Positions 1 to 64,000 of a stretch of 64,000 nt of DNA are shown piece by piece (the first letter of the stretch is position 1; the number at the start of each line of letters is the position of its first letter). Origin of the DNA: Arachidicoccus sp. BS20 (GTDB lineage Bacteria > Bacteroidota > Bacteroidia > Chitinophagales > Chitinophagaceae); NCBI RefSeq assembly GCF_001659705.1, contig NZ_CP015971.1, positions 2,545,029-2,609,028 of the forward strand, written 5' to 3'. The position numbers were made by a program, and so were the translations under genes. The notes below the pieces were generated by a model, which searched no databases, had not been told where the DNA came from, and was given only the letters and a program-made list of their open reading frames with translations.

Positions 1-1
1 A

Positions 2-622
2 AGGCTGGTGTTTGAACGGATGAAAAGCTACGCCACTTTTCGCATCGCGGAAACCATCCGCGTGATTTTGTTTATGACCATTTCTATCTTGGTTTTCAAT
101 TTTTATCCTGTTACGGCAGTAATGATTATTTTACTCGCTTTGTTGAACGACATTCCCATTATGATGATTGCTTACGACAATGCAAAAATCAGTAATGTGC
201 CCGTGCGTTGGGATATGCGCGAGGTAACAATTGTGTCGTCCGTGCTGGGTTTTGCCGGCGTGATTGCTTCTTTTTTATTATTTTATTTATTGGAAAAAAA
301 TCACTTTTCGGAAGCCGTTATTCAGTCGATGATTTTCCTGAAACTTAGTGTAGCCGGGCATTCCACATTATATGTTACAAGAACCGGAGAAAAACATTTT
401 TGGCAAAAACCATATCCTTCGCCCAAATTATTCATACCAACTTTTTCCACGCAAATCATCGCCACTATTGTAGCTGCGTGCGGCTTGTTTATGACAGGCA
501 TCGGCTGGAAATATGCGGGTTTGATTTGGGTGTATGCTTTGTTGTGGTTTGTGGTAAATGATTATCTCAAAGTTTGGACATTTAAGTGGTTAAGGAGTAA
601 TAAGGTTAAAGAGGAATCGTAA
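2..622 (+). CDS. Plasma-membrane type H+-transporting P-type ATPase, C-terminal part (5' end outside window)
   Basis: The reading frame is open from the first bases, so this is the 3' end of a longer gene; the GTG at 8 is probably not its start. The visible part of about 206 residues holds only the C-terminal membrane domain: the segment RMKSYATFRIAETIRV, then hydrophobic helices including ILVFNFYPVTA and LLALLNDIPIMMIAYD, which are hallmarks of the PMA1-type (P3A) proton pumps. The phosphorylation and nucleotide-binding domains lie upstream of the window. Such pumps expel protons at the cost of ATP. The gene is followed by a repeat-bounded nuclease gene and then by glgP, ackA, copB and xfp. 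Family assignment is from the diagnostic membrane segment; whether the whole protein is intact cannot be seen. Confidence 0.85.
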   Translation, partial: RLVFERMKSYATFRIAETIRVILFMTISILVFNFYPVTAVMIILLALLNDIPIMMIAYDNAKISNVPVRWDMREVTIVSSVLGFAGVIASFLLFYLLEKNHFSEAVIQSMIFLKLSVAGHSTLYVTRTGEKHFWQKPYPSPKLFIPTFSTQIIATIVAACGLFMTGIGWKYAGLIWVYALLWFVVNDYLKVWTFKWLRSNKVKEES

Positions 623-710
623 ATAACATGCATTTGATGAAGTTGATAATACGGCTGCCTTTTGTTTTTTTTAAGTTGATGCTGTTGAAATAAATAAGAA
701 CACGCCTGAA

Positions 711-737
711 CGTCATTCCTGCGAAAGCAGGAATCTC
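711..737 (+). repeat. REP-like palindromic repeat, left copy
   Basis: Contains a perfect 8-bp stem (ATTCCTGC at 715-722, GCAGGAAT at 727-734) around a GAAA tetraloop. The whole 27-bp unit recurs in inverted orientation at 1055-1081 with one mismatch. The two copies bracket the GIY-YIG gene. Confidence 0.85.
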
Positions 738-759
738 TCTTCAGTTTTATCTTAGAAAA

Positions 760-1053
760 ATGATGCAATACGGAGGAACTGTTTACATAATGACCAATGC
801 GATACACACTGTTTTATACATTGGTGTTACCTCAGATTTGTATGCAAGAGTGAGCGAACATAAGGAGAAGAAATATCCAACCTCTTTTACCGCGAGATAC
901 AATTGCAGTAAGTTGGTTTATTATGAAACATTCAGCAGAATTGAGGAAGCAATTATCAGAGAAAAGCAAATGAAGAAATGGAAGAGGACATGGAAGTTGG
1001 AAGCAATCAATAAAATGAATCCGCAATGGAAAGATTTGTTTAAAACATTATAA
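760..1053 (+). CDS. GIY-YIG domain nuclease, single-domain (UPF0213/YhbQ-like)
   Basis: A 97-residue protein consisting of little more than a GIY-YIG nuclease domain. The two signature strands read VYIMTN (residues 8-13) and LYIGVTSDL, followed by the conserved Arg of ARVSEHK and a downstream Glu in IEEAIIREKQ, which normally binds the catalytic metal. A Lys/Trp-rich tail (KKWKRTWKLEAINKMNPQW) is typical of these small proteins. Members of this family cut DNA in repair, restriction or mobile contexts; the cellular role of the single-domain form is largely unknown. Two ATG codons lie in tandem at 760 and 763. The stop codon sits 1 bp before an inverted copy of the REP-like repeat that also precedes the gene, so gene plus repeats looks like one unit placed between the H+-ATPase and glgP. 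Confidence 0.85.
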   Translation: MMQYGGTVYIMTNAIHTVLYIGVTSDLYARVSEHKEKKYPTSFTARYNCSKLVYYETFSRIEEAIIREKQMKKWKRTWKLEAINKMNPQWKDLFKTL

Positions 1054-1054
1054 T

Positions 1055-1081
1055 GAGATTCCTGCTTTCGCAGGAAGGACG
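1055..1081 (-). repeat. REP-like palindromic repeat, right copy (inverted)
   Basis: Inverted copy of the 27-bp unit at 711-737, differing at one base (G1077 where a T is expected). It forms the same hairpin, with stem arms TTCCTGC (1059-1065) and GCAGGAA (1070-1076), and starts 1 bp after the GIY-YIG stop codon. It may also act as that gene's terminator. The rest of the 1082-1194 gap is AT-rich leader of glgP with no clear site. Confidence 0.85.
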
Positions 1082-1194
1082 TGCGGTCGTTTTCATTTTC
1101 ATTTTAAAATTAATACAACAGAAAGCTTTTGAACTTTACTGATTTCGTCGAAGTTGCGTTTATAAATTTTTAAAACAATTAAAAACAAAAAATT

Positions 1195-3723
1195 ATGCCT
1201 GCAAAAAAATATATCTCTAACCTGCCTTATGCCTTGCCCGAAATCGAAGGCATGGAAGCGTTGGTGGAACTGGCGCTCGATATTCGCTGGTCGTGGAACC
1301 ACGCGGCGGATAAAATATGGCAAGCCATTGCTCCCAAACTTTGGGCGCAAACGCACAATCCGCGCGTGGTGTTGCAATCCGCTTCGCGCAAAAAAATGGA
1401 AGAAGTTTTGGCAGATGAATCATTTAAAAATTTGTTGAATGAAGTAGTTTGCGCAAGAAAAGAAGATGCGGCAAACGATACATGGTTTTCCAAAAATTAT
1501 TCGAGCAGCGTATTAAGCTGCATTGCTTATTTCAGCATGGAATATATGCTGAGCGAAGCTCTGCCGATTTATGTCGGCGGCTTGGGCAATGTGGCGGGCG
1601 ACCAGTTAAAATCTGCGAGCGATTTGGGTGTGCCGGTGGTTGCTGTCGGGTTGCTTTACCAGCAGGGATATTTTCGCCAGGAGATTGATAAATACGGCAA
1701 TCAGCAAGCAATCTTTCCATTCAACGACCCGGGACAATTGCCTGTTATGCCGGTGCGTCTGCCCGATGGTCAGTGGCTCAATATCGAAATCAATATGTCG
1801 GGTTTTCAACTGTTGTTGCGCGCGTGGCAAGTGCAGGCGGGGCGCGTAAAATTGTATTTGCTGGATAGCAATCATCCGGCGAATTTGCCCATTCATCGCG
1901 GCATCACTTCGGAGATTTACGGCGGTGGTGCAGAGTTGCGCATCAAGCAGGAAATTTTGTTAGGCATCGGCGGATGGAAATTGTTGCAGGCGTTAAACAT
2001 TCATCCCGAAGTTTGTCATCTCAACGAAGGTCATGCTGCGTTTCTTATTCTGGAAAGAGCAAATGAATATATGAAAGCGGCGAATGTATCTTTTGAAGAA
2101 GCATTGACCGTTACGCGAGCAGGAAATCTATTTACCACGCACACCGCTGTGCCTGCGGGTTTCGACCATTTTTATCCTTCGCTGATGGAACAATTTTTTG
2201 CGGATTATGCCAATAAAGAATTGCACATCGATTTTCAGGATTTAATGGCGCTTGGCAGGCAAAATGCAGGCGATTTTTCCGAAAGTTTCAACATGGCTTA
2301 TCTCGCTGTTCGCGGCTGCGGTGCGGTGAACGGTGTGAGCCAATTGCACGGCAGGGTGAGCCGTCATTTGTTTAGTCCGCTTTTTCCGCGCTGGGCAATT
2401 GCCGAAGTGCCTGTCGGTTCTGTTACCAACGGTGTGCATACGCCCACCTGGGATTCCGAACTTGCGGATAAATTATGGACAACGACCTGTGGCAAAAACC
2501 GCTGGCGCGACGAGACGGAAACTTTGGAAAATGATATTCAAAAATTATCCAAAGAAACACTCTGGAATTTCAGAAATGAATCAAGAAAATTGTTGGTTGA
2601 TTTTGTAAGGGAAAAATTTGCTCGACAGGTTTCCGTTTCGGGCGAACCGGCGAATTTTGATAAAGATATTTTTCAGCACGAAACATTGACGCTTGGCTTT
2701 GCAAGACGTTTTGTTCCGTATAAAAGACCCAATCTTTTGTTGCACGATAAAGAAAGATTAGTTCGTTTGCTTACCAATAAAGATTGTCCCGTGCAGCTCG
2801 TAATTGCAGGCAAGGCGCCGCCTTACGACGAATCAGGCAAAGCGTTGATTCGCCAATGGGTGGAATTTATTGAGCAATATAACTTGTATCATCACGTCAT
2901 TTTTCTCAGCGATTACGATATGTCGCTCTCGGAACATTTAGTGCAAGGCGTGGACGTGTGGCTCAACACGCCGCGCCGTCCGTGGGAAGCCTGCGGCACC
3001 AGCGGCATGAAGGTTTTGGTAAACGGCGGCATCAATCTTTCCGAACTCGACGGTTGGTGGGCGGAAGCCTACACGCCCGAAATTGGCTGGGCAATCGGCG
3101 ATGGCTTGGAACATTCCGATGAAGCGGCTTGGGACGTCGCTGAGGCGGAAAGCTTATACCAACTTTTGGAACAACAAGTCGTGCCCGAATTTTACCGGCG
3201 CAATGAGAAAAATATTCCCGAAGCGTGGGTGGAAAGAATGCGTAAAAGCATGGCTACGCTTACGCCGCAGTTCTCTGCGAACCGCACCGTGCGCGAGTAT
3301 GCCGAAAAATATTATTTGCCTGCGGCGGCGCAATACAAGCTGCGCGCGGCAGATAACGGGAAAATCGGGAAGGCGATTTTGCACACAAAAAATGAACTGA
3401 ATAATATGTGGGCAAAAATAAAATTCGGCAATGTAGCGATTGGGCAAATCGACGGTGGTTATCAATTCGACGTGGAAATTTTATTGGAAGAAGGCAGGCT
3501 GGAAAATGTAGCTGTGGAAATGTTTGCCAACGGCATCAACGGCGCGGCACCGGAACACATAAAGATGCGCCGCGCTTCTGTTTCGGAAGATGGAAAAACT
3601 TATTTGTATGAAGCAAAAATTTTTACGCAAAGACCTTCGGACGATTATACGGCGCGCATTATTCCTGATTGTACAAACATTAATGTGCCGCTCGAATTAG
3701 AACTTATCCATTGGCAGCATTAG
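1195..3723 (+). CDS. glgP: Alpha-glucan (glycogen) phosphorylase, GT35
   Basis: An 842-residue GT35 enzyme that releases glucose 1-phosphate from glycogen or maltodextrin using inorganic phosphate. The N-terminus (residues 15-45, with LALDIRWSWNHAADKIW) has the short DUF3417-type segment of the bacterial/archaeal alpha-glucan phosphorylase subfamily rather than the allosteric N-terminus of animal enzymes. The pyridoxal-phosphate lysine is K606 in GTSGMK, within the conserved stretch RRPWEACGTSGMK followed by NLSELDGWWAEAY. Substrate-site motifs VCHLNEGHAAF and GFARRFVPYKRP are present. Length is normal for the subfamily. It is followed 26 bp later by ackA on the same strand, so an operon is likely. 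Glucose 1-phosphate would feed fructose 6-phosphate to the phosphoketolase encoded downstream. Confidence 0.95.
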   Translation: MPAKKYISNLPYALPEIEGMEALVELALDIRWSWNHAADKIWQAIAPKLWAQTHNPRVVLQSASRKKMEEVLADESFKNLLNEVVCARKEDAANDTWFSKNYSSSVLSCIAYFSMEYMLSEALPIYVGGLGNVAGDQLKSASDLGVPVVAVGLLYQQGYFRQEIDKYGNQQAIFPFNDPGQLPVMPVRLPDGQWLNIEINMSGFQLLLRAWQVQAGRVKLYLLDSNHPANLPIHRGITSEIYGGGAELRIKQEILLGIGGWKLLQALNIHPEVCHLNEGHAAFLILERANEYMKAANVSFEEALTVTRAGNLFTTHTAVPAGFDHFYPSLMEQFFADYANKELHIDFQDLMALGRQNAGDFSESFNMAYLAVRGCGAVNGVSQLHGRVSRHLFSPLFPRWAIAEVPVGSVTNGVHTPTWDSELADKLWTTTCGKNRWRDETETLENDIQKLSKETLWNFRNESRKLLVDFVREKFARQVSVSGEPANFDKDIFQHETLTLGFARRFVPYKRPNLLLHDKERLVRLLTNKDCPVQLVIAGKAPPYDESGKALIRQWVEFIEQYNLYHHVIFLSDYDMSLSEHLVQGVDVWLNTPRRPWEACGTSGMKVLVNGGINLSELDGWWAEAYTPEIGWAIGDGLEHSDEAAWDVAEAESLYQLLEQQVVPEFYRRNEKNIPEAWVERMRKSMATLTPQFSANRTVREYAEKYYLPAAAQYKLRAADNGKIGKAILHTKNELNNMWAKIKFGNVAIGQIDGGYQFDVEILLEEGRLENVAVEMFANGINGAAPEHIKMRRASVSEDGKTYLYEAKIFTQRPSDDYTARIIPDCTNINVPLELELIHWQH

Positions 3724-3749
3724 TGTTTTAATCTCAAAATTTTAGGCAA

Positions 3750-4937
3750 ATGATACATTCCGAAAACCTGATATTAACGATTAACGCAGGCTCATCGAGC
3801 ATAAAAATAGCGGTGTATGCAGCGGGCGAAAAACCTGTGTTGAAATTATCCGGAAAAATAGAGCATATCGGTTCGGAAAATAATTCATTAGTCATCAAAG
3901 AAGATAGCAAGGAAAGAAAAATTACGGTTAATACCGAATCTTTTCATTCAACAACTACATCGTTCATTGAATGGTTGGAAAAGCAGGAATGGTTTACGCA
4001 AGTCAAAGCAATCGGGCATCGCATCGTTCACGGAATGCAACATACGCAGGCGGAAATCATTACAGATGATTTATTGAAAGAATTACAAAGTATTGTTGAT
4101 TACGACCCAGACCATCTTCCTTCGGAAATTGAAATCATCAATTTATTGAAAAAACAATTTCCGCAATTGGTGCAGGTGGCGTGTTTCGATACTGCTTTTC
4201 ACACAACTATTCCCAACGTTGCAAAGCGTTTTGCCATCCCGAAAAAATATGATGAGCAGGGCATTCATCGTTACGGTTTTCACGGTATTTCTTACAGCTA
4301 TCTGATGAATGAGTTGAGAGAGCAGAATCCGCCTGAAGCCGTAGGGCGTGTGGTTTTGGCGCATCTCGGCAACGGCGCAAGCATTGCCGCTGTGAAGGAA
4401 GGTAAATGTATCGATACAAGCATGGGCTTTACGCCCGCAGGCGGTATTGTGATGAGTTCGCGCAGCGGCGACCTCGACCCGGGCGTTGCGTGGTTTTTGA
4501 TGCGCAAAGGAATGGACGCGAAACAGTTCAACAATATCATCAACCATCAATCGGGATTGTTGGGTATTTCAGGCATTTCAGCCGATATGCAACAATTGCT
4601 TTTGCAGGAAAAAGACAACGAAGATGCGGCTTTGGCAGTAGAAATATTTTGTTACCAAATTAAAAAATTCATCGGTGCCTACACGGCGGCTTTGAACGGC
4701 TTGGATGCGCTTGTTTTTTCCGGCGGCATCGGCGAAAACGCGGCAGTCATCCGCACACGGATTTGCAAAGGTTTGCAATATTTGGGAATAGAAATTTCTG
4801 CACAAAAAAATCAACACAATGAAAGAGAAATTTCTTCATCCGGCAGCAAAGTGAAAGTCTTTGTAATCCCGACGAATGAAGAATTGATGATGGCGAATCT
4901 CACAAATGAAATTTTAAATGGGCATAAAACCGAATGA
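3750..4937 (+). CDS. ackA: Acetate kinase
   Basis: A 395-residue acetate kinase, which interconverts acetyl phosphate + ADP with acetate + ATP. It has the ASKHA fold with the phosphate motif NAGSSSIK (12-19), substrate residues in GHRIVHG (R91, H94), the catalytic Asp147 in ACFDTAFH and the transition-state His178 in YGFHGIS. Further signatures are LAHLGNGAS and the adenosine motif FSGGIGENA. No phosphotransacetylase lies nearby; the probable source of acetyl phosphate is the phosphoketolase two genes downstream. The stop codon is 1 bp before the likely start of copB, suggesting translational coupling. Confidence 0.97.
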   Translation: MIHSENLILTINAGSSSIKIAVYAAGEKPVLKLSGKIEHIGSENNSLVIKEDSKERKITVNTESFHSTTTSFIEWLEKQEWFTQVKAIGHRIVHGMQHTQAEIITDDLLKELQSIVDYDPDHLPSEIEIINLLKKQFPQLVQVACFDTAFHTTIPNVAKRFAIPKKYDEQGIHRYGFHGISYSYLMNELREQNPPEAVGRVVLAHLGNGASIAAVKEGKCIDTSMGFTPAGGIVMSSRSGDLDPGVAWFLMRKGMDAKQFNNIINHQSGLLGISGISADMQQLLLQEKDNEDAALAVEIFCYQIKKFIGAYTAALNGLDALVFSGGIGENAAVIRTRICKGLQYLGIEISAQKNQHNEREISSSGSKVKVFVIPTNEELMMANLTNEILNGHKTE

Positions 4938-4938
4938 T

Positions 4939-6966
4939 ATGGACGATATGAATATGAAAACACACGAGACAATGCACCATACGCATTCCAACCTTGATGC
5001 ACATTCCATGAACCACAAGGGGCATAATCATCATGCCATGATGATTGCAGATTTTAAAAAGCGGTTTTATGTCGTGTTATTTCTTGCCATTCCGGTAGTG
5101 TTATTATCGCCCATGATACAACATCTTGTGGGTTTCACTTGGCGGTTTCCCGGCTCGTCTTATGTGTTGCTCGTTATTTCAACTATCATTTTTTTATACG
5201 GTGGGTTTCCTTTTTTGAAAGGATTAAAAAACGAATTGCGGCAAAAAAATCCCGGCATGATGACGCTGATAGGATTCGCCATCAGCGTTGCTTATATTTA
5301 TAGCGCAGCAACTGTGTTCGGATTGAAAGGAACGGATTTTTTCTGGGAGCTGGCAACCTTAATCCTCATCATGCTTTTAGGGCATTGGATGGAAATGCAA
5401 TCCATTGCCGGTGCGTCAAAATCGTTGGAACTGTTAGTACATTTAATGCCGTCCGACGCGCATTTACTGAAAGACGGAAATGTGCATGACGTTACAACCG
5501 ATTCATTAAAAAAGGATGATATTATCTTAATAAAACCAGGCGAAAAAGTGGCTGCTGACGGCGTGATAACCGAAGGTGAATCTTACATAAATGAGTCTAT
5601 GCTCACGGGCGAATCCAAGCCGGTGAAAAAAATCAAAGGCGACAAAGTGATTGCCGGTTCCATCAACGGAAACGGCGCCATTCAAATTAACGTGTCGAAT
5701 GCATCCAAAGACTCCTATCTCGCGCAAGTCATCAGGCTCGTCGATGATGCGCAAAAAGCAAAATCAAAAACGCAGTTGCTGGCAGATAAAGCCGCGCGCT
5801 GGCTCACTGCTATTGCGCTGGCAGCGGGTATTATTACGTTTTTGTGCTGGTACGCAAGCGGGCACTCATTAGAGTTTTCCATTGCAAGAATGGTAACGGT
5901 AATTGTTATTTGTTGCCCACACGCGCTGGGATTGGCAGTCCCTTTGGTGGTGGCAAAATCCACTTCGCTGGCCGCAAAAAACGGTTTGCTAATTAAGGAC
6001 AGAACGGCTTTTGAAAACGCAAGAAAAATTACGACTGTTGTGTTTGACAAAACAGGCACGCTTACCATAGGAAAGTTTGAAGTAGCGCGAATTGTTCCTG
6101 CAAAAAAAGATATAAGCGAAAATGAAATTATACAAACAGCAGCGGCGCTGGAACAAAACTCAGAACATCCGATTGCCACGGGCATTCTGCAAAAAGCGAA
6201 AGAATTAAATACACAAATTCCTGCGGCGGAAAATTTCAAAGCCATTCCGGGCAAAGGCGTCGAAGCAACTATTGACGGCAAGCAGACATTGGTGGTAAGT
6301 CCCGGCTATCTGAAAGAAAATAATATCACGTTTCCCGAAGGTTTTATTTCCAATGATTCGGAAACAATCGTGTTTGTCATCATTAATCACGAAACCGCCG
6401 GTTACATTGCGTTAGCGGACGCTATCCGCCCCGAATCGGCGGATGCTGTTGCTACGTTAAAAAAAGAAAATATCAAATCAATATTATTGACCGGCGATAA
6501 CAGCAAAGTGGCAAAGACCGTAAGCGATACATTGAAGATGGATGGCTTTATTGCAGAAGTATTGCCGCACCAGAAAGCGGAAAAGATAAAGGAGCTGCAA
6601 AGCAAAGGCGAATTTATAGCCATGACGGGCGATGGCATCAACGACGCGCCGGCGCTGGCAGAAGCAAATGTTGGCATAGCAGTCGGCAGCGGCAGCGACA
6701 TTGCCGCCGCTACTGCAGGCATCGTGCTGGTAAACAGCAACCCGGAAGATATTGCGAGCCTTATTTTATTCGGTAAAGCCACGTATAAAAAAATGTTGCA
6801 AAACCTGATATGGGCAACCGGCTACAATGTTGTTGCCATGCCGTTGGCGGCAGGCGTTTTGTATCATTGGGGAATTTTGCTAAGTCCCGCAGCCGGCGCG
6901 GCTTTGATGGCAATCAGCACCATCGTTGTCGCCATTAATGCAAGTATATTGAAGATAAAAAAGTAA
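4939..6966 (+). CDS. copB: Copper-translocating P-type ATPase, CopB-like (CPH motif)
   Basis: A 675-residue P1B-type ATPase that exports copper across the inner membrane. Instead of an HMA domain it has a His/Met-rich N-terminus (about residues 5-45: MHHTHS, HKGHNHHAMM), typical of CopB. The membrane metal site is CPH (C326) in CCPHALGLA, the P1B-3 signature, as opposed to CPC. Other motifs are TGES in the actuator domain, the phosphorylated D370 in DKTGTLT, SEHPIA in the nucleotide domain and GDGINDAP. I chose the ATG at 4939, 1 bp after the ackA stop; an in-frame ATG at 4918 would overlap ackA by 20 bp and cannot be excluded. Its place between ackA and xfp is unusual. No CopZ chaperone or CueR-type regulator is adjacent. 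Confidence 0.93.
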   Translation: MDDMNMKTHETMHHTHSNLDAHSMNHKGHNHHAMMIADFKKRFYVVLFLAIPVVLLSPMIQHLVGFTWRFPGSSYVLLVISTIIFLYGGFPFLKGLKNELRQKNPGMMTLIGFAISVAYIYSAATVFGLKGTDFFWELATLILIMLLGHWMEMQSIAGASKSLELLVHLMPSDAHLLKDGNVHDVTTDSLKKDDIILIKPGEKVAADGVITEGESYINESMLTGESKPVKKIKGDKVIAGSINGNGAIQINVSNASKDSYLAQVIRLVDDAQKAKSKTQLLADKAARWLTAIALAAGIITFLCWYASGHSLEFSIARMVTVIVICCPHALGLAVPLVVAKSTSLAAKNGLLIKDRTAFENARKITTVVFDKTGTLTIGKFEVARIVPAKKDISENEIIQTAAALEQNSEHPIATGILQKAKELNTQIPAAENFKAIPGKGVEATIDGKQTLVVSPGYLKENNITFPEGFISNDSETIVFVIINHETAGYIALADAIRPESADAVATLKKENIKSILLTGDNSKVAKTVSDTLKMDGFIAEVLPHQKAEKIKELQSKGEFIAMTGDGINDAPALAEANVGIAVGSGSDIAAATAGIVLVNSNPEDIASLILFGKATYKKMLQNLIWATGYNVVAMPLAAGVLYHWGILLSPAAGAALMAISTIVVAINASILKIKK

Positions 6967-7006
6967 TAAATGTTTTTAAAAATATTAATCAATAAAATTC
7001 AATAAG

Positions 7007-9385
7007 ATGGAAACACAAAATGCAACAAGAGAAGAATTATCAGAGGAATTATTAGAAAAAATGAACGCTTACTGGCGCGCCGCAAATTATTTGTCAGTCG
7101 GACAAATATATCTGCACGAAAATCCTTTATTGCGCGAACCCTTGAAGCCGGAACATATCAAAAGAATGTTGCTCGGTCATTGGGGAACAACGCCCGGACA
7201 AAATTTTGTGTATGCGCATCTCAATCGCATCATCAAAAAATATGATTTGGACATGGTATATATTTCCGGTCCGGGACACGGCGGTCCGGCGATTGTGGGC
7301 AATGTTTATCTTGAAGGAACATATAGCGAAGTCTATCCAGAAATTTCCGAAGACGAAGAAGGATTGAAAAAACTCTTTACGCAATTCTCTTTTCCCGGCG
7401 GCATTCCCAGCCATGTTTCTCCTGAATGTCCCGGCTCGATGCACGAAGGTGGCGAATTGGGCTATTCGCTGAGCCACGCATTTGGCGCGGTTTTCGACAA
7501 TCCCGGTTTGATTGTCGCCTGTGTTGTCGGCGACGGCGAAGCGGAAACGGGACCGTTGGCAACGTCCTGGCATTCCAATAAATTTCTCAATCCACAGACC
7601 GACGGCGTAGTGCTGCCGATACTTCATTTGAACGGTTATAAAATTGCCAACCCGACGGTTCTTGCAAGAATTGGTAAAGAAGAATTGGAGAAATTGTTTT
7701 ACGGTTACGGCTGGAAGCCTTATTTCATCGAAGGCGACGACCCGATGACGATGCACAAAAAAATGGCGGAATTGTTGGACACGGTAATTGAGGAAATAAA
7801 AGACATCAAACAATCTGCTGCGGAAAATCCCGGAGAAGACCGTCCGCGCTTCCCGATGATTATTTTAAAAACACCCAAAGGCTGGACGGGACCAAAGTTT
7901 GTAAACGGCTTGCCTGTCGAAGGCACTTTTCGCGCGCATCAGGTTCCGATTACCGACCCTGCGGAAAATCCCGAACATTTGAAGCAACTGGGAGAGTGGC
8001 TACAAAGTTACAAGCCCGAAGAATTGTTTGACGAAAAAGGAAGCCTTTTGCCAGAATTAAAAGCATTGGCGCCGCAAGGCGAAAAAAGAATGGGCGCCAA
8101 CCCGCATAGCAACGGCGGTTTGCTGTTGAAAGATTTGCACATGCCCGATTTCAAAGAATACAGTTTAGAGCTGAAACGTAGAAGCGACACCGGTCCCGGC
8201 GATACGCTGGTGTTGGGCAGCTTTATCCGCGATGTGATAAAACTGAACATGGAATCCAGAAATTTCCGGCTCTTTGGTCCCGACGAAACATTGTCCAATA
8301 AATTAAATGCTGTGTTTGAAGCGACCAACCGGCAATGGGAAGGCGAAACGATTGACATAGATGAATTTTTGAAAAAAGAAGGTCGCGTGATGGAAATGCT
8401 GAGCGAGCACCAATGCGAAGGCTGGCTCGAAGGTTATTTGCTTACCGGACGGCACGGATTGTTTAATTGTTATGAAGCATTCATTCATATTGTCGATTCC
8501 ATGTTTAACCAGCACGCAAAATGGCTGAAAGTTACGGCTGGCTTGCCTTGGCGTAGAAAATTGGCATCGCTGAATATTCTCTTGGCATCGCACGTGTGGC
8601 GGCAAGACCATAACGGTTTTACGCACCAGGACCCCGGATTTATCGACCATGTCGTAAACAAAAAAGCGGAGATTGTGCGGGTGTATCTTCCGCCGGATGC
8701 CAATTGTTTGTTGTCGGTTATGGACCATTGTTTGCGCAGCCGTCATTATGTGAATGTGGTGGTTGCCGGCAAACATCCGTCGCCGCAATGGCTGTCGATG
8801 GAAGAAGCTGTATTGCATTGCACCAAAGGCATCGGCATTTGGGAATGGGCGAGCAACGACGATGGCAAAGAACCGGACGTGGTGATGGCTTGCGCCGGCG
8901 ACGTACCGACTCTGGAAACATTGGCTGCGGTGTCTATTCTCAGAAAAAATTTACCTGAATTAAAAATCCGTGTGGTAAATGTCGTGGATTTAATGAAGTT
9001 GCAACCTGCATCGGAACACCCGCACGGACTGAATGACAGCGACTTTGACGCTTTGTTTACCAAAAACAAACCCGTCATTTTTGCGTTCCATGCTTATCCC
9101 TGGCTCATTCATCGTTTGACGTATCGCCGCACCAATCACGATAATATTCACGTGCGCGGTTACAAAGAAGAAGGTACAATTACCACGCCTTTCGACATGA
9201 CCGTGATGAACCAGCTCGACCGATTCGATTTGGTGCAGGACGTGATTGACCGCCTGCCGCAGTTAGGCGATAAAGGCGCTTACCTGAAACAGGAAATGAA
9301 AGATAAATTGATTGAGCATAAGCAATATATCGTAGCAAACGGAATTGATATGCCGGAAGTCAGAGACTGGTCTTGGGGAGTTTAG
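7007..9385 (+). CDS. xfp: Xylulose 5-phosphate/fructose 6-phosphate phosphoketolase
   Basis: A 792-residue thiamine-diphosphate enzyme that cleaves xylulose 5-phosphate (and often fructose 6-phosphate) with phosphate to give acetyl phosphate plus a C3 (or C4) sugar phosphate. Signatures present are [17 protein letters not shown], the GDGEAETGP ThDP/Mg motif, [10 protein letters not shown] in the first domain and the pyrimidine-domain stretch [12 protein letters not shown] followed by HQDPGFIDH. Length is normal (about 790-825). The start ATG at 7007 follows a 40-bp AT-rich gap after copB. With glgP and ackA on the same strand it forms a complete route from glucan to acetate and ATP. Whether it prefers the C5 or C6 sugar cannot be read reliably. 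The next gene is convergent, 14 bp away. Confidence 0.96.
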
Positions 9386-9399
9386 CAAAAAGACATTAT

Positions 9400-12048
9400 T
9401 TACCAATTCGCCACTATTTTAAAATTCAATAATCTCGGCGTTAAGCGATTGGGCAAGGCATACGTTTCGTTATCAAAAGATTTGAGTAAAGTATAACTAA
9501 TCGTATTGTCGTGGTTGATTAAGTTGAACACTTCCAGACTCGCCCAAATATTCTTAACGCCGAGAAACGGCGAATGACTTCTTTGCTTGCGCGCGGCATC
9601 CAACAGCAATGCGCTGAAACCAATGTCTACACGCAGGTACGAAGGAATTTCCAATGCATTTCTGTAACGTGTACTTCCGGGAATATTGTACGGCATATTC
9701 GTGCCGAACAACGTGTTGAGATACACTTTAAAATTTTTATTCTGCGGCAGGTAATCTTGAAAGAACATTCCGAAAGTTACCAACCTGTCCGTTGGTCGAC
9801 GCACCCAACCTACGGAACGCGTTGCGCTGTCTGCGACAACTTTATCTTGTGAAGATGCCGTAATTGTTTCGCCTTCGGCATTCAGATAATCGGTATAATT
9901 TAATCCCGAAATATTTTCTTTCGTGCGCATAATACCGAGGCTCAGCCAACTGTCCGCATCTTTTACGAGCTGTGCAAACAAGCGCGTTTCGATGCCGTAA
10001 GCATAAGCCTTTGCATCATTATTTGCATAGTATTGAATGTTCACATTGTTGATGTCGTAAGGGTCCACGTCCCACATATTTTTGTAATAAGCTTCGGTTG
10101 TCCAGCGCGCCGGACGGTCAAAAACTTTTAAGTTGTAATCTACGCCTACAACGGCTTGCCAGCTTTTTTGCGCTTTCAGTTGTGTGTTCACGCTGCCGTC
10201 AAACGCAATCATTTCGCGGTAAAACGGCGGCTGGTCATAAATGCCTGCAGAGGCTTTGAACACCACATCTTTTTGCCAGTTTTTCGGCTTGAAAGAAAAT
10301 CCTACGCGCGGCGAAACGAGAAATTCTTTATTCAGATTATTATAATTAAATCTTGCGCCCACCTGCAATGTATAAGCCGAAGAATCGTTGAATAAAATAT
10401 TGTCCTGAGCAAATCCACTGAAGCGTGTAATGTCGAGATGCTCATTATTCTGTAACACATTGCTCATCAAAACCTGCGTGCCCGTGTGCGGCAAAGAATA
10501 GCCTGCGGAATCGCTGTACGTCCATTGATTCATCAGGCTCGAAACCGTTTGTCGTTCTGCTTTTGCGCCCCATTGAATGAAGTTTTTTCCGCCGTTGTAA
10601 CTTCCCAAATGCTGCGCCGACCACAGGTCTATTTTCAAATTATTTCTTGCAAAATTTTGTGTAGAACCTTCGCCAAGCAAGTTATCCGGGTCGGTATCAA
10701 TGTTGCCGTTAGCATCGCGGTTGCCGAAAATATAGGAGCCTGTGATGTCGGTATTTTGCCGTTCGTTATCGCGGAAATAGCCGAACAAATATTTTAAAGT
10801 AAACTTATTATTTGGCTTGTGAATGAAAGTTAATCCTGCAAAGTTGGTGGTATACTTATCTTTCTCTGAGCCGGTAAAGTCAATATTTGCGCCGTAATCG
10901 GCAACATACAAAGGCGAGAAAACGCTCGCCATCAATTGCTCCGATTGCGGGTAAAAAGTAAATTTTGTTTTGGAATAATTGCCCAACAATTCCATACTGA
11001 ATTTCTTACTGAAACTGTATGTAAGCAACGCCTGCGCATCTGCCGAAGACGGAATATAACTGCCTTGCGTAGGCTGGCTTTTTGTAACATTACTATTGTC
11101 CCGATTGCGTACACCGACAACATAAGTGAACTTTTTATTCTTGCTCAAACCTTCGAAACTCAAGCCTTGTTCAAGCAAACTCACATAAGCCTGTCCGTGA
11201 TTTTCCGTAGGATGAATATAGGTTACATCCAACGCGGAACTCATTTTGTCGCCATACTTTGCCTGAAATCCGCCGGTATAAAATTGTACATTTTGCGTAA
11301 GCATCGGGTTGATAAAACTCAGCCCTTCCTGCTGTCCGCTGCTGACCAGAAACGGACGATAAATTTCAAAACCATTCACATAAACGAGGTTCTCATCGTA
11401 GTTTCCGCCGCGCACGGAATATTGCGAAGTCAATTCGTTGTTACTGCCGACCAATGTTTTGATTAAGCCTTCGATGCCGTTTACCGGCGACGGATTGAGA
11501 ATTGCTTTATCAGGCGAAATCTCAATCAAACCTGTTTGTTGCCGTTGTTTTTCAGATGAAACCGTAACATCGGCAAGCGTGGTATTTTTTTCTGTAATAA
11601 AAATAGTTACAGTTTGTGTTTGATTTTTTTCTATAAAAAATATTTTTTCCAACGAATTATAATTCGCCGCCGAAAACTCAATCTTCACGGGCATTTCCGC
11701 CGGAACGGACAATTTAAAATATCCGCTGTCGTTGCTGTAAATGCCTTGCGCATTTTCTTTGATATGCACAAAAATATTGGATAAAGGATGTTGGTTTTCG
11801 TCAAAAATTCTTCCCGAAATAAAAGCGTTGTTTTCCTGCGCAAAGAGCTTGGCAGAAAAGAAAAAGCTAAACAAAAAACAAAAAATAAATGTAATTGCTG
11901 TTCGGGAAATGACTGTTGTTCGGGATTTGCAATCCCGAACACTTATCTGTGCATTTGTAATACACATTATTTCGTGGATTGCAAATCCGCCGATACAGCT
12001 TCGACATTGCAAATGTCGAAGAGCAGAAATAAGTATCGTCTTTTTCAA
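9400..12048 (-). CDS. TonB-dependent outer-membrane receptor with N-terminal CarboxypepD-reg-like domain (leader interrupted by repeats)
   Basis: An outer-membrane receptor of up to 882 residues. After a hydrophobic signal core (FIFCFLFSFFFSAKLFA) comes a carboxypeptidase-regulatory-like beta-sandwich (ISGRIFDENQHPLSNIFVHI), a plug with PSPVNGIEGLIKTLVG and YSVRGGNYDENLVYVNG, and a 22-strand barrel ending in IVANW. The substrate is unknown. The 5' end is odd: the in-frame start at 12048 is a TTG (MKKTILIS), and about 40 residues coded by a cluster of palindromic hairpins separate it from the hydrophobic signal core. The only in-frame ATG before the core, at 11967, lies inside that cluster. 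I read this as a repeat insertion into the signal-peptide region; export efficiency is therefore uncertain. It is monocistronic as far as can be seen and convergent with xfp. Confidence 0.88.
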   Translation of the reverse strand: MKKTILISALRHLQCRSCIGGFAIHEIMCITNAQISVRDCKSRTTVISRTAITFIFCFLFSFFFSAKLFAQENNAFISGRIFDENQHPLSNIFVHIKENAQGIYSNDSGYFKLSVPAEMPVKIEFSAANYNSLEKIFFIEKNQTQTVTIFITEKNTTLADVTVSSEKQRQQTGLIEISPDKAILNPSPVNGIEGLIKTLVGSNNELTSQYSVRGGNYDENLVYVNGFEIYRPFLVSSGQQEGLSFINPMLTQNVQFYTGGFQAKYGDKMSSALDVTYIHPTENHGQAYVSLLEQGLSFEGLSKNKKFTYVVGVRNRDNSNVTKSQPTQGSYIPSSADAQALLTYSFSKKFSMELLGNYSKTKFTFYPQSEQLMASVFSPLYVADYGANIDFTGSEKDKYTTNFAGLTFIHKPNNKFTLKYLFGYFRDNERQNTDITGSYIFGNRDANGNIDTDPDNLLGEGSTQNFARNNLKIDLWSAQHLGSYNGGKNFIQWGAKAERQTVSSLMNQWTYSDSAGYSLPHTGTQVLMSNVLQNNEHLDITRFSGFAQDNILFNDSSAYTLQVGARFNYNNLNKEFLVSPRVGFSFKPKNWQKDVVFKASAGIYDQPPFYREMIAFDGSVNTQLKAQKSWQAVVGVDYNLKVFDRPARWTTEAYYKNMWDVDPYDINNVNIQYYANNDAKAYAYGIETRLFAQLVKDADSWLSLGIMRTKENISGLNYTDYLNAEGETITASSQDKVVADSATRSVGWVRRPTDRLVTFGMFFQDYLPQNKNFKVYLNTLFGTNMPYNIPGSTRYRNALEIPSYLRVDIGFSALLLDAARKQRSHSPFLGVKNIWASLEVFNLINHDNTISYTLLKSFDNETYALPNRLTPRLLNFKIVANW
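11918..12021. repeat. Cluster of four short hairpins sharing an ATTTGCAAT core
   Basis: Four hairpins lie at 11918-11940, 11948-11966, 11974-11990 and 11999-12021. The first and last have perfect 7-bp arms (GTTCGGG/CCCGAAC and CTTCGAC/GTCGAAG); the second and third are imperfect. All carry the same 9-nt core: ATTTGCAAT, ATTTGTAAT, then the inverted form ATTGCAAAT twice. Arms differ between units, but the outer pairs keep base pairing. Core-to-core spacing is 28, 25 and 28 bp, so the array is symmetric: two forward, two reversed. It lies within the leader of the receptor gene. This resembles REP/REPIN-type mobile repeats, although no mobilising transposase is in the window. Confidence 0.75.
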
Positions 12049-12174
12049 AAAAGTAAAATGTAATTCAGGTTAAAAATAGAGATTCTTCAAAAGCCGATGA
12101 AACTTTTTATATAACGTGTTTGATGCAGAAAATATTTTCCGTTGGCATATTTATAGAAAACCGCAGGTAGGATT

Positions 12175-12417
12175 TTAGTTGGAAGAATCAAAATCAAACA
12201 ACTGTTTCGGATGTATGCCCATTGTTTTGGCAATTAAAAAAGCATGGCTTAAACTAGTGTTGATTTCGCCTCGCTCGATTCTGCCGATTTGGGAAATGGG
12301 CAAATCACAGCTATTGGCTAATTGCTCTTGAGACAACTTCTTTTCAGTCCTAATCTTTTTCAGATTTTGACCGAATAATTGCAAACTGTGCTCGTCTCTC
12401 AAGTAGCGTTTTTTCAC
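12175..12417 (-). CDS. Small XRE-family helix-turn-helix regulator
   Basis: An 80-residue protein that is essentially one Cro/CI-type HTH domain (residues 12-70): FGQNLKKIRTEKKLSQEQLA, then the recognition helix region PISQIGRIERGE and the closing helices of LIAKTMGIHPKQLF. There is no sensor or catalytic domain. It is divergent from the esterase gene at 12527. The 109 bp between them contain a perfect 34-bp palindrome, a likely target of this or a similar dimeric regulator. XRE proteins of this size in Bacteroidota are often autoregulators or restriction-modification controllers, but no methylase or nuclease gene is adjacent. The target is inference only. Confidence 0.88.
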   Translation of the reverse strand: MKKRYLRDEHSLQLFGQNLKKIRTEKKLSQEQLANSCDLPISQIGRIERGEINTSLSHAFLIAKTMGIHPKQLFDFDSSN

Positions 12418-12442
12418 TACTCAAAATGACATTAATTATCGC

Positions 12443-12476
12443 TTTCAGATAAGAGCAAATTTGCTCTTATCTGAAA
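12443..12476. promoter_or_regulatory. Perfect 34-bp palindrome, candidate operator between divergent genes
   Basis: The left half (12443-12459, TTTCAGATAAGAGCAAA) is the exact reverse complement of the right half (12460-12476), with no loop. It sits 25 bp upstream of the XRE start on the minus strand. It overlaps the proposed -33 TTG (12461-12463) of the plus-strand esterase promoter, so a bound dimer could repress both genes. A hairpin terminator is less likely because it has no U-tract and lies upstream of both genes. Confidence 0.7.
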
Positions 12477-12492
12477 TATTTACATATCTTTG
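12461..12492 (+). promoter_or_regulatory. Bacteroidota-type promoter for the esterase gene
   Basis: A TTG at 12461-12463 (-33) and TATCTTTG at 12485-12492 match the Bacteroidota -33/-7 pattern (TTG ... TAnnTTTG) with 21 bp between. The ATG follows about 35 bp later. Confidence 0.55.
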
Positions 12493-12526
12493 GCGGAACA
12501 TTAAAAGATAACTCAATTAATTCTGT

Positions 12527-13411
12527 ATGAAGCGAAAATTTATCAGCGTTGCAGCGTATATTATTCTTGCCGTCTTATTTTTAATATTAATAGTTTTAGG
12601 AACGTACGTGTACAGGTATGACAGCATATCGTTTATCAACAGATTGAAAGCAGAGACTACTACTTATGGATTATTCAGAACGAAAGCCAATCAGAACGAT
12701 TTAAAATTAAATTCAGATTCTACATTTGTCATAATGGTTTTCGGACAGTCCAATTCTGCCAATTCAAGTACATATTATTATCGACCTATTCATAAAATAT
12801 ACAATTTCTATAACGGAAATTTTTATATAGCCAAAGAGCCTCTTCTCGGACGGCAATCAGGACTGGGTGGAAGTGTGTGGACGATGCTGGGCGATAAGCT
12901 GATAGACGCTCACTTATGCAATAATGTAATTTTTGTACCGATAGGAATCGGCGGAACAAAAATAGAATTATGGGATTCCGGGTATTGCCACAAGATTTTG
13001 ATAAATACCTTAAAACAATTACAGCAGAAAAAAATTAAACTGACACATATAATATGGCATCAGGGAGAAGCTAATTCAAGAAGAACTACGGAAAATAATT
13101 ATAAAAACCATCTGTTAAATATTTTCAATACAGTAAGACAATACGGGCAAACTGCACCCATTTATTGCAGCATAGCATCCTATACGCCAAGTGATGAACT
13201 TATAAGCACTAAAGACTTAGACAGCAATATTACAAATGCACAAAAAGAAGTGATTAATTCAACTCCAAATGTTCTTGCCGGACCTGATACAGATTCTTTA
13301 ATTTTAGGAGCTTACAGGAATGGACCTCACTTTACAAAAACAGGATTGGAAGCATTCTCCTCTTTACTGCTGAATGCAATCAAAGACTCAAGTGAAATAA
13401 TTAAAAACTAA
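12527..13411 (+). CDS. Membrane-anchored SASA/DUF303-type carbohydrate esterase
   Basis: A 294-residue protein with an N-terminal membrane helix (about residues 7-29, probable uncleaved anchor) and a domain resembling the sialate O-acetylesterase/SGNH family. Block I is FGQSNS, with the expected nucleophile Ser75; a Gly-rich oxyanion segment IGIGGTKIELW and the WHQGE motif (177-181) follow. The C-terminal catalytic block reads RNGPHF: His268 is present, but Asn265 stands where the family normally has Asp. Such enzymes remove acetyl groups from sugars. No polysaccharide genes are adjacent. Its codons look more AT-rich than the neighbours, a possible sign of transfer together with the XRE gene. 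Its last 4 bp overlap the convergent phosphatase gene. Confidence 0.75.
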   Translation: MKRKFISVAAYIILAVLFLILIVLGTYVYRYDSISFINRLKAETTTYGLFRTKANQNDLKLNSDSTFVIMVFGQSNSANSSTYYYRPIHKIYNFYNGNFYIAKEPLLGRQSGLGGSVWTMLGDKLIDAHLCNNVIFVPIGIGGTKIELWDSGYCHKILINTLKQLQQKKIKLTHIIWHQGEANSRRTTENNYKNHLLNIFNTVRQYGQTAPIYCSIASYTPSDELISTKDLDSNITNAQKEVINSTPNVLAGPDTDSLILGAYRNGPHFTKTGLEAFSSLLLNAIKDSSEIIKN

Positions 13412-14724
13412 TTTCTTAGTTTCAGCAAATATTCGTGTAAATCTGTATGCTCATCAATACCGAAAGATTGTAATTTTTTTGTGTAAAAATCTTTCACGTC
13501 TTTCCATTTGTAATAAGGAAAAGTCGTGGTAGAAATCGGCAAATGAACTTCTTGCTCATTGTGCAGAACCTTTACCAGATAAGCATTTCCATTACTGTAT
13601 AAAATCCATTGAATGTTGGATGCCATTTGCATAATTTTTTCCGCATGCCAGTTTTTGGCATAGTCAAAAACAGAAGTTGAAGTATGGCTTGCCTGCGGAA
13701 TTTCCATAATCGTTGCAAAAGGAGAAATAGCTTCGGCATGTGTAAAATTCAGTTTCGCATCCAGGCTGCTCGGTTGCTGAATTGCCGTATCAATGGAATT
13801 TAAAAAATCCGCCAGCAAAGGCGCAGCTATCTTTATTTGTATGCCGTTGATATTTTCGCCCGGTCCTTTCTCATAAAAATCTTCTGCCATGTTTACAAAA
13901 TCTAACCATTGCAAATCCTTTGTGGTAAAAGCTTTTGCGAGAATTGTAAAATCACTTCCACTCCAGCCTTTTGCCGCAATTTCTTTTTTCATCAAAGGGT
14001 AAATGCAATACAAGTCATATAAATTTTGCGTGAGTTCCCATGCATTTGCAGTATCGAAACTTTTAAACACGCGCGAACATATATTCTTTGAAACCTGTAT
14101 GGTGCGTGGGTTTTGGAGTAATGAATCCATTTTTGATTTTATAAGACTTCCTTTTTTATATTTTTTGTATGCGGAAGAAATATTCCAAAATCTCAGCGCA
14201 TCATTCAGAGAATCGGGCGGCGAAGCAATATGAATTTTCGATGAATCGTATTTGCCGAAACCTTGCATAAAAGCTGCTTCACTTTGGTGTGTTCTCAATT
14301 CATTTGTCCACACAACATCAACGCCTCTGCCCTGCCAAACGGAAGGATAATTTTCTCTCATTCTTTCTCCGATTCCGCGCAATTCATCTTTACCCGAAAG
14401 TGTAATATTTCCGTACTCATTTTTTTGAACAGCATATATTTTTTTTACGGCAATCAAAATTTTTTTGCCTAACGGCGTCAGATTTTTTTGCTCCATTATT
14501 TTCAGCAAATCCATGTCAGCGCCGGGTTTTGTGAAAAATCGTGAAGCGTGGCGACCGGTATATTCTATAAACACAGGCTTGTAGCCTGAAGGCGCAGACG
14601 TATAGTTTTGTGGTTGAAAATTGTACGGCGATTTGGTGCCGGCATAATTGTATTGCGCATGAATATTTCCACAACACAAGAGGCACGAAATATTGACTGC
14701 AATAAAAAATTTCAAGATATTCAT
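13408..14724 (-). CDS. Secreted histidine acid phosphatase, MINPP/phytase-like
   Basis: A 438-residue protein of histidine phosphatase clade 2. The N-terminus from the ATG at 14724 gives a good signal peptide (ILKFFIAVNISCLL...HAQ); the reading frame extends to 14778, but that start would put a charged stretch before the signal. The catalytic motif is RHASR (R58, H59, R62), and the distal motif is HAE (H329) in NFTHAEAISPF. HAE, rather than HD, is typical of multiple inositol polyphosphate phosphatases. Such enzymes strip phosphate from phytate and other phosphomonoesters outside the cytoplasm. It is the last gene of a minus-strand operon with a beta-helix lipoprotein (59 bp upstream) and a TonB-dependent receptor, which supports phosphate or inositol-phosphate scavenging. 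Confidence 0.85.
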   Translation of the reverse strand: MNILKFFIAVNISCLLCCGNIHAQYNYAGTKSPYNFQPQNYTSAPSGYKPVFIEYTGRHASRFFTKPGADMDLLKIMEQKNLTPLGKKILIAVKKIYAVQKNEYGNITLSGKDELRGIGERMRENYPSVWQGRGVDVVWTNELRTHQSEAAFMQGFGKYDSSKIHIASPPDSLNDALRFWNISSAYKKYKKGSLIKSKMDSLLQNPRTIQVSKNICSRVFKSFDTANAWELTQNLYDLYCIYPLMKKEIAAKGWSGSDFTILAKAFTTKDLQWLDFVNMAEDFYEKGPGENINGIQIKIAAPLLADFLNSIDTAIQQPSSLDAKLNFTHAEAISPFATIMEIPQASHTSTSVFDYAKNWHAEKIMQMASNIQWILYSNGNAYLVKVLHNEQEVHLPISTTTFPYYKWKDVKDFYTKKLQSFGIDEHTDLHEYLLKLRN

Positions 14725-14783
14725 AATATACAAATATAAAAACGCGGCATCTATATTGATGCTGCATTTATTTTCCATACAAA

Positions 14784-16172
14784 TTACCCGGCATCCAAAC
14801 TTGAACCTAAATGTTTATTACCATTCCCATTGGAAGGATACGCGCCCAAATCCACACTGGGAGCGGTTTCCGACGCACCCAACGTACCGCCTTGCGGCAC
14901 GGTTTTCATCGGCTGTCCGCTTGCATCGCCTTTGCCTAACGCCGGGCTTCCAGGCAATAAATTAAAATCATAACCTTCGGCAGTTACAATTCCCAAAGGC
15001 ATTTGTGATGCTGTCAGAGGCGTTGCCGGAACATCATATTTTGAATAATCGAATTGGTTGACATCGTAAGAAATAAAGTTCGGAAGGTTAGTATTCGGTG
15101 CGGAGCCTGCAATATCCTTATTGCCCAAAACGCGGTCATCTGCATAACTGTCCTGGTCGGCAAATTGGTCAATCAAAGATTGTGCATCGGCATAATAAAA
15201 CTGATTATTATGCGAAATGTTCGCATAGTCTGCATCCGGTGTTATGCGTAATCCGTAACGGCAGTTGATGATGATATTGTTATAAATTTTTCCAGATGCG
15301 CCTTTTTCATAATCGATAGAACCGCCGCGTCCGCCTTTCGACTGGCGAAAACCTGAATTAAGAATCGTATTGTTGTACAAGAAAATATTTGTCTCCGTGC
15401 CGCCGCCGCTGTTGGAAATTTTGAAGCCGTTGGTAGCGCCGCCAATGATTAAATTATACGCCACATCGCCAAAAGAATTATTTTTAATATTCACAACATC
15501 GCCGCCCGTGGTGCCACAGTTTTCAAAAGTGTTGCGCATAATGCTCACGTTGCCGTGAATGATGCGGAAACCATCGTCTTTTGTACCGTAAAACCATGAA
15601 TCTTCAACAATTACGTTCCCGGTCGGGTTGGTATAAGTAAAGCTATTGCGCGGGTCGCCGCTTTCAAATATTTCAGGGTCGTTGTTAATGCCTGCGGGTC
15701 CGCCGGCAAATTCAAGATGCGTCCATTTCAAAATAAGGTCGCCACTATTGGCGCCGCACTGAATGCCGCCCCAATAACCTTTGCCTGCATTTTCGGCTTT
15801 ACGCAAATCGTCGGAAACGGTAATAAAATTCGGTTGGTCTTCCGTGCCGATGCTGATAAAAGTGCCGTTGCAGGTAATTTGCGGACTTGTTTCGGCGCTC
15901 GCGCCATCGCCGAGCGAAATGAGTTTTGAACCCGCTTCCATATACAGCGTATCGCCTTCGTTAATGGTAATATCGCTTTTGAAATAATATGTTTTGCCAC
16001 TGATTAAAGTTCCTTTTACCGTGCCGCTCAACGTATCGCTTGTGATGCCTTGCGACTGGTTGATTTGAAGCGGCTGAATGTATGTTTCTAATTCTTTGTC
16101 GCAGGAAGCAAAGGCTGCGCATACTGCCAATACCGAAATAATAAGTTTATAATTTATAATATTTCGTTTCAT
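14784..16172 (-). CDS. Right-handed beta-helix lipoprotein
   Basis: A 462-residue lipoprotein: the signal peptide ends in the lipobox FASC, then a linker, a short beta-sandwich-like part (GTVKGTLISGKTYYF) and a parallel beta-helix of about residues 70-400 with repeated short rungs such as NVSIMRNTFENC, VVNIKNNSFGDVAYN and FLYNNTILNS. Beta-helix proteins bind or cleave polysaccharides or act as surface adhesins; no catalytic residues of a known lyase or hydrolase family could be named. It starts 10 bp after the receptor gene and precedes the phosphatase, so it probably works on the cell surface as part of the same uptake system. The exact ligand is unknown. Confidence 0.75.
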   Translation of the reverse strand: MKRNIINYKLIISVLAVCAAFASCDKELETYIQPLQINQSQGITSDTLSGTVKGTLISGKTYYFKSDITINEGDTLYMEAGSKLISLGDGASAETSPQITCNGTFISIGTEDQPNFITVSDDLRKAENAGKGYWGGIQCGANSGDLILKWTHLEFAGGPAGINNDPEIFESGDPRNSFTYTNPTGNVIVEDSWFYGTKDDGFRIIHGNVSIMRNTFENCGTTGGDVVNIKNNSFGDVAYNLIIGGATNGFKISNSGGGTETNIFLYNNTILNSGFRQSKGGRGGSIDYEKGASGKIYNNIIINCRYGLRITPDADYANISHNNQFYYADAQSLIDQFADQDSYADDRVLGNKDIAGSAPNTNLPNFISYDVNQFDYSKYDVPATPLTASQMPLGIVTAEGYDFNLLPGSPALGKGDASGQPMKTVPQGGTLGASETAPSVDLGAYPSNGNGNKHLGSSLDAG

Positions 16173-16182
16173 AACTAATAAT

Positions 16183-18957
16183 TTAAAATTTGAATTTTAT
16201 ACCGAGCAAATAATTCTGCCCGTAAGTGTCTTTCCTGATGAATATATTTTTACCGACAGTCTGGTGCGGAACCGGAATTTCCAAGCCGCCTGTGTATGCC
16301 TGTGGTACATACAACTGGTAAGGTGTATTAAGAATATTATTCACTTTGGCATATATGTACCAGTGTTTTACGACTCTTTTTTCAACGGAAAAATCCAACT
16401 GCGTAAATCCTTTTTGCCATACATCTTCATTATAAAACTCAGAGACTGTGTTGATGCGTTTGCTGGTATAATTTAAAGCCAACTGAGCATTCAAGCCTAC
16501 TTTGTTATCATCTTTATACAACAAAGAAAGATTGGCAATATGCTTTGCCTGTCCTTGCATCGGACGTGTTTCGTCTTTCATTTCGCCGGTACTGCGTACA
16601 ACTTTGGAGGTTGTAATGCGCGAATTGGTATAAGTATAATTTGCCTTTATGCCGAACCATCTGAAATATTTGGTGGCATCCAGTTCAAAGCCATAATTAG
16701 AAGCATTACCAAAGTTTTCTGCCTTATAGAATAAGCCTTGTTTTTCGTTAGCTAAAGCATATTCAATCGGATTTTTGATTCTTTTGTAAAACACGCCTGC
16801 CAATATTTCATCAATACCCGTAAAATAATATTCGTATTTTAAATCAAAGTTGTTGGAGGTAGAATGTTTCAAATGCGGGTTGCCTTCTTCTGCGTAATCG
16901 TCCTCCGCTTCCTGCAATATGTGCGGAACAACTTCGTAAAAATTCGGACGACTAATAGCTGCATAATAAGACAAGCGCAATGCCTGATTTTTATTCAGAG
17001 AATATTTGATATTGGCACTTGGCAATATATCGTAATATTTTATTATCCCTGTATGTCCAGTATCGGCAGTCGGGGGCACATTATTTTCCCAGTTGAAATA
17101 AGTATGTTCGTAACGAACACCGCCTACAATATGCAGTTTATCGTTCCAGTCGAGCGTTGCCATTGCGTAAGCTGCGCCTACATTTTCTTTAGCATCATAA
17201 TTCAGCGCATTAGTAGCAGAGCCTTGCGGATTACCAATGATAAATGAATGACCCGTAACATAGCCTTCATATCCAAAGTTTCCGTCGGGTGTAAACCTGT
17301 AATCGTCATACTCGCTGTGTCTTGTTTTGTTGCGGTACATTCCACCCGCGCTCCAGTCAATATGCGTATTGCCAAATGTTGATTTATATGTTAAGTTGAG
17401 ATAACCGCTTTTGTCTTCATCGGAACTGTGGGTAAATTCACGGCTTGTTTTATCATCCAGATTTACCGGAGTTGCCACCAAAGAACCGTTTGAAGCAACT
17501 ACCTGATTATTGGCGCTCAAAGTACCTTCATCGGGACGATTCAATATTGCTTTTGAATAAGCGCCAATCCAGTTGATAGTAAAATTATTGGCAATAATAT
17601 GATTGCCGGTTAGCGTGGCATTAGCTATTTGTTGTTTTTCATAAACATCTTTCCACGATAATGATACACGACCTGTGCCGGGCAGTATAGCGCGTCCCAA
17701 TATTAAATTAGTGTCTGCCGCAAATTTATATTCATATTTCTGCAACGAAGTCCACATACCGAACAGGGCGATTTTGTTATTTTGGTTAAATTGGTAATCC
17801 AGTTTTCCCTGCAAACCTGTTCTTTGCTGGCGAATAGAATAATTTCTTCTGTCCTCCGACGAAATTTGAGGTCCGTTGTTGCTTTCGGTATTTTGCTCAA
17901 AGAAAAGAGACTTAACGTTTTTGTAATTGTTCAGGTAGCTGCCGCCAACAATAATGCCAAGCTTGTTGTTGAACAGTCTTCCGCCCAAAGTAAAATTGCC
18001 TTGCGTAGCAACAGGCGTGGATTTGACAGTGTGGCTGAACATATTGTAGGGAAAATCTTTCAGGCTTGCCTGATAGTCTGAACCATACAAACTTCTCGGC
18101 GAAGCATCAAGGCTTGGATAATGGCTGAACTTATTAAAGTCCTTGCTTCCGCTTGCATAGCCTGCGCCGAGATTTGCCGTTACGGAAAATTTTGAAGGTG
18201 CATCTTTCATTACCATGTTTATCGCGCCGCCGATGGCATCGCCTTCCATATTCGGTGTGAGCGATTTAAAAATTTCCAGTCTTTCCAACAAATCATTCGG
18301 GAAAATATCCAGAGGAACGTAACGGTTTTTATTGTCGGGACTTGGAATTTTGATGCCGTTTACCAACGTATAAATATAACGTTTGTCCATACCACGGATA
18401 ATCACGTACTGCCCTTCGCCGTTGGTGCTTCTTTCGAGAGAAACGCCCGAAATACGTTGTGCTGTATTTGCTACGGACAAATCAGGCGAAAGCTCAATAG
18501 CCCGCGCCGATATTGAGTTCTGGATAATATTTGAATTTTTATCTGCCAAAAAAGACGCCTGCTCGGAACTGTAACGATGACTGTAAACCACCACATCTGT
18601 AGTGTTTGGTTTTTCTTCCTGCGCCAATGCAATGGTTTTGTTTTCCGCTATTGCCGCTAAATCGAGCGAAACATCTTCCGAGTCTGCAATATAACCAACA
18701 TAAGAAACTCGTAAATGATAATTCCCATCAGGAATATTTCTTACAATGAAACTTCCGTTTAAGCCGGAAAAAGAAAACATTTTCTGAGACGGATTACCCG
18801 GATTAATCAGCGTAATCGAAGCGCCCTGCAAAGGCTCGTGTGTTTTCCCGTCAATAACAGTTCCTTTGAAATCCGTTATTCCCGCAGCGTTTTGGGTGAA
18901 GCCCGAATGAATAGCCAAAATTGAAAAAACCGAAAGCAGTGTAGTAATTCGTTTCAT
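16183..18957 (-). CDS. TonB-dependent receptor with CarboxypepD-reg-like domain
   Basis: A 924-residue outer-membrane receptor from the ATG at 18957, which begins the signal peptide ITTLLSVFSILAIHSGFTQ; the frame runs 33 bp further upstream without a better start. Order of parts: carboxypeptidase-regulatory-like domain (FKGTVIDGKTHEPLQGASI), plug with RISGVSLERSTNGEGQYVIIRG and NMEGDAIGGAINMVMKDAP, then a barrel ending in KFKF. The plug style matches the TIGR01782-like receptors, not SusC proteins. It is the first gene of the operon with the beta-helix lipoprotein and the MINPP-like phosphatase, so the cargo may be a phosphorylated or inositol-containing compound. Upstream lie four 11-bp repeats that look like a PhoB-type binding array. 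Confidence 0.9.
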   Translation of the reverse strand: MKRITTLLSVFSILAIHSGFTQNAAGITDFKGTVIDGKTHEPLQGASITLINPGNPSQKMFSFSGLNGSFIVRNIPDGNYHLRVSYVGYIADSEDVSLDLAAIAENKTIALAQEEKPNTTDVVVYSHRYSSEQASFLADKNSNIIQNSISARAIELSPDLSVANTAQRISGVSLERSTNGEGQYVIIRGMDKRYIYTLVNGIKIPSPDNKNRYVPLDIFPNDLLERLEIFKSLTPNMEGDAIGGAINMVMKDAPSKFSVTANLGAGYASGSKDFNKFSHYPSLDASPRSLYGSDYQASLKDFPYNMFSHTVKSTPVATQGNFTLGGRLFNNKLGIIVGGSYLNNYKNVKSLFFEQNTESNNGPQISSEDRRNYSIRQQRTGLQGKLDYQFNQNNKIALFGMWTSLQKYEYKFAADTNLILGRAILPGTGRVSLSWKDVYEKQQIANATLTGNHIIANNFTINWIGAYSKAILNRPDEGTLSANNQVVASNGSLVATPVNLDDKTSREFTHSSDEDKSGYLNLTYKSTFGNTHIDWSAGGMYRNKTRHSEYDDYRFTPDGNFGYEGYVTGHSFIIGNPQGSATNALNYDAKENVGAAYAMATLDWNDKLHIVGGVRYEHTYFNWENNVPPTADTGHTGIIKYYDILPSANIKYSLNKNQALRLSYYAAISRPNFYEVVPHILQEAEDDYAEEGNPHLKHSTSNNFDLKYEYYFTGIDEILAGVFYKRIKNPIEYALANEKQGLFYKAENFGNASNYGFELDATKYFRWFGIKANYTYTNSRITTSKVVRSTGEMKDETRPMQGQAKHIANLSLLYKDDNKVGLNAQLALNYTSKRINTVSEFYNEDVWQKGFTQLDFSVEKRVVKHWYIYAKVNNILNTPYQLYVPQAYTGGLEIPVPHQTVGKNIFIRKDTYGQNYLLGIKFKF

Positions 18958-19015
18958 TTGAATAATGAGATATTTTGGACAAAGGAACACTTGCTATATT
19001 ATCAAATTGTGAACT

Positions 19016-19059
19016 CAGAATTAATCCTGAATTAATTCTGAACAAAATCTGAACAAGGA
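19016..19059. promoter_or_regulatory. Four tandem 11-bp repeats (CTGAAnnAAn-like), candidate PhoB/OmpR-family box
   Basis: CTGAA (CAGAA in the first unit) begins at 19016, 19027, 19038 and 19049, an exact 11-bp period, followed by ttaat, ttaat, caaaa and caagg. Direct repeats at one helical turn are the binding pattern of PhoB/OmpR-family response regulators. The array lies between two divergent TonB-dependent receptor genes, 59 bp upstream of the one leading the phosphatase operon and 58 bp upstream of the other. The first two units also form an inverted repeat (19016-19025 with 19031-19040). Confidence 0.6.
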
Positions 19060-19117
19060 AAAATATTTTTATCAATAAAGAAGAAAGCTAAATTGTGTAA
19101 TAGCTTTAGCTTTGAAT

Positions 19118-21163
19118 ATGACCGCGAAAAAAATTATATCATTATCTCTTTTAATCTTCAGTATTCAATTTTCACACGCACAAAACGTTGTCGATTCTAC
19201 ACACAACCTGGACACCGTGCAGGTTACAGCGTTTCAACTGCAAACGCTTCGCGAAGATGCGCCTGCGGCAATTGCGGTCGTCAGCAAGCAACAACTGCAA
19301 TTATTGGACAACACTTCTCTCGTCCCGATTTTCAATACCATTCCCGGCTTGCGTATGGAAGAGCGTTCGCCGGGCAGTTATCGTTTATCCTTGCGCGGCA
19401 GCTTGGTGCGCTCGCCTTATGGTGTGCGCAACGTAAAAATTTATTGGAACGATATTCCTTTGACCGATGCCGGCGGCAATACTTACTTGCAATTGGTGGA
19501 CGGAAATCAATTACAATCGGCGGAAATTATCAAAGGCCCCGCAAGCAGCTTGTACGGCGCAAACACAGGTGGCGCGGTCATTCTCCACTCGGGGAATATT
19601 TATTCAACAAAGAAAAATATTTTCAATGCAGGCATCACCGGCGGCTCGTATAATTTGTTTGATGAACACGCCGGTTGGACTCTTACCAATAAAAATTTTC
19701 AAAGCAATCTGGAACAATCGCATTTGCACAACGACGGTTACAGGCAACAATCTGCTTTGCGGAAAGATGTGATAAAATGGGACGGCTATGCAAATTTTTC
19801 TAAAAAGGAAAAGCTGAATTACCTTGCTTTTTATTCCAACATATATTATCAAACGCCGGGCGGATTAACGTTGCGGCAATTGGGAACAGATACAACAGCT
19901 TACCCTTTGTCCGTAGCACAGCACGCGGCAATTTATAACAAAACTATTTTTGGCGGTGTGAGCTTAAATTCTTCGTTTAGCAAGCATTTTGACAATACAA
20001 CTTCGCTGATGCTGAACCACACGTCGTTCAAAAATCCGTTTACCAACAATTATGAAATCCGCAATGAATGGAACTATGGCGGAAGAACAATATTTAATTA
20101 TCACACAAGTTCCTCTGCTCTGAAGTTCAATTGGAATGCGGGTTTCGAGTGGTTACAGAATCATTCGCACATTGACGATTACGGCAACAAAGCAGGAAAA
20201 GTTGATACCGTTCAGTATAAAGACGAATTATTTGCTACGCAATATTTTGCTTTTACCCAAGCGACTTTGCAAGTAAATAATCGATTTATTTTTCAGGCAG
20301 GATTGAGTAATAATAAACAATTTGTTCGTTATCGCCGTCCATCGGATAATACGCAAAATGATTTTGTAAAAGGACAAATCCGCAATATGCCTGCGCCGCG
20401 TTTCAGCGCTTTGTACAAAATCAACCATTCAATCAATGTTTATGCCATTGCCGCAGAAGGCTTTTCGCCGCCGGCTTTGGCGGAATTGCATCCGTCCAAC
20501 GGAACATTCAACGATTCGCTGCAGCCTGAATACGGTTGGAATTTTGAGTTGGGTTTTAAAGGAAACATTCTCCGGCATCGTTTGCAGTTTGATGCTTCCG
20601 TTTATTCATTCGGCTTGCACGATGCGATTGTTTCGCGCGGAGCTGCAAATAATGTTGCATACTATGTGAATGCAGGCAGTACAAGGCAGCGCGGCATTGA
20701 AGTGTGGCTGAACGGAATTATTTTGGATGATGAAAATCATTTTATTTCGCAACTGACTTTAAGCAATAGTTTCAGTTACCAACCATATAAATTTACAAGT
20801 TATATTGAAAGCGGAAATGATTATTCGGGCAATCGATTAACGGGCGTTCCAAAATATATCAATGCAACAACGCTTGTGGCGAAAACCAATGTGGGCGCGT
20901 ATTTGAACGTTATTCTGAACAATGTTTCTTCGCTTCCTTTGGACGATGCAAACGATGCTTTTGCGAAGCCTTATCATTTATTGCAAAGCAAAATCGGCTA
21001 TCGGCATTCATTGAAAAATTTTCAATACAATGTCTTTTTAATGGTTGATAATTTGCTGAACGAAACCTATAGTTTGGGCAACGACATCAACGCTTACGGC
21101 GGCAGGTTTTATAATCCTGCACCTAAGCGAAATTTCAGCGTGGGCGTTGATGTTTATTTTTAG
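19118..21163 (+). CDS. TonB-dependent receptor, classical (no CarboxypepD domain)
   Basis: A 681-residue receptor from the ATG at 19118; a TTG at 19112 in the same frame is less likely. A signal peptide (IISLSLLIFSIQFSHAQ) is followed by a probable TonB box DTVQVTAF, a plug with LVPIFNTIPGLRMEERSPG and SLRGSLVRSPYGVRNVKIYWNDIP, and a barrel ending in VDVYF. It resembles siderophore, vitamin and metal receptors (FecA/BtuB-like), but the ligand cannot be inferred. It is divergent from the phosphatase operon and shares its upstream repeat array, so it may be in the same regulon. Its 3' end overlaps the convergent DUF4421 gene by 29 bp. Confidence 0.9.
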   Translation: MTAKKIISLSLLIFSIQFSHAQNVVDSTHNLDTVQVTAFQLQTLREDAPAAIAVVSKQQLQLLDNTSLVPIFNTIPGLRMEERSPGSYRLSLRGSLVRSPYGVRNVKIYWNDIPLTDAGGNTYLQLVDGNQLQSAEIIKGPASSLYGANTGGAVILHSGNIYSTKKNIFNAGITGGSYNLFDEHAGWTLTNKNFQSNLEQSHLHNDGYRQQSALRKDVIKWDGYANFSKKEKLNYLAFYSNIYYQTPGGLTLRQLGTDTTAYPLSVAQHAAIYNKTIFGGVSLNSSFSKHFDNTTSLMLNHTSFKNPFTNNYEIRNEWNYGGRTIFNYHTSSSALKFNWNAGFEWLQNHSHIDDYGNKAGKVDTVQYKDELFATQYFAFTQATLQVNNRFIFQAGLSNNKQFVRYRRPSDNTQNDFVKGQIRNMPAPRFSALYKINHSINVYAIAAEGFSPPALAELHPSNGTFNDSLQPEYGWNFELGFKGNILRHRLQFDASVYSFGLHDAIVSRGAANNVAYYVNAGSTRQRGIEVWLNGIILDDENHFISQLTLSNSFSYQPYKFTSYIESGNDYSGNRLTGVPKYINATTLVAKTNVGAYLNVILNNVSSLPLDDANDAFAKPYHLLQSKIGYRHSLKNFQYNVFLMVDNLLNETYSLGNDINAYGGRFYNPAPKRNFSVGVDVYF

Positions 21164-22262
21164 TTTTTTTGTTCTTATCCATATCAATTGCATTATTCAC
21201 TTTTTCCTGCACTGCATTTAATTGTGTATCTACTTTATTTAAAAAATGTGCTTTTGTTTTATGCCCGGGCAAAAATCTTCTGGCGATGGTAATTCTGAAA
21301 ATCTGGGAAAATAATTTGTAATTGCTCGAATAATAGCTTTTTAAATATTGACTATTGTCAAATATAGAAGCATCAATATTCCACAAACTTGAATTATAGC
21401 CTGCACTGATTCTGTAATTCAAATTGGGAGAAAAAGAAGCCGTATTTTTTGAAGCTGTATTTGTATATTCTTTGCCGATGGTAAAATCAAGGTTTTCCGT
21501 GATGCCGCCGGAGACAAAAAAGTGTTTATCAAAAACAAAGGTGTAAGCATAACCGATGCCCGGTCCTATTCTCAACGAATGATTTTTGTAAACCGCATTT
21601 TGCGGAAAATTATCGGCGATTGCCACAGGCGTTAAAGCACTGTCGCCGTGAATAGCGCCATAATAAATTTCGCCGCCGAGTAATAGAGAACCTGCCGGTT
21701 TTAATTGCCAATCGTTTTGCGTCATTACAGCGCGGTAAGAAAATTTATCTGAATTTAAAATCCGCCAGAAGTCGCCGCCAATCATGGTTGTAGCAATATC
21801 GGGACGCAGATAATAATTGTTATTTACAGAAAACGCGCTTTGCGGCGAGAGATACATTCCTTTGTAATGTTGTATGCCAAAATCGTACACCCACTGATGC
21901 TTGTATAATGAACTCATAAGGCTGATAGTATGCGTTTTTCCTTTGTCTTCATCACGACCCAAAACACCATAAGCGAAGTCTAAGGTCACATACCGGTAAC
22001 TCACGCCGACGCCAATACCTTTGGAATTGTTGGGCTTGTAATTAAAAGAATTGGTATGCGGCGTGCGAAACTCAATGCCGGTATTTGTGCGGCTGTAATA
22101 GATACGCGCAGTTATCATTCTGTCGTAATCATCAATGAAAGTGCTGTCTGTATTCCCCGTAGATGTGCCAATACGCTTCCAGAAAGAAGCCTGCCCGAAC
22201 AGATGGTTTTTGCACACTGTACAAAACATCAAAGGAACAAGAATGAATTTACCGTATTTCAT
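21135..22262 (-). CDS. DUF4421 family outer-membrane-like protein
   Basis: A 375-residue protein with a signal peptide (FILVPLMFCTVCKNHLFGQ) and a series of amphipathic beta-strands, for example ISLMSSLYKHQWVYDFGIQ and PGIGYAYTFVFDKHFFVSGG. This fits a DUF4421 protein, a Bacteroidota family probably forming an outer-membrane barrel, of unknown function. Near the N-terminus it has DSTFIDDYDRMITARIYYS, a family-typical start after the signal. The tail (residues 340-375) is Lys-rich and polar. It has its own promoter just upstream and no operon partner, and its stop lies inside the 3' end of the convergent receptor gene. Confidence 0.75.
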   Translation of the reverse strand: MKYGKFILVPLMFCTVCKNHLFGQASFWKRIGTSTGNTDSTFIDDYDRMITARIYYSRTNTGIEFRTPHTNSFNYKPNNSKGIGVGVSYRYVTLDFAYGVLGRDEDKGKTHTISLMSSLYKHQWVYDFGIQHYKGMYLSPQSAFSVNNNYYLRPDIATTMIGGDFWRILNSDKFSYRAVMTQNDWQLKPAGSLLLGGEIYYGAIHGDSALTPVAIADNFPQNAVYKNHSLRIGPGIGYAYTFVFDKHFFVSGGITENLDFTIGKEYTNTASKNTASFSPNLNYRISAGYNSSLWNIDASIFDNSQYLKSYYSSNYKLFSQIFRITIARRFLPGHKTKAHFLNKVDTQLNAVQEKVNNAIDMDKNKKTKNKHQRPR

Positions 22263-22282
22263 TGAAATAATTTTATGAGAGT

Positions 22283-22312
22283 CAAAACTAATTGCTTTGA
22301 AAGATACAGCAA
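22283..22312 (-). promoter_or_regulatory. Promoter for the DUF4421 gene
   Basis: On the minus strand a -33 TTG (22312-22310) and a perfect -7 box TAGTTTTG (22290-22283) are 19 bp apart, the best Bacteroidota-type promoter in the window. The ATG at 22262 gives a very short leader. Confidence 0.65.
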
Positions 22313-22522
22313 CATTGGCTTGTATCTGAAACGCAACTCCTAAAAAATATAATAAACCCGTTAAAGTTTATAGGTGTCCATCTTTTCGTAACATAATAAT
22401 CAATGCGTTGAAATAAGCTGTTTAAAAATCCTCAACATTTGACAACCGGCAGGTTTTGCCGATTACTAAGAGCTATAAAAATAAGCAATGAGCAAGATTT
22501 TTATAAAAAAACTGAATAAACA

Positions 22523-22554
22523 TTTGTTTGTTAATTAAAATACTTCTACTTTAG
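22523..22554 (+). promoter_or_regulatory. Probable promoter of the sus operon
   Basis: TTTG (22523-22526) and TACTTTAG (22547-22554, one mismatch to TAnnTTTG) are 20 bp apart. A LacI-type operator follows just downstream of the expected start of transcription. The remaining part of the 393-bp gap (22313-22522 and 22588-22655) is AT-rich with no other recognisable site. Confidence 0.5.
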
Positions 22555-22565
22555 CGCATTCAAAT

Positions 22566-22587
22566 TTTTCGGTAACGTTCCCGAAAA
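22566..22587. promoter_or_regulatory. LacI-family-type operator upstream of susC
   Basis: An 11+11-bp near-palindrome with the central AACGTT characteristic of LacI-family sites: half-sites TTTTCGGTAAC and GTTCCCGAAAA match at 10 of 11 positions. It lies about 10-30 bp downstream of the predicted transcription start and 69 bp before the susC ATG, suited to repression. No LacI-type gene is in the window. Confidence 0.65.
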
Positions 22588-22655
22588 TAAACAAAAGTTT
22601 GTTATAGGGCGTTTCTGATAATGTTTATAGCAATATTAAAATCATTTTATTTATT

Positions 22656-25646
22656 ATGAAGTGCAAGCAATTACTTTGTTTTCTGTCATTTGCATTTTTG
22701 CTTTTCATCGGGAACGATGCCGAAGCACAACAAATGAGAACAGTTTCCGGTATCGTAACGAGCAGCCAGCAGAATGTACCGTTAACCGGAGTTTCCGTAC
22801 AACTTAAAGGAACAGGCAAAGGTACATTTACAACTGCGTCCGGCTCTTATCAAATTAATGTGCCCGATACAGCAGGAATTTTAATTTTTTCTTACATTGG
22901 TTATCAGTCGCAAGAGATTCCGGTTACATCAAACGACCTTAATGTTACTTTATATCCGGACAGCTCCAACCAGTTGAGCGACGTGGTTGTGATTGGGTAC
23001 GGTGCGGTAAAAAAAGAAGACGCGACAGGCGCTATCACGACAGTTAGTTCAAAAGACTTCCAAACCGGCGCTATTACTTCGCCCATGCAGTTGATACAAG
23101 GCAAGGCTGCCGGCGTATCCATTATTTCAAATGGCGGGGCTCCCGGCAGTGCAAACACTATCAGAATACGCGGTATGGCTTCCTTAAACGGAAGTAACGA
23201 CCCATTGATTGTGATTGACGGAGTTCCTTTTGCCGGAAAAATAAATCCTAACGATGCGAGTGGTATAGCAGGAATTTCCGACCCGCTTGCTCTAATTAAT
23301 CCGGATGATATTGCATCTTTTACTATTTTAAAAGATGCATCGGCTACGGCTATTTACGGCTCGCGCGCTTCCAACGGCGTTATTTTAATTACAACGAAAA
23401 AGGGTACAATCGGCAAGCCTAAGTTCGATTTTAATACTACTTTTTCCTTGTCAAAACCCGAAGGATACATTTCGGTTTTGTCTCCGGATCAATTCCGGGA
23501 TTATGTAAATACTTACGGCGATTCTACGGAGCAATCATTGCTGGGCGATGCAAATACCAACTGGCAGAAAGCTATCTATCAAACAGCACTAACCACCAAT
23601 AACAATTTAAGCGTCACAGGAAGCTGGGGTAAATGGTTGCCTTACAGAGTTTCCGTGAACTATCTGAATCAGCAGGGAATTTTGAAGACAGATAATCTTC
23701 AAAGAGAAACAGGTAGCATCAGCTTAACGCCCTCCCTGTTTACCAATCACTTGAAGGTGGAATTGAATATGACCGGTTCGCTTACAAAGTCGCGCTTTGC
23801 CAATACCGGCGCTATTGGTGCGGCAGTAATATTTGACCCGACGCAGCCTGTCTATGATCAAAATAACACATTGTTTGGTGGATATTATCAATGGATGAAT
23901 TCCAATGGAACACCTAACAGTCTGGCTACACACAACCCTTTGGCATCGCTGGAACAAGAGCATAATATTGGCAATGCAAGAAGAAGTTTTGGTAATTTAA
24001 AACTGGATTATTCATTGCATTTTCTTCCAGAATTACATTTGATAGCCAACTGGGGATATGATGTATCGCAAGGGCACGGGTATGATGAATTCGATTCTAC
24101 GGACAGAGATGTTTACACAGGTGTATATGCAGGAAAAATTACCCGTTATCATCAGAAAACCACCAATGTGGTTGCTGAATATACATTGAATTATATCAAA
24201 GACTTCCCGTCCATCAAAAGTAATATCAACGCTATGGTAACTTATGGATATTACAACAACAAACAGACGAATGACAACTTCCCGACTTATGATTTGAGAG
24301 ATACATTGCTGCCCGGCACTACGCCGCTTTTCCCCAATGACATACAGGAAAATACACTTATCTCTTATTTGGGACGTTTGATTTATACGTTTGACGGGAA
24401 ATATACCTTAACGGCATCTTTGAGAAGAGATGAATCTTCCAAATTAGCACCCGGATTTCGTGCCGGAACACTGCCCGGTATTGCTTTGGGCTGGAATATC
24501 AAGAAAGAAAGCTTTTTGAAAAATGTGGATGCGGTTTCCGGTTTAAAACTCCGCCTTAGCTATGGTAAAACCGGCAACGTTGACGGGTTGGGCAACTATG
24601 GATATATTCCAAACTATAGTCTGAGCACCGAAGGCTCACAATACCAGTTAGGCAATAATTATTATCTTCTATTTGCGCCGGTTGCTTATGTGTCCGATTT
24701 GAGATGGGAACAAACAGCCTCTAAAGATATAGGATTGGATTTCGGATTTTTGAATAACCGTATTTCCGGCTCAATTGATTATTACAGCAAGCATACCGAT
24801 AATCTGATTGCTACTGTTCCTATTGCAGCGGGCACGAACTTTATCAATCAGGTTACCAAAAACATCGGTTCTATGCGTAGCCATGGTTTGGAATTTAACC
24901 TGAATTTGATACCTGTGCAAACAAAAGATATTGACTGGAACATGAATTTTAACCTTACAACATTTTCTATTAAAGTGTTAAGTGTTGGCAACAGTGATTC
25001 TGCACAACAATTTACCGGTAGCATTTCGGGCGGTGTCAACAACAAAATACAAATAAGCACTAAAGGTATTACGCCATTCAGTTATTATGTATATCATCAG
25101 GTATATGACCAAAGCGGACTTCCGCTTGAAGGCGTGTATGAGGATGCCAATGGGGATGGAATAATCAATCAAAATGATTTGTATCCTTATCACTCTTCTT
25201 TCCCAACATTGGAATTGGGTTTCAGTACTTCGTTCCGATACAAAAAATGGACTGTTGCTACAGTATTGCGCAGCAACATAGGTGCATACAATTACAACAA
25301 TGTTCAGTCAAATTTGGCTAATGGTCTTACAATGCTAAACCCATCTGCGGGTTATTTGGGAAATGCAGTAACAGATATACTGAATACGCATTTTCAACAA
25401 CCGCAATATCTGTCGGACTATTATGTGCAGAATGCGTCGTTCCTGCGTATGGACAATTTGAGTCTGACTTATAATATAGGTGCAATATTTAAGAATAAAG
25501 CAAACCTGATGTTGAGTGCCAATTGTCAAAACGTATTCGTAGTCACAAAATATCCCGGCTTAGACCCGGAAATTTCTTCGGGCATAGACAATGGTTTTTA
25601 TCCACGACCACGTACTTATTCTTTAGGTTTAAATCTTGGATTCTAA
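22656..25646 (+). CDS. susC: SusC-type TonB-linked outer-membrane transporter
   Basis: A 996-residue SusC/RagA-family receptor that imports oligosaccharides across the outer membrane with its SusD lid. Signal peptide to about residue 25; CarboxypepD-reg-like domain about 28-105 (SGIVTSSQQNVPLTGVSV); TonB box-like VVVIGYG at 110-116; plug with GKAAGVSIISNGGAPGS, IRIRGMASLNGSNDPLIVIDG and the family hallmark ILKDASATAIYGSRASNGV; barrel ending in LNLGF. It is followed 18 bp later by susD and then a SusE-like gene, with two GH13 enzymes, a GH31 enzyme and a sugar symporter downstream. The substrate is therefore very probably starch or maltodextrin. A LacI-type operator precedes it. Confidence 0.95.
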   Translation: MKCKQLLCFLSFAFLLFIGNDAEAQQMRTVSGIVTSSQQNVPLTGVSVQLKGTGKGTFTTASGSYQINVPDTAGILIFSYIGYQSQEIPVTSNDLNVTLYPDSSNQLSDVVVIGYGAVKKEDATGAITTVSSKDFQTGAITSPMQLIQGKAAGVSIISNGGAPGSANTIRIRGMASLNGSNDPLIVIDGVPFAGKINPNDASGIAGISDPLALINPDDIASFTILKDASATAIYGSRASNGVILITTKKGTIGKPKFDFNTTFSLSKPEGYISVLSPDQFRDYVNTYGDSTEQSLLGDANTNWQKAIYQTALTTNNNLSVTGSWGKWLPYRVSVNYLNQQGILKTDNLQRETGSISLTPSLFTNHLKVELNMTGSLTKSRFANTGAIGAAVIFDPTQPVYDQNNTLFGGYYQWMNSNGTPNSLATHNPLASLEQEHNIGNARRSFGNLKLDYSLHFLPELHLIANWGYDVSQGHGYDEFDSTDRDVYTGVYAGKITRYHQKTTNVVAEYTLNYIKDFPSIKSNINAMVTYGYYNNKQTNDNFPTYDLRDTLLPGTTPLFPNDIQENTLISYLGRLIYTFDGKYTLTASLRRDESSKLAPGFRAGTLPGIALGWNIKKESFLKNVDAVSGLKLRLSYGKTGNVDGLGNYGYIPNYSLSTEGSQYQLGNNYYLLFAPVAYVSDLRWEQTASKDIGLDFGFLNNRISGSIDYYSKHTDNLIATVPIAAGTNFINQVTKNIGSMRSHGLEFNLNLIPVQTKDIDWNMNFNLTTFSIKVLSVGNSDSAQQFTGSISGGVNNKIQISTKGITPFSYYVYHQVYDQSGLPLEGVYEDANGDGIINQNDLYPYHSSFPTLELGFSTSFRYKKWTVATVLRSNIGAYNYNNVQSNLANGLTMLNPSAGYLGNAVTDILNTHFQQPQYLSDYYVQNASFLRMDNLSLTYNIGAIFKNKANLMLSANCQNVFVVTKYPGLDPEISSGIDNGFYPRPRTYSLGLNLGF

Positions 25647-25664
25647 TATAAAAAAGATAAACAG

Positions 25665-27263
25665 ATGAAAAATAAATTTTTAAAAATAGTTGTTATCGCG
25701 CTTTGCGTTGGGATGGTTACAAGTTGTAACAAAATGCTGGATCTTCAGCCAACCAACAGCTTTACATCAGGTACCGTATTTAATTCACTTGCAACTACCA
25801 AACAGGCTTTGGCAAAAGTATATGCAGCATGGGGACTTACCGGCAACAGTGGAAACGGAAGCTCGGATTTGTCCGGCTACGACCCTAACTTTTCCGATTT
25901 TTTAAGGTCGTTTTATTATTTACAGGAATTGCCGACAGAAGAATCAATTTGCGCATGGAACGATGCGGGTGTACCGGATTTTCACAATTTAAGCTGGGTA
26001 CCGACCAACAACCAGTTTATTGAGGGAATGTACAATCGCTCCATTTATCAAATAGATGTGGCAAATGCCTTTTTAAGGCAAACTGCGGCAGATACAGTAG
26101 AGAATGCAAATTTCAGTGCAGCCGATGCCGACTCCGTAAAAGTTTTCAGAGCCGAAGCACGTTTTATAAGAGCATATCAATATTGGGTGCTCATGGACCT
26201 GTATGGAAATCCTCCGTTTACCGATGAGAACTCTGAGGTAGGCTCTGTAAATCCTCAGCAAATTAAACGAGCCGATTTATTCAAATATGTTGAAAGTGAA
26301 TTATTGGCAATTCAAAATGAGTTGAAACCTGCCGGTCAAAATGAATATGCCCGTGCCGACCAGGGCGCAGACTGGGCTTTACTGGCGCGTTTATATTTGA
26401 ATGCAGAAGTATATACCGGAACACAGAGATATACCGATGCTATCACCTATGCCTCTAAGGTTATCAACAGCGGGGTTTACGATTTAAAGTCAAATTACAA
26501 TGAGTTGTTTTTAGCAGACAATAATGTAAATAATCCTGAACAAATATTATCGATTGCCTATGACGGAATTAAAGGTCCTACAAATGGCGGAACTACATTT
26601 TTAATGCAATGTTCTTACAATTCCGATATGGAAGCCGATGTTAATTACGGCTTTAACGGCGGAAACCTCGCGTGGGGCGGAATGCGGGCAACATCTACAC
26701 TCCCAAAATTGTTCGGCGACGATTATACCAAATCCTCAGACTCAAGAGCACGTTTGTTCTATGGCAGTACCTATGACATTGCCGACCCGAAAAACTTTAA
26801 GCAAGGCATTGCAGTTACAAAATGGAGAAATGTGAAATCCGACGGAACAATACCTGCAGGTACCGTAGATATCGCTTCTACCGATTTTCCATTGTTCCGC
26901 TTAGCAGAACAATACTTAATTTATGCAGAAGCCGTGCTTCGCGGCGGCACCGGCGGAGATATGACTACTGCAATAAGCTATTTTAATAAAATTCGCAAAC
27001 GCGCTTATGGAAATGAGTCCGGAAATGTGTCAAGTATCAATTTGAATTTGATATTGGATGAAAGGGCGCGTGAATTTTATTGGGAATGTATGCGCCGTAC
27101 AGATTTAATACGCTTCGGCAAGTTTACCTCATCGTCGTATGTGTGGCCCTGGAAAGGCGGGGCAGCCGATGGTACCGGCGTAAGCGATAAATACAATCTC
27201 TACCCGATTCCGGTAAGCGATATTCAGGCAAACCCGAATCTTACACAAAACACAGGATATTAA
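25665..27263 (+). CDS. susD: SusD/RagB-family starch-binding lipoprotein
   Basis: A 532-residue surface lipoprotein acting as the substrate-binding lid of SusC. The lipobox is MVTSC (C21), followed by the typical NKMLDLQPTN start of mature SusD proteins. TPR-like helices run through the N-terminal half (EARFIRAYQYWVLMDLYGNPP), and the family C-terminal region (FPLFRLAEQYLIYAEAVLRGG, LDERAREFYWECMRRTDLIRFG) is intact. It lies 18 bp after susC and 24 bp before the SusE-like gene, so all three are one operon. Confidence 0.96.
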   Translation: MKNKFLKIVVIALCVGMVTSCNKMLDLQPTNSFTSGTVFNSLATTKQALAKVYAAWGLTGNSGNGSSDLSGYDPNFSDFLRSFYYLQELPTEESICAWNDAGVPDFHNLSWVPTNNQFIEGMYNRSIYQIDVANAFLRQTAADTVENANFSAADADSVKVFRAEARFIRAYQYWVLMDLYGNPPFTDENSEVGSVNPQQIKRADLFKYVESELLAIQNELKPAGQNEYARADQGADWALLARLYLNAEVYTGTQRYTDAITYASKVINSGVYDLKSNYNELFLADNNVNNPEQILSIAYDGIKGPTNGGTTFLMQCSYNSDMEADVNYGFNGGNLAWGGMRATSTLPKLFGDDYTKSSDSRARLFYGSTYDIADPKNFKQGIAVTKWRNVKSDGTIPAGTVDIASTDFPLFRLAEQYLIYAEAVLRGGTGGDMTTAISYFNKIRKRAYGNESGNVSSINLNLILDERAREFYWECMRRTDLIRFGKFTSSSYVWPWKGGAADGTGVSDKYNLYPIPVSDIQANPNLTQNTGY

Positions 27264-27287
27264 TCAATACAAAATTTTATAGTGAAA

Positions 27288-28373
27288 ATGAAAAAGCTAT
27301 TAAGTAAAAAATTATTCTTTTGGATGCTTCCACTCTTTGTTTTTGGCGCATGTAATAAAGACGGAGTAAAAGTAGTTGCCACACAGGGAACCCCATCAGA
27401 TTTAACGGCGAGTACACAAGCATTAAACTACACCACAGCAGACTCCGCTAACGACGCCATTTCTTTCAGTTGGGGAGAATCCGATTTCGGATATAGTGCA
27501 GCCGTAACATATTATTTGCAGTTTAGCTATAAGGATTCAGACTTCAGTAAGGTTTATAGCTTGGCTGCCGGTAATGCACTTTCTCAAAGTTTTAAAGTCG
27601 CAGATTTTAATACTATTGTTTTAGGAGCAAAATATACCGCCGGCCAACAGAATACAGTATCCGTAAGGGTAAAAGCTCAGATAAGCGACAGCAATTATGT
27701 TTACTCCAATGTTTTACAAATAACTGTAACGCCATATCAAACAGAAAGAGTAATTACTTATCCGCCTTTGTATGTACCCGGCGATTATCAGGGCTGGGGA
27801 CCAGGCAGTGCAATCATTGCTAAGTTATATTCTCCTGCGGACAATAAAGTATATGACGGATATATTAATCTGCCAAGCGATACAAATTATTTTAAATTTA
27901 CAGCAGAACCGGACTGGGACGGAACTAATTACGGTTCCGGCGACAATATTGCCGATGGAGGTGGTTTAAGTACTGATGGAGGAGCTGGTAATCTTATGGT
28001 GGTTGGTGCCGGTTACTATTTACTTCACGCCGATATTCCTAATTTAAAATGGACAGCGACTTTGCAAAACTGGGGAATCATTGGCGACTTCAATAGTTGG
28101 GGCACAGATGTTCCTTTTGATTTCGATGAGGTAAACCAAGTTTTGGTAAAAACTATACAACTTCCGGCAGGCGGCTTTAAATTTAGAGCAAATCAAAGCT
28201 GGGAAGGAAATGATGCTAATCCAAATTATGGTGGTACTTATGACCCGACTTCGGGAAATGTCGCTTTATCTCTTGGCGGTGGAAATATTACAATTCCTAC
28301 AGCAGGCACATACAAAATTACGTTGGACTTGCGTGTTCCAAGCGAACCCGTATGTACTATAGCTCAACAATAA
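27288..28373 (+). CDS. SusE/SusF-like starch-binding surface lipoprotein
   Basis: A 361-residue lipoprotein (lipobox FGAC, C22) with the SusE/F layout: an N-terminal Ig-like SusE domain (about 35-155; DAISFSWGESDFGYSAAVTY) followed by two tandem starch-binding modules. Module 1 (about 160-260) has PGDYQGWGPG and YFKFTAEPDWDGTNYG; module 2 (about 262-355) has GDFNSWGTD and FKFRANQSWEGNDANPNYGG. Repetition of the pattern FKF..(P)W(D/E)G...NYG marks the modules as homologous. It would hold starch at the cell surface for the SusCD complex. I chose the ATG at 27288; a GTG at 27282 is in frame. A strong terminator follows. Confidence 0.88.
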   Translation: MKKLLSKKLFFWMLPLFVFGACNKDGVKVVATQGTPSDLTASTQALNYTTADSANDAISFSWGESDFGYSAAVTYYLQFSYKDSDFSKVYSLAAGNALSQSFKVADFNTIVLGAKYTAGQQNTVSVRVKAQISDSNYVYSNVLQITVTPYQTERVITYPPLYVPGDYQGWGPGSAIIAKLYSPADNKVYDGYINLPSDTNYFKFTAEPDWDGTNYGSGDNIADGGGLSTDGGAGNLMVVGAGYYLLHADIPNLKWTATLQNWGIIGDFNSWGTDVPFDFDEVNQVLVKTIQLPAGGFKFRANQSWEGNDANPNYGGTYDPTSGNVALSLGGGNITIPTAGTYKITLDLRVPSEPVCTIAQQ

Positions 28374-28388
28374 AATCTTATCTTTTTC

Positions 28389-28423
28389 AAAAGCCCTGTA
28401 TGAAAATTTATAGGGCTTTTTGT
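28389..28423 (+). terminator. Rho-independent terminator after the susCDE operon
   Basis: A 9-bp stem (AAAAGCCCT at 28389-28397, AGGGCTTTT at 28412-28420) is followed by T-rich sequence. It ends the susCDE unit 16 bp after the stop; the GH31 gene begins 20 bp beyond it, so the enzyme genes may depend on read-through or a separate promoter. Confidence 0.8.
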
Positions 28424-28442
28424 CTTTAGTCAAATTATAAAA

Positions 28443-30986
28443 ATGAAAATTCTCAGCACATCTTTAATTTTTTTAAGCGTAATCACATCATCAGTAATGG
28501 GGCAAAAAAGTTCAGTATTAATTCAGGAAGAGAGGGCGAACGGGACTGTTCAGTCGGAAAAAAACATTGTTCAAAACAAAAGCTCGACAAGGAATAACTC
28601 TCCGGTTTTATCGCCCGGGAATATAACCAAAGTAAACACCGAAGGGCAGCAAATTCTTATTCAAACCGAAAATGCCTTCGCAAAAATCGAAGCCTATTCT
28701 CCAAGCATCATTCGGGTAAGAATTGACAAACACGAATTGGGCAGGGATTTTTCTTATGCAGTCGTAGGTAAGTCTCAAATATGTAAAACCAATATCGTTC
28801 AAAATGCCGATTCCATCATATTTTCAACGGATTCGATTAAAACAATTATTTATAAAAAACCATTTGCCATTGCGTTTTATACGCCGGATGGAAAATTAAT
28901 AAATGAAGATGAGAAAGGCTTGAACACTTCATGGATTGGCGATGAAGTAACCACGTATAAAACGATGCAGCCGGACGAACGCTTCATAGGGCTGGGCGAA
29001 AAAACAGGGAATCTCGACCGAGCGGGAACAGGCTATACCAATTGGAACAACGATTCTTACGGTTACAGTACTTCGCAAGACCCGATTTATTCAACGATTC
29101 CTTTTTACATCGGTCTGCACAATCATTTGAGTTACGGAATATTTTTCGACAATACTTATCAGTCCGATTTTAATTTTGGCGCAAGCAACAATCGCTTCTC
29201 TTCTTTCGGTGCACGCGGCGGCGAGATGAATTATTATTTTATTTACGGACAAACGGTGTCCAACATTATTACAGATTATACTTCACTCACGGGACGTATG
29301 CCTCTGCCGCCGTTGTGGAGCTTGGGTTATCAGCAAAACCGTTACAGTTATTATCCCGATTCGGAAGTTTTGCGCATAGCACACACTTTGCGTGAGAAAA
29401 AAATTCCTGCGGACGGTATCACGCTGGACATTCATTATATGGATAATTACAAACTGTTTACATGGAATAAAGAGCGTTTTCCCAACCCTGTTGCGATGAA
29501 CAAAAAGCTCGAAGACATGGGTTTTAAGACTACTGTAATTGTGGATCCGGGAATCAAGGCAGAGAAAGATTATCCTGCGTATGAAGATGGATTGAAGAAT
29601 GATATTTTTGTAAAATATCCCGATGGAACACCGTGGACGGCACAGGTTTGGCCCGGCTGGTGCAACTTTCCCGATTTTACAAGCACGAAAGGCCGCGAGT
29701 GGTGGAAACAGCAAGTGAAATTCTTTGCAAATACAGGCGTGGACGGCATTTGGAACGACATGAACGAGCCTGCAAGCTGGGGAAACAAAGTTCCGTCGAA
29801 TGTAATTTTTAATTATGATGGACAACCGACGACCATGTTGCAGGCGCACAATGTTTTTGGTATGCAAATGGCGCGCTCAAGCTATGAAGGTGCCAAAGCA
29901 TTGTTTCCGCGCCGCCCGTTTGTACTTACACGCGCGGGTTATGCAGGTTTGCAGCGTTACACCGCAATATGGACGGGCGACAACCGTTCAGAAAACGACC
30001 ACATGATTTTAGGCGTAAGATTGTTGAACAGTTTAGGTTTGTCGGGTATGCCATTTACCGGCATGGACATCGGCGGCTTTACCGGCAACCCATCTATTCC
30101 TTTGTATGCACGCTGGATTCAGTTAGGTTCATTTTTTCCTTACTTCAGAAACCACACGGCGGTAAATACAAAGTCGTCTGAGCCATGGACTTTCGGCGAA
30201 GAGGTTACAGAAATTGCACGCAATTTTATCAGCCTGCGGTATAAATTGCTGCCTTATTTGTACTCGACTTTTTATGAAGCCACGCAAGACGGATTGCCCA
30301 TTATGCGCAGCTTGGCGATTGATTATACATTTGACGACAAGGTGTATGACACTCGCTATCAGAATGAATATTTATTCGGTAGTTCTATTTTGGTATTGCC
30401 CTATCAGGGCGATGCGCAGTTTGGCGAAGCGTATTTTCCAAAGGGAAAATGGTATGACTTCTTTTCCGGAAAAATACAGAACGGTAATGAAGAAAAAATA
30501 CTGAAACTTAATTACAGCAAGCTCCCTATCTATGTTAAAGAAAGCAGCATTATCCCGATGCAATCGCTGATTCAGACAACGGCGGAAATGCCGAAAGACA
30601 CGCTGTACCTGCATATTTATAAAGGCGATGTGGATAATCAATTTGTTTATTACGAAGATGACGGAGAAAGTTACAAGTATCAAAACGGCGATTATTACAA
30701 GCGTTTGATGCAATACGATGCAGCAAATAAAACCATTCGTTTGGGAAAAGTTGAAGGAAATTTCCCCTCGAAATTCAAATACATAAAATTGATTTTGCAC
30801 GGCTTTGATGCAACGGATAAATTCTCTGTAAATGGCGCTGTTGCTGACTTTGCGAAAGATTTTGTTGCTCAGCTCGTTCCCATTTCGAGGTTCGACCCGC
30901 AAGGTGTTTCCAATCCTGTTGAAGGCGAAGATGTGTTGAGTTGTACGATTAAGAATAATTCGGATGCAATCGAACTAAAATATTAG
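28443..30986 (+). CDS. GH31 alpha-glucosidase, secreted
   Basis: An 847-residue glycoside hydrolase family 31 enzyme that removes glucose from the non-reducing end of alpha-glucans, filling the role of SusB in the Bacteroides sus system, although SusB is GH97. Signal peptide about 1-20; N-terminal beta-sandwich to about 250 with RFIGLGEKTGNLDR; catalytic barrel with nucleophile D439 in IWNDMNEP and acid/base D513 in WTGDNRSEN; C-terminal beta domains with YYEDDGES. Residues 25-60 after the signal are a low-complexity Ser/Asn-rich linker. It starts 20 bp after the susCDE terminator. Location is probably periplasmic; no lipobox was seen. Confidence 0.94.
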   Translation: MKILSTSLIFLSVITSSVMGQKSSVLIQEERANGTVQSEKNIVQNKSSTRNNSPVLSPGNITKVNTEGQQILIQTENAFAKIEAYSPSIIRVRIDKHELGRDFSYAVVGKSQICKTNIVQNADSIIFSTDSIKTIIYKKPFAIAFYTPDGKLINEDEKGLNTSWIGDEVTTYKTMQPDERFIGLGEKTGNLDRAGTGYTNWNNDSYGYSTSQDPIYSTIPFYIGLHNHLSYGIFFDNTYQSDFNFGASNNRFSSFGARGGEMNYYFIYGQTVSNIITDYTSLTGRMPLPPLWSLGYQQNRYSYYPDSEVLRIAHTLREKKIPADGITLDIHYMDNYKLFTWNKERFPNPVAMNKKLEDMGFKTTVIVDPGIKAEKDYPAYEDGLKNDIFVKYPDGTPWTAQVWPGWCNFPDFTSTKGREWWKQQVKFFANTGVDGIWNDMNEPASWGNKVPSNVIFNYDGQPTTMLQAHNVFGMQMARSSYEGAKALFPRRPFVLTRAGYAGLQRYTAIWTGDNRSENDHMILGVRLLNSLGLSGMPFTGMDIGGFTGNPSIPLYARWIQLGSFFPYFRNHTAVNTKSSEPWTFGEEVTEIARNFISLRYKLLPYLYSTFYEATQDGLPIMRSLAIDYTFDDKVYDTRYQNEYLFGSSILVLPYQGDAQFGEAYFPKGKWYDFFSGKIQNGNEEKILKLNYSKLPIYVKESSIIPMQSLIQTTAEMPKDTLYLHIYKGDVDNQFVYYEDDGESYKYQNGDYYKRLMQYDAANKTIRLGKVEGNFPSKFKYIKLILHGFDATDKFSVNGAVADFAKDFVAQLVPISRFDPQGVSNPVEGEDVLSCTIKNNSDAIELKY

Positions 30987-31049
30987 TTAATAATGAATTG
31001 CGATGTATAAAAATGGAAATGTATTGTGAGAAATTGAAACCCTTTGCAT

Positions 31050-31107
31050 CGTCATCCCGAATTTATTTCGGAATCTCTTGAGATGCTGAAACAAGTTCAG
31101 CATGACG
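31050..31107. repeat. REP-like double hairpin, intergenic
   Basis: Two hairpins lie back to back: an inner one with TTCGG/CCGAA arms (within 31056-31072) and one with arms ATGCTGAA (31083-31090) and TTCAGCAT (31096-31103). The outer ends CGTCAT (31050-31055) and ATGACG (31102-31107) are also complementary. The CGTCATCCCGAA...TTCAGCATGACG pattern is a familiar intergenic repeat type in bacterial genomes. Confidence 0.7.
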
Positions 31108-31151
31108 CGCATAGGTTTTCAACATTTTTCAAATCATCTTCAGCGATGGCT

Positions 31152-31200
31152 GTGTGAAGCGAGGGCGCTTCACACGATTATTCTGTCGCTTCATGGCGAC
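31152..31200. repeat. Pair of stem-loops upstream of the neopullulanase-like gene
   Basis: A 10-bp stem (GTGTGAAGCG at 31152-31161, CGCTTCACAC at 31166-31175) with a 4-nt loop is followed by a second stem GTCGC (31185-31189)/GCGAC (31196-31200) only 21 bp before the ATG at 31221. It may be a repeat remnant, or it may affect translation or mRNA stability of the amylase gene; there is no U-tract. Confidence 0.5.
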
Positions 31201-31220
31201 TTCATAAAAATGATTTTATA

Positions 31221-33068
31221 ATGAAACGACTTTTTTTATTGCTCACTTTTTGTTTTTTTCTTTTCGCTTCCCACGCGCAAATACCCGCATTGGAAAGAGT
31301 GGAACCCATGTTTTGGTGGACGGGAATGGTCAATCCGAAACTGCAACTGCTGGTACACGGCAATAAAATTGCGGATTACCAAGTACAATTAAAATACGCC
31401 GGCGTTACGCTCGAAAAAGTAAACAAGGTTGAAAATCCTAATTATCTTTTCCTTGACTTGTTGATTGATAAAAATGCACAGCCCGGCAAGTTCGATATTA
31501 TTTTTTCACAAAAAGGAAAAAAGACTTTGCGTTATGTGTATGAATTAAAGCAACAGGATAATGCTATCAAAGCGCAAGGCGTTACCGATAAAGATTTGAT
31601 TTATCTCATCATGCCTGATAGATTTTCCAATGGCGATACCACCAACGACAGAATTGCCGGAATGAAAGACCAAACGCTCAACCGTGACTCCATGTATTAC
31701 AGACACGGTGGCGATTTGCAGGGAATTATCAATCATCTGGGTTACTTAAAAAATTTGGGTGTAACGGCAATTTGGCTCACGCCCGAAATTGAAAACGATA
31801 TGTCGCACGCATCCTATCATGGTTATGCCGCGACGGATTTATACAAGATTGACCCACGCTACGGAACGAACAAATTATACAAAGAATATGTGGAAAAATG
31901 CCATGCGCTCGGTATAAAAGTGATAAAAGATGTGGTGCCAAACCATATTGGTTCGGAAGGTTGGATGATGCAGGATTTGCCGTTCAAAGACTGGCTGCAT
32001 CAATGGAAAAATTATACCAATACCAATTATCGCGACCAGCCTTTGATGGACATTCACGCTTCTGCTGCTGACAGGAAATCGCAACTCGATGGTTGGTTTG
32101 TTCCTTCGATGCCGGATGTAAATCAGGATAATCCTTACGTGCAAAATTATTATATACAAAATTATATCTGGTGGATTGAGTATGCCGGCATTGACGGGTT
32201 TAGAATTGATACTTATCCGTACAACGACCCGCAGTTTATGGCAAATTGGGCGAAAGCCATCAATGCACAATTCCCCAATTTTACACTCTTCGGCGAAACA
32301 TTTGTACAGACGGTTGCGGAACAAGCGTTTTATACCGAAGGAAACACCGTCAATCGCGGGTTTGATACACATTTGCAAGGCGTTACCGACTATGCTTTGA
32401 ACGCGGCAATCTATGAAGCGTTGAACGGAAAAGATGGTTGGGATAATGGCGTAAACCGTTTGTACGAAACGCTTTCGCAAGATTTTTTATACAAAGATGC
32501 AACACGCAACAGTATCTTTTTGGACGACCACGATGTGAGCCGATTCTATTCCGTTGTCGGCGAAGATTTTGACAAATACAAAGAAGGCATCGGAATACTT
32601 TTGACGATGCGCGGCATTCCCGAATTGTATTACGGAACAGAAATTCTGATGAAGAATTTTGATGCGCCCGACGGACTTGTGCGTGAAGATTTTAAAGGCG
32701 GTTGGGCAAATGATAGTGTAAATAAATTTACTGCACAAGGAAGAACAGATTCGGAAAACATTGCCTTTAATTATGTAAAAACATTGGCGAATTTTCGCAA
32801 AACAAGTTCAGCTTTGCAAACAGGAAAGTTGATGCAGTTTGTTCCCGAAAATAATATTTATGTGTATTTCCGTTATGATGCTCAACAAACAATCATGATA
32901 ATCGTAAACGGTAACGATACGCTGAAAACCCTGCAAACACAACGTTTCAGCGAAAGAACAGATGGTTTTACAAAAGCAATGAATGTAATTACAAAAGAAA
33001 ATATTCCGGATATAAATTCAATCCTTCTTCCTAAACATTCAACAACAATACTTGAGTTGGAAAAATAA
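31221..33068 (+). CDS. GH13 neopullulanase/cyclomaltodextrinase-like enzyme (SusA-like)
   Basis: A 615-residue secreted alpha-amylase-family enzyme. Signal peptide LLLTFCFFLFASHAQ; N-terminal cyclomaltodextrinase-type beta domain (about 22-125; VEPMFWWTGMVNPKLQLLVHG); then a complete (beta/alpha)8 barrel. The four GH13 regions are present: DVVPNH, nucleophile D330 in GFRIDTYP, acid/base E359 in LFGETF and D438 in DDHD. The MPDRFSNGD motif is typical of the CDase/neopullulanase group and of SusA. It would cut imported maltooligosaccharides or pullulan in the periplasm. It is 9 bp upstream of the sugar symporter gene, so the two are probably co-transcribed. Confidence 0.94.
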   Translation: MKRLFLLLTFCFFLFASHAQIPALERVEPMFWWTGMVNPKLQLLVHGNKIADYQVQLKYAGVTLEKVNKVENPNYLFLDLLIDKNAQPGKFDIIFSQKGKKTLRYVYELKQQDNAIKAQGVTDKDLIYLIMPDRFSNGDTTNDRIAGMKDQTLNRDSMYYRHGGDLQGIINHLGYLKNLGVTAIWLTPEIENDMSHASYHGYAATDLYKIDPRYGTNKLYKEYVEKCHALGIKVIKDVVPNHIGSEGWMMQDLPFKDWLHQWKNYTNTNYRDQPLMDIHASAADRKSQLDGWFVPSMPDVNQDNPYVQNYYIQNYIWWIEYAGIDGFRIDTYPYNDPQFMANWAKAINAQFPNFTLFGETFVQTVAEQAFYTEGNTVNRGFDTHLQGVTDYALNAAIYEALNGKDGWDNGVNRLYETLSQDFLYKDATRNSIFLDDHDVSRFYSVVGEDFDKYKEGIGILLTMRGIPELYYGTEILMKNFDAPDGLVREDFKGGWANDSVNKFTAQGRTDSENIAFNYVKTLANFRKTSSALQTGKLMQFVPENNIYVYFRYDAQQTIMIIVNGNDTLKTLQTQRFSERTDGFTKAMNVITKENIPDINSILLPKHSTTILELEK

Positions 33069-33077
33069 TTTTTGTGA

Positions 33078-34619
33078 ATGAATACTTCGCAACGTCCAAA
33101 TAAACCGCGGCTTTCAACGGCGCAAATCATCAACATGAGCGTTGGTTTTTTCGGCATTCAATTCGCTTTCGGATTGCAGAATGCGAATGTAAGCCGCATC
33201 TTCCAAACGCTTGGCGCCGACATTGATTCCATTCCTATTTTGTGGATTGCCGCGCCGCTCACGGGCTTGATTATTCAACCATTGATTGGTCATGTGAGTG
33301 ACAAAACATGGTTGGGAAAATTAGGAAGACGACGACCGTTTTTCTTCATCGGAGCGTTGCTTGGTTCATTGGCATTGTTCTTTTTTCCGCAGGTAGGCGC
33401 GTTGTGGATTGCCGCAATTTTTCTTTGGATTTTAGATGCTTCCATCAATGTTGCGATGGAGCCTTTCCGCGCGTTTGTGGGCGATATGCTACCCGATGAA
33501 CAGCGCACTTCGGGCTTTGCCATGCAAAGTTTTTTCATTGGTTTGGGCGCGGTTATTTCGTCGGTGCTGCCTTATGTTTTGACACATTTTCATGTGAGCA
33601 ACGAAGCGCCGAAAGGCGTTATTCCCGACTCGGTAAAATATTCTTTTTACATAGGCGCAATTGTTTTTATTGCTGCGGTGCTTTATACCATTTTTACAAC
33701 AAAAGAATATTCACCGGAAGATTTTAAAAAATTCGGCTTGATTGAAGAAACGCACGAAGCGAACATAAAAACGCCTGCGAAAAAGTTTTTATCAAAAGGA
33801 ACTACTTGGTTAATTATAGGACTAATACTTTCGGCATTATTATTTTTCTACAATAAAAATCATACAGACAATCCTTTGGAAAAAGAGTTGTATGTTTTAA
33901 GTTTTGGAATTGCAGTTTACGGTTTGTTTCAGCTCATTGCCTTTTTATTTTTAAAGCGAAATAATAAAAACGGATGGGTGGAAATTGCTGATGATTTGAA
34001 CCATTTGCCGCACACGATGCGCAAACTTGCGGTGGTACAGTTCTTCACATGGTTTGCATTATTTTCCATGTGGATTTATTCCACGCCTGCATTGACTCAG
34101 CATATTTATAACACTACGGATTCATCGTCCAAAGCATACAATGATATGGCAAACTGGGTCGGTGTCATGTTCGCTTGTTATAACGGTTTTGCGGCGTTGT
34201 TCGCTTTTGCGCTTCCTTTTCTCGCAAGAAAATTATCGCGTCCTGTAACACACATGATTGCTTTAATCTTCGGTGGCTTGGGTTTGATTTCTTATTATTT
34301 TTTCAAAACAGAAAATACATTAATCATCAGTATGCTCGGCGTGGGCTTTGCGTGGGCAAGCATTTTATCCATGCCTTATTCCATGCTTACGCAGGCATTG
34401 CCGCAAAAGAAAATGGGCGTATATATGGGCATTTTCAACTTCTTTATTGTGATACCGCAAATACTTGCCGCAACATTGTTGGGCATTTGTACAAAAAGAT
34501 TGTTTCATGGAAATGCAGCAATGACAATGGTTTTAGGCGGTGTGTCTATGATCGTAGCAGCATTGCTTACACTTCGGATTAAAGATGCTGCCATGAAAAG
34601 ATATTATAAAAGCTATTAA
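33078..34619 (+). CDS. SLC45-type MFS sugar:H+ symporter (probable maltose transporter)
   Basis: A 513-residue inner-membrane protein with about 12 hydrophobic helices. The N-terminal part (SVGFFGIQFAFGLQNANVSR, PLIGHVSDKTW, GRRRPFF) is typical of the SLC45/GPH-like branch of the major facilitator superfamily, which moves maltose or sucrose with protons. A central cytoplasmic stretch (about 205-245) is charged. It lies between two GH13 genes (9 bp and 3 bp spacings), so its cargo is most likely maltose or short maltodextrins made by them. Confidence 0.9.
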   Translation: MNTSQRPNKPRLSTAQIINMSVGFFGIQFAFGLQNANVSRIFQTLGADIDSIPILWIAAPLTGLIIQPLIGHVSDKTWLGKLGRRRPFFFIGALLGSLALFFFPQVGALWIAAIFLWILDASINVAMEPFRAFVGDMLPDEQRTSGFAMQSFFIGLGAVISSVLPYVLTHFHVSNEAPKGVIPDSVKYSFYIGAIVFIAAVLYTIFTTKEYSPEDFKKFGLIEETHEANIKTPAKKFLSKGTTWLIIGLILSALLFFYNKNHTDNPLEKELYVLSFGIAVYGLFQLIAFLFLKRNNKNGWVEIADDLNHLPHTMRKLAVVQFFTWFALFSMWIYSTPALTQHIYNTTDSSSKAYNDMANWVGVMFACYNGFAALFAFALPFLARKLSRPVTHMIALIFGGLGLISYYFFKTENTLIISMLGVGFAWASILSMPYSMLTQALPQKKMGVYMGIFNFFIVIPQILAATLLGICTKRLFHGNAAMTMVLGGVSMIVAALLTLRIKDAAMKRYYKSY

Positions 34620-34622
34620 AAA

Positions 34623-36575
34623 ATGGATATGAAAAATCATTTCGGAAAAATATTTTGTGCTTTATTTATTATTGTATTTATGTGCAGCTGTAGTAAAAAA
34701 AGTGTAACCCCTACACAGCCGGCGCAACCGGATTCGACTACAACAGCACAAGATGTTCCGGCGGGAACAGCCGATGGCGTTACGTTTTTCAGCAATGGCG
34801 ATTCGGCAATTTTTAATCTGTATGCACCGGATAAAAAATCTGTTTATCTCATAGGAGATTTTAATGCCTGGAATACGAGTGCAACTAAAATGATTAATTC
34901 GACCGATGGCAATCGCTGGTGGGTAAAAATCGGCGGTCTCGACCCGGCAAAAACTTATACTTATCAATATTATATTGATGGTGCCTTAAAAGTTGCCGAC
35001 CCTTACTCGCACGAGATTTCAGACCCGAATAATGATAAATATATTCCTTCGAGCGTTTATCCACATATACCTGTTTATCCGAGCGGACAAACAGGCATTG
35101 TGAGTGTGATGCAATACAATGCACCAACGTATAATTGGAAGACAAGTAATTTCCAAAGAGCTGACCCTAAAAATTTAGTTGTGTATGAATTATTGGTAAG
35201 AGATTTTGTGGCAACACATTCTTATAAAACGCTTACCGATACATTGGATTACATTGCACGGCTTGGTGTAAATGCGATTGAATTGTTGCCCGTGAATGAA
35301 TTTGAAGGCAATGATTCCTGGGGTTATAACAGCAATTTCATGCTTGCATTGGACAAATATTATGGTACGCCGAACGATTATAAAGCATTTATCGATGCGT
35401 GCCACGCGCGCGGCATTGCCGTAATCCAGGATATTGTGCTGGAAGACCAATTCGGCTCTTCGCCATTGGTGCAAATGTATTGGAATGCAAATACAAATAC
35501 GCCTACACAAAACAGCCCTTGGTTTGATTCTGTTACAACACATCCTTACGGTGTAGGTTATCAGTTGAATTATCAAAAGCCGGCAACGGTAACTTTTGCC
35601 GAAAATGTTTTTCATTATTGGTTAAAGGAATATCATATTGACGGCTTCCGTTTAGACCAGGCAAATGGCTATACACAAACCAATTCCAACACCAATGGAA
35701 ATCTTTGGACGGCTTACGATGCAGACCGTGTAAAAACACTCACAACTTTGAATACGTATGTCAAAGGCATCGACCCGACAGCTTATATGATATTGGAAGA
35801 ATTTGCAGAACCTTCGGAAGTAGAAGCATTGGCACAACAGGGTATGATAAGTTGGAACAATCAAAACCCTGCAGGTACACAGGCTGCAATGAGCTATAAC
35901 GATGCAGGCGGTTCCTGGGATTTGTCGAGTTTGTTTTACAATCATTTTGGCATAGACCAACCCAATGGATTAATGGGTTATGTAGAAAGCCATGATGAAG
36001 TGCGTGTGCAATTCAAGAACGGCGCGTATGGAAACAGCAGCGGAAGTTATAGCATAAAAACTTTAGCAACAGGTTTACAGCGCGATGCAATGCTGGCAAC
36101 ATTTTTATTTTCTGCGCCCGGTCCGAAAATGTTTTGGATGTTCGGCGAGCGCGGCTATGACGATGCGAGTGCAGGGCCTGATTACGGAAACCTGAATAAC
36201 ACGGGCGACAAAAGAACTGACGACCAGCCGCCGCTTTGGAATTATATGAGCGATGCGAACCGTGCAGCGTTGTATAACGTTTATGCCAAAATGATTCATT
36301 ACAAAACGAATAACCCTGTTTTTACAACAACAGATTTTACATATAGTTTGAATAACGCTGTTAAATGGATTCAATTAAAAGGAGCAGATGGTACAAATGT
36401 GGAAGTTGTGGGCAATTTTGATGTAGTGCCGCAAACTACAACTATCAATTTTCCTGCTGTCGGAACTTGGTATGACAATCTCTTGGGCGGAAATATTAAT
36501 GTTGCTTCCGCATCGTACAGCATTACGTTGCAGCCGGGAGAATATCATGTGTACAGCAATTCGGCACTCCAATAA
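34623..36575 (+). CDS. GH13 alpha-amylase-family lipoprotein with CBM48-like domain and altered region I
   Basis: A 650-residue lipoprotein (lipobox FMCSC) with a CBM48/E-set-like domain (about 50-135; YLIGDFNAWN, YTYQYYIDGALKVADPYS) and a GH13 barrel. Visible catalytic residues are nucleophile D345 (DGFRLDQ), acid/base E392 (ILEEFAE) and D458 (ESHDE). Region I, normally D-x-x-x-N-H, reads DIVLEDQF (D270, E274, D275): the near-invariant Asn and His are replaced. The enzyme may therefore be weakened, altered in specificity or mainly glucan-binding. It starts 3 bp after the symporter gene (ATG 34623; an alternative ATG is at 34629). Surface display as in SusG is likely. Confidence 0.88.
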   Translation: MDMKNHFGKIFCALFIIVFMCSCSKKSVTPTQPAQPDSTTTAQDVPAGTADGVTFFSNGDSAIFNLYAPDKKSVYLIGDFNAWNTSATKMINSTDGNRWWVKIGGLDPAKTYTYQYYIDGALKVADPYSHEISDPNNDKYIPSSVYPHIPVYPSGQTGIVSVMQYNAPTYNWKTSNFQRADPKNLVVYELLVRDFVATHSYKTLTDTLDYIARLGVNAIELLPVNEFEGNDSWGYNSNFMLALDKYYGTPNDYKAFIDACHARGIAVIQDIVLEDQFGSSPLVQMYWNANTNTPTQNSPWFDSVTTHPYGVGYQLNYQKPATVTFAENVFHYWLKEYHIDGFRLDQANGYTQTNSNTNGNLWTAYDADRVKTLTTLNTYVKGIDPTAYMILEEFAEPSEVEALAQQGMISWNNQNPAGTQAAMSYNDAGGSWDLSSLFYNHFGIDQPNGLMGYVESHDEVRVQFKNGAYGNSSGSYSIKTLATGLQRDAMLATFLFSAPGPKMFWMFGERGYDDASAGPDYGNLNNTGDKRTDDQPPLWNYMSDANRAALYNVYAKMIHYKTNNPVFTTTDFTYSLNNAVKWIQLKGADGTNVEVVGNFDVVPQTTTINFPAVGTWYDNLLGGNINVASASYSITLQPGEYHVYSNSALQ

Positions 36576-36631
36576 TTTTCTACCGAAAAAACATTAAATT
36601 CTACCTTATAATCCGGAAAATAAATTTAACC

Positions 36632-36659
36632 TTGAAGCAGTATTTTGGTCTTAATATTG
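36632..36659 (+). promoter_or_regulatory. Probable promoter of the small secreted protein gene
   Basis: A -33 TTG (36632-36634) and TAATATTG (36652-36659; one mismatch to TAnnTTTG) with 17 bp between, 47 bp upstream of the ATG at 36707. Confidence 0.45.
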
Positions 36660-36706
36660 TAGTAAGGAATTAATTTCCGCATTATTAAAAATTAAAAAAG
36701 TAATTT

Positions 36707-37144
36707 ATGAAAAAGACTCTTATCGCAGCTGCCGTGCTTTTAGGAAGCCTATCGCTGCATCAGGCAAACGCCCAGATAAATATAAATGTAAACATCGGAA
36801 GCCAGCCAAGCTGGGGACCCACCGGTTATGATTATGTGCAATATTATTATTTGCCGGATATTAATTGCTATTACGATGTAGTCCACAAACGTTATTATTA
36901 TCCTGTAGGAAATTCATGGCATTATAGTACAAGATTACCTCGCAGATATGCAAATTATAATATTTACAATTCCTATAAAGTAGTGGTAAACCGTCCTACT
37001 CCATACAGAACAAATGCGCAGGATATTCGTGATTACGGCAAATACAAGGGACAGCATGGACAACCTATTATCCGAGATAGCAAAGACCCAAAATATCATC
37101 ATGATAACGGTCATAAGAAAGGACACAATAAAGGCAGAAGATAA
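36707..37144 (+). CDS. Small secreted Tyr/Asn-rich protein with His/Lys-rich tail, unknown
   Basis: 145 residues that I do not recognise as a named family. A clear signal peptide (TLIAAAVLLGSLSLHQANAQ) precedes a tyrosine-rich middle (YYYLPDINCYYDVVHKRYYY), a basic stretch with further tyrosines, and a hydrophilic tail rich in His, Lys and Gly (KYHHDNGHKKGHNKGRR) that could bind metal or polyanions. Similar small secreted proteins with a YYYLPD-type motif occur in Bacteroidota without known role. It has its own promoter and a terminator shared with the convergent TPR gene, so it is a single-gene unit not tied to the sus locus. Confidence 0.8.
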   Translation: MKKTLIAAAVLLGSLSLHQANAQININVNIGSQPSWGPTGYDYVQYYYLPDINCYYDVVHKRYYYPVGNSWHYSTRLPRRYANYNIYNSYKVVVNRPTPYRTNAQDIRDYGKYKGQHGQPIIRDSKDPKYHHDNGHKKGHNKGRR

Positions 37145-37145
37145 T

Positions 37146-37180
37146 AAAAAAAGGAGTGTAAAATTTACACTCCTTTTTTT
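37146..37180. terminator. Bidirectional terminator between convergent genes
   Basis: Near-perfect inverted repeat with arms 37146-37162 and 37164-37180 (core GGAGTGTAAA/TTTACACTCC) flanked by A-runs on the left and T-runs on the right. It can terminate both the secreted-protein gene (+) and the TPR gene (-). Confidence 0.85.
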
Positions 37181-37209
37181 ATTTCTTGAGATAACCTAAA
37201 TCAATTCGA

Positions 37210-38916
37210 TTACTTTTTACCACCGGAAGACGCCGGAGCATTTTTCTTAGCTAAATAAGCTTCGATTGCATCCGCATTTTGTTTAGCGACATCATTATTG
37301 GGGTCGATAGCTAAAATAGCTTTCAAATATTTTAATCCGGTTGGATAATCACTTTTGGAATTTATATAATAACCTGCCAATACACCATACAATGGTTCTA
37401 TATCCCCCGCAACACTATATTTTGAAGTATCTTTCAGCATTTGATTGATATAATCTTCCACATAAGGCGTTGCGGCAGTTGTATCTTTCTGCATTAGTTT
37501 GCTTGTAGCCAAATATTTGTAACCAAAAATCTGGTCGGGATATTTGGTTTTGTATTTTGTAAAGAAAGAGTCTGCAATTGCATAATAAGTTGAATCGGAT
37601 GATGATGCAACTTGCAACGCATCGTTGCCCACATTGAATATTGCCAAATTGTAATTGTCAGATGTAGAATCTTTGGAATCATATACTTTTCTGTCCCAGT
37701 TATATTTGTCGATTGGCTTACCGGCTTTATCCAACGCATACGAGATTGAATCGGAAATCGTTGCTTTGTCAGATGCGAGCGTATCCAATTCGTAAGCTTT
37801 AATCAAGTAAGCAGCAGCAGTATCAGCCATTCCGGGAACATCTTTGTAGATAAAGCCTGCAAAGGCATAATCATAAGGCTGAATATTGGATGGCGCCACA
37901 CTTGAAAAGAATTTTTTAGCATAAGAAACAGCCTGCGCAGTATCGCCGGTTCTATGATAATCTACCGCTAACAATAAAGGCAGACGCGGGTATGTTCCAC
38001 AAGTACCGGATTCCATTTCTTTTGCTTTAGCAATAGATTCCTGGTAACTACCTGAACGGAAAAGATATTCTGCCTGATAATACTGTATGTAACAACCACC
38101 ATCGGAATTGGCTACATATTTATCTAAATAACCTTTGGCTTTACTTGCATCTCTCGTTTCCCAATAGTTGAAATATGCCAGATAGATAGGCGCATAAGTG
38201 GGGTCAGCAGTAATCCCTTGCTGATACCAGTTGTCCATTATTTCAAAATTATCCTGCGCCTGAAAAATGCGCCCCATGTGATAATAACCTTCAGCATATT
38301 TAGGATTGCGGGTAATTGCGTCATTAAACGCACTGAATGCATTTCCACCCTGGTCGCCGCCTATTTTCAAAAAGTTTAACCCTTTATAAATACAAGGTTC
38401 GGGAGACGTTTTGTCCAGAGCCTCAGCTTGCTGTAAAGCCGGAATAGCGTAAATAGGGTCGCCTATATCCTTATTGCCATAAGCGCTTGCACGACCAATA
38501 GCGGTTAAGATAGCGGCACGGTCTTCATCTTTGTGTCTCCCTTTGAAATTGGAAGTACTGCTTGCCTGGTCAAACTTTTTTTCTGCATCGTCATTCTTAT
38601 GATTGATGTAATCAATCTGTCCCAATCCTACCAAAATCCAGGGGCTGTTTACACCTGCAGATGCTGTTTGCTGGTATAGCGTTGCAGCTTTTTGTATTCC
38701 ATCTGCTTCGCCGTCTCTATTGTTTAAATACACCTGCCCCAACCAATACGCAGCCTGGTCGTCTTTCGGATTTTTTTGCAGCAATTGTTGAAAAGTTTGC
38801 GTAGCAGAAGTAAACTTTCCATAATAAAGCGCTTGAATGCCGTCTTCCAGTTTCTGCGCCGAAACCAAACTGATACTGCCTGCGACGGCAAGCGCACTAA
38901 AAACAATCTTCTTCAT
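37210..38916 (-). CDS. Secreted TPR-repeat protein
   Basis: A 568-residue protein with a signal peptide (IVFSALAVAGSISLVSAQ) and tetratricopeptide-type helix pairs through most of its length, for example KFTSATQTFQQLLQKNPKDDQAAYWLGQVYL (split here as KFTSATQTFQQLLQ and DDQAAYWLGQVYL), EGYYHMGRIFQAQDNFE and LKYLKAILAIDPNNDVAKQN. TPR proteins are scaffolds; no catalytic motif was seen. The C-terminus is Lys/Ala-rich (KKNAPASSGGKK). It is the last of a three-gene minus-strand set with a PstS-like lipoprotein and an 81-residue membrane protein, an arrangement commonly found behind exbB/exbD/tonB genes in this group, though those genes are not in this window. Confidence 0.85.
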   Translation of the reverse strand: MKKIVFSALAVAGSISLVSAQKLEDGIQALYYGKFTSATQTFQQLLQKNPKDDQAAYWLGQVYLNNRDGEADGIQKAATLYQQTASAGVNSPWILVGLGQIDYINHKNDDAEKKFDQASSTSNFKGRHKDEDRAAILTAIGRASAYGNKDIGDPIYAIPALQQAEALDKTSPEPCIYKGLNFLKIGGDQGGNAFSAFNDAITRNPKYAEGYYHMGRIFQAQDNFEIMDNWYQQGITADPTYAPIYLAYFNYWETRDASKAKGYLDKYVANSDGGCYIQYYQAEYLFRSGSYQESIAKAKEMESGTCGTYPRLPLLLAVDYHRTGDTAQAVSYAKKFFSSVAPSNIQPYDYAFAGFIYKDVPGMADTAAAYLIKAYELDTLASDKATISDSISYALDKAGKPIDKYNWDRKVYDSKDSTSDNYNLAIFNVGNDALQVASSSDSTYYAIADSFFTKYKTKYPDQIFGYKYLATSKLMQKDTTAATPYVEDYINQMLKDTSKYSVAGDIEPLYGVLAGYYINSKSDYPTGLKYLKAILAIDPNNDVAKQNADAIEAYLAKKNAPASSGGKK

Positions 38917-38979
38917 TTTCTTTGATTTGATTTTTTGTTGTTTAATGAAATTGTGTAAAGAATATATTTACTACAAATT

Positions 38980-39972
38980 TTATTTTTTATTAATACTGCC
39001 CGTATCATTATTTACGGTACGAATAGTAAAGTTCATTTTTGCAGGAACAAGATTGCCGACTCTGAAAATCAACTGCCCTCTTTGATAACTCATAAAGTTA
39101 TAAAAGGAAGTTCCTACGCCTATGTAATTATCTTTTAATACACAGTATAAAGTTCGTATCAAAGGGTACTGCTCGCTGTAAATAGTAGCCTGCGACGGCT
39201 TTGCATAAACAACTGTGTCCCTTATAATTGAGTTGTTTTCTTTTTTACTCTCAACATAAGCCAAGTGTACTTTTTGTGCGTAGGTTGTCTGTTCGGAGTC
39301 ATTCTTATTTCCAAACCAGCTCGATCCAATAAACCCTATCGCATTTTCGTTTTCGGCTACCGCATCCAATACCGCTTTGCTCCCTTTCACACCACGTACA
39401 TTTGTACCAAAGGGTTTTCCTTTGGTTACTGAATCCATTAGATATCTTACTGTACTTGTTGCATTTTCTCCGTCCAGTATCGCCTGTATATTTCCGGGTA
39501 CGGTGTCGGTTAATATTTTTCTTAACTGACTTAAAGAAAATACGCTGTCGCGAGCTGATGCATTTACCACTACCGAAACTGCGTCAAAAGCCATTACCGA
39601 ATAATTGGGACGATGTCCAAGTACACTGTTATAATACTCGCTCTCATCTTCTGTCAATCCCCGTGCCACAATCATCATTCGCGTACTATCGTTCTGAAAA
39701 TCGCGGAAACAATCAGCTTCCGGCTCATATTTTACAATGATATGCGCATCGGAATAAGACGCTTCAAACACCATTATCTGCTGGCTGATGATAGGTTCAA
39801 AACTTTCATCAACACAAATACGAATAGTGCCCTGCTGCGGATGATCAATAATATCCTTGCCGCTTTTATGGTGCTTGCACGATGAAAAACTCCAAAGAAC
39901 TCCGCTAAAAATAAGTAGAAATTTTATTGTGCGAAAAATTTTTATAAAATTTTGTTTTGAGCAATAATTCAT
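38980..39972 (-). CDS. PstS-like periplasmic binding lipoprotein
   Basis: A 330-residue lipoprotein with lipobox SFSSC (C32 from the ATG at 39972; an upstream in-frame ATG at 39990 would add six residues). The rest resembles the PstS/phosphate-binding type II solute-binding fold: GTIRICVDESFEPII at the start, a hinge region MAFDAVSVVVNASARDSVFSLSQLRKIL, and NAIGFIGSSWF. It lacks adjacent PstCAB permease genes and the SGSGT-type phosphate loop could not be identified, so a role other than phosphate import is plausible. The neighbours are a TPR protein 63 bp downstream and a small membrane protein 32 bp upstream. Confidence 0.8.
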   Translation of the reverse strand: MNYCSKQNFIKIFRTIKFLLIFSGVLWSFSSCKHHKSGKDIIDHPQQGTIRICVDESFEPIISQQIMVFEASYSDAHIIVKYEPEADCFRDFQNDSTRMMIVARGLTEDESEYYNSVLGHRPNYSVMAFDAVSVVVNASARDSVFSLSQLRKILTDTVPGNIQAILDGENATSTVRYLMDSVTKGKPFGTNVRGVKGSKAVLDAVAENENAIGFIGSSWFGNKNDSEQTTYAQKVHLAYVESKKENNSIIRDTVVYAKPSQATIYSEQYPLIRTLYCVLKDNYIGVGTSFYNFMSYQRGQLIFRVGNLVPAKMNFTIRTVNNDTGSINKK

Positions 39973-40004
39973 CATGGGGTTATTTAACACCTCTTTTTAA
40001 AAAA

Positions 40005-40250
40005 TCAATAATTGCGCTTTATTGCCATGTACATTCTGAAGCCGCCGTACAATAAGCATAACGAGCCGAATATATAAAGAATCACAGGGTCTTTCTCCTG
40101 AAAGAAAGCACGCGTGTACAGAAATTTTTTTCCGAAGAACATCATCAATCCGACACCTAAAATAATAATTGCCATCACAACATCTTTAATAGCACGCATG
40201 TTAGCATATCGCTTTCTCTGCTGCTCTCTGAAACGGTCATTTGATTCCAT
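40005..40250 (-). CDS. Small two-helix membrane protein, conserved hypothetical
   Basis: 81 residues: a basic N-terminus (RFREQQRKRYANMR), one helix about 22-42 (DVVMAIIILGVGLMMFFG), a short loop with FFQEKDP, and a second helix about 56-75 (VILYIFGSLCLLYGGFRMYM). No known domain was recognised. It is the first gene of the operon with the PstS-like lipoprotein and TPR protein, so it may be an inner-membrane partner of that system. Confidence 0.75.
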   Translation of the reverse strand: MESNDRFREQQRKRYANMRAIKDVVMAIIILGVGLMMFFGKKFLYTRAFFQEKDPVILYIFGSLCLLYGGFRMYMAIKRNY

Positions 40251-40317
40251 AATAATTAAGTTATATAATAAAGATGCAAAAACTCATGTTTTTTACCACA
40301 AGCGAATGTAAAAATTT

Positions 40318-41610
40318 TTACAATATTGTTTCAAGGCTTTCTTTTGCAGCAATGATAGTTGCATCCAAATCTTCATAAGAAAGTGCGTTGTTCAAAAACC
40401 AGCTTTCAAAAGCCGACGGCGGCAAATACACGCCGCGCCCGAGCATTGCATGAAAAAATTGTTTGAAAAATTCAGTATTGGTTGTTGAAGCAGTTGCAAA
40501 ATCCGTAACAGAAATTTTGGTAAAGAAAATGCTCAGCATACTGCCGAATTGATTAATCATAAAATCAATTTCGTAATCCGACAATACTTTCTCCAAACCG
40601 TTTTTTAAGTAAATAGTTTTCGCTTCCAACTCCGAAAAATGATTGGAGTTTTCGTTCAATTCTTTCAATAAAGTGTAGCCTGCAATCATCGCCAAAGGAT
40701 TGCCGCTCAACGTTCCCGCCTGATACACATTTCCCAACGGGGCAATGTGCTGCATAATTTCTTTTCGTCCACCGAATGCGCCCACGGGCATTCCCGCGCC
40801 AATCACTTTTCCGTAAGTAACCAAGTCTGCATCTATATTTAATTTCTCTTGCGCACCGCCTTTTGCAAGACGAAAGCCCGTCATTACTTCATCAAAAATC
40901 AACAGGATATTTTCTTCATCGCATATTTTTCTCAAGCCTTCGAGAAAACCTTCTTTCGGTAAAACACAACCCATATTTCCGGCAACCGGTTCTACAATGA
41001 TGGCTGCAACTTGATTTTTATATTCTGTAACCAATTTTGTTACAGTTTCCAAATCGTTATACGGTGCAGTCAATGTATCGTCCGCTACGCCGCGTGTAAT
41101 GCCCGGAACATTTTGTATGCCGAAAGTTGCAACGCCGCTGCCTGCTTTTACCAAGAACATATCGGCATGACCATGATAACAACCTTCAAATTTGATGAAT
41201 TTGTTTTTACCCGTAAACCCGCGCGCCAGGCGGATTGCGGACATACACGCTTCCGTTCCCGAATTAACCATGCGTATCAAATCTACATTTTTAGTCATAG
41301 ACTTAATTAATTCGGCAATCTCGATTTCCAATTCTGTAGGCGCACCAAAAGATGTGGAATTTTCCGCTTTTTGTTGAATGGCTTTGATAACAGGTTCATA
41401 AGCATGACCTAAAATCATCGGTCCCCAGGATGCGATATAATCAATGTATTTGTTGCCGTCCACATCGTATAAATAAGCACCTTTTGCTTTCTCGATAAAT
41501 ACAGGTGTTCCGCCTACGCTTTTGAATGCACGCACAGGCGAATTAACGCCGCCCGGAATGCTTTGCTGCGCACGCTCGAATAAGGCTTTGCTTGAAATAT
41601 ATTCGTACAT
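40318..41610 (-). CDS. hemL: Glutamate-1-semialdehyde 2,1-aminomutase
   Basis: A 430-residue pyridoxal-phosphate enzyme that makes 5-aminolevulinate from glutamate 1-semialdehyde in tetrapyrrole synthesis. N-terminal [11 protein letters not shown], cofactor-binding [24 protein letters not shown] and the PLP lysine K268 in [17 protein letters not shown] all match HemL rather than other class III aminotransferases. Length is normal. It appears to be a single gene; the next gene upstream is divergent. Confidence 0.97.
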
Positions 41611-41710
41611 GAAATAAAAAATTTTGAAAGCAAATGTAGGAAGATAATCGGCGGGTTTTGTCGGAAAAATGTAAAGGATAATTTTGTTTAACTTTGATAA
41701 AATTATTTCA

Positions 41711-42037
41711 ATGTTTTTAGACGAAATACGCGACTACGCTTTGTCTTTGCCCGATGTGGAAGAATATTTCCCTTTCGGCGAAGAAACATTTGTATATAAA
41801 ACTTCGGGCAAAATATTTTTGTTGATTGCTTCGGACGAAACGCCTTTGCGCATCAACGTGAAATGCGATCCAGACGAAGCTATTGAACTGCGTGAAGGAT
41901 ATTCATCTATTATTCCCGGCTACCACATGAACAAGAAGCATTGGAACACGATTATCCTTGATGGAAATGTTGAAAGAAATGTGGTATTGGACTGTATTAA
42001 AAAGTCTCGTGAGTTGGTAGGAAAAAGAAGTAAATGA
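41711..42037 (+). CDS. MmcQ/YjbR-family DNA-binding-like protein
   Basis: A 108-residue protein of the YjbR/MmcQ fold (CyaY-like): [31 protein letters not shown] near the start (positions about 5-35) and [14 protein letters not shown], then a C-terminal helix [11 protein letters not shown]. The pattern of a helix, a four-stranded sheet and the HMNKKHW motif is diagnostic. Function is unclear although DNA binding has been suggested for the family. I chose the ATG at 41711, where the family N-terminus [12 protein letters not shown] begins, over the in-frame start at 41684. Confidence 0.88.
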
Positions 42038-42145
42038 TTGTTATCCACCTTGGATAGGATACACTAAGGATGTCGCAAACACAATGAGCATTTTGCAATG
42101 TGTAATTTTATTCTTTGAACACAACTGAATTTTAATCGAAATAAT

Positions 42146-42358
42146 ATGAATAAAAATGATTTCAATAATGACGATTATCGCAATCCCAAATTTTGGAAAT
42201 GGGGCGTTTTCTATTTTAATAAAGACGATGTGCGACTATTCATACCTAAGCGAAATCCATTTTTCGGCTGGACGATAAATTTTGCCAGTCCTCTGTCAAT
42301 ATTATTTTTTATTTTATTAATGGTATTGATCGGACTTCTTAGTAATCGTGGTAAATGA
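42146..42358 (+). CDS. DUF5808 small membrane protein
   Basis: A 70-residue protein. Residues 12-46 (NPKFWKWGVFYFNKDDVRLF, then PKRNPFFGWTINFA) match the DUF5808 signature, a W-G-x-F-Y-F...R-x-F-x-P-K-R...GWT-NF motif; one membrane helix follows (about 48-66, PLSILFFILLMVLIGLL). Function unknown. It stands alone, with a shared terminator downstream. About 100 bp separate it from the YjbR-like gene; that gap has no strong site. Confidence 0.82.
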   Translation: MNKNDFNNDDYRNPKFWKWGVFYFNKDDVRLFIPKRNPFFGWTINFASPLSILFFILLMVLIGLLSNRGK

Positions 42359-42416
42359 TTTTTTCATATGCCTGGCAGGGGAAAAGAAGTAAATGATTTT
42401 GCCGAAACCTTAAAAT

Positions 42417-42450
42417 AAAAAGCCGTGTAAAATCAATTACACGGCTTTTT
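42417..42450. terminator. Bidirectional terminator
   Basis: A 14-bp perfect stem (AAAAAGCCGTGTAA at 42417-42430, TTACACGGCTTTTT at 42437-42450), loop AATCAA, with A and T runs on either side. It lies between the DUF5808 gene (+) and the M1 peptidase gene (-) and suits both. Confidence 0.9.
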
Positions 42451-42453
42451 GGC

Positions 42454-44385
42454 TCATTCTTTCCATAAATTATTCTCCGGATTTGTATCGGGATATTCAT
42501 GTTCGGGATCGAGTGTAACTTCTTTTATTTTTGATGTTGTATTTACACGGAAAGTCCACACAGCACCGCGTTGCCATATTTCAACAGGCAATTGCAGGTT
42601 GGTAACTTTCCCGTTTTCTTCTTCAATTTTGATTTTTACGGGCAAAGGCATTTTACCAATATTTTCAATGGTTACCAGCGATGATGAATCGCTTTCGTAC
42701 TTCACGCCTTTCACGGCTTGGTCAACGTTCCATGTATTGTAAAACCATCCGCGCCAAAACCAAGTCAAATCTTCGCCTGCGCCGTTGTCCATTGCATGAA
42801 AAAAGTCATAAGGCGTTGGATGTTTATACGCCCAATCATTGATATACTTTTTGAAAGCATAATCGAACCGGTCGTGCCCGAGAATTACATCGCGCAAAAT
42901 CAATAATCCGACTGCAGGTCTGTAATAGCCCACATCTGCGAGCGTGTAAGGCTGTATCACATCAGGAATCGTCATCAAAGGCTCTTCACGCTTGCTGAAA
43001 AATCTTTTGGCAACTTTGTATTTGTCAGGCTCGTTGTTGTATGCGCCGTTGTTGAAGATACGCGAATTGACAAAGTTGGTAAACGTATTAAAGCCCTCGT
43101 CCATCCACGCATATTTTCTTTCGTTTGAGCCAACAAGCATCGGAAACCAATTATGTCCAAATTCATGTTCCGTTACAAACCAAAATTCTGCCGCGCTGCT
43201 TTCTTTCCAATCACAAAATACAATTCCCGGGTATTCCATGCCGCCGACAATGCCGGCAACATTCGTAGCAACAGGGTAAGGAAAGTCGTGCCAGTAAGAA
43301 TTAAGTTCTATAGAACGCTTTGTAAAATAAGTAGAGCTATCCCAAATAGGTTTTGAGTCTTCGGGATAAACCGATTGTCCCAAGATTATTTTTCCGCTGT
43401 GCATTTTGATGCGCGCCGCGTCCCAAATAAAAGCTTTGGATGCAGCCCAAGCGACATCGCGCGTATTAAGGCATTGAAACTTCCATGTCAATTCTTTTTT
43501 ATTCAACCGGTCTTTGCCACTTAGCACATCCTGCAAAGAATGAACGGTTACGGTCGCATCGCTGTTTTTTGCCTGTGCCAGTTTTTGTTGTTGCGAAGCA
43601 GTTAAAACTTCCGTAGGATTTTGTAATGTTCCGGAACCCGCAATAATCAAATTCGACGGCGCGGTAATGGAATAATTAAAGTTGCCGTATTCCAGATAAA
43701 ATTCGCCTGCGCCCAAGTACGGCAGCGTGTTCCAGCCTTCCACATCGTCGTAAACGCACATACGCGGGTACCATTGCGCCAGCTCATAAATCCATCCGTT
43801 TTTAGTTAATAATCTGCCCATTCTATCCGTTCCTTTTTCGGGAATTTTAAAGCCGTAATCAATATTGATTTGCAGCTTGCCGCCTTTGGCTTTCAGTGCT
43901 TCGGGCAATAAAATTTGCAGGCGTGTATCACTTACAACATATTTTGGATGAAATGTTTTTCCATTCAATGTTACAGATACGGATTTCAGTTCATCGCCTT
44001 GCGTATAAACGGGCGCAGCATATCGTCTCATGTTGCCTACAACATCCGTTGCAGCTACGGAACGGCTGTCTTCGCGGTAAATATTTTGCTCCACATACAA
44101 CCACACATAAGGCAGGTTATCAGGACTGTTATTGGTATAATTGATTTGTACCGAACCATCGATGCGTTTAGCTGTTGTATCGAGCTTTACGTCGATATTG
44201 TAATCTGCACGGTTTTGCCAGTAATCCGGTCCGGGCGCACCGACTGCGCTGCGATAGCTGTTACCGTTGTCGGTATAAAAATCCGGTGCAAATGCTGCAC
44301 GATTGTCGTAAGAAGAAGAATCGTTTTGCGCAAATGCAGTACCGATAAGGCTTGCGAACGATAAACAGAGAAAAACCTTTTTCAT
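42454..44385 (-). CDS. M1-family zinc metallopeptidase, secreted
   Basis: A 643-residue aminopeptidase-like protein with signal peptide (VFLCLSFASLIGTAFAQ). Gluzincin motif HEFGH (H407, E408, H411), followed by the third zinc ligand E430 in WMDEGFN; the exopeptidase loop is GGMEYPG. The N-terminal beta domain (about 45-250) and a helical C-terminal part fit family M1. It would trim peptides in the periplasm or outside the cell. Six bp separate it from the upstream CPBP protease gene, so the two form an operon of peptidases. Confidence 0.93.
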   Translation of the reverse strand: MKKVFLCLSFASLIGTAFAQNDSSSYDNRAAFAPDFYTDNGNSYRSAVGAPGPDYWQNRADYNIDVKLDTTAKRIDGSVQINYTNNSPDNLPYVWLYVEQNIYREDSRSVAATDVVGNMRRYAAPVYTQGDELKSVSVTLNGKTFHPKYVVSDTRLQILLPEALKAKGGKLQINIDYGFKIPEKGTDRMGRLLTKNGWIYELAQWYPRMCVYDDVEGWNTLPYLGAGEFYLEYGNFNYSITAPSNLIIAGSGTLQNPTEVLTASQQQKLAQAKNSDATVTVHSLQDVLSGKDRLNKKELTWKFQCLNTRDVAWAASKAFIWDAARIKMHSGKIILGQSVYPEDSKPIWDSSTYFTKRSIELNSYWHDFPYPVATNVAGIVGGMEYPGIVFCDWKESSAAEFWFVTEHEFGHNWFPMLVGSNERKYAWMDEGFNTFTNFVNSRIFNNGAYNNEPDKYKVAKRFFSKREEPLMTIPDVIQPYTLADVGYYRPAVGLLILRDVILGHDRFDYAFKKYINDWAYKHPTPYDFFHAMDNGAGEDLTWFWRGWFYNTWNVDQAVKGVKYESDSSSLVTIENIGKMPLPVKIKIEEENGKVTNLQLPVEIWQRGAVWTFRVNTTSKIKEVTLDPEHEYPDTNPENNLWKE

Positions 44386-44391
44386 AAAATT

Positions 44392-45072
44392 TTATTTGTG
44401 ATGATATAATTGAAGCGTTATTGAAACCGTATCAACAATAAAATGAACAATCATTAATGTTTTCAGACTTCGGTATTTCCAATAATAATAGGCGAAGATA
44501 ATACCTATGAAAAACACGCCGACAAATTCGCCAACCGTTCCATAACTGAGATGAAACAAAGCAAATAAAAATGCAGAAATTATTATACCGAACCAAACAT
44601 TATTAGCCAGCTTCATCAATCTTGTTTGTATATACCCTCTGAAAATTAATTCTTCCGTAATGCCCGCAGTAAGGCAAGTTAAAAGTGCTAACCAATATCT
44701 TGGTCTGAACAAATTAAGTATCGTCTCTAAACGAGCGCTTTTTGTTTGAAACTTAAACAACTTTTGAAGAATGGCTACGACTATTCCGGCTAAAATAACC
44801 ACACCATATATTGCAAGAATATGTACAACCGTTTTTAAAAAAGAATATTTTTTTTCTTCCCAAATAATGAGTGATTGTTTTTCAATTTTTACAGCATAGA
44901 AATAAGCGAACAATACAACCAGCCAGATAAAAATTCTGCTCCAAATAAATATGGATTCATTGATAATCGCAGGTAAACCGAAAAGCCTTCTGTAAAATAG
45001 TGAAACTAAAAGCAGTATCAGTATGGATAATATGCCGCTCAGGTATGTCGTTTTGGAAACAGTATTCTTCAT
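44392..45072 (-). CDS. CPBP-family intramembrane metalloprotease (CAAX-type)
   Basis: A 226-residue integral membrane protein with about six to seven helices. Motif 1 EELIFRG (E140, E141, R145), motif 2 FALFHLSYG (H174) and motif 3 VHFIVD (H210) are the three signatures of the CPBP/ABI family, whose Glu and His residues bind the metal. Substrates in bacteria are mostly unknown. It is 6 bp upstream of the M1 peptidase gene and divergent from the YcxB-like gene. Confidence 0.9.
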   Translation of the reverse strand: MKNTVSKTTYLSGILSILILLLVSLFYRRLFGLPAIINESIFIWSRIFIWLVVLFAYFYAVKIEKQSLIIWEEKKYSFLKTVVHILAIYGVVILAGIVVAILQKLFKFQTKSARLETILNLFRPRYWLALLTCLTAGITEELIFRGYIQTRLMKLANNVWFGIIISAFLFALFHLSYGTVGEFVGVFFIGIIFAYYYWKYRSLKTLMIVHFIVDTVSITLQLYHHK

Positions 45073-45141
45073 TTCGGGATAAATATAATTGCAATATAAT
45101 TTTATTTATCCATTTATAAATTCGTTTACTTTATTTTCTAC

Positions 45142-45149
45142 TACTTTTG
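45142..45149 (+). promoter_or_regulatory. -7 promoter element deciding the start of the YcxB-like gene
   Basis: TACTTTTG is a perfect TAnnTTTG box. Transcription would begin around 45155, so the ATG at 45158 is favoured over the in-frame start at 45089, and the mRNA would be nearly leaderless. No good -33 TTG was found, hence moderate confidence. Confidence 0.45.
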
Positions 45150-45157
45150 ACCGCACA

Positions 45158-45643
45158 ATGCAATACAGTTTCCAATACAACAAAGCAAAAGTGCTGCAAG
45201 GCTTGCGGCTGCATTTTGTATCGCGCCCCGAAGTAAAAATTCTGGCTTACGTGGTTAATATTTTTGCAATTATTGCTGCTGTATTATATGCAATGCACAA
45301 AATTCGCCCGCAGGCGTTTCTGCTTTGCTCGCTGTTATGGATGGCACTTGTGATTATTTTTTGGTTTGTAATGCCGAACATCGTTTACCGCAAAGCACTC
45401 AAGACGTTTAAAGATAATTTTTCTGCAACATTCAATGCACAAGGTGTAACGCTGGAAAATGAGCAAGGCTATGTTCACTGGGACTGGAACAGGTTTTCCA
45501 ACTATTTTGAATCATCGCAGTTTTTTCATCTGTACTTCAATGCCCGTTCATTTTTTCTTTTTCCAAAAGAGCAGATGAGTAACGAGTTTATCGCAGACCT
45601 TAGAATTTTACTGAACGATAATTTGCGCAATGCAAAGTATTAA
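45158..45643 (+). CDS. YcxB-like membrane protein
   Basis: A 161-residue protein with two membrane helices (about 30-48 ILAYVVNIFAIIAAVLYA and 55-75 AFLLCSLLWMALVIIFWFV) and a C-terminal cytoplasmic beta domain: FSATFNAQGVTLENEQGYVHWDWNRF (shown in part: VTLENEQGYVHWDW) and FFLFPKEQM. This is the layout of YcxB-family proteins, of unknown function. It overlaps the convergent GNAT gene by 4 bp. Confidence 0.72.
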   Translation: MQYSFQYNKAKVLQGLRLHFVSRPEVKILAYVVNIFAIIAAVLYAMHKIRPQAFLLCSLLWMALVIIFWFVMPNIVYRKALKTFKDNFSATFNAQGVTLENEQGYVHWDWNRFSNYFESSQFFHLYFNARSFFLFPKEQMSNEFIADLRILLNDNLRNAKY

Positions 45644-46083
45644 AACTTACTTTTCTTCAGGTCTTTTTCCATTTTAAAATGTGGAATGGTAACCTCGGGA
45701 AATTCTTCTCCCGAAATAGTATAACCAAGTTTTTCATAAAAACCTGTTGCTGATTTGCGTGCGTGCATTATCATTTTTTCGTAGCCAAAATCACGTGCAA
45801 TATTTTCTGCAAAAACCAAAATGGCGCGTCCCACACCTTTGCCTTGCAGCCCCGTATTTACAGCCATTTGCCGCAGGCGGATAGTGTACTTGTCCGCTTT
45901 TGTGAGTATGCAACAACCAATCATTTTGTCATTTTCAAAGCAGCCGATCAACATACCTTCTTTATCTTTTTCCAATTCGCCGGGTTCAAATTCCAGCCCG
46001 AGCGGCTTGCGCAGCACCGAATGGCGCAGGCGAACCATTTTATCATAATCTTCCGTCCCGTAATCTATAATTTGTATTGCCAT
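45640..46083 (-). CDS. GNAT-family N-acetyltransferase
   Basis: A 147-residue single-domain acetyltransferase. The acetyl-CoA pyrophosphate loop is QGKGVGRA (80-87), preceded by the strand LRQMAVNTG and followed by FAENIARDFGYEKMIMHARKSA (motif B: MIMHARKSATGFYEKLGY in part). It resembles the ElaA/YjcF-like proteins of the family, which act on small molecules or proteins; the substrate is unknown. It is a single gene. Confidence 0.88.
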   Translation of the reverse strand: MAIQIIDYGTEDYDKMVRLRHSVLRKPLGLEFEPGELEKDKEGMLIGCFENDKMIGCCILTKADKYTIRLRQMAVNTGLQGKGVGRAILVFAENIARDFGYEKMIMHARKSATGFYEKLGYTISGEEFPEVTIPHFKMEKDLKKSKF

Positions 46084-46251
46084 TTTTGCATAATTGTCAT
46101 TAATGAATACTGCGAAATAAAAATAAATATTTTCCCGATAACAACGAATAGTTTAGGTAAATGTTCTTTTATTTGTAATGAAATTGAGGTTTTAATCGGC
46201 GAATAACGCGGTTTTAAATACCGATTATGAAAACAAAAATCAGATATTGCA

Positions 46252-46280
46252 TTGTCAATTAATTAAAAATTATATTTTTG
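46252..46280 (+). promoter_or_regulatory. Promoter of acpP
   Basis: A -33 TTG (46252-46254) and a perfect -7 TATTTTTG (46273-46280), 18 bp apart, lie 26 bp upstream of the acpP ATG. Strong match to the Bacteroidota consensus, as expected for a highly expressed gene. Confidence 0.7.
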
Positions 46281-46305
46281 CGTTCGTAACTAAAAAATTT
46301 TTACA

Positions 46306-46542
46306 ATGTCAGACATCGCAACAAGAGTAAAAAAGATTATTGTTGACAAATTAGGCGTAGAAGAATCAGAAGTAACTAATGAAGCTTCTTTTACCAATGA
46401 CTTAGGTGCCGATTCTCTGGATACGGTGGAACTCATCATGGAATTTGAAAAAGAATTCAATATTTCAATTCCCGACGAACAAGCAGAAACCATCACTACC
46501 GTGGGTCAGGCAGTTTCTTATTTGGAAGAACACGCCAAATAA
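46306..46542 (+). CDS. acpP: Acyl carrier protein
   Basis: A 78-residue acidic four-helix protein that carries acyl chains in fatty acid synthesis. The phosphopantetheine attachment Ser37 is in [10 protein letters not shown], followed by the recognition helix [15 protein letters not shown]. Length is standard. It leads the conserved acpP-fabF-rnc order. A stem-loop between acpP and fabF may reduce read-through so that ACP is made in excess. Confidence 0.97.
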
Positions 46543-46581
46543 AACCTACCGAAAATATTTTGCGATATTTCAAAAAGATGT

Positions 46582-46620
46582 AAGTCCGCCTCACGATAAA
46601 GGATTGTCGTGGACGGGCTT
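46582..46620 (+). terminator. Imperfect stem-loop between acpP and fabF (possible attenuating terminator)
   Basis: Arms 46582-46595 and 46607-46620 (AAGTCCG...CACGA with TCGTGG...GGGCTT) pair with one G-U and a small internal bulge. Only a weak A/T tract follows, so partial termination is more likely than a full stop. Confidence 0.45.
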
Positions 46621-46668
46621 ATATTAAATTTATACAGTACAGATTCAGTTTAGAAAGTATTCAGACTT

Positions 46669-47922
46669 ATGCAAACAAAAAGAGTAGTTGTTACCGGTAT
46701 CGGATGTTTGACACCAATAGGAAATAATCTTCATGATTATTGGACAAATCTGGTAAATGGAGTTTCCGGTGCAGATATGATTACACTTTTCGATGCATCA
46801 AAATTCAGAACAAAGTTTGCCTGTGAAGTAAAAAACTTCGATCCTACCGAGTACATGGATAGGAAAGAAGCCCGCAAAATAGACAGGTTTGCCCAGCTTG
46901 CCATTGTAGCGAGCGACCAGGCACTACAAGATGCAGGTCTTCGCAAAGACAATATCGACTCCGACCGCACAGGCGTAATACTCGGCAGCGGCATTGGCGG
47001 ATTAATCAGCTTTCAAAATGAAGTGATGGAATTTGCCAAAGGCGATGGTACGCCACGTTTCAACCCGTTCTTCATTCCTAAGATGATTCTGGATATTGCG
47101 CCGGGTCATGTGTCTATGCGGCACAACCTGCGCGGTCCCAATTTTTCTACCGTAAGTGCCTGTGCGAGTAGCACGCACGCAATTGGCATATCACTTGACT
47201 TACTACGTTTGGGCAAAGCCGATGTAATGGTAGCAGGCGGCAGCGAAGCTGTTGTAAGCGAAGCCGGCGTTGGCGGCTTTAATGCTATGAAAGCAATGAG
47301 CGAACGCAATGATGACCCTAAAACCGCCAGCCGCCCTTATGATAAAGACAGAGACGGATTTGTCTTAGGCGAAGCAGGAGCAGTCATTGTTTTGGAAACA
47401 CTTGACCATGCTTTGGCACGCGGTGCAAAAATTTATTGCGAAATTGCCGGAAGCGGCGCTACCGCAGATGCTTATCATATCACAGCTCCACATCCGGAAG
47501 GACTTGGCGCGCGCAATGTGATGGCTGCAGCTTTGAAAGATGCGGACATGAATTTGGAAGACATCGACTATATCAACACACACGGAACATCTACCCCACT
47601 CGGCGATATTGCCGAAGTAAAGGCAATCATGAATGTCTTTGGCGAACATGCTTACAACTTAAACATTAGTTCTACCAAATCAATGACAGGACATGCGCTT
47701 GGTGCCGCGGGTGCGCTTGAAGCAATTGCAGTTATCCAAAGTGTGGTTCATAATATTATTCCTCCGACTATCAATCATTTTACAGATGATGAAGAGCTTG
47801 ACCCTAAACTGAATTTTACTTTTAATAAAGCGCAAAAACGTACGGTAAATGCAGCGCTGAGTAATACATTCGGGTTTGGCGGACACAATGCAGCCATCAT
47901 CGTAAAGAAATATATTCCATAG
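46669..47922 (+). CDS. fabF: Beta-ketoacyl-ACP synthase II
   Basis: A 417-residue condensing enzyme of fatty acid elongation. The catalytic triad is C165 (SACASSTHAIG), H305 (NTHGTSTPLGD) and H342 (MTGHALGAAG), with N-terminal VVVTGIGCLTPIGN and C-terminal NTFGFGGHNA. The Cys-His-His arrangement marks FabF/FabB rather than FabH. It is followed 4 bp later by rnc. Confidence 0.97.
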   Translation: MQTKRVVVTGIGCLTPIGNNLHDYWTNLVNGVSGADMITLFDASKFRTKFACEVKNFDPTEYMDRKEARKIDRFAQLAIVASDQALQDAGLRKDNIDSDRTGVILGSGIGGLISFQNEVMEFAKGDGTPRFNPFFIPKMILDIAPGHVSMRHNLRGPNFSTVSACASSTHAIGISLDLLRLGKADVMVAGGSEAVVSEAGVGGFNAMKAMSERNDDPKTASRPYDKDRDGFVLGEAGAVIVLETLDHALARGAKIYCEIAGSGATADAYHITAPHPEGLGARNVMAAALKDADMNLEDIDYINTHGTSTPLGDIAEVKAIMNVFGEHAYNLNISSTKSMTGHALGAAGALEAIAVIQSVVHNIIPPTINHFTDDEELDPKLNFTFNKAQKRTVNAALSNTFGFGGHNAAIIVKKYIP

Positions 47923-47926
47923 TGTT

Positions 47927-48637
47927 TTGCGAAAAACAGTCAGTAAAATTGTAGGCAAATTAAAGGAACCGTCTTTCGGTAATCAACTCCATTTAATTCT
48001 GGGCGTAAAACCACGTCGCACGGTTTTGTATAAGCAGGCGTTCAGTCATCGTTCTGTGAAAGACGATGTGTCCGAAAATAATGAACGGCTGGAATATTTG
48101 GGCGATGCTGTTTTAGGCACTGTGGTTGCAGATTATCTTTTTAAAAAATACCCGTACAAAGAAGAAGGCTTTCTTACCGAAATGAGAAGCAAAATGGTCA
48201 ATCGGCAACAGTTGAACGATATTGCCATAAAAATGGGATTAAAAAAGCTTACTTTTTTTAATAAAGAAGATTCCGGACTACGCAACAGCCAAATTTTCGG
48301 CAACACATTAGAAGCTTTAATAGGTGCAGTATATCTTGACAAAGGCTATGAAAGAACAAAGACCTGGGTACTGCAACATATTATTATCCCTTACTTATCT
48401 GTAGATGACCTGGAGCAGGTGGACATCAATATGAAAAACAAGCTCATCGGTTGGGCGGGCAGAAACAACAGAGTGTTGAGTTTTGAGACCATTGACGAAA
48501 CTGTTGACAGAAAACGGCGTATTTTTACCATAGCAGTTTTTCTTGACGGCGAATCTGTTGCAGAAGCAAAAGGATACAGTAAAAAAGATGCAAGCCAGGC
48601 TGCGGCACGGCTTGCCGCCGAAAAATTATCTATATAG
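47927..48637 (+). CDS. rnc: Ribonuclease III
   Basis: A 236-residue endonuclease cutting double-stranded RNA (rRNA processing and RNA decay). Catalytic domain about 15-165 with signature NERLEYLGDAV (62-72: E63, D70) and the second metal site in GNTLEALIGAVYLD (N136, E139). The position matching E. coli D114 is Asn136 here. A dsRNA-binding domain occupies about 170-235 (FLDGESVAEAKGYSKKDASQ). The most upstream start is a TTG at 47927, 4 bp after the fabF stop, so translation is probably coupled. Confidence 0.95.
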   Translation: MRKTVSKIVGKLKEPSFGNQLHLILGVKPRRTVLYKQAFSHRSVKDDVSENNERLEYLGDAVLGTVVADYLFKKYPYKEEGFLTEMRSKMVNRQQLNDIAIKMGLKKLTFFNKEDSGLRNSQIFGNTLEALIGAVYLDKGYERTKTWVLQHIIIPYLSVDDLEQVDINMKNKLIGWAGRNNRVLSFETIDETVDRKRRIFTIAVFLDGESVAEAKGYSKKDASQAAARLAAEKLSI

Positions 48638-48681
48638 TTTGTTTCGCAGGAGAATTCTATTTTAAAATGCAAAACAAGATT

Positions 48682-49944
48682 CTACATCTCAATTATTTGC
48701 TCTCTTCCAGGACCATTGGACACATATTTTACCGGAGCGCCCAGATATTCATTGATAAAACCGATATAAGTTTTCATATCATCGGGCAGCTTCGATGCTT
48801 CCGAAATAATTGAAGTATCTGTATTCCAGCCTTTGAACGATTTATAAACCGGCTGCAAAGGCAAGCGTTCCATTTGCAAAGGAACTTCCTGTGTTTCCGT
48901 TCCGTTGATGCTGTAAGAAGTACACACATTCAGCTCGTTAAAACTATCCAGTACATCAGCTTTGGTCATTACCACATCGGTAACGCCGTTAATCATGCAG
49001 GCGTATTTCAACGCAACCAAATCAATCCAGCCGCAACGGCGCGGACGACCGGTAGTTGCACCAAATTCATTGCCGGTCTTGCGCAATTCTTCGCCTGTTT
49101 CATTTTCCAGTTCTGTAGGAAAAGGTCCGCTGCCAACACGCGTACAATAAGATTTTGTAACGCCCAAAACCTTATTAATCTTCTGCGGAGCAACGCCAAG
49201 TCCTGTGCAAACACCCGCGGAAATAGTATTGGACGATGTTACAAAAGGATAAGTTCCGAAATCAATATCAAGCATTGCCGCTTGTGCGCCCTCTGCCAAT
49301 ACTTTTTTGCCTTCGGAAATTTTATTGTTGACAAAATATTCTCCGTTAATAATCTGGAATGAACGCAAAAACTCTATCGCCTCAAAAAACTCATCTTCCC
49401 ACGCGGAAATATCTTCATTGAAATTAAAATTGTCCAGCAAGCGCTGATGTTTCAGGCGCAGCTTAATGTATTGAGAGGTAAAATTCTTATTTAATAAATC
49501 GCCTACACGCAAAGCATTTCGCCCGGTTTTATCCATGTATGCGGGACCAATACCTTTTAAAGTAGAGCCTATTTTTCCTTCGCCTTTATGCAATTCGGAA
49601 GCCTTGTCTAAAGCGCGGTGCGTAGGAAGAATTAAGTTTGTTCTTTGGGAAATGAACAAATTCTTTTTCACATCAATACCAAAACTCTCGACAGTAGCAC
49701 ATTCTTTTCTTAAAATTACAGGGTCGAGTACTACGCCGCCGCCAATAATATTTTGCGCCTGCTGATGAAAAATACCCGAAGGAATCTGATGAAGTACTAC
49801 TTTTTTGCCATCTACATATAGTGTATGTCCGGCATTGGGACCGCCTTGAAAACGAGCAACAATATCATAATCCGGTGCGAAATAATCTACGATTTTTCCT
49901 TTTCCTTCGTCGCCCCATTGCAAGCCGAGAATAACGTCCACCAT
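48682..49944 (-). CDS. purA: Adenylosuccinate synthetase
   Basis: A 420-residue GTP-dependent enzyme joining IMP and aspartate in AMP synthesis. P-loop GDEGKGK (11-17, with the catalytic D12), GPNAGHTLYV, IGSTLKGIGPAYMDK and the GATTGRPRRCGW segment are all present. Length is normal. It is a single gene convergent with rnc, with 44 bp between them. Confidence 0.97.
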   Translation of the reverse strand: MVDVILGLQWGDEGKGKIVDYFAPDYDIVARFQGGPNAGHTLYVDGKKVVLHQIPSGIFHQQAQNIIGGGVVLDPVILRKECATVESFGIDVKKNLFISQRTNLILPTHRALDKASELHKGEGKIGSTLKGIGPAYMDKTGRNALRVGDLLNKNFTSQYIKLRLKHQRLLDNFNFNEDISAWEDEFFEAIEFLRSFQIINGEYFVNNKISEGKKVLAEGAQAAMLDIDFGTYPFVTSSNTISAGVCTGLGVAPQKINKVLGVTKSYCTRVGSGPFPTELENETGEELRKTGNEFGATTGRPRRCGWIDLVALKYACMINGVTDVVMTKADVLDSFNELNVCTSYSINGTETQEVPLQMERLPLQPVYKSFKGWNTDTSIISEASKLPDDMKTYIGFINEYLGAPVKYVSNGPGREQIIEM

Positions 49945-50034
49945 TTGTTTTTGTAATTGATTTGAGTGGCAAAAGTAATTATGAAAAATCGTAAGTCAAA
50001 ACGCATTTCCGAAATTTTGTAAATAAATGCAGTA

Positions 50035-52137
50035 CTACTCTGTTTTTCCATAAAACGCTACATTGTCTATACTAAAAGTTCCGCTGCCCGATTCCGCATT
50101 AAAGCCGTAAAACCTAAACGTAACAGCAGTATTGATACTCGAAAAATCGTTTCCTAAATTAATAGTCGTTCCGTTTTGTGCGGTAGTTACGGCATCATTT
50201 ATCTGAATAACATTTCCGGCAACAATGGATAAATTATCGTTTTCCGGATTAATGGAAACCGGTAAATTATTTTCAAAACCATCAATACTTGCCCGTATCG
50301 CTATTTGACGCACACCCGTTCCGGAGCGCTGAACAATTAAAGTAATATTTGCAAGACTGAGCGTTTTTCCGTTTTCAGGTGTAATGGTTACTTCGTAATA
50401 TTTTGCAGTATCTATGCTCCCCGTAAAATTGTCGCTGCCGTTGGTAGCGCCCGTACTCCAGCTTTTGAAAGAAAACCGTCCTGATGCAGAAGAGTTGTCG
50501 CTCACATTTTTTGCAATAAAGTTATCAAAATGCAATCCGTCTACAACAGGCGGCGGCGTTGGGTCGGTGGCACCGGAGCTTGCAGATACATCACTAAAGT
50601 CATAAGTAGCCGTAAAGCTTGTTCCGACTGTGGCGCTGCTGTCGGAAGACGCCGTAATGTCATTGGTATTTCTGATTGAAAACTCAGGCGCAGCATTATA
50701 ATTATGTGCATAACCAATCCAGTTTTGATAACCTTCGGGCAGCGTATTGCCGGCGAAGACTGCCGAAGACAAAGTATATAATGAAATGCTTCCGCTTGTA
50801 TCCGAGAGAGTTTTATTGCCGCTGAATGTGCTGTTTGGTACAGATGCGTTATTAATTTGCACTAAAGTAAATTCCATATTTTCTGCATCGCCAAGTGGTT
50901 TTGCTAATGAAGATGTTATTTCTTCTATCGTTTTAATTACAGGGGCAATGACTTTCCCACTCGCCACAACGTTCGGCAAAGCTACACCGTAATGCAGCTT
51001 CAATTCCAGCGCCCCCTGATAAGACAATAATGAATCCGAAGCTGTCAGCTCCAATACCACAGAATCGCCAATATTATAATTAATTGTCCCGCCTGCATAT
51101 ACTGAAATACCGCTATTACCGCTTTGAAGCACAAAACTTCCGGAGGAAATATTTTTGCTTGCAGCATCTGAAATTACCACGCCGCCAACCGTATAGTTGC
51201 TGCCGAGCCGAATGTTATTTCCTTTGTACAGCGCTCTTATTTGTGCAATGGTCATTGGTTGCCCCGGAGCATCTGTATAACCGTCGCATCGTGTATCGTA
51301 AAATTGTATATCCGATGTATCGCGGATAACAATTTCCTTATATTTTTTGCCAGCCGCACTTACGTATGGCGTAAATATTCCGGTAATGCTGCCGTTGCCC
51401 TGCGGCACTTTAATATCCGCAAAATAGGCATAACTGCTATTATACAATTCCAACGAATCGGAGCTTGAACAAGTCTTCAAATAAAAAGAACCGTAGCTTG
51501 CCGTTTTTGAAGAATCTGCATACGTTTTTGTGAGGTCTGAATTTTGAAATTCAAATCCGTCCAAAACCACCAACCGGCTTTGCAACGGATTTTGCATGGC
51601 ATCGTCTATTGCAAGTTGGTCCAATGTTACAGGCACAGGCATTACCTCATTATTAAAACTTCCTTTGGCAATATACTCGTCAGCCAATGAGGATGCAATG
51701 CCGTCCACTCTCGGCGTAGTACTACTGTTATTAATACCGCCGCCCAACTGAATTGCACCGCTGTAATCGCCCAAAGTAAGCCCTTTCAGTCTGACAAATA
51801 TTTTTCGCCCGACAGGATAAGATGTGTACAAATTGTTACCGGAAATATTTACGGGAATAGCTCCGCTATTATCCTGAATCACAATTTCGTTATAAAAATT
51901 TCCGGAGCTGTCATTTGCCGTTACAATGCCGGAAATTACATAATCATCCGTAATCGTTTGGAACGAACCTCGAACTGTGTGCAGGGCTTTTAATTGCTGA
52001 ATAGAAAAATTGACCGGGAGGGAGTCGATTGGCTCTTCGGGTGGCGCGTCAAATTTTTTATTACAATTTGTAAAACCGATGATTGCAAAAAGCAATATCA
52101 CAAACATTTGAATTAATAGGAACAATTTCTTTTTCAT
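50035..52137 (-). CDS. DUF5689-containing surface lipoprotein with C-terminal beta-sandwich
   Basis: A 700-residue lipoprotein (lipobox GFTNC). Residues about 40-290 form a DUF5689 domain (SIQQLKALHTVRGSFQTI, VISGIVTANDSSGNFYNEIVIQD in part, GRKIFVRLKGLTLGDYSG), with a second OB-like repeat at about 295-495 (NYTVGGVVISDAASKN). The last 160 residues are a beta-sandwich with FSFKSWSTG, VRQIAIRASIDGF and FSIDNVAFYG. It is a Bacteroidota surface protein of unknown binding role. Its 5' leader is nearly the same as that of the EEP nuclease at 55071, and the gene between them is a TonB-dependent receptor, so all three probably work together. Confidence 0.8.
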   Translation of the reverse strand: MKKKLFLLIQMFVILLFAIIGFTNCNKKFDAPPEEPIDSLPVNFSIQQLKALHTVRGSFQTITDDYVISGIVTANDSSGNFYNEIVIQDNSGAIPVNISGNNLYTSYPVGRKIFVRLKGLTLGDYSGAIQLGGGINNSSTTPRVDGIASSLADEYIAKGSFNNEVMPVPVTLDQLAIDDAMQNPLQSRLVVLDGFEFQNSDLTKTYADSSKTASYGSFYLKTCSSSDSLELYNSSYAYFADIKVPQGNGSITGIFTPYVSAAGKKYKEIVIRDTSDIQFYDTRCDGYTDAPGQPMTIAQIRALYKGNNIRLGSNYTVGGVVISDAASKNISSGSFVLQSGNSGISVYAGGTINYNIGDSVVLELTASDSLLSYQGALELKLHYGVALPNVVASGKVIAPVIKTIEEITSSLAKPLGDAENMEFTLVQINNASVPNSTFSGNKTLSDTSGSISLYTLSSAVFAGNTLPEGYQNWIGYAHNYNAAPEFSIRNTNDITASSDSSATVGTSFTATYDFSDVSASSGATDPTPPPVVDGLHFDNFIAKNVSDNSSASGRFSFKSWSTGATNGSDNFTGSIDTAKYYEVTITPENGKTLSLANITLIVQRSGTGVRQIAIRASIDGFENNLPVSINPENDNLSIVAGNVIQINDAVTTAQNGTTINLGNDFSSINTAVTFRFYGFNAESGSGTFSIDNVAFYGKTE

Positions 52138-52228
52138 CTGTTTATTTTTATTGTTTTTTAATGATCAGATGGAATGTGCCAAAATAACTATCGCTTTGGG
52201 TATGCAAAATTCTTATGGCTCATTTCAT
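52138..52228 (-). promoter_or_regulatory. Leader/promoter region shared with the EEP nuclease gene, copy B
   Basis: Minus-strand leader of the DUF5689 gene. Bases 52228-52194 match 54960-54994 (+) at 34 of 35 positions (core GAGCCATAAGAA...TTTGCATACCC), and resemblance continues downstream through CCATCTGATCATTAAAA to AATAAACAG just before the ATG. In both copies the element points toward its gene. Confidence 0.8.
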
Positions 52229-52247
52229 ATAGATTATTTTATTTATT

Positions 52248-54803
52248 TTAAAACCGAAATGCAATGCTTAAATAATAATTCAGCCCGAAAGCATAATAGT
52301 ATTTTGGCGGGAACTTGGTAATACCGTTATTAAAATTTTGAACCACATTCGGGTCGTTGCGAAGCTGTTCGTAACCGCCCGAACGAATATTTTTATTGTC
52401 GGTCAAATTGTTTACACCCATGCCCAGCACGAGGGATACCGGTTTTCGGTCAATAAAAACGTGTCTTAATCTTTTGTTCCATCCTGCCATAAAATCCAAC
52501 GTAAATACCCCCTTTAGTTTTTCCTGAGCAAGCATTGCCTGTAATGCCGCCGCATCGGTTTGCGGATTCACGTCTGCAACCGCAGAAGCCGTGTGTCTTT
52601 GTGGGTCTGTGCTCAGCCAATCATTATTCATATAATTTCCTGTAAGTGCCGCGTACCAGTATTTAGGCGAATTGTAACGTAGTCCCAAGCTATATGCATT
52701 TTGCGGCGTGGATGGAATGCGGTAATTTTTCAAATAAACAATTTCCGTAGCACTCACTTCGCCGGTGTTGTCGATAGTCAGGGTTGCATTTTGACGGCTA
52801 TCGTAATAGTATCTGCCAACGGCTGCAGCTGCACTCAAATTAAGTGTTTGTGTTAGCTTTATTTCAGAGCCAAATTCGCCGCCGAAGTACAAACGGTTGA
52901 TTCCATTCAAGGCATAATTGGCGAATGCCTGTGCGTCGTCGCTGTAAAAAGAAATAACATCCATACCGTTTTGCGACTTAGTAAAATAGCCGCCAATGTG
53001 CGCTCTGATAAATGGACTGTTGAGACTGTAACCGCCTTCTACCGTTTCTACACTTTCGCTTTTTATATCATTCTGCAAAGAGTTGCGCGTACGCGGCGAT
53101 AGATAGGCATTGTCCGCAAAGGGGGCAATGGTAAAATACCCTGCATTGGCGAAAAAATAATTGCGTCCGTTCAGCTTGTAAGTCAAACCGAGCTTTTGGG
53201 CGTTATTTACAAATTTTTGCGGTGCGCTTTTTCCCAGAGAAGCATTGGGAAATAAACCCGTGCGCACATTACCAGTCCGGTAAAATTGCGAATAAGAAAT
53301 TTCGCTTGCCCAAAAAATGTCGAACCGGTTAAGATTGATTTTTGTCTGCCACCAGACTGCCATTTTCCGGTACGTGAAATCGTAATCGTAACCATAATGG
53401 CCACCCGCTTTTTTCGGTGCGTTCGGGTGGTCAAGGTCGTATTGAATTTTGCTGTTGTCGGTAGGAAAATCTCTTAAAGCATATTGATTTACATTCAGCC
53501 AAAAATCGCCGCCAAGCAAATCATCCACCTGTTGATAATAATGATTTTTTTGCCAACCGAAATTTGCTCCTGCATTAACAGAAATCATATCGCTGAAACG
53601 GGAAGTAAAATTGATGCTTGCCATTAAGTGCCGCGTATCAACCACTCTGTCGCCAAGAATATACCTTGACTGAAGCCCGGAATCGGTGTAACTGCTTCGA
53701 TTGATATTGTATAAATTTTGCCAATTGATTTGCAGTAAATCCGGGGAGTTTTTTATCGCCTCGGTCAACGCTTGAGCCTGCGCCGGGTCGCTTTGCGCAT
53801 AATAGCTTGGCAAATACCGGTAATAATCCGGGCGCGGGTCGGGCGCATTATTCCAATCCAAAGCCGACGAGCTTCGCTTGCCCCAAAAATATCCTACAGA
53901 TGTTTGCAGGTTACTGTGATTATCCGGCTTGAACTCGTGCGATAAAATAAATACAGGCTGGCGCGATTTATTGACATTGGCATTTCTCTTTTTGCCGTTT
54001 TGGTAGCCCCACGAAGGATTATAAAAATTTGTTCCTGCCAAATCCATCGCTTCCTGTACCGAAGCGGCTTGCCGCCCGTATTCCGAAGGCGCATAAAAAC
54101 CGATAAAAGAAACCGTATTTTTCAGCCCGATTTTCTTATCCAATGCACCGTAGAAGCTAAAACTATTGTTGTATGTTCCCGCAACATACCCTTCCCCGGC
54201 GAGACTTGCGAATGCGGCAATGCTGTATGCCCAACCGGTTTTACCAAAACCGGAACTGTGCGAAAAATTAAGGCGGTGCTGATAATTTCTATTAGAAAAT
54301 GCGTATCCTAAATTTGTTTCCCGCCATTGCTTTCCGGAGCGCATATCAATATTTGTATTCATACCAAAAGAACCGAATCCAAAGTTTGCCGGCTGCAAAC
54401 CCTGCACATTTTCCCTGGCACGCATCATACTGCTCATACCGCTCCACAAGCCGAAAGGCGTATTGCCGTTGTCCAATCCGTTAAATTCCAAACCATTGAT
54501 GTAAGTCGCATTCCGGCTATTCTCATATCCCCGGATTTTAAACCGCATCACGCTAAAGTTAAAAGATGCTGCGGAAAGAAAAGGATTACGTCCCGCCGTA
54601 AGCATAGACGAAATACTGCTGCCGCCATTATCGTTAAGGTCGTCATTGTCAATAGCAAGCGTAGGCAAATTGTCCAGCATATTGTTTTGCACATCCTGTA
54701 TCAAAACCGAATCAGAATTTAGCGGAATGCTGTCGGTTGTATCTTGAGCCTGAACAGAACGGTCAAAAAAAAGAAATGCCAATAGAAACAGAACGTTTTT
54801 CAT
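52248..54803 (-). CDS. TonB-dependent receptor of the DUF5689/nuclease cluster
   Basis: An 851-residue outer-membrane receptor with signal peptide NVLFLLAFLFFDRSVQAQ, no carboxypeptidase-regulatory-like domain, a plug (SSISSMLTAGRNPFLSAASF, FKIRGYENSRNATYINGLEF) and a barrel ending in LSIAFRF. Plug motifs differ from SusC and from the two receptors in 16183-21163. It lies between the DUF5689 lipoprotein (110 bp downstream) and the divergent nuclease gene, so nucleic-acid breakdown products or phosphate compounds are possible cargoes. The ligand is not proven. Confidence 0.88.
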   Translation of the reverse strand: MKNVLFLLAFLFFDRSVQAQDTTDSIPLNSDSVLIQDVQNNMLDNLPTLAIDNDDLNDNGGSSISSMLTAGRNPFLSAASFNFSVMRFKIRGYENSRNATYINGLEFNGLDNGNTPFGLWSGMSSMMRARENVQGLQPANFGFGSFGMNTNIDMRSGKQWRETNLGYAFSNRNYQHRLNFSHSSGFGKTGWAYSIAAFASLAGEGYVAGTYNNSFSFYGALDKKIGLKNTVSFIGFYAPSEYGRQAASVQEAMDLAGTNFYNPSWGYQNGKKRNANVNKSRQPVFILSHEFKPDNHSNLQTSVGYFWGKRSSSALDWNNAPDPRPDYYRYLPSYYAQSDPAQAQALTEAIKNSPDLLQINWQNLYNINRSSYTDSGLQSRYILGDRVVDTRHLMASINFTSRFSDMISVNAGANFGWQKNHYYQQVDDLLGGDFWLNVNQYALRDFPTDNSKIQYDLDHPNAPKKAGGHYGYDYDFTYRKMAVWWQTKINLNRFDIFWASEISYSQFYRTGNVRTGLFPNASLGKSAPQKFVNNAQKLGLTYKLNGRNYFFANAGYFTIAPFADNAYLSPRTRNSLQNDIKSESVETVEGGYSLNSPFIRAHIGGYFTKSQNGMDVISFYSDDAQAFANYALNGINRLYFGGEFGSEIKLTQTLNLSAAAAVGRYYYDSRQNATLTIDNTGEVSATEIVYLKNYRIPSTPQNAYSLGLRYNSPKYWYAALTGNYMNNDWLSTDPQRHTASAVADVNPQTDAAALQAMLAQEKLKGVFTLDFMAGWNKRLRHVFIDRKPVSLVLGMGVNNLTDNKNIRSGGYEQLRNDPNVVQNFNNGITKFPPKYYYAFGLNYYLSIAFRF

Positions 54804-54959
54804 AGTGGCGTTTTTAGGTTATTCGTATTAACAAATATATGCAGTTTCTTTTATATTAGAAAATTTTACTACTTTTATTTAACAGATTGACCATGACGTA
54901 AGTCACAAGCACATTATACTTATTGTTTGACAAACCCTTTCTGACAATAAAATAAACAC

Positions 54960-55070
54960 ATGAAATGAGCCATAAGAACTTTGCATACCCAAAGAGATGA
55001 TTATTTGGCGAAACGGAGTTCGGCGAAGCCAATTCCACCTGACCATTAAAAACAATTAAAAAATAAACAG
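54960..55070 (+). promoter_or_regulatory. Leader/promoter region shared with the DUF5689 gene, copy A
   Basis: Contains the 35-bp core (54960-54994) and the same A-rich run up to the ATG as copy B, but with about 20 extra bases (about 55010-55030) in which GGCGAA is repeated. The rest of the 267-bp gap (54804-54959) is AT-rich with no clear motif. Confidence 0.8.
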
Positions 55071-56120
55071 ATGAAAAGAACCATACCCGTACTGTTATTA
55101 TGCGTAGCGTACATTATAATTACCAACCGGTTATATGCTCAAACAACAACCTACAATACGGCAATTGTTGCATTTTATAATCTGGAAAATTTTTATGATA
55201 CAATAAACAACACAATGGTCAATGACGAAGATTTTTTGCCCGATGGAAAAAAGGCTTACACCTCTGCCGTTTACAAAGAAAAAGTGAAGCATCTTGCAAG
55301 CGTTATTGCCCAAATAGGAACCGATATAAATCCTGACGGACCTGCTGTTTTAGGCTGTGCCGAAATTGAAAATGATACGGTTTTGAACGATTTGATTCAT
55401 CATCCCTTATTGGCAGAACGAAATTACCGGTTTATCCATTATGATTCCCGCGACCCGCGCGGCGTAGATGTCGCATTAATTTATAATCCTAAATATTTTA
55501 AAGTTGAAAGCAGCCGTCCATTATTTGTTCAACTGCCGCGCGACTCCAAAACGGCATTTTATACACGCGATATTTTGTGGGTTACAGGCTACTTAAATGG
55601 CGAGCGTGTGGATGTTTTGGTAAACCACTGGCCAAGCAGGTACGGCGGAGAAAAACGTTCTACACCCGCAAGAGCTGCCGCTGCAATTGTTGCACGAAAA
55701 AAAATAAACGAATTATTAAAACAAAACCCGCACGATAAAATCATTTTAATGGGCGACCTGAATGACGACCCTGTAAATGTGAGCATCGCTGAATACCTGG
55801 ATGCCGGAGGAGATATGAAGAACCTGCACGAAGGCGAATTGTATAATCCATGGGTTGGGCTTTATAAAAAAGGCTTAGGTACTTTGGCTTATCAGGATGC
55901 ATGGAGTTTATTTGACCAGATTATGCTGTCGCAATCGTGGCTCGATAAAAAACAAACGGGCTTTTTCTTTTACCAAAACCATGTATTTAAGAAAGAGTTT
56001 ATGATTGAAAATATGGGACGCTACAAAGGCTATCCATTGCGCACTTACGACGGCGATACTTTTCATAATGGTTACAGCGACCACTTTCCTACTTACATTA
56101 TCCTGCTAAAAAAACGCTGA
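55071..56120 (+). CDS. Secreted endonuclease/exonuclease/phosphatase (EEP, DNase I-like) family protein
   Basis: A 349-residue protein with signal peptide (IPVLLLCVAYIIITNRLYAQ) and a full EEP fold: NLENFYD (37-43), metal-binding AEIEND (97-102), RGVDVALIY (130-138), NHWPSR (185-190), GDLNDDP (228-234) and the catalytic SDH (336-338). The subgroup with NLENFYD/NHWPSR is common in Bacteroidota and includes extracellular nucleases; phosphodiesterase or phosphatase activity is also possible. It is divergent from the receptor gene and has the same leader as the DUF5689 lipoprotein gene. Confidence 0.9.
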   Translation: MKRTIPVLLLCVAYIIITNRLYAQTTTYNTAIVAFYNLENFYDTINNTMVNDEDFLPDGKKAYTSAVYKEKVKHLASVIAQIGTDINPDGPAVLGCAEIENDTVLNDLIHHPLLAERNYRFIHYDSRDPRGVDVALIYNPKYFKVESSRPLFVQLPRDSKTAFYTRDILWVTGYLNGERVDVLVNHWPSRYGGEKRSTPARAAAAIVARKKINELLKQNPHDKIILMGDLNDDPVNVSIAEYLDAGGDMKNLHEGELYNPWVGLYKKGLGTLAYQDAWSLFDQIMLSQSWLDKKQTGFFFYQNHVFKKEFMIENMGRYKGYPLRTYDGDTFHNGYSDHFPTYIILLKKR

Positions 56121-56125
56121 TTTTT

Positions 56126-56653
56126 TTATTGGATATTATCTTCCTTCTGCTCAACGCTTCCATAAAAAGAAATCGCATCTCTGTTAATGCTTTGCACTTG
56201 CAGCGAAGCATAGTTGCTGCTCCCGACATTCAACGTGAAAGATTGAGTGTATTTGTCATTATGAATATCGATAGAAATCGTGTACATACCTTTTCTGTTA
56301 GCTTTGTAAGAATATTTGAAATCTTTGGTATTGATATTTATTCCATTGTCGGTAGTGGAATACGGCGCTGAGTAAGCCCTGCCGAAATATGGCAAATAAG
56401 CCTTTACCGAATCGGGCGAAACAGAAAGATAATAACCGGGCGAAAGATTTTGTAATTGTCCCACATTATTGGGAATGATATTCAGAATATTCATTCTTTG
56501 CGGAATCACATATCGTGCATTAAATATAAAATTCTGTGATTGCACAAGCCGGGCAAGCTTCGCCTGTTGCCCTACTTTGTCGGCTGCGTTTTTTACCGAC
56601 GAACAGGATACAATTATAAATGCCGTAAATGTTGCCAACAATAACTTTTTCAT
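56126..56653 (-). CDS. DUF4251 lipoprotein
   Basis: A 175-residue lipoprotein (lipobox IVSCS). The body matches DUF4251: NFIFNARYVIP near the start, YYLSVSPDSVKAYLPYFGRA in the middle and FTLNVGSSNYASLQV at the end. It is a Bacteroidota family of unknown function, probably periplasmic or outer-membrane attached. It is convergent with the EEP nuclease gene (5 bp) and divergent from the Nfu gene. Confidence 0.85.
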   Translation of the reverse strand: MKKLLLATFTAFIIVSCSSVKNAADKVGQQAKLARLVQSQNFIFNARYVIPQRMNILNIIPNNVGQLQNLSPGYYLSVSPDSVKAYLPYFGRAYSAPYSTTDNGININTKDFKYSYKANRKGMYTISIDIHNDKYTQSFTLNVGSSNYASLQVQSINRDAISFYGSVEQKEDNIQ

Positions 56654-56757
56654 TGCTGCCGGAATTTGTTGATATAAAGATACAGAAAAGCTGTTTTAAT
56701 AGATAAAATCGATGCCTTCATTACAAAACTTTTACCATTTCAAAAAATTGTTTCTCG

Positions 56758-56765
56758 TATCTTTG
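56758..56765 (+). promoter_or_regulatory. -7 promoter element of the Nfu-type gene
   Basis: TATCTTTG is a perfect TAnnTTTG box. Transcription would start near 56772, which leaves the GTG at 56776 almost no leader and favours the ATG at 56785. No clear -33 TTG at the usual distance. Confidence 0.5.
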
Positions 56766-56784
56766 CGCTTTAAAAGTGAATGTT

Positions 56785-57384
56785 ATGATTAAGACAGGCA
56801 GCCCTATTGTAAGCATATATACGGAAATGACGCCGAACCCTGCGACAATGAAATTTGTTGCGAATAAATTATTATATCCCGGCAAAAGCATCGATTTTCA
56901 GGATGAGACCACAGCGGGTCCTTCGCCGTTGGCAAAAGAATTGTTCAGTTTTCCGTTCATTAAAAGCGTGTTCATTGCAAGCAATTTTGTAACCCTTACA
57001 AAAACGAATGAAGTAGAAGACTGGCAGGATGTAATTCCGCAGGTAAAACAATTTTTAAAAGAATACCTCGAAAGCGGCGCAACGATTATCAATGAAGATG
57101 AGGTTTCTAAAATCGTTCCTGAATCGTCCAACGAAATCAGTCACGACGATGATGATATTGTAAAAAGAATTAAAGAATTGCTGGACAATTATGTGCGTCC
57201 CGCAGTAGAAATGGATGGCGGCGCCATTCAATACAAGAGCTACAACGAAGGCATTGTAAACCTGATGTTGCAAGGTAGTTGCAGCGGTTGCCCATCGTCA
57301 ATGATTACGTTGAAAGCGGGCATCGAAGGCATGATGAAACGTATGATTCCCGAAGTAAAAGAAGTAATTGCCGAAGCAGAATAA
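56785..57384 (+). CDS. Nfu/NifU-type iron-sulfur cluster carrier
   Basis: A 199-residue two-domain protein: an N-terminal Nfu domain (about 1-90; TEMTPNPATMKFVAN, SPLAKELFSFPFIKSVFI) and a C-terminal NifU domain (about 115-190) with the cluster-binding CSGC (C166, C169) in GSCSGCPSS and VRPAVEMDGGAIQY. It carries Fe-S clusters to target proteins. It is a single gene followed by a strong terminator. The Rieske protein two genes downstream would need a [2Fe-2S] cluster, but the link is only by position. Confidence 0.93.
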   Translation: MIKTGSPIVSIYTEMTPNPATMKFVANKLLYPGKSIDFQDETTAGPSPLAKELFSFPFIKSVFIASNFVTLTKTNEVEDWQDVIPQVKQFLKEYLESGATIINEDEVSKIVPESSNEISHDDDDIVKRIKELLDNYVRPAVEMDGGAIQYKSYNEGIVNLMLQGSCSGCPSSMITLKAGIEGMMKRMIPEVKEVIAEAE

Positions 57385-57397
57385 ATTTTAATTGATT

Positions 57398-57439
57398 AAT
57401 GCAAAAAGCCCACGATTTGAATCGTGGGCTTTTTGCATT
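57398..57439 (+). terminator. Strong Rho-independent terminator after the Nfu gene
   Basis: A 19-bp perfect stem: left arm 57398-57416, loop TTGA (57417-57420), right arm 57421-57439, with GCAAAAAGCCCACGAT as its core and a T-run inside the right arm. Confidence 0.92.
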
Positions 57440-57499
57440 AATGACACTCTCATGTCAAAAAATTTCCCGATTTCGTAAATGATTTGAGTGTTGGCACAA

Positions 57500-57507
57500 T
57501 AGCTTTG
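57500..57507 (+). promoter_or_regulatory. -7 promoter element of the porin-Rieske-imelysin cluster
   Basis: TAGCTTTG, a perfect TAnnTTTG box, 28 bp upstream of the porin ATG. A TTTG at 57483-57486 is nearer than usual for a -33 element. Confidence 0.5.
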
Positions 57508-57535
57508 CACTTCAAATTGTGAAAAAAGCAGATTT

Positions 57536-58825
57536 ATGATAAAGAAAATATTCCTTATAGGAATTGTATGCAGTTTATTTTATTCTGTTCGTGCGCAAAC
57601 AGACAGTACTCGAACAGATTCAAGCTCTTTGAATAAAAAGTCGCAGGGATATATTTTAACACCCGCACAAAAAATGATAGCAAGCTCCGGCGAAGATTTA
57701 CTTACGGGCGGCAATGCGAAAACCGCGCAGACAGTGATTTCAGGTTATGGCGAAGCAACGTACCAACATGATTTTAAGTACAAAAATTCTACGATTAATT
57801 TGGCTCGTGCCGTACTTTTTGTAGGTCATCAGTTCAACAGCAAAATCGCTTTCTTCTCTGAACTTGAAGTGGAAAACGATAAAGTTGAAGGCGGCGGAAG
57901 CAAAGGCGAAGTAGGCATGGAACAAGCGTTTTTAAAATTTACACTCAATCCAAGACAATATCTTGTTGCGGGTTTGTTTGTACCGCGAATCGGCATTACA
58001 AATGAAAATCATTTGCCTGTAAACTTTTACGGAACAGAACGCCCGTTGGTGGAACAATTGATTATTCCTACAACGTGGCGCGAAATAGGCGTAGGTTTTT
58101 ACGGACAAACTGCAACGCTTCCATTGTCGTATAGTATTGCTTTGGTAAGTGGTTTAAACTCAGGAAACTTTACACACGGAACAGGTTTCGCCGATGGACA
58201 AAGTGACGGACAATTGGCAACAGGCGATAATCTGGCGCTAACTGCTTCATTACGATATTACTTAGGCGATTTTCAGTTTCAGGTTTCGGGCTATGCAGGC
58301 GGAACTACGGGCGTAGGCGCATATCAGGCAGACAGCCTGGGATTGAAATCGGGAACTTTCGGTACGCCGATGTATTTGGGCGAAGCGGATTTGCAGTACA
58401 ATAACAGTGGATTTTCCTTCAAAGCTTTAGGCACTTATGTTTCATATCCCGATGCTGCAAACGTAAACTCGGCTTATGCGAGCAATATATTTCAAGCGAT
58501 GTATGGCGCTTATGGCGAAGTCGGTTATGATTTGTTACACAACATGGGAACGAAAAAGCAATTAGTCGCTTTCGGAAGATATGAAAGACTGAACATGAAT
58601 TCAAAGATTCCCCAAAACGGAATTACTGACCCAACATTGAATCAGCACCATATTCTTTTTGGGTTGAATTATTTTCCCATTCCGAATGTGGTAATTAAAG
58701 CCGATGTACGCTTTACGCACACAGGTCCGCAAAACCCGGGCTTGATTATCAATCCGCCGTCGGTAGTACAGCCTTATCAGCAGAATAATCAATTCTTAAA
58801 TATCGGTTTGGGTTACGCCTTTTAA
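57536..58825 (+). CDS. Porin-like outer-membrane beta-barrel protein
   Basis: A 429-residue protein with signal peptide (IFLIGIVCSLFYSVRAQ), a Ser/Thr/Asp-rich linker and a barrel of amphipathic strands from about residue 60 to the C-terminal GLGYAF. Features such as VISGYGEATYQHDF, FNSKIAFFSELEVEND and YLVAGLFVPRIG resemble phosphate-selective porin O/P-type and related Bacteroidota porins. No TonB plug is present, so passage would be passive. It is followed 11 bp later by the Rieske protein gene and then by imelysin and di-heme oxidoreductase genes, which points to a role in moving a metal or small anion. Confidence 0.8.
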   Translation: MIKKIFLIGIVCSLFYSVRAQTDSTRTDSSSLNKKSQGYILTPAQKMIASSGEDLLTGGNAKTAQTVISGYGEATYQHDFKYKNSTINLARAVLFVGHQFNSKIAFFSELEVENDKVEGGGSKGEVGMEQAFLKFTLNPRQYLVAGLFVPRIGITNENHLPVNFYGTERPLVEQLIIPTTWREIGVGFYGQTATLPLSYSIALVSGLNSGNFTHGTGFADGQSDGQLATGDNLALTASLRYYLGDFQFQVSGYAGGTTGVGAYQADSLGLKSGTFGTPMYLGEADLQYNNSGFSFKALGTYVSYPDAANVNSAYASNIFQAMYGAYGEVGYDLLHNMGTKKQLVAFGRYERLNMNSKIPQNGITDPTLNQHHILFGLNYFPIPNVVIKADVRFTHTGPQNPGLIINPPSVVQPYQQNNQFLNIGLGYAF

Positions 58826-58836
58826 AAAAATGAATT

Positions 58837-59286
58837 ATGGACAGAAAAGATTTTTTGAAAAAGGCTTGCGGCTCTTGCGCAGCAATTGCACTTGGCACAT
58901 TCTTCACGTCTTCCTTGCTGGAATCGTGTAAAACACCGGCGCTAAGTATGTCTAAAGCCACGCCCGCAAATGGAAGCATTTCATTGCCTTTGGCAGACTT
59001 TGCCAATTCGGATTTTAAGCTCGTTCGCGTGAGCAATTATAACTACGATGTAGCGGTAATCAAGCAGTCGTCGGGCAATTATATAGCCTTGTTGCTCATG
59101 TGTACCCACGCAGGGCAAGCGCTTACAAAAGCCGGAAACGGTTATTTGTGTCCCTTGCACGGCAGCCGTTTTTCTACAACAGGCGAGGTAGTTAAAGGTC
59201 CTGCGACAGACCCATTGGAACATTTGGAAATTAAAATTGAAAATCAGAATTTATTGGTAAAACTCGACCCGGATTATTATTCTTAA
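58837..59286 (+). CDS. Exported Rieske [2Fe-2S] protein, stand-alone
   Basis: A 149-residue protein with the two Rieske cluster boxes CTH (C89, H91) and CPLH (C105, H108) in MCTHAGQAL and YLCPLHGSRF, so all four ligands are intact. The N-terminus (RKDFLKKACGSCAAIALG) is Tat-like but has no twin Arg; a lipobox-like LLESC (C31) follows. No cytochrome b or oxygenase subunit lies nearby, so it is neither a bc1 part nor a dioxygenase ferredoxin by context. Position between porin and imelysin suggests electron transfer in the periplasm for metal redox chemistry. Confidence 0.88.
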   Translation: MDRKDFLKKACGSCAAIALGTFFTSSLLESCKTPALSMSKATPANGSISLPLADFANSDFKLVRVSNYNYDVAVIKQSSGNYIALLLMCTHAGQALTKAGNGYLCPLHGSRFSTTGEVVKGPATDPLEHLEIKIENQNLLVKLDPDYYS

Positions 59287-59294
59287 ATTAAAAA

Positions 59295-60404
59295 ATGAAA
59301 CAAATGAAAAAGAATTTATTATCAGCTATTTTATTATCAGCAACGGTGCTTATAGGACTTAGCTCTTGCTCAAAAGACGATAACAACAACAATAATACAA
59401 GTAACAATATTGAGCAAACCACAGATGCGGCATTGAGCGACTTTGTGAATGTTTTGGGCGAACCTTTATACGCCGATTTTGTTACAAAAGCAACAACATT
59501 AAACACCGCTGTTCAAACTTTGAAGGCAAACCCGACCGCAGCTAATCAAACTGCTGCACAAAACGCATGGCGCGATGTACGTGTAACTTGGGAACAAAGC
59601 GAAGGTTTTTTGATTGGACCTGTTGAAGATGATAACTATGACCCATATATGGATACTTGGCCTACCGATAAAAACCAGATGAACCAACTTTTGGCAGGAA
59701 CACAAACGTTGAATGTAGAGTACCTTGAGTCGGAAACCTCTGATGCGGAATTAACATTGCGCGGATTCCACCCGTTGGAATACTTGCTTTGGGGGGAATT
59801 TGACCCTGCAGATTATACTTCAAGACAAAAAGATTACATGGCTGCTTTAGCACAGGATATTTTAAACAATACAAAAGCGCTACAAAGCAGCTGGACAACC
59901 GGCGGATTTGCCAACGAAATTACCGGCGCAGGACAGACAGGAAGCCGCTATACAAGCAAAGAAGATGCTTTAGAAGCAATTGCCAATGCGCTGATTGATA
60001 TTTGTAACGAAGTAGGTGAAACCAAAATGCCTACACCATTTGGCAACACACAAGCCGACGCAGACTCTACACAAGCAGAATCGCCTTATTCTCACAATTC
60101 CATTATCGATTTTAAAAACAATATACAAGGTGCCTATAACACCTACATTTGCAGCTACGGCGGAAAAACGGGAACAAGTTTAAGTTCATTGGTACAAATA
60201 AATAATAAGAATTTGGACAATCAGCTTAAAAACGCATTTACCAATGCAATAGCAGCTTTTGACGGTTTTGGAAACTATACTTTTGAACAGGCAATTTATA
60301 CACAACGCCCTATTGTGCAAAATGTAATAGACCAGATTACTGCCTTAAAAACAACAGTTGAAGATGGTTTGATTCCATACATTCAACAATACATAAAAAA
60401 TTAA
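59295..60404 (+). CDS. Imelysin-family (IrpA/EfeO-type M75) lipoprotein
   Basis: A 369-residue lipoprotein (lipobox GLSSC) followed by an Asn/Asp-rich linker and an imelysin domain (about 40-360). The family motif GxHxxE appears as GFHPLEYLLWG (H159, E162), and VRVTWEQSEGFLIGP and MDTWPTD match the imelysin N-terminal repeat. Imelysin proteins bind iron or other metals in the periplasm and are often iron-regulated; they are not active peptidases. It starts 8 bp after the Rieske gene and precedes a di-heme oxidoreductase gene, a pairing seen in other bacteria. Confidence 0.92.
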   Translation: MKQMKKNLLSAILLSATVLIGLSSCSKDDNNNNNTSNNIEQTTDAALSDFVNVLGEPLYADFVTKATTLNTAVQTLKANPTAANQTAAQNAWRDVRVTWEQSEGFLIGPVEDDNYDPYMDTWPTDKNQMNQLLAGTQTLNVEYLESETSDAELTLRGFHPLEYLLWGEFDPADYTSRQKDYMAALAQDILNNTKALQSSWTTGGFANEITGAGQTGSRYTSKEDALEAIANALIDICNEVGETKMPTPFGNTQADADSTQAESPYSHNSIIDFKNNIQGAYNTYICSYGGKTGTSLSSLVQINNKNLDNQLKNAFTNAIAAFDGFGNYTFEQAIYTQRPIVQNVIDQITALKTTVEDGLIPYIQQYIKN

Positions 60405-60432
60405 TTTTCTGATTTTTTTCCTTCAGAAAATT
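60403..60432 (+). terminator. Stem-loop just after imelysin stop (weak terminator)
   Basis: A 10-bp stem (AATTTTCTGA at 60403-60412, TCAGAAAATT at 60423-60432) with a T-rich loop. No T-run follows, so termination is uncertain. Confidence 0.4.
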
Positions 60433-60449
60433 ATGAGATTCAATATTTA

Positions 60450-60490
60450 AGAGGTTGCCTGTCAAGTCGGGCAATCTCTTTGAAGTTTTA
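60450..60490 (+). terminator. Stem-loop between imelysin and di-heme oxidoreductase genes
   Basis: A 10-bp stem (AGAGGTTGCC at 60450-60459, GGCAATCTCT at 60470-60479; one G-U pair) followed by TTGAAGTTTT. It probably terminates part of the transcripts coming from the imelysin gene. Confidence 0.55.
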
Positions 60491-60506
60491 AAACTATTCA
60501 AACGAG

Positions 60507-61877
60507 ATGAAGAAATTCTATGTGATGTGCGTTATCGGGATGATAATTCTTGCAGGAACATTCTGCCGTAAGGCACAGAATTTTCCTGAATCGGATTATA
60601 ACACACAACTATCAGGCGGAGCAGCTACAACATTTTTGTCCAATTCGCAAGCATTTGGCGAAGCGATTGATGGCTTAACCTCTTGGGATGCTTTCGTTCA
60701 TAGTGTGGGAGACGATATTTTTAGTCAAACTTTTGTGTCCAATCCTGCGCCGCATTTCGGCGGACTTGGACCCATTTATAACAATGTGTCCTGTGTGTCC
60801 TGTCATCATAATGATGGCAAAGGAACACCTACATTGGGAACAGTAACTTCATCTTTGCTCACACGAATCAGTATTCCCGGGACTGACGAACACGGCGGAC
60901 CATTAGCCGCTCCGGGCTTCGGGTTGCAGTTGCAGGACAAATCGAACAATGGTGCACCGGAAGTAAAAGTAAACATCAGTTACACAGAAATTCCATTCAC
61001 ATTTCCGGACGGAGAAACAGCATCTTTAAGAAAGCCCACATACACCGTTACAAGTCCGTACACGGCATTGCCCGCAGGGTATATGATTTCTATAAGGCTG
61101 GCGCCACCTGTATTCGGACTTGGACTGCTGGAACTCATTCCCGAAACAACCATTCTTGCCAATGCCGACCCCAACGACGCCAACGGAGACGGTATCAGCG
61201 GCAAGGCAAACTATGTGTACAACCCGGTAACCAATAAAACAGAACTGGGCAGATTCGGCTTGAAATCCAATACGCCAACCGTTCAAATTCAGGTAGCATC
61301 TGCATTTCAGCAAGATATGGGTATTACAAGTTCCATTTTCCCACAAGAAAGTTCTTATGAACAACCGCAATACGATGGTCTAAGTGATGACCCGGAAATA
61401 ACAGACAGTCTTTTAAACGCAACAGTTTTCTACGCACGCACACTTGCTGTGCCTGCACGCAGAAATGTGAACGATAGTGTATGCTTGCATGGCGAAAGAA
61501 TATTTAAACAAACCGGTTGTGCAAATTGCCACTTGCCGAGCGTGAGAACGGGCGTAGATGTTCGTTTACCAATGTTGAGCAACCAATTAATTCATCCTTA
61601 TACCGATTTGTTGCTGCATGATATGGGCGACGGTTTAGCCGATGGAAGACCCGATTATCTGGCAACAGGAAATGAATGGCGCACCATGCCTTTGTGGGGA
61701 ATTGGACTGTTTGGGAAAACAAACGGAACACCATATTATTTGCACGACGGTCGCGCAAGAACAATTACAGAAGCCATTCTTTGGCACGGCGGCGAAGCAC
61801 AAAAAGCAAGAGATAATTTTGTGCAGCTTTCAAAAAGCGATAGAGCTGCACTGCTGAAATTTTTAAACTCATTATAA
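60507..61877 (+). CDS. Di-heme oxidoreductase (DUF1111, thiol-oxidoreductase-like cytochrome c)
   Basis: A 456-residue secreted cytochrome of the DHOR/DUF1111 family. Two heme c sites are seen: CVSCH (C96, C99, H100) and CANCH (C338, C341, H342), and the family segments LGPIYNNVSCVSCHHNDG and PLWGIGLFGKTNG are intact. The N-terminus (IGMIILAGTFC) can act as a lipoprotein signal. Members are thought to move electrons in the periplasm and are frequently found next to imelysin genes in metal-uptake clusters. It is the last gene of the cluster and ends at a very strong terminator. Confidence 0.92.
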   Translation: MKKFYVMCVIGMIILAGTFCRKAQNFPESDYNTQLSGGAATTFLSNSQAFGEAIDGLTSWDAFVHSVGDDIFSQTFVSNPAPHFGGLGPIYNNVSCVSCHHNDGKGTPTLGTVTSSLLTRISIPGTDEHGGPLAAPGFGLQLQDKSNNGAPEVKVNISYTEIPFTFPDGETASLRKPTYTVTSPYTALPAGYMISIRLAPPVFGLGLLELIPETTILANADPNDANGDGISGKANYVYNPVTNKTELGRFGLKSNTPTVQIQVASAFQQDMGITSSIFPQESSYEQPQYDGLSDDPEITDSLLNATVFYARTLAVPARRNVNDSVCLHGERIFKQTGCANCHLPSVRTGVDVRLPMLSNQLIHPYTDLLLHDMGDGLADGRPDYLATGNEWRTMPLWGIGLFGKTNGTPYYLHDGRARTITEAILWHGGEAQKARDNFVQLSKSDRAALLKFLNSL

Positions 61878-61926
61878 AACAAAAAGCCCCTGCCGTTTAA
61901 ACGAAACGGCAGGGGCTTTTTGTTTT
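61876..61926. terminator. Very strong bidirectional terminator
   Basis: A perfect 23-bp stem (arms 61876-61898 and 61904-61926, core GCCCCTGCCGTTT/AAACGGCAGGGGC) with a 5-nt loop and A/T runs at both ends. It serves both the di-heme oxidoreductase (+) and purK (-); its right end reaches into the purK stop codon. Confidence 0.95.
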
Positions 61927-63046
61927 ACGCAATCACTTTCAGTATATTCTTGATTTTATTCGCTTTGAAAATAAGTTCCTGCGGCTCGTTGCTGAGAATG
62001 GTTACATGTCCCATTTTACGTCCCGGTTTGGTATGTGTTTTTCCGTAAAGATGCAAAAACACGTTGTCCATTTTCAACACTTCGTCCAAGCCTTCGTATT
62101 TGGCTTCGCCGGAAAACCCATCCGCACCAAGAATGTTTACAATGGATGACGGAATAATCGGTTTGGTATTTCCCAAAGGATATTGCAGCATAATTCGCCA
62201 AAGCATATCGTACTGGCTGCAATAGTTTGCTTCAATAGTATGATGTCCGCTATTGTGTACACGCGGCGCAGTTTCATTTACCCACACATCATTACTCCTG
62301 TCTACAAAAAGCTCCACGGCAAACAGTCCCGGACTTTGCAAGCCTTCCACTACTTTTTGTGCCATAGCTTCGGCTTTCCACAAAATCTGCTCCCCGATGC
62401 GTGCCGGCGAAATCTGAAAGTCCAATAGGTTTAACTTGGAGTCAAACAGCATTTCCGTTGCCGGGAAAACGGCGAGGTCCCCACTATCGCTTTTGGCAAC
62501 AATTACGGCAATTTCTTTTTGTATTTCTATCATTTTTTCCAAAACGGCAGGTGCATCAAAACCTCTGTCAATATCGGCTTTCGAGCGAATTACTTCTACG
62601 CCTTTGCCATCGTAGCCGCCTTCGCCGAGCTTGTGAACGGCAGGTAAAAAACCTTCCTGTTTTGCTAATTCTTCTTTGCTGTTTGTAACAATAAACTCGG
62701 GCGATGGAATTCCATTGCTTTTATAAAACTCTTTCTGTACAATTTTATTTTTAATGGTGCGGATAGCCGAAGGCTTCGGATATACGCGCACGCCTTGCTG
62801 TTCCAACGTTTCCAGCGCATCTACATTTACCGATTCGATTTCGATGGTAATGGCATCCAAGCCTTTGCCGAAATTTACGACATCATCATAATTGCGAATA
62901 TCGCCCTTCACGAAGTGATGACAAAGATGCGCCGCAGGACAGTTTTCATCATTCTCCAACACATAAGTTTCCACTACATAATTTGCCGAAGCCTGCAACA
63001 ACATTCTGCCCAACTGCCCACCGCCAAGTATCCCTATTTTTTGCAT
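61925..63046 (-). CDS. purK: N5-carboxyaminoimidazole ribonucleotide synthase
   Basis: A 373-residue ATP-grasp enzyme that carboxylates AIR with bicarbonate in purine synthesis. N-terminal nucleotide motif GILGGGQLGRM (4-14), ATP-grasp region KLGEGGYDGKGVEVI, and the metal/carboxylate site FAVELFVDRSNDVWVNETAPRVHNSGHHTIEA (in part NETAPRVHNSGH). Length is normal. The partner purE is not adjacent. The gene is single and divergent from the GGGP synthase gene. Confidence 0.97.
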   Translation of the reverse strand: MQKIGILGGGQLGRMLLQASANYVVETYVLENDENCPAAHLCHHFVKGDIRNYDDVVNFGKGLDAITIEIESVNVDALETLEQQGVRVYPKPSAIRTIKNKIVQKEFYKSNGIPSPEFIVTNSKEELAKQEGFLPAVHKLGEGGYDGKGVEVIRSKADIDRGFDAPAVLEKMIEIQKEIAVIVAKSDSGDLAVFPATEMLFDSKLNLLDFQISPARIGEQILWKAEAMAQKVVEGLQSPGLFAVELFVDRSNDVWVNETAPRVHNSGHHTIEANYCSQYDMLWRIMLQYPLGNTKPIIPSSIVNILGADGFSGEAKYEGLDEVLKMDNVFLHLYGKTHTKPGRKMGHVTILSNEPQELIFKANKIKNILKVIA

Positions 63047-63178
63047 ATATAATTTTTATGAATCGTTCAAAATTAGTGATTGAAGTCCAATAAAGACATA
63101 GTTTTTATTTTTATGTTTAAGTTGTTTTCCGCATTTTTGCATACGCCTTGAAAAATATTCATTACAAAACTTTTTTCG

Positions 63179-63919
63179 ATGAAGCAACACATTTATCAGC
63201 AATTAGCGGAGCGCAAAAAATCTAAGCGAAAATCTTTTGCTGTGTTGATAGACCCCGACAAAATCAATAATACCCAAATCGACAAAATGGTAGCGCTCTC
63301 TATCGATGCCAAAGTGGACTATTTTTTTGTAGGCGGCAGCTTGGTTGTCATCAATAAAACAGATGATATTATTCAGCAAATAAAATCGAGCTGCGATATT
63401 CCCGTAGTACTGTTTCCCGGCGCGCCGTCTCAGGTTTCGCGCTATGCCGATGCACTGTTGTTTCTCTCGCTGATTTCGGGGCGTAATCCTGAATTGCTGA
63501 TAGGTCAGCACGTCATTAGCGCACCTATGATTAAACAAAGCGGGCTGGAAGTAATTCCTACAGGCTATATGGTCATTGACGGCGGTGCACCTACTTCCGT
63601 TTCGTACATAGCAAATACTTCTCCTATTCCCGCAGATAAAAATGATATTGCCATGTGTACGGCAATTGCGGGAGAAATGCTTGGTTTGAAACTGATTTAT
63701 ATGGATGCCGGCAGTGGCGCAAAAAATCCTGTGAACGAAAACATGATTACGCGCGTGGCACAAAATATTGATGCACCTTTAATTGTCGGCGGCGGCATTC
63801 TCACACCCGAAAAAGCATTGGCAAACTGTAATGCCGGTGCAGATGTAATTGTTGTAGGCAATGCCATTGAAAAAGATGCAAGCCTGATTAAAGAAATCGG
63901 CAATGCGGTGCATTCGTAA
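63179..63919 (+). CDS. Geranylgeranylglyceryl/heptaprenylglyceryl phosphate synthase family
   Basis: A 246-residue TIM-barrel prenyltransferase of the GGGPS/PcrB family, which joins glycerol 1-phosphate to a polyprenyl diphosphate. Phosphate and metal motifs are VLIDPDK (22-28), FVGGSLV, FPGAPSQVS, PTGYMVIDGG, YMDAGSGA and VGGGILTPEKA, with VGNAIEKD near the end. This ether-lipid enzyme type is best known from archaea; a bacterial group II exists in Bacteroidota and this sequence fits it. Chain length and cellular purpose are unclear. No G1P dehydrogenase gene is adjacent. Confidence 0.9.
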   Translation: MKQHIYQQLAERKKSKRKSFAVLIDPDKINNTQIDKMVALSIDAKVDYFFVGGSLVVINKTDDIIQQIKSSCDIPVVLFPGAPSQVSRYADALLFLSLISGRNPELLIGQHVISAPMIKQSGLEVIPTGYMVIDGGAPTSVSYIANTSPIPADKNDIAMCTAIAGEMLGLKLIYMDAGSGAKNPVNENMITRVAQNIDAPLIVGGGILTPEKALANCNAGADVIVVGNAIEKDASLIKEIGNAVHS

Positions 63920-63923
63920 ACAA

Positions 63924-64000
63924 TTACAAATCGCCCAGTTGCGGTCTTAGAACAATATCTTCCATAACAGCCTGCGGCGAAAGATATGCTGCCGCATGAA
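63924..64000 (-). CDS. C-terminal end of a minus-strand gene, possibly an SDR-family oxidoreductase (continues past window)
   Basis: The minus strand is open from the window edge to a TAA at 63926-63924 and encodes HAAAYLSPQAVMEDIVLRPQLGDL at its end (the last residues are IVLRPQLGDL). The ending PxxV-xDIVLRPQ resembles the C-terminus of short-chain dehydrogenases of the YdfG type, but only 25 codons are seen, so the family call is tentative. It is convergent with the GGGP synthase gene, 4 bp away. Confidence 0.5.
   Translation of the reverse strand, partial: HAAAYLSPQAVMEDIVLRPQLGDL

Follow-up and report, generated by a model that had tools for sequence, protein, structure and literature searches.

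Two alike leaders in Arachidicoccus sp. BS20 are probably copies of a small mobile element that inserts at ATGA, mostly at start codons

The window, a stretch of 64,000 nucleotides from Arachidicoccus sp. BS20, contains two oppositely oriented genes with very similar 5′ leaders. One is a DUF5689 lipoprotein-like gene (50035–52137, minus strand; PF18942, E = 1.4e-90), the other codes for a member of the endonuclease/exonuclease/phosphatase (EEP) family (55071–56120, plus strand; PF19580, E = 3.8e-112). The initial annotation had reported a match between these leaders, and direct comparison indeed gives 34 identical bases out of 35 between 54960–54994 (plus) and 52228–52194 (minus). The recomputed alignment also confirmed that the likeness extends as far as both start codons, at 55071 for the EEP gene and at 52137 for the DUF5689 gene, and that each copy points to its own gene, which starts at the end of the copy. 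Measured from outer ATGAAA to outer ATGAAA, copy A (54960–55076, plus), ahead of the EEP gene, has 117 bases and copy B (52132–52228, minus), between a TonB-receptor-like gene and the DUF5689 gene, has 97. This bears out the earlier estimate of about 20 extra bases in copy A; they can be aligned as a single block, ACGGAGTTCGGCGAAGCCAA, at 55013–55032 (plus), within or next to the 3′ arm of hairpin 1 (described below), the exact placement depending on the alignment. Both copies were recognized by R1, a sequence-only model of the element family in whose construction both were included (E = 1.9e-24 for copy A and 4.7e-27 for copy B, E values being for the 64-kb window), and by model R2, which is biased towards structure by the selection of its left ends (E = 3.4e-12 and 1.7e-15).

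What the first reading of the window could not reveal is that the two leaders are two of dozens of copies. The core motif, with up to three mismatches allowed, is found at 22 places in the genome to which the window belongs (G000; 3.49 Mb, one contig) and nowhere in a reversed control; together with the E values of R1, this excludes chance as the reason for the likeness of the leaders. G005, a sister species of the same genus, has 25 such places; in this search of G000 and its relatives, each of eight other genomes had a single place with three mismatches, and these look unrelated. A sequence model was built from 48 copies and the best 150 candidates per genome were scored; in six species of the genus it gave, at E ≤ 0.01, 70 (G000), 78 (G005), 20 (G001), three (G003), two (G004) and no (G002) matches. 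An HMM applied to fetched stretches yielded 116 copies (55 in G000, 45 in G005, 15 in G001 and one in G003), and the copies of G000 are evenly distributed over the strands (29 plus and 26 minus). At greater distance, R1 has matches at E ≤ 1e-6 in 13 of the 117 host-family genomes, and a structured model, with no more than 14 candidates scored per genome, matches 16 of 296 genomes of the phylum at E ≤ 1e-5, with at least 14 matches each in G000, G257 and G346, 12 each in G350 and G293 and 10 in G338. Patchy presence combined with high copy number where the element is present is the pattern of a mobile element. Rfam 15, used at the gathering score, had no match in the window and two matches, none of them at the element, at eight loci with copies from the phylum. 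No description of such an element was found in the literature searched, the coverage of which leaves out most subscription journals.

The ends of the element were compared in 95 full-length copies from G000, G005 and G001, in which an NTGA was readable at 89 left and 94 right ends. As in IS200/IS605 elements, a short, fixed target lies immediately 5′ of the left end: the tetranucleotide is ATGA at 85/89 left ends and at 90/94 right ends. In copy B the left ATGA (52225–52228, minus) would be the old start codon plus one base, and the right ATGA (52134–52137, minus) is now the start of the DUF5689 gene. The tetranucleotide is followed by AA at 83/89 left and 85/94 right ends. A six-base target duplication, ATGAAA, was considered and dropped in favor of ATGA, since the right ends vary and the left ends nearly always keep AA. 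Deviating right ends read ATGAAT, ATGAGA or ATGATT (ATGAAC in another family) with the left AA kept, and the element-free GrpE gene of G000 begins with ATGAGC. ATGA therefore suffices as target and the left AA is part of the element, but AA after the right ATGA is commoner than a bare ATGA target explains, which suggests a further target preference. G000 contains four tandem pairs, whose members overlap by about 4 bases and have one ATGA in common. In the common type, the old start reads ATG-AAA-TGA and the native upstream region remains in place. The two ends, ATGAAATGAGCC and AAACAGATGA, do not form an inverted repeat, and the element was therefore not assigned to the classical MITEs, which have terminal inverted repeats and a target duplication made by a DDE transposase.

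The sister genomes were searched for 31 genes that lie behind a copy, and the best match was examined for 21 of them (12 from G000 and nine from G005). The element is absent from the 220 bases upstream in 21/21 of these matches, which span 44–92% identity and may include some paralogs. Both window genes are among them: in G005, contig C31 carries the EEP gene and C32 the adjacent receptor/DUF5689 pair, each without its copy. The presence of the element ahead of orthologous genes, which the initial annotation had suggested looking for, is therefore not what the sister species offer. Three pairs have a flank whose alignment clearly reaches the ATG (G000 2293127 and 1003977 against G005, and G005 C34:92781 against G000), and in a fourth it does so with gaps (G000 3177809). 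In these alignments the empty alleles read flank, then directly the gene with its ATGA; the empty alleles in general have the ATG at the site, and most have the ATGA. This leads to the conclusion that 91 bases in copy B and 111 bases in copy A, the distances from old to new ATG, were inserted at the start codon. In three additional pairs, selected as already known to be filled on both sides, the element is present in both species, so that a number of copies must be old or have been acquired twice. Movement is read here from the comparison between species rather than observed within one.

Two hairpins characterize the element. Hairpin 1 is formed by AATGAGCCA with TGGCTCATT or an equivalent; in copy B its predicted arms are AATGAGCCA (52216–52224, minus) and TGGCACATT (52173–52181, minus), with one mismatch. 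Hairpin 2 is formed by CATCTG (52166–52171, minus) and CAGATG (52135–52140, minus); it closes the A-rich loop and contains the new, working start codon. Among eight copies for which folds were predicted, six have both hairpins, one lacks hairpin 1, and window copy A, which carries the extra block, has neither; similar blocks are present in roughly a third of the parsed copies (34/88, a crude class). Evidence for hairpin 2 comes from the copies of the genus, of which 88 of 116 could be parsed and 77 had C or G at both test positions. CTG/CAG and GTG/CAC replace each other: C in the middle goes with G at the right end in 63 copies and G with C in 12, and only two are mixed (Fisher p = 2.5e-12, a value that is too small given that the copies are related). 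For hairpin 1, pairing between left and middle arms is better within a copy (9.11 of 13) than after shuffling (8.56, s.d. 0.08). RNAalifold found no pairs in the Arachidicoccus set; this null result is misleading because one arm contains a block in about a third of the copies and a single base distinguishes the two main types.

The pattern of hairpin 2 was also searched for in one genome per species and recovered at least 118 stretches. From these, 80 loci with 81 matches were inspected, and the 80 carry names that we take to be those of Bacteroidota. The left end is not visible in every one of the 81 matches; 54/81 open an ORF of at least 60 amino acids and 50/81 one of at least 100. Nine further loci have the same anatomy, and CATGTG/CACATG recurs in some of them. 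Since these matches were selected for hairpin 2, its conservation among them is no evidence. In the phylum set RNAalifold saw only hairpin 2. Hairpin 1 was then counted directly in 59 of the 81 matches, their left ends having been picked independently of pairing (21 were dropped for lack of ATGAAA or a short flank, and one was a duplicate). The base after ATGAAA and the base before TTCCAT are T-A in 29, C-G in 28 and otherwise in two; over 33 distinct combinations the numbers are 13, 18 and two. The next pairs are standard in just 35, 22 and 33 of 59. The arm is either fully paired (TGCCC/GGGCA, CATCC/GGATG, CAACC/GGTTG, CGCCC/GGGCG) or, often, has G and A opposite A and G. An alignment of 56 rows, composed of 11 genus copies and 45 of 57 left ends in whose choice pairing had an influence (57/81 kept) and therefore biased towards structure as regards hairpin 1, has 96.2% of cells paired in the named structure, with a covariation score of 0.159 compared to 0.064 when shuffled and at most 0.084 when slid; one of its ten pairs is unpaired in 20/55 rows. 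By covariation, then, hairpins lie near both ends, a trait of IS200/IS605 elements from which the predicted fold of copy A is the exception. In addition, the middle of the element, GGCTCA-TTCCAT-CTG, is with one mismatch the reverse complement of CAG-ATGAAA-TGAGCC, the junction of a tandem or circle.

We are highly confident that the leaders derive from a mobile element, and it is very probable that they are copies of a small non-autonomous one that inserts directly 3′ of ATGA, whatever its route of movement. The two leaders are then alike because the element was inserted repeatedly and not because the genes are under shared control. Insertion would take place most often behind the ATG of a start codon and the A that follows it. 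The old start codon would be left as the ATGA at the left end, while the right end would bring an A-rich leader and a second ATGA that serves as the working start codon, so that translation would start at the second ATG behind the A-rich stretch; the new leader may in this way keep the gene expressed. Judged from the anatomy, the element could move as folded single-stranded DNA through a circle, as IS200/IS605 and REP elements do, and the junction of this circle would read CAG-ATGA-AATGAGCC. The CAT in the middle may guide the element to the ATG at both ends, and a Y1-type or other enzyme would presumably mobilize it in trans. To this single-strand, Y1-like route, which is likewise suggested by the anatomy, we give somewhat less than an even chance.

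The initial annotation had read the leaders as a promoter, operator or RNA element, duplicated or kept alike by selection so that the two products are made together. The stretch is indeed longer than a promoter, duplicated, and predicted to be structured in most of the copies folded. Joint production of the two products finds no support: the 22 motif places and 70 model matches in the genome lie ahead of unrelated genes. Many dispersed copies had been named as the finding that would speak against a regulon, and they are what the motif search gave. An improbable version of the same thought is a regulatory RNA or operator leader that was spread by selection, with its copies generated by recombination or gene conversion of 5′ leaders. 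It gains from the position of the copies, because the final ATG opens an ORF of at least 100 amino acids in 35/55 copies of G000 and 30/45 of G005, i.e. 64–67% of copies at gene starts compared to an expected 29% (p about 1e-7). The expectation is a rough neutral estimate from a rough gene call in the window, where 25/85 ATGA/GTGA sites in starts or non-coding DNA are gene starts. That copies at starts point into the gene follows automatically from a target read in one direction. The start codon held in hairpin 2 and the exported proteins that many carrier genes, by eye, encode would also suit regulation. However, 20/55 copies in G000 and 15/45 in G005 have no ORF of at least 100 amino acids at their end, and the genes of the sister species are mostly without the element. 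The genes behind the copies are varied: Pfam identified an alpha-L-fucosidase and a thioredoxin-like protein, and SusD-like lipoproteins, UDP-glucose-dehydrogenase-like proteins, LacI- and LytTR-like regulators, GrpE, LemA and an aquaporin were recognized by eye. No theme is evident among GrpE and the LytTR-like, LacI-like and UDP-glucose-dehydrogenase-like genes. Rfam has no match, and a replaced leader would not leave the old ATGA and the native flank in place. Even less credible is a translated leader peptide, an attenuator in which the short frame MSHKNFAYPKR senses translation. By eye, several frequent changes in the common Arachidicoccus type (AAC/AAT, TTT/TTC and TAC/TAT) are silent in this frame, but the second type (ATGAAATGCCC) shifts it, the frame is a different one in other subfamilies, and across the phylum the lengths of the loop vary by numbers that are not divisible by three.

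Given the mobile element as the preferred reading, the question arises which enzyme moves it. Among the Y1 loci of the genus and 17 other genomes, read with flanks of about 1.5 kb, no parent with a Y1 transposase and the same ends was found, and the IS copies of G001 have different ends. The half-matches and long copies inspected included no autonomous copy; tandem repeats of about 130 bases make up the gap of about 1 kb at G000:C1:1307441-1308500, where no transposase gene was seen. Near the Y1 loci read, the element is present as two full matches in locus L410 and a partial one in L398 and otherwise absent, and no copy adjoins the RAYT-like gene of G000 (locus L221). The motif Y---Q--HH, according to PMC6006769 that of Y1 subclass 1.2, is present in two of three Y1 proteins of G000, in the single one of G005 and at 23/30 Y1 loci fetched from other carrier genomes. 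The same source describes subclass 1.2 as mostly cyanobacterial and Bacteroidetes proteins, generally without IS200 end structures (PMC6006769). These orphan transposases are weak candidates for the mobilizing enzyme and statistically unsupported. In the host family, Y1 genes are present in 11/13 carriers and 78/104 non-carriers (p = 0.73), and subclass-1.2-like ones, counting strong matches only, in 9/13 and 54/104 (p = 0.38); among genomes with at least five copies the figure is 6/7 (p = 0.12). G001 has 20 element matches and no subclass-1.2-like match, and Y1 matches are entirely absent from two of the 17 other carrier genomes. Alternatively, a tyrosine recombinase might move the same mobile element by way of a folded, attC-like site with ATGA in the crossover core, which we consider rather unlikely. 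The near complementarity of the circle or tandem junction to the middle of the element would, with a mismatch, give one long hairpin, and tandem arrays have one core in common. Tyrosine recombinase genes are found in all six genomes of the genus, but this genus-wide presence does not discriminate and no specific recombinase is linked to the element.

It is tempting to speculate that the element represents a new class of bacterial mobile element, widespread among Bacteroidota, in which the CAT segment pairs with the ATGs of both ends, guides the element to start codons and replaces the start region while the gene stays readable; the enzyme would be of a new kind or an orphan Y1 transposase of subclass 1.2, proteins with no known substrate. 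We put this forward tentatively, with the balance against it. Transposons mostly damage genes or lie hidden between them. The present element goes to the start codon and supplies a start itself, at dozens of sites in a genome and across distant families of a major phylum. If this holds, the 5′ leaders of many Bacteroidota genes are made by a transposon, and upstream regions should be reread before regulons are called. A base-paired guide to ATG would be directly testable, and the element may offer a substrate for the orphan subclass 1.2 proteins.

In integrons, attC is a folded single-strand site that is completed in the circle, and cassettes form tandem arrays. The element resembles integron cassettes in both respects, but it carries no gene, and the attC box consensus was not seen by eye. 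The stem-loops of IS605 in Borrelia are likewise transposon hairpins that stand alone, are dispersed and are conserved next to lipoprotein genes; as described in PMC2775950, they differ from our element in their location at the 3′ ends of genes and in their derivation from a known IS605. REPs are repeats of 20–65 bases with GTAG/GGAG (or CGTC) (PMC6006769, PMC3733652). With the REP/RAYT (TnpA-REP) system the element has in common that it is a short, multicopy extragenic repeat whose hairpin has a tetranucleotide at its base and which comes without its own enzyme. It differs in its ATGA, its two hairpins and its position at start codons, and neither GTAG/GGAG nor a linked RAYT gene, which would define membership, was found: the tetranucleotide is ATGA and L221 has no copy beside it. 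IS200/IS605 elements have tetranucleotides at both ends and hairpins near the ends, as outlined in PMC6006769. Our element follows this plan with a target tetranucleotide beside its left end, a tetranucleotide that ends its right end and hairpins near both ends; no inverted terminal repeats were seen and it encodes no protein. Unlike IS200/IS605, for which a transposase gene or parent would be expected and here was not found, it uses ATGA at start codons as target, supplies a translation start and has a middle segment that is complementary to both of its ends.

Two copies of the element, the putative mobile hairpin DNA of about 100 bases that lies mostly at start codons and nearly always carries ATGA at both ends, are identical in sequence in the genome of the window (G000:C1:624554-624641 and 639015-639102, in the fetched stretches L253 and L254), with about 14.5 kb between them. 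Their flanks are likewise identical over 70 bases, and each is followed by the same 403-aa gene; this pair is a recent local duplication.

A third subfamily of the element, ATGAAACCGAGC...GAGGTTCCATCCG...ATACGGATGAA, is common to copies in this genome (L256 1919-2014) and in another genome of the genus, G001. In the window, positions 25616-25670 (+) match the right half of the element weakly (E=0.0046) and end in AAACAGATGAAA; this segment gave no match with the later structured model R2. As judged by eye, one copy (L029 1480-1500, G000:C1:1721285) lies at an ATGA located where a coding frame ends (...RNWKY) and not at a start. In a Labilibaculum contig, L274 2779-2845 (-) was recognized as the known DUF805 RNA (RF03081), with a score above the gathering score.

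In another copy, tandem repeats with a unit of about 130 bases (L104 1600-2560, G000:C1:1307500-1308460), which contain TTCGGGATTTGCAATCGCGAAC and GACATTGCAAATGTC, separate the left part from the right half and so interrupt the element. Concerning Y1, the transposase family considered as candidate enzyme, the start of a proC-like gene is present twice in Arachidicoccus genome G005 (contig C11; L222 2142-2205 and 3061-3080), one copy ahead of the sole Y1 gene of that genome and the other behind it. The genome of the window has a Y1 gene with a YIHQNP motif (L221 1860-2700, G000:C1 near 2946000) that resembles RAYT, the Y1-type protein linked to REP sequences; on its flanks are TTCGGAATTTGTAATTCCGAA-type repeats, similar to those nested in the interrupted copy.
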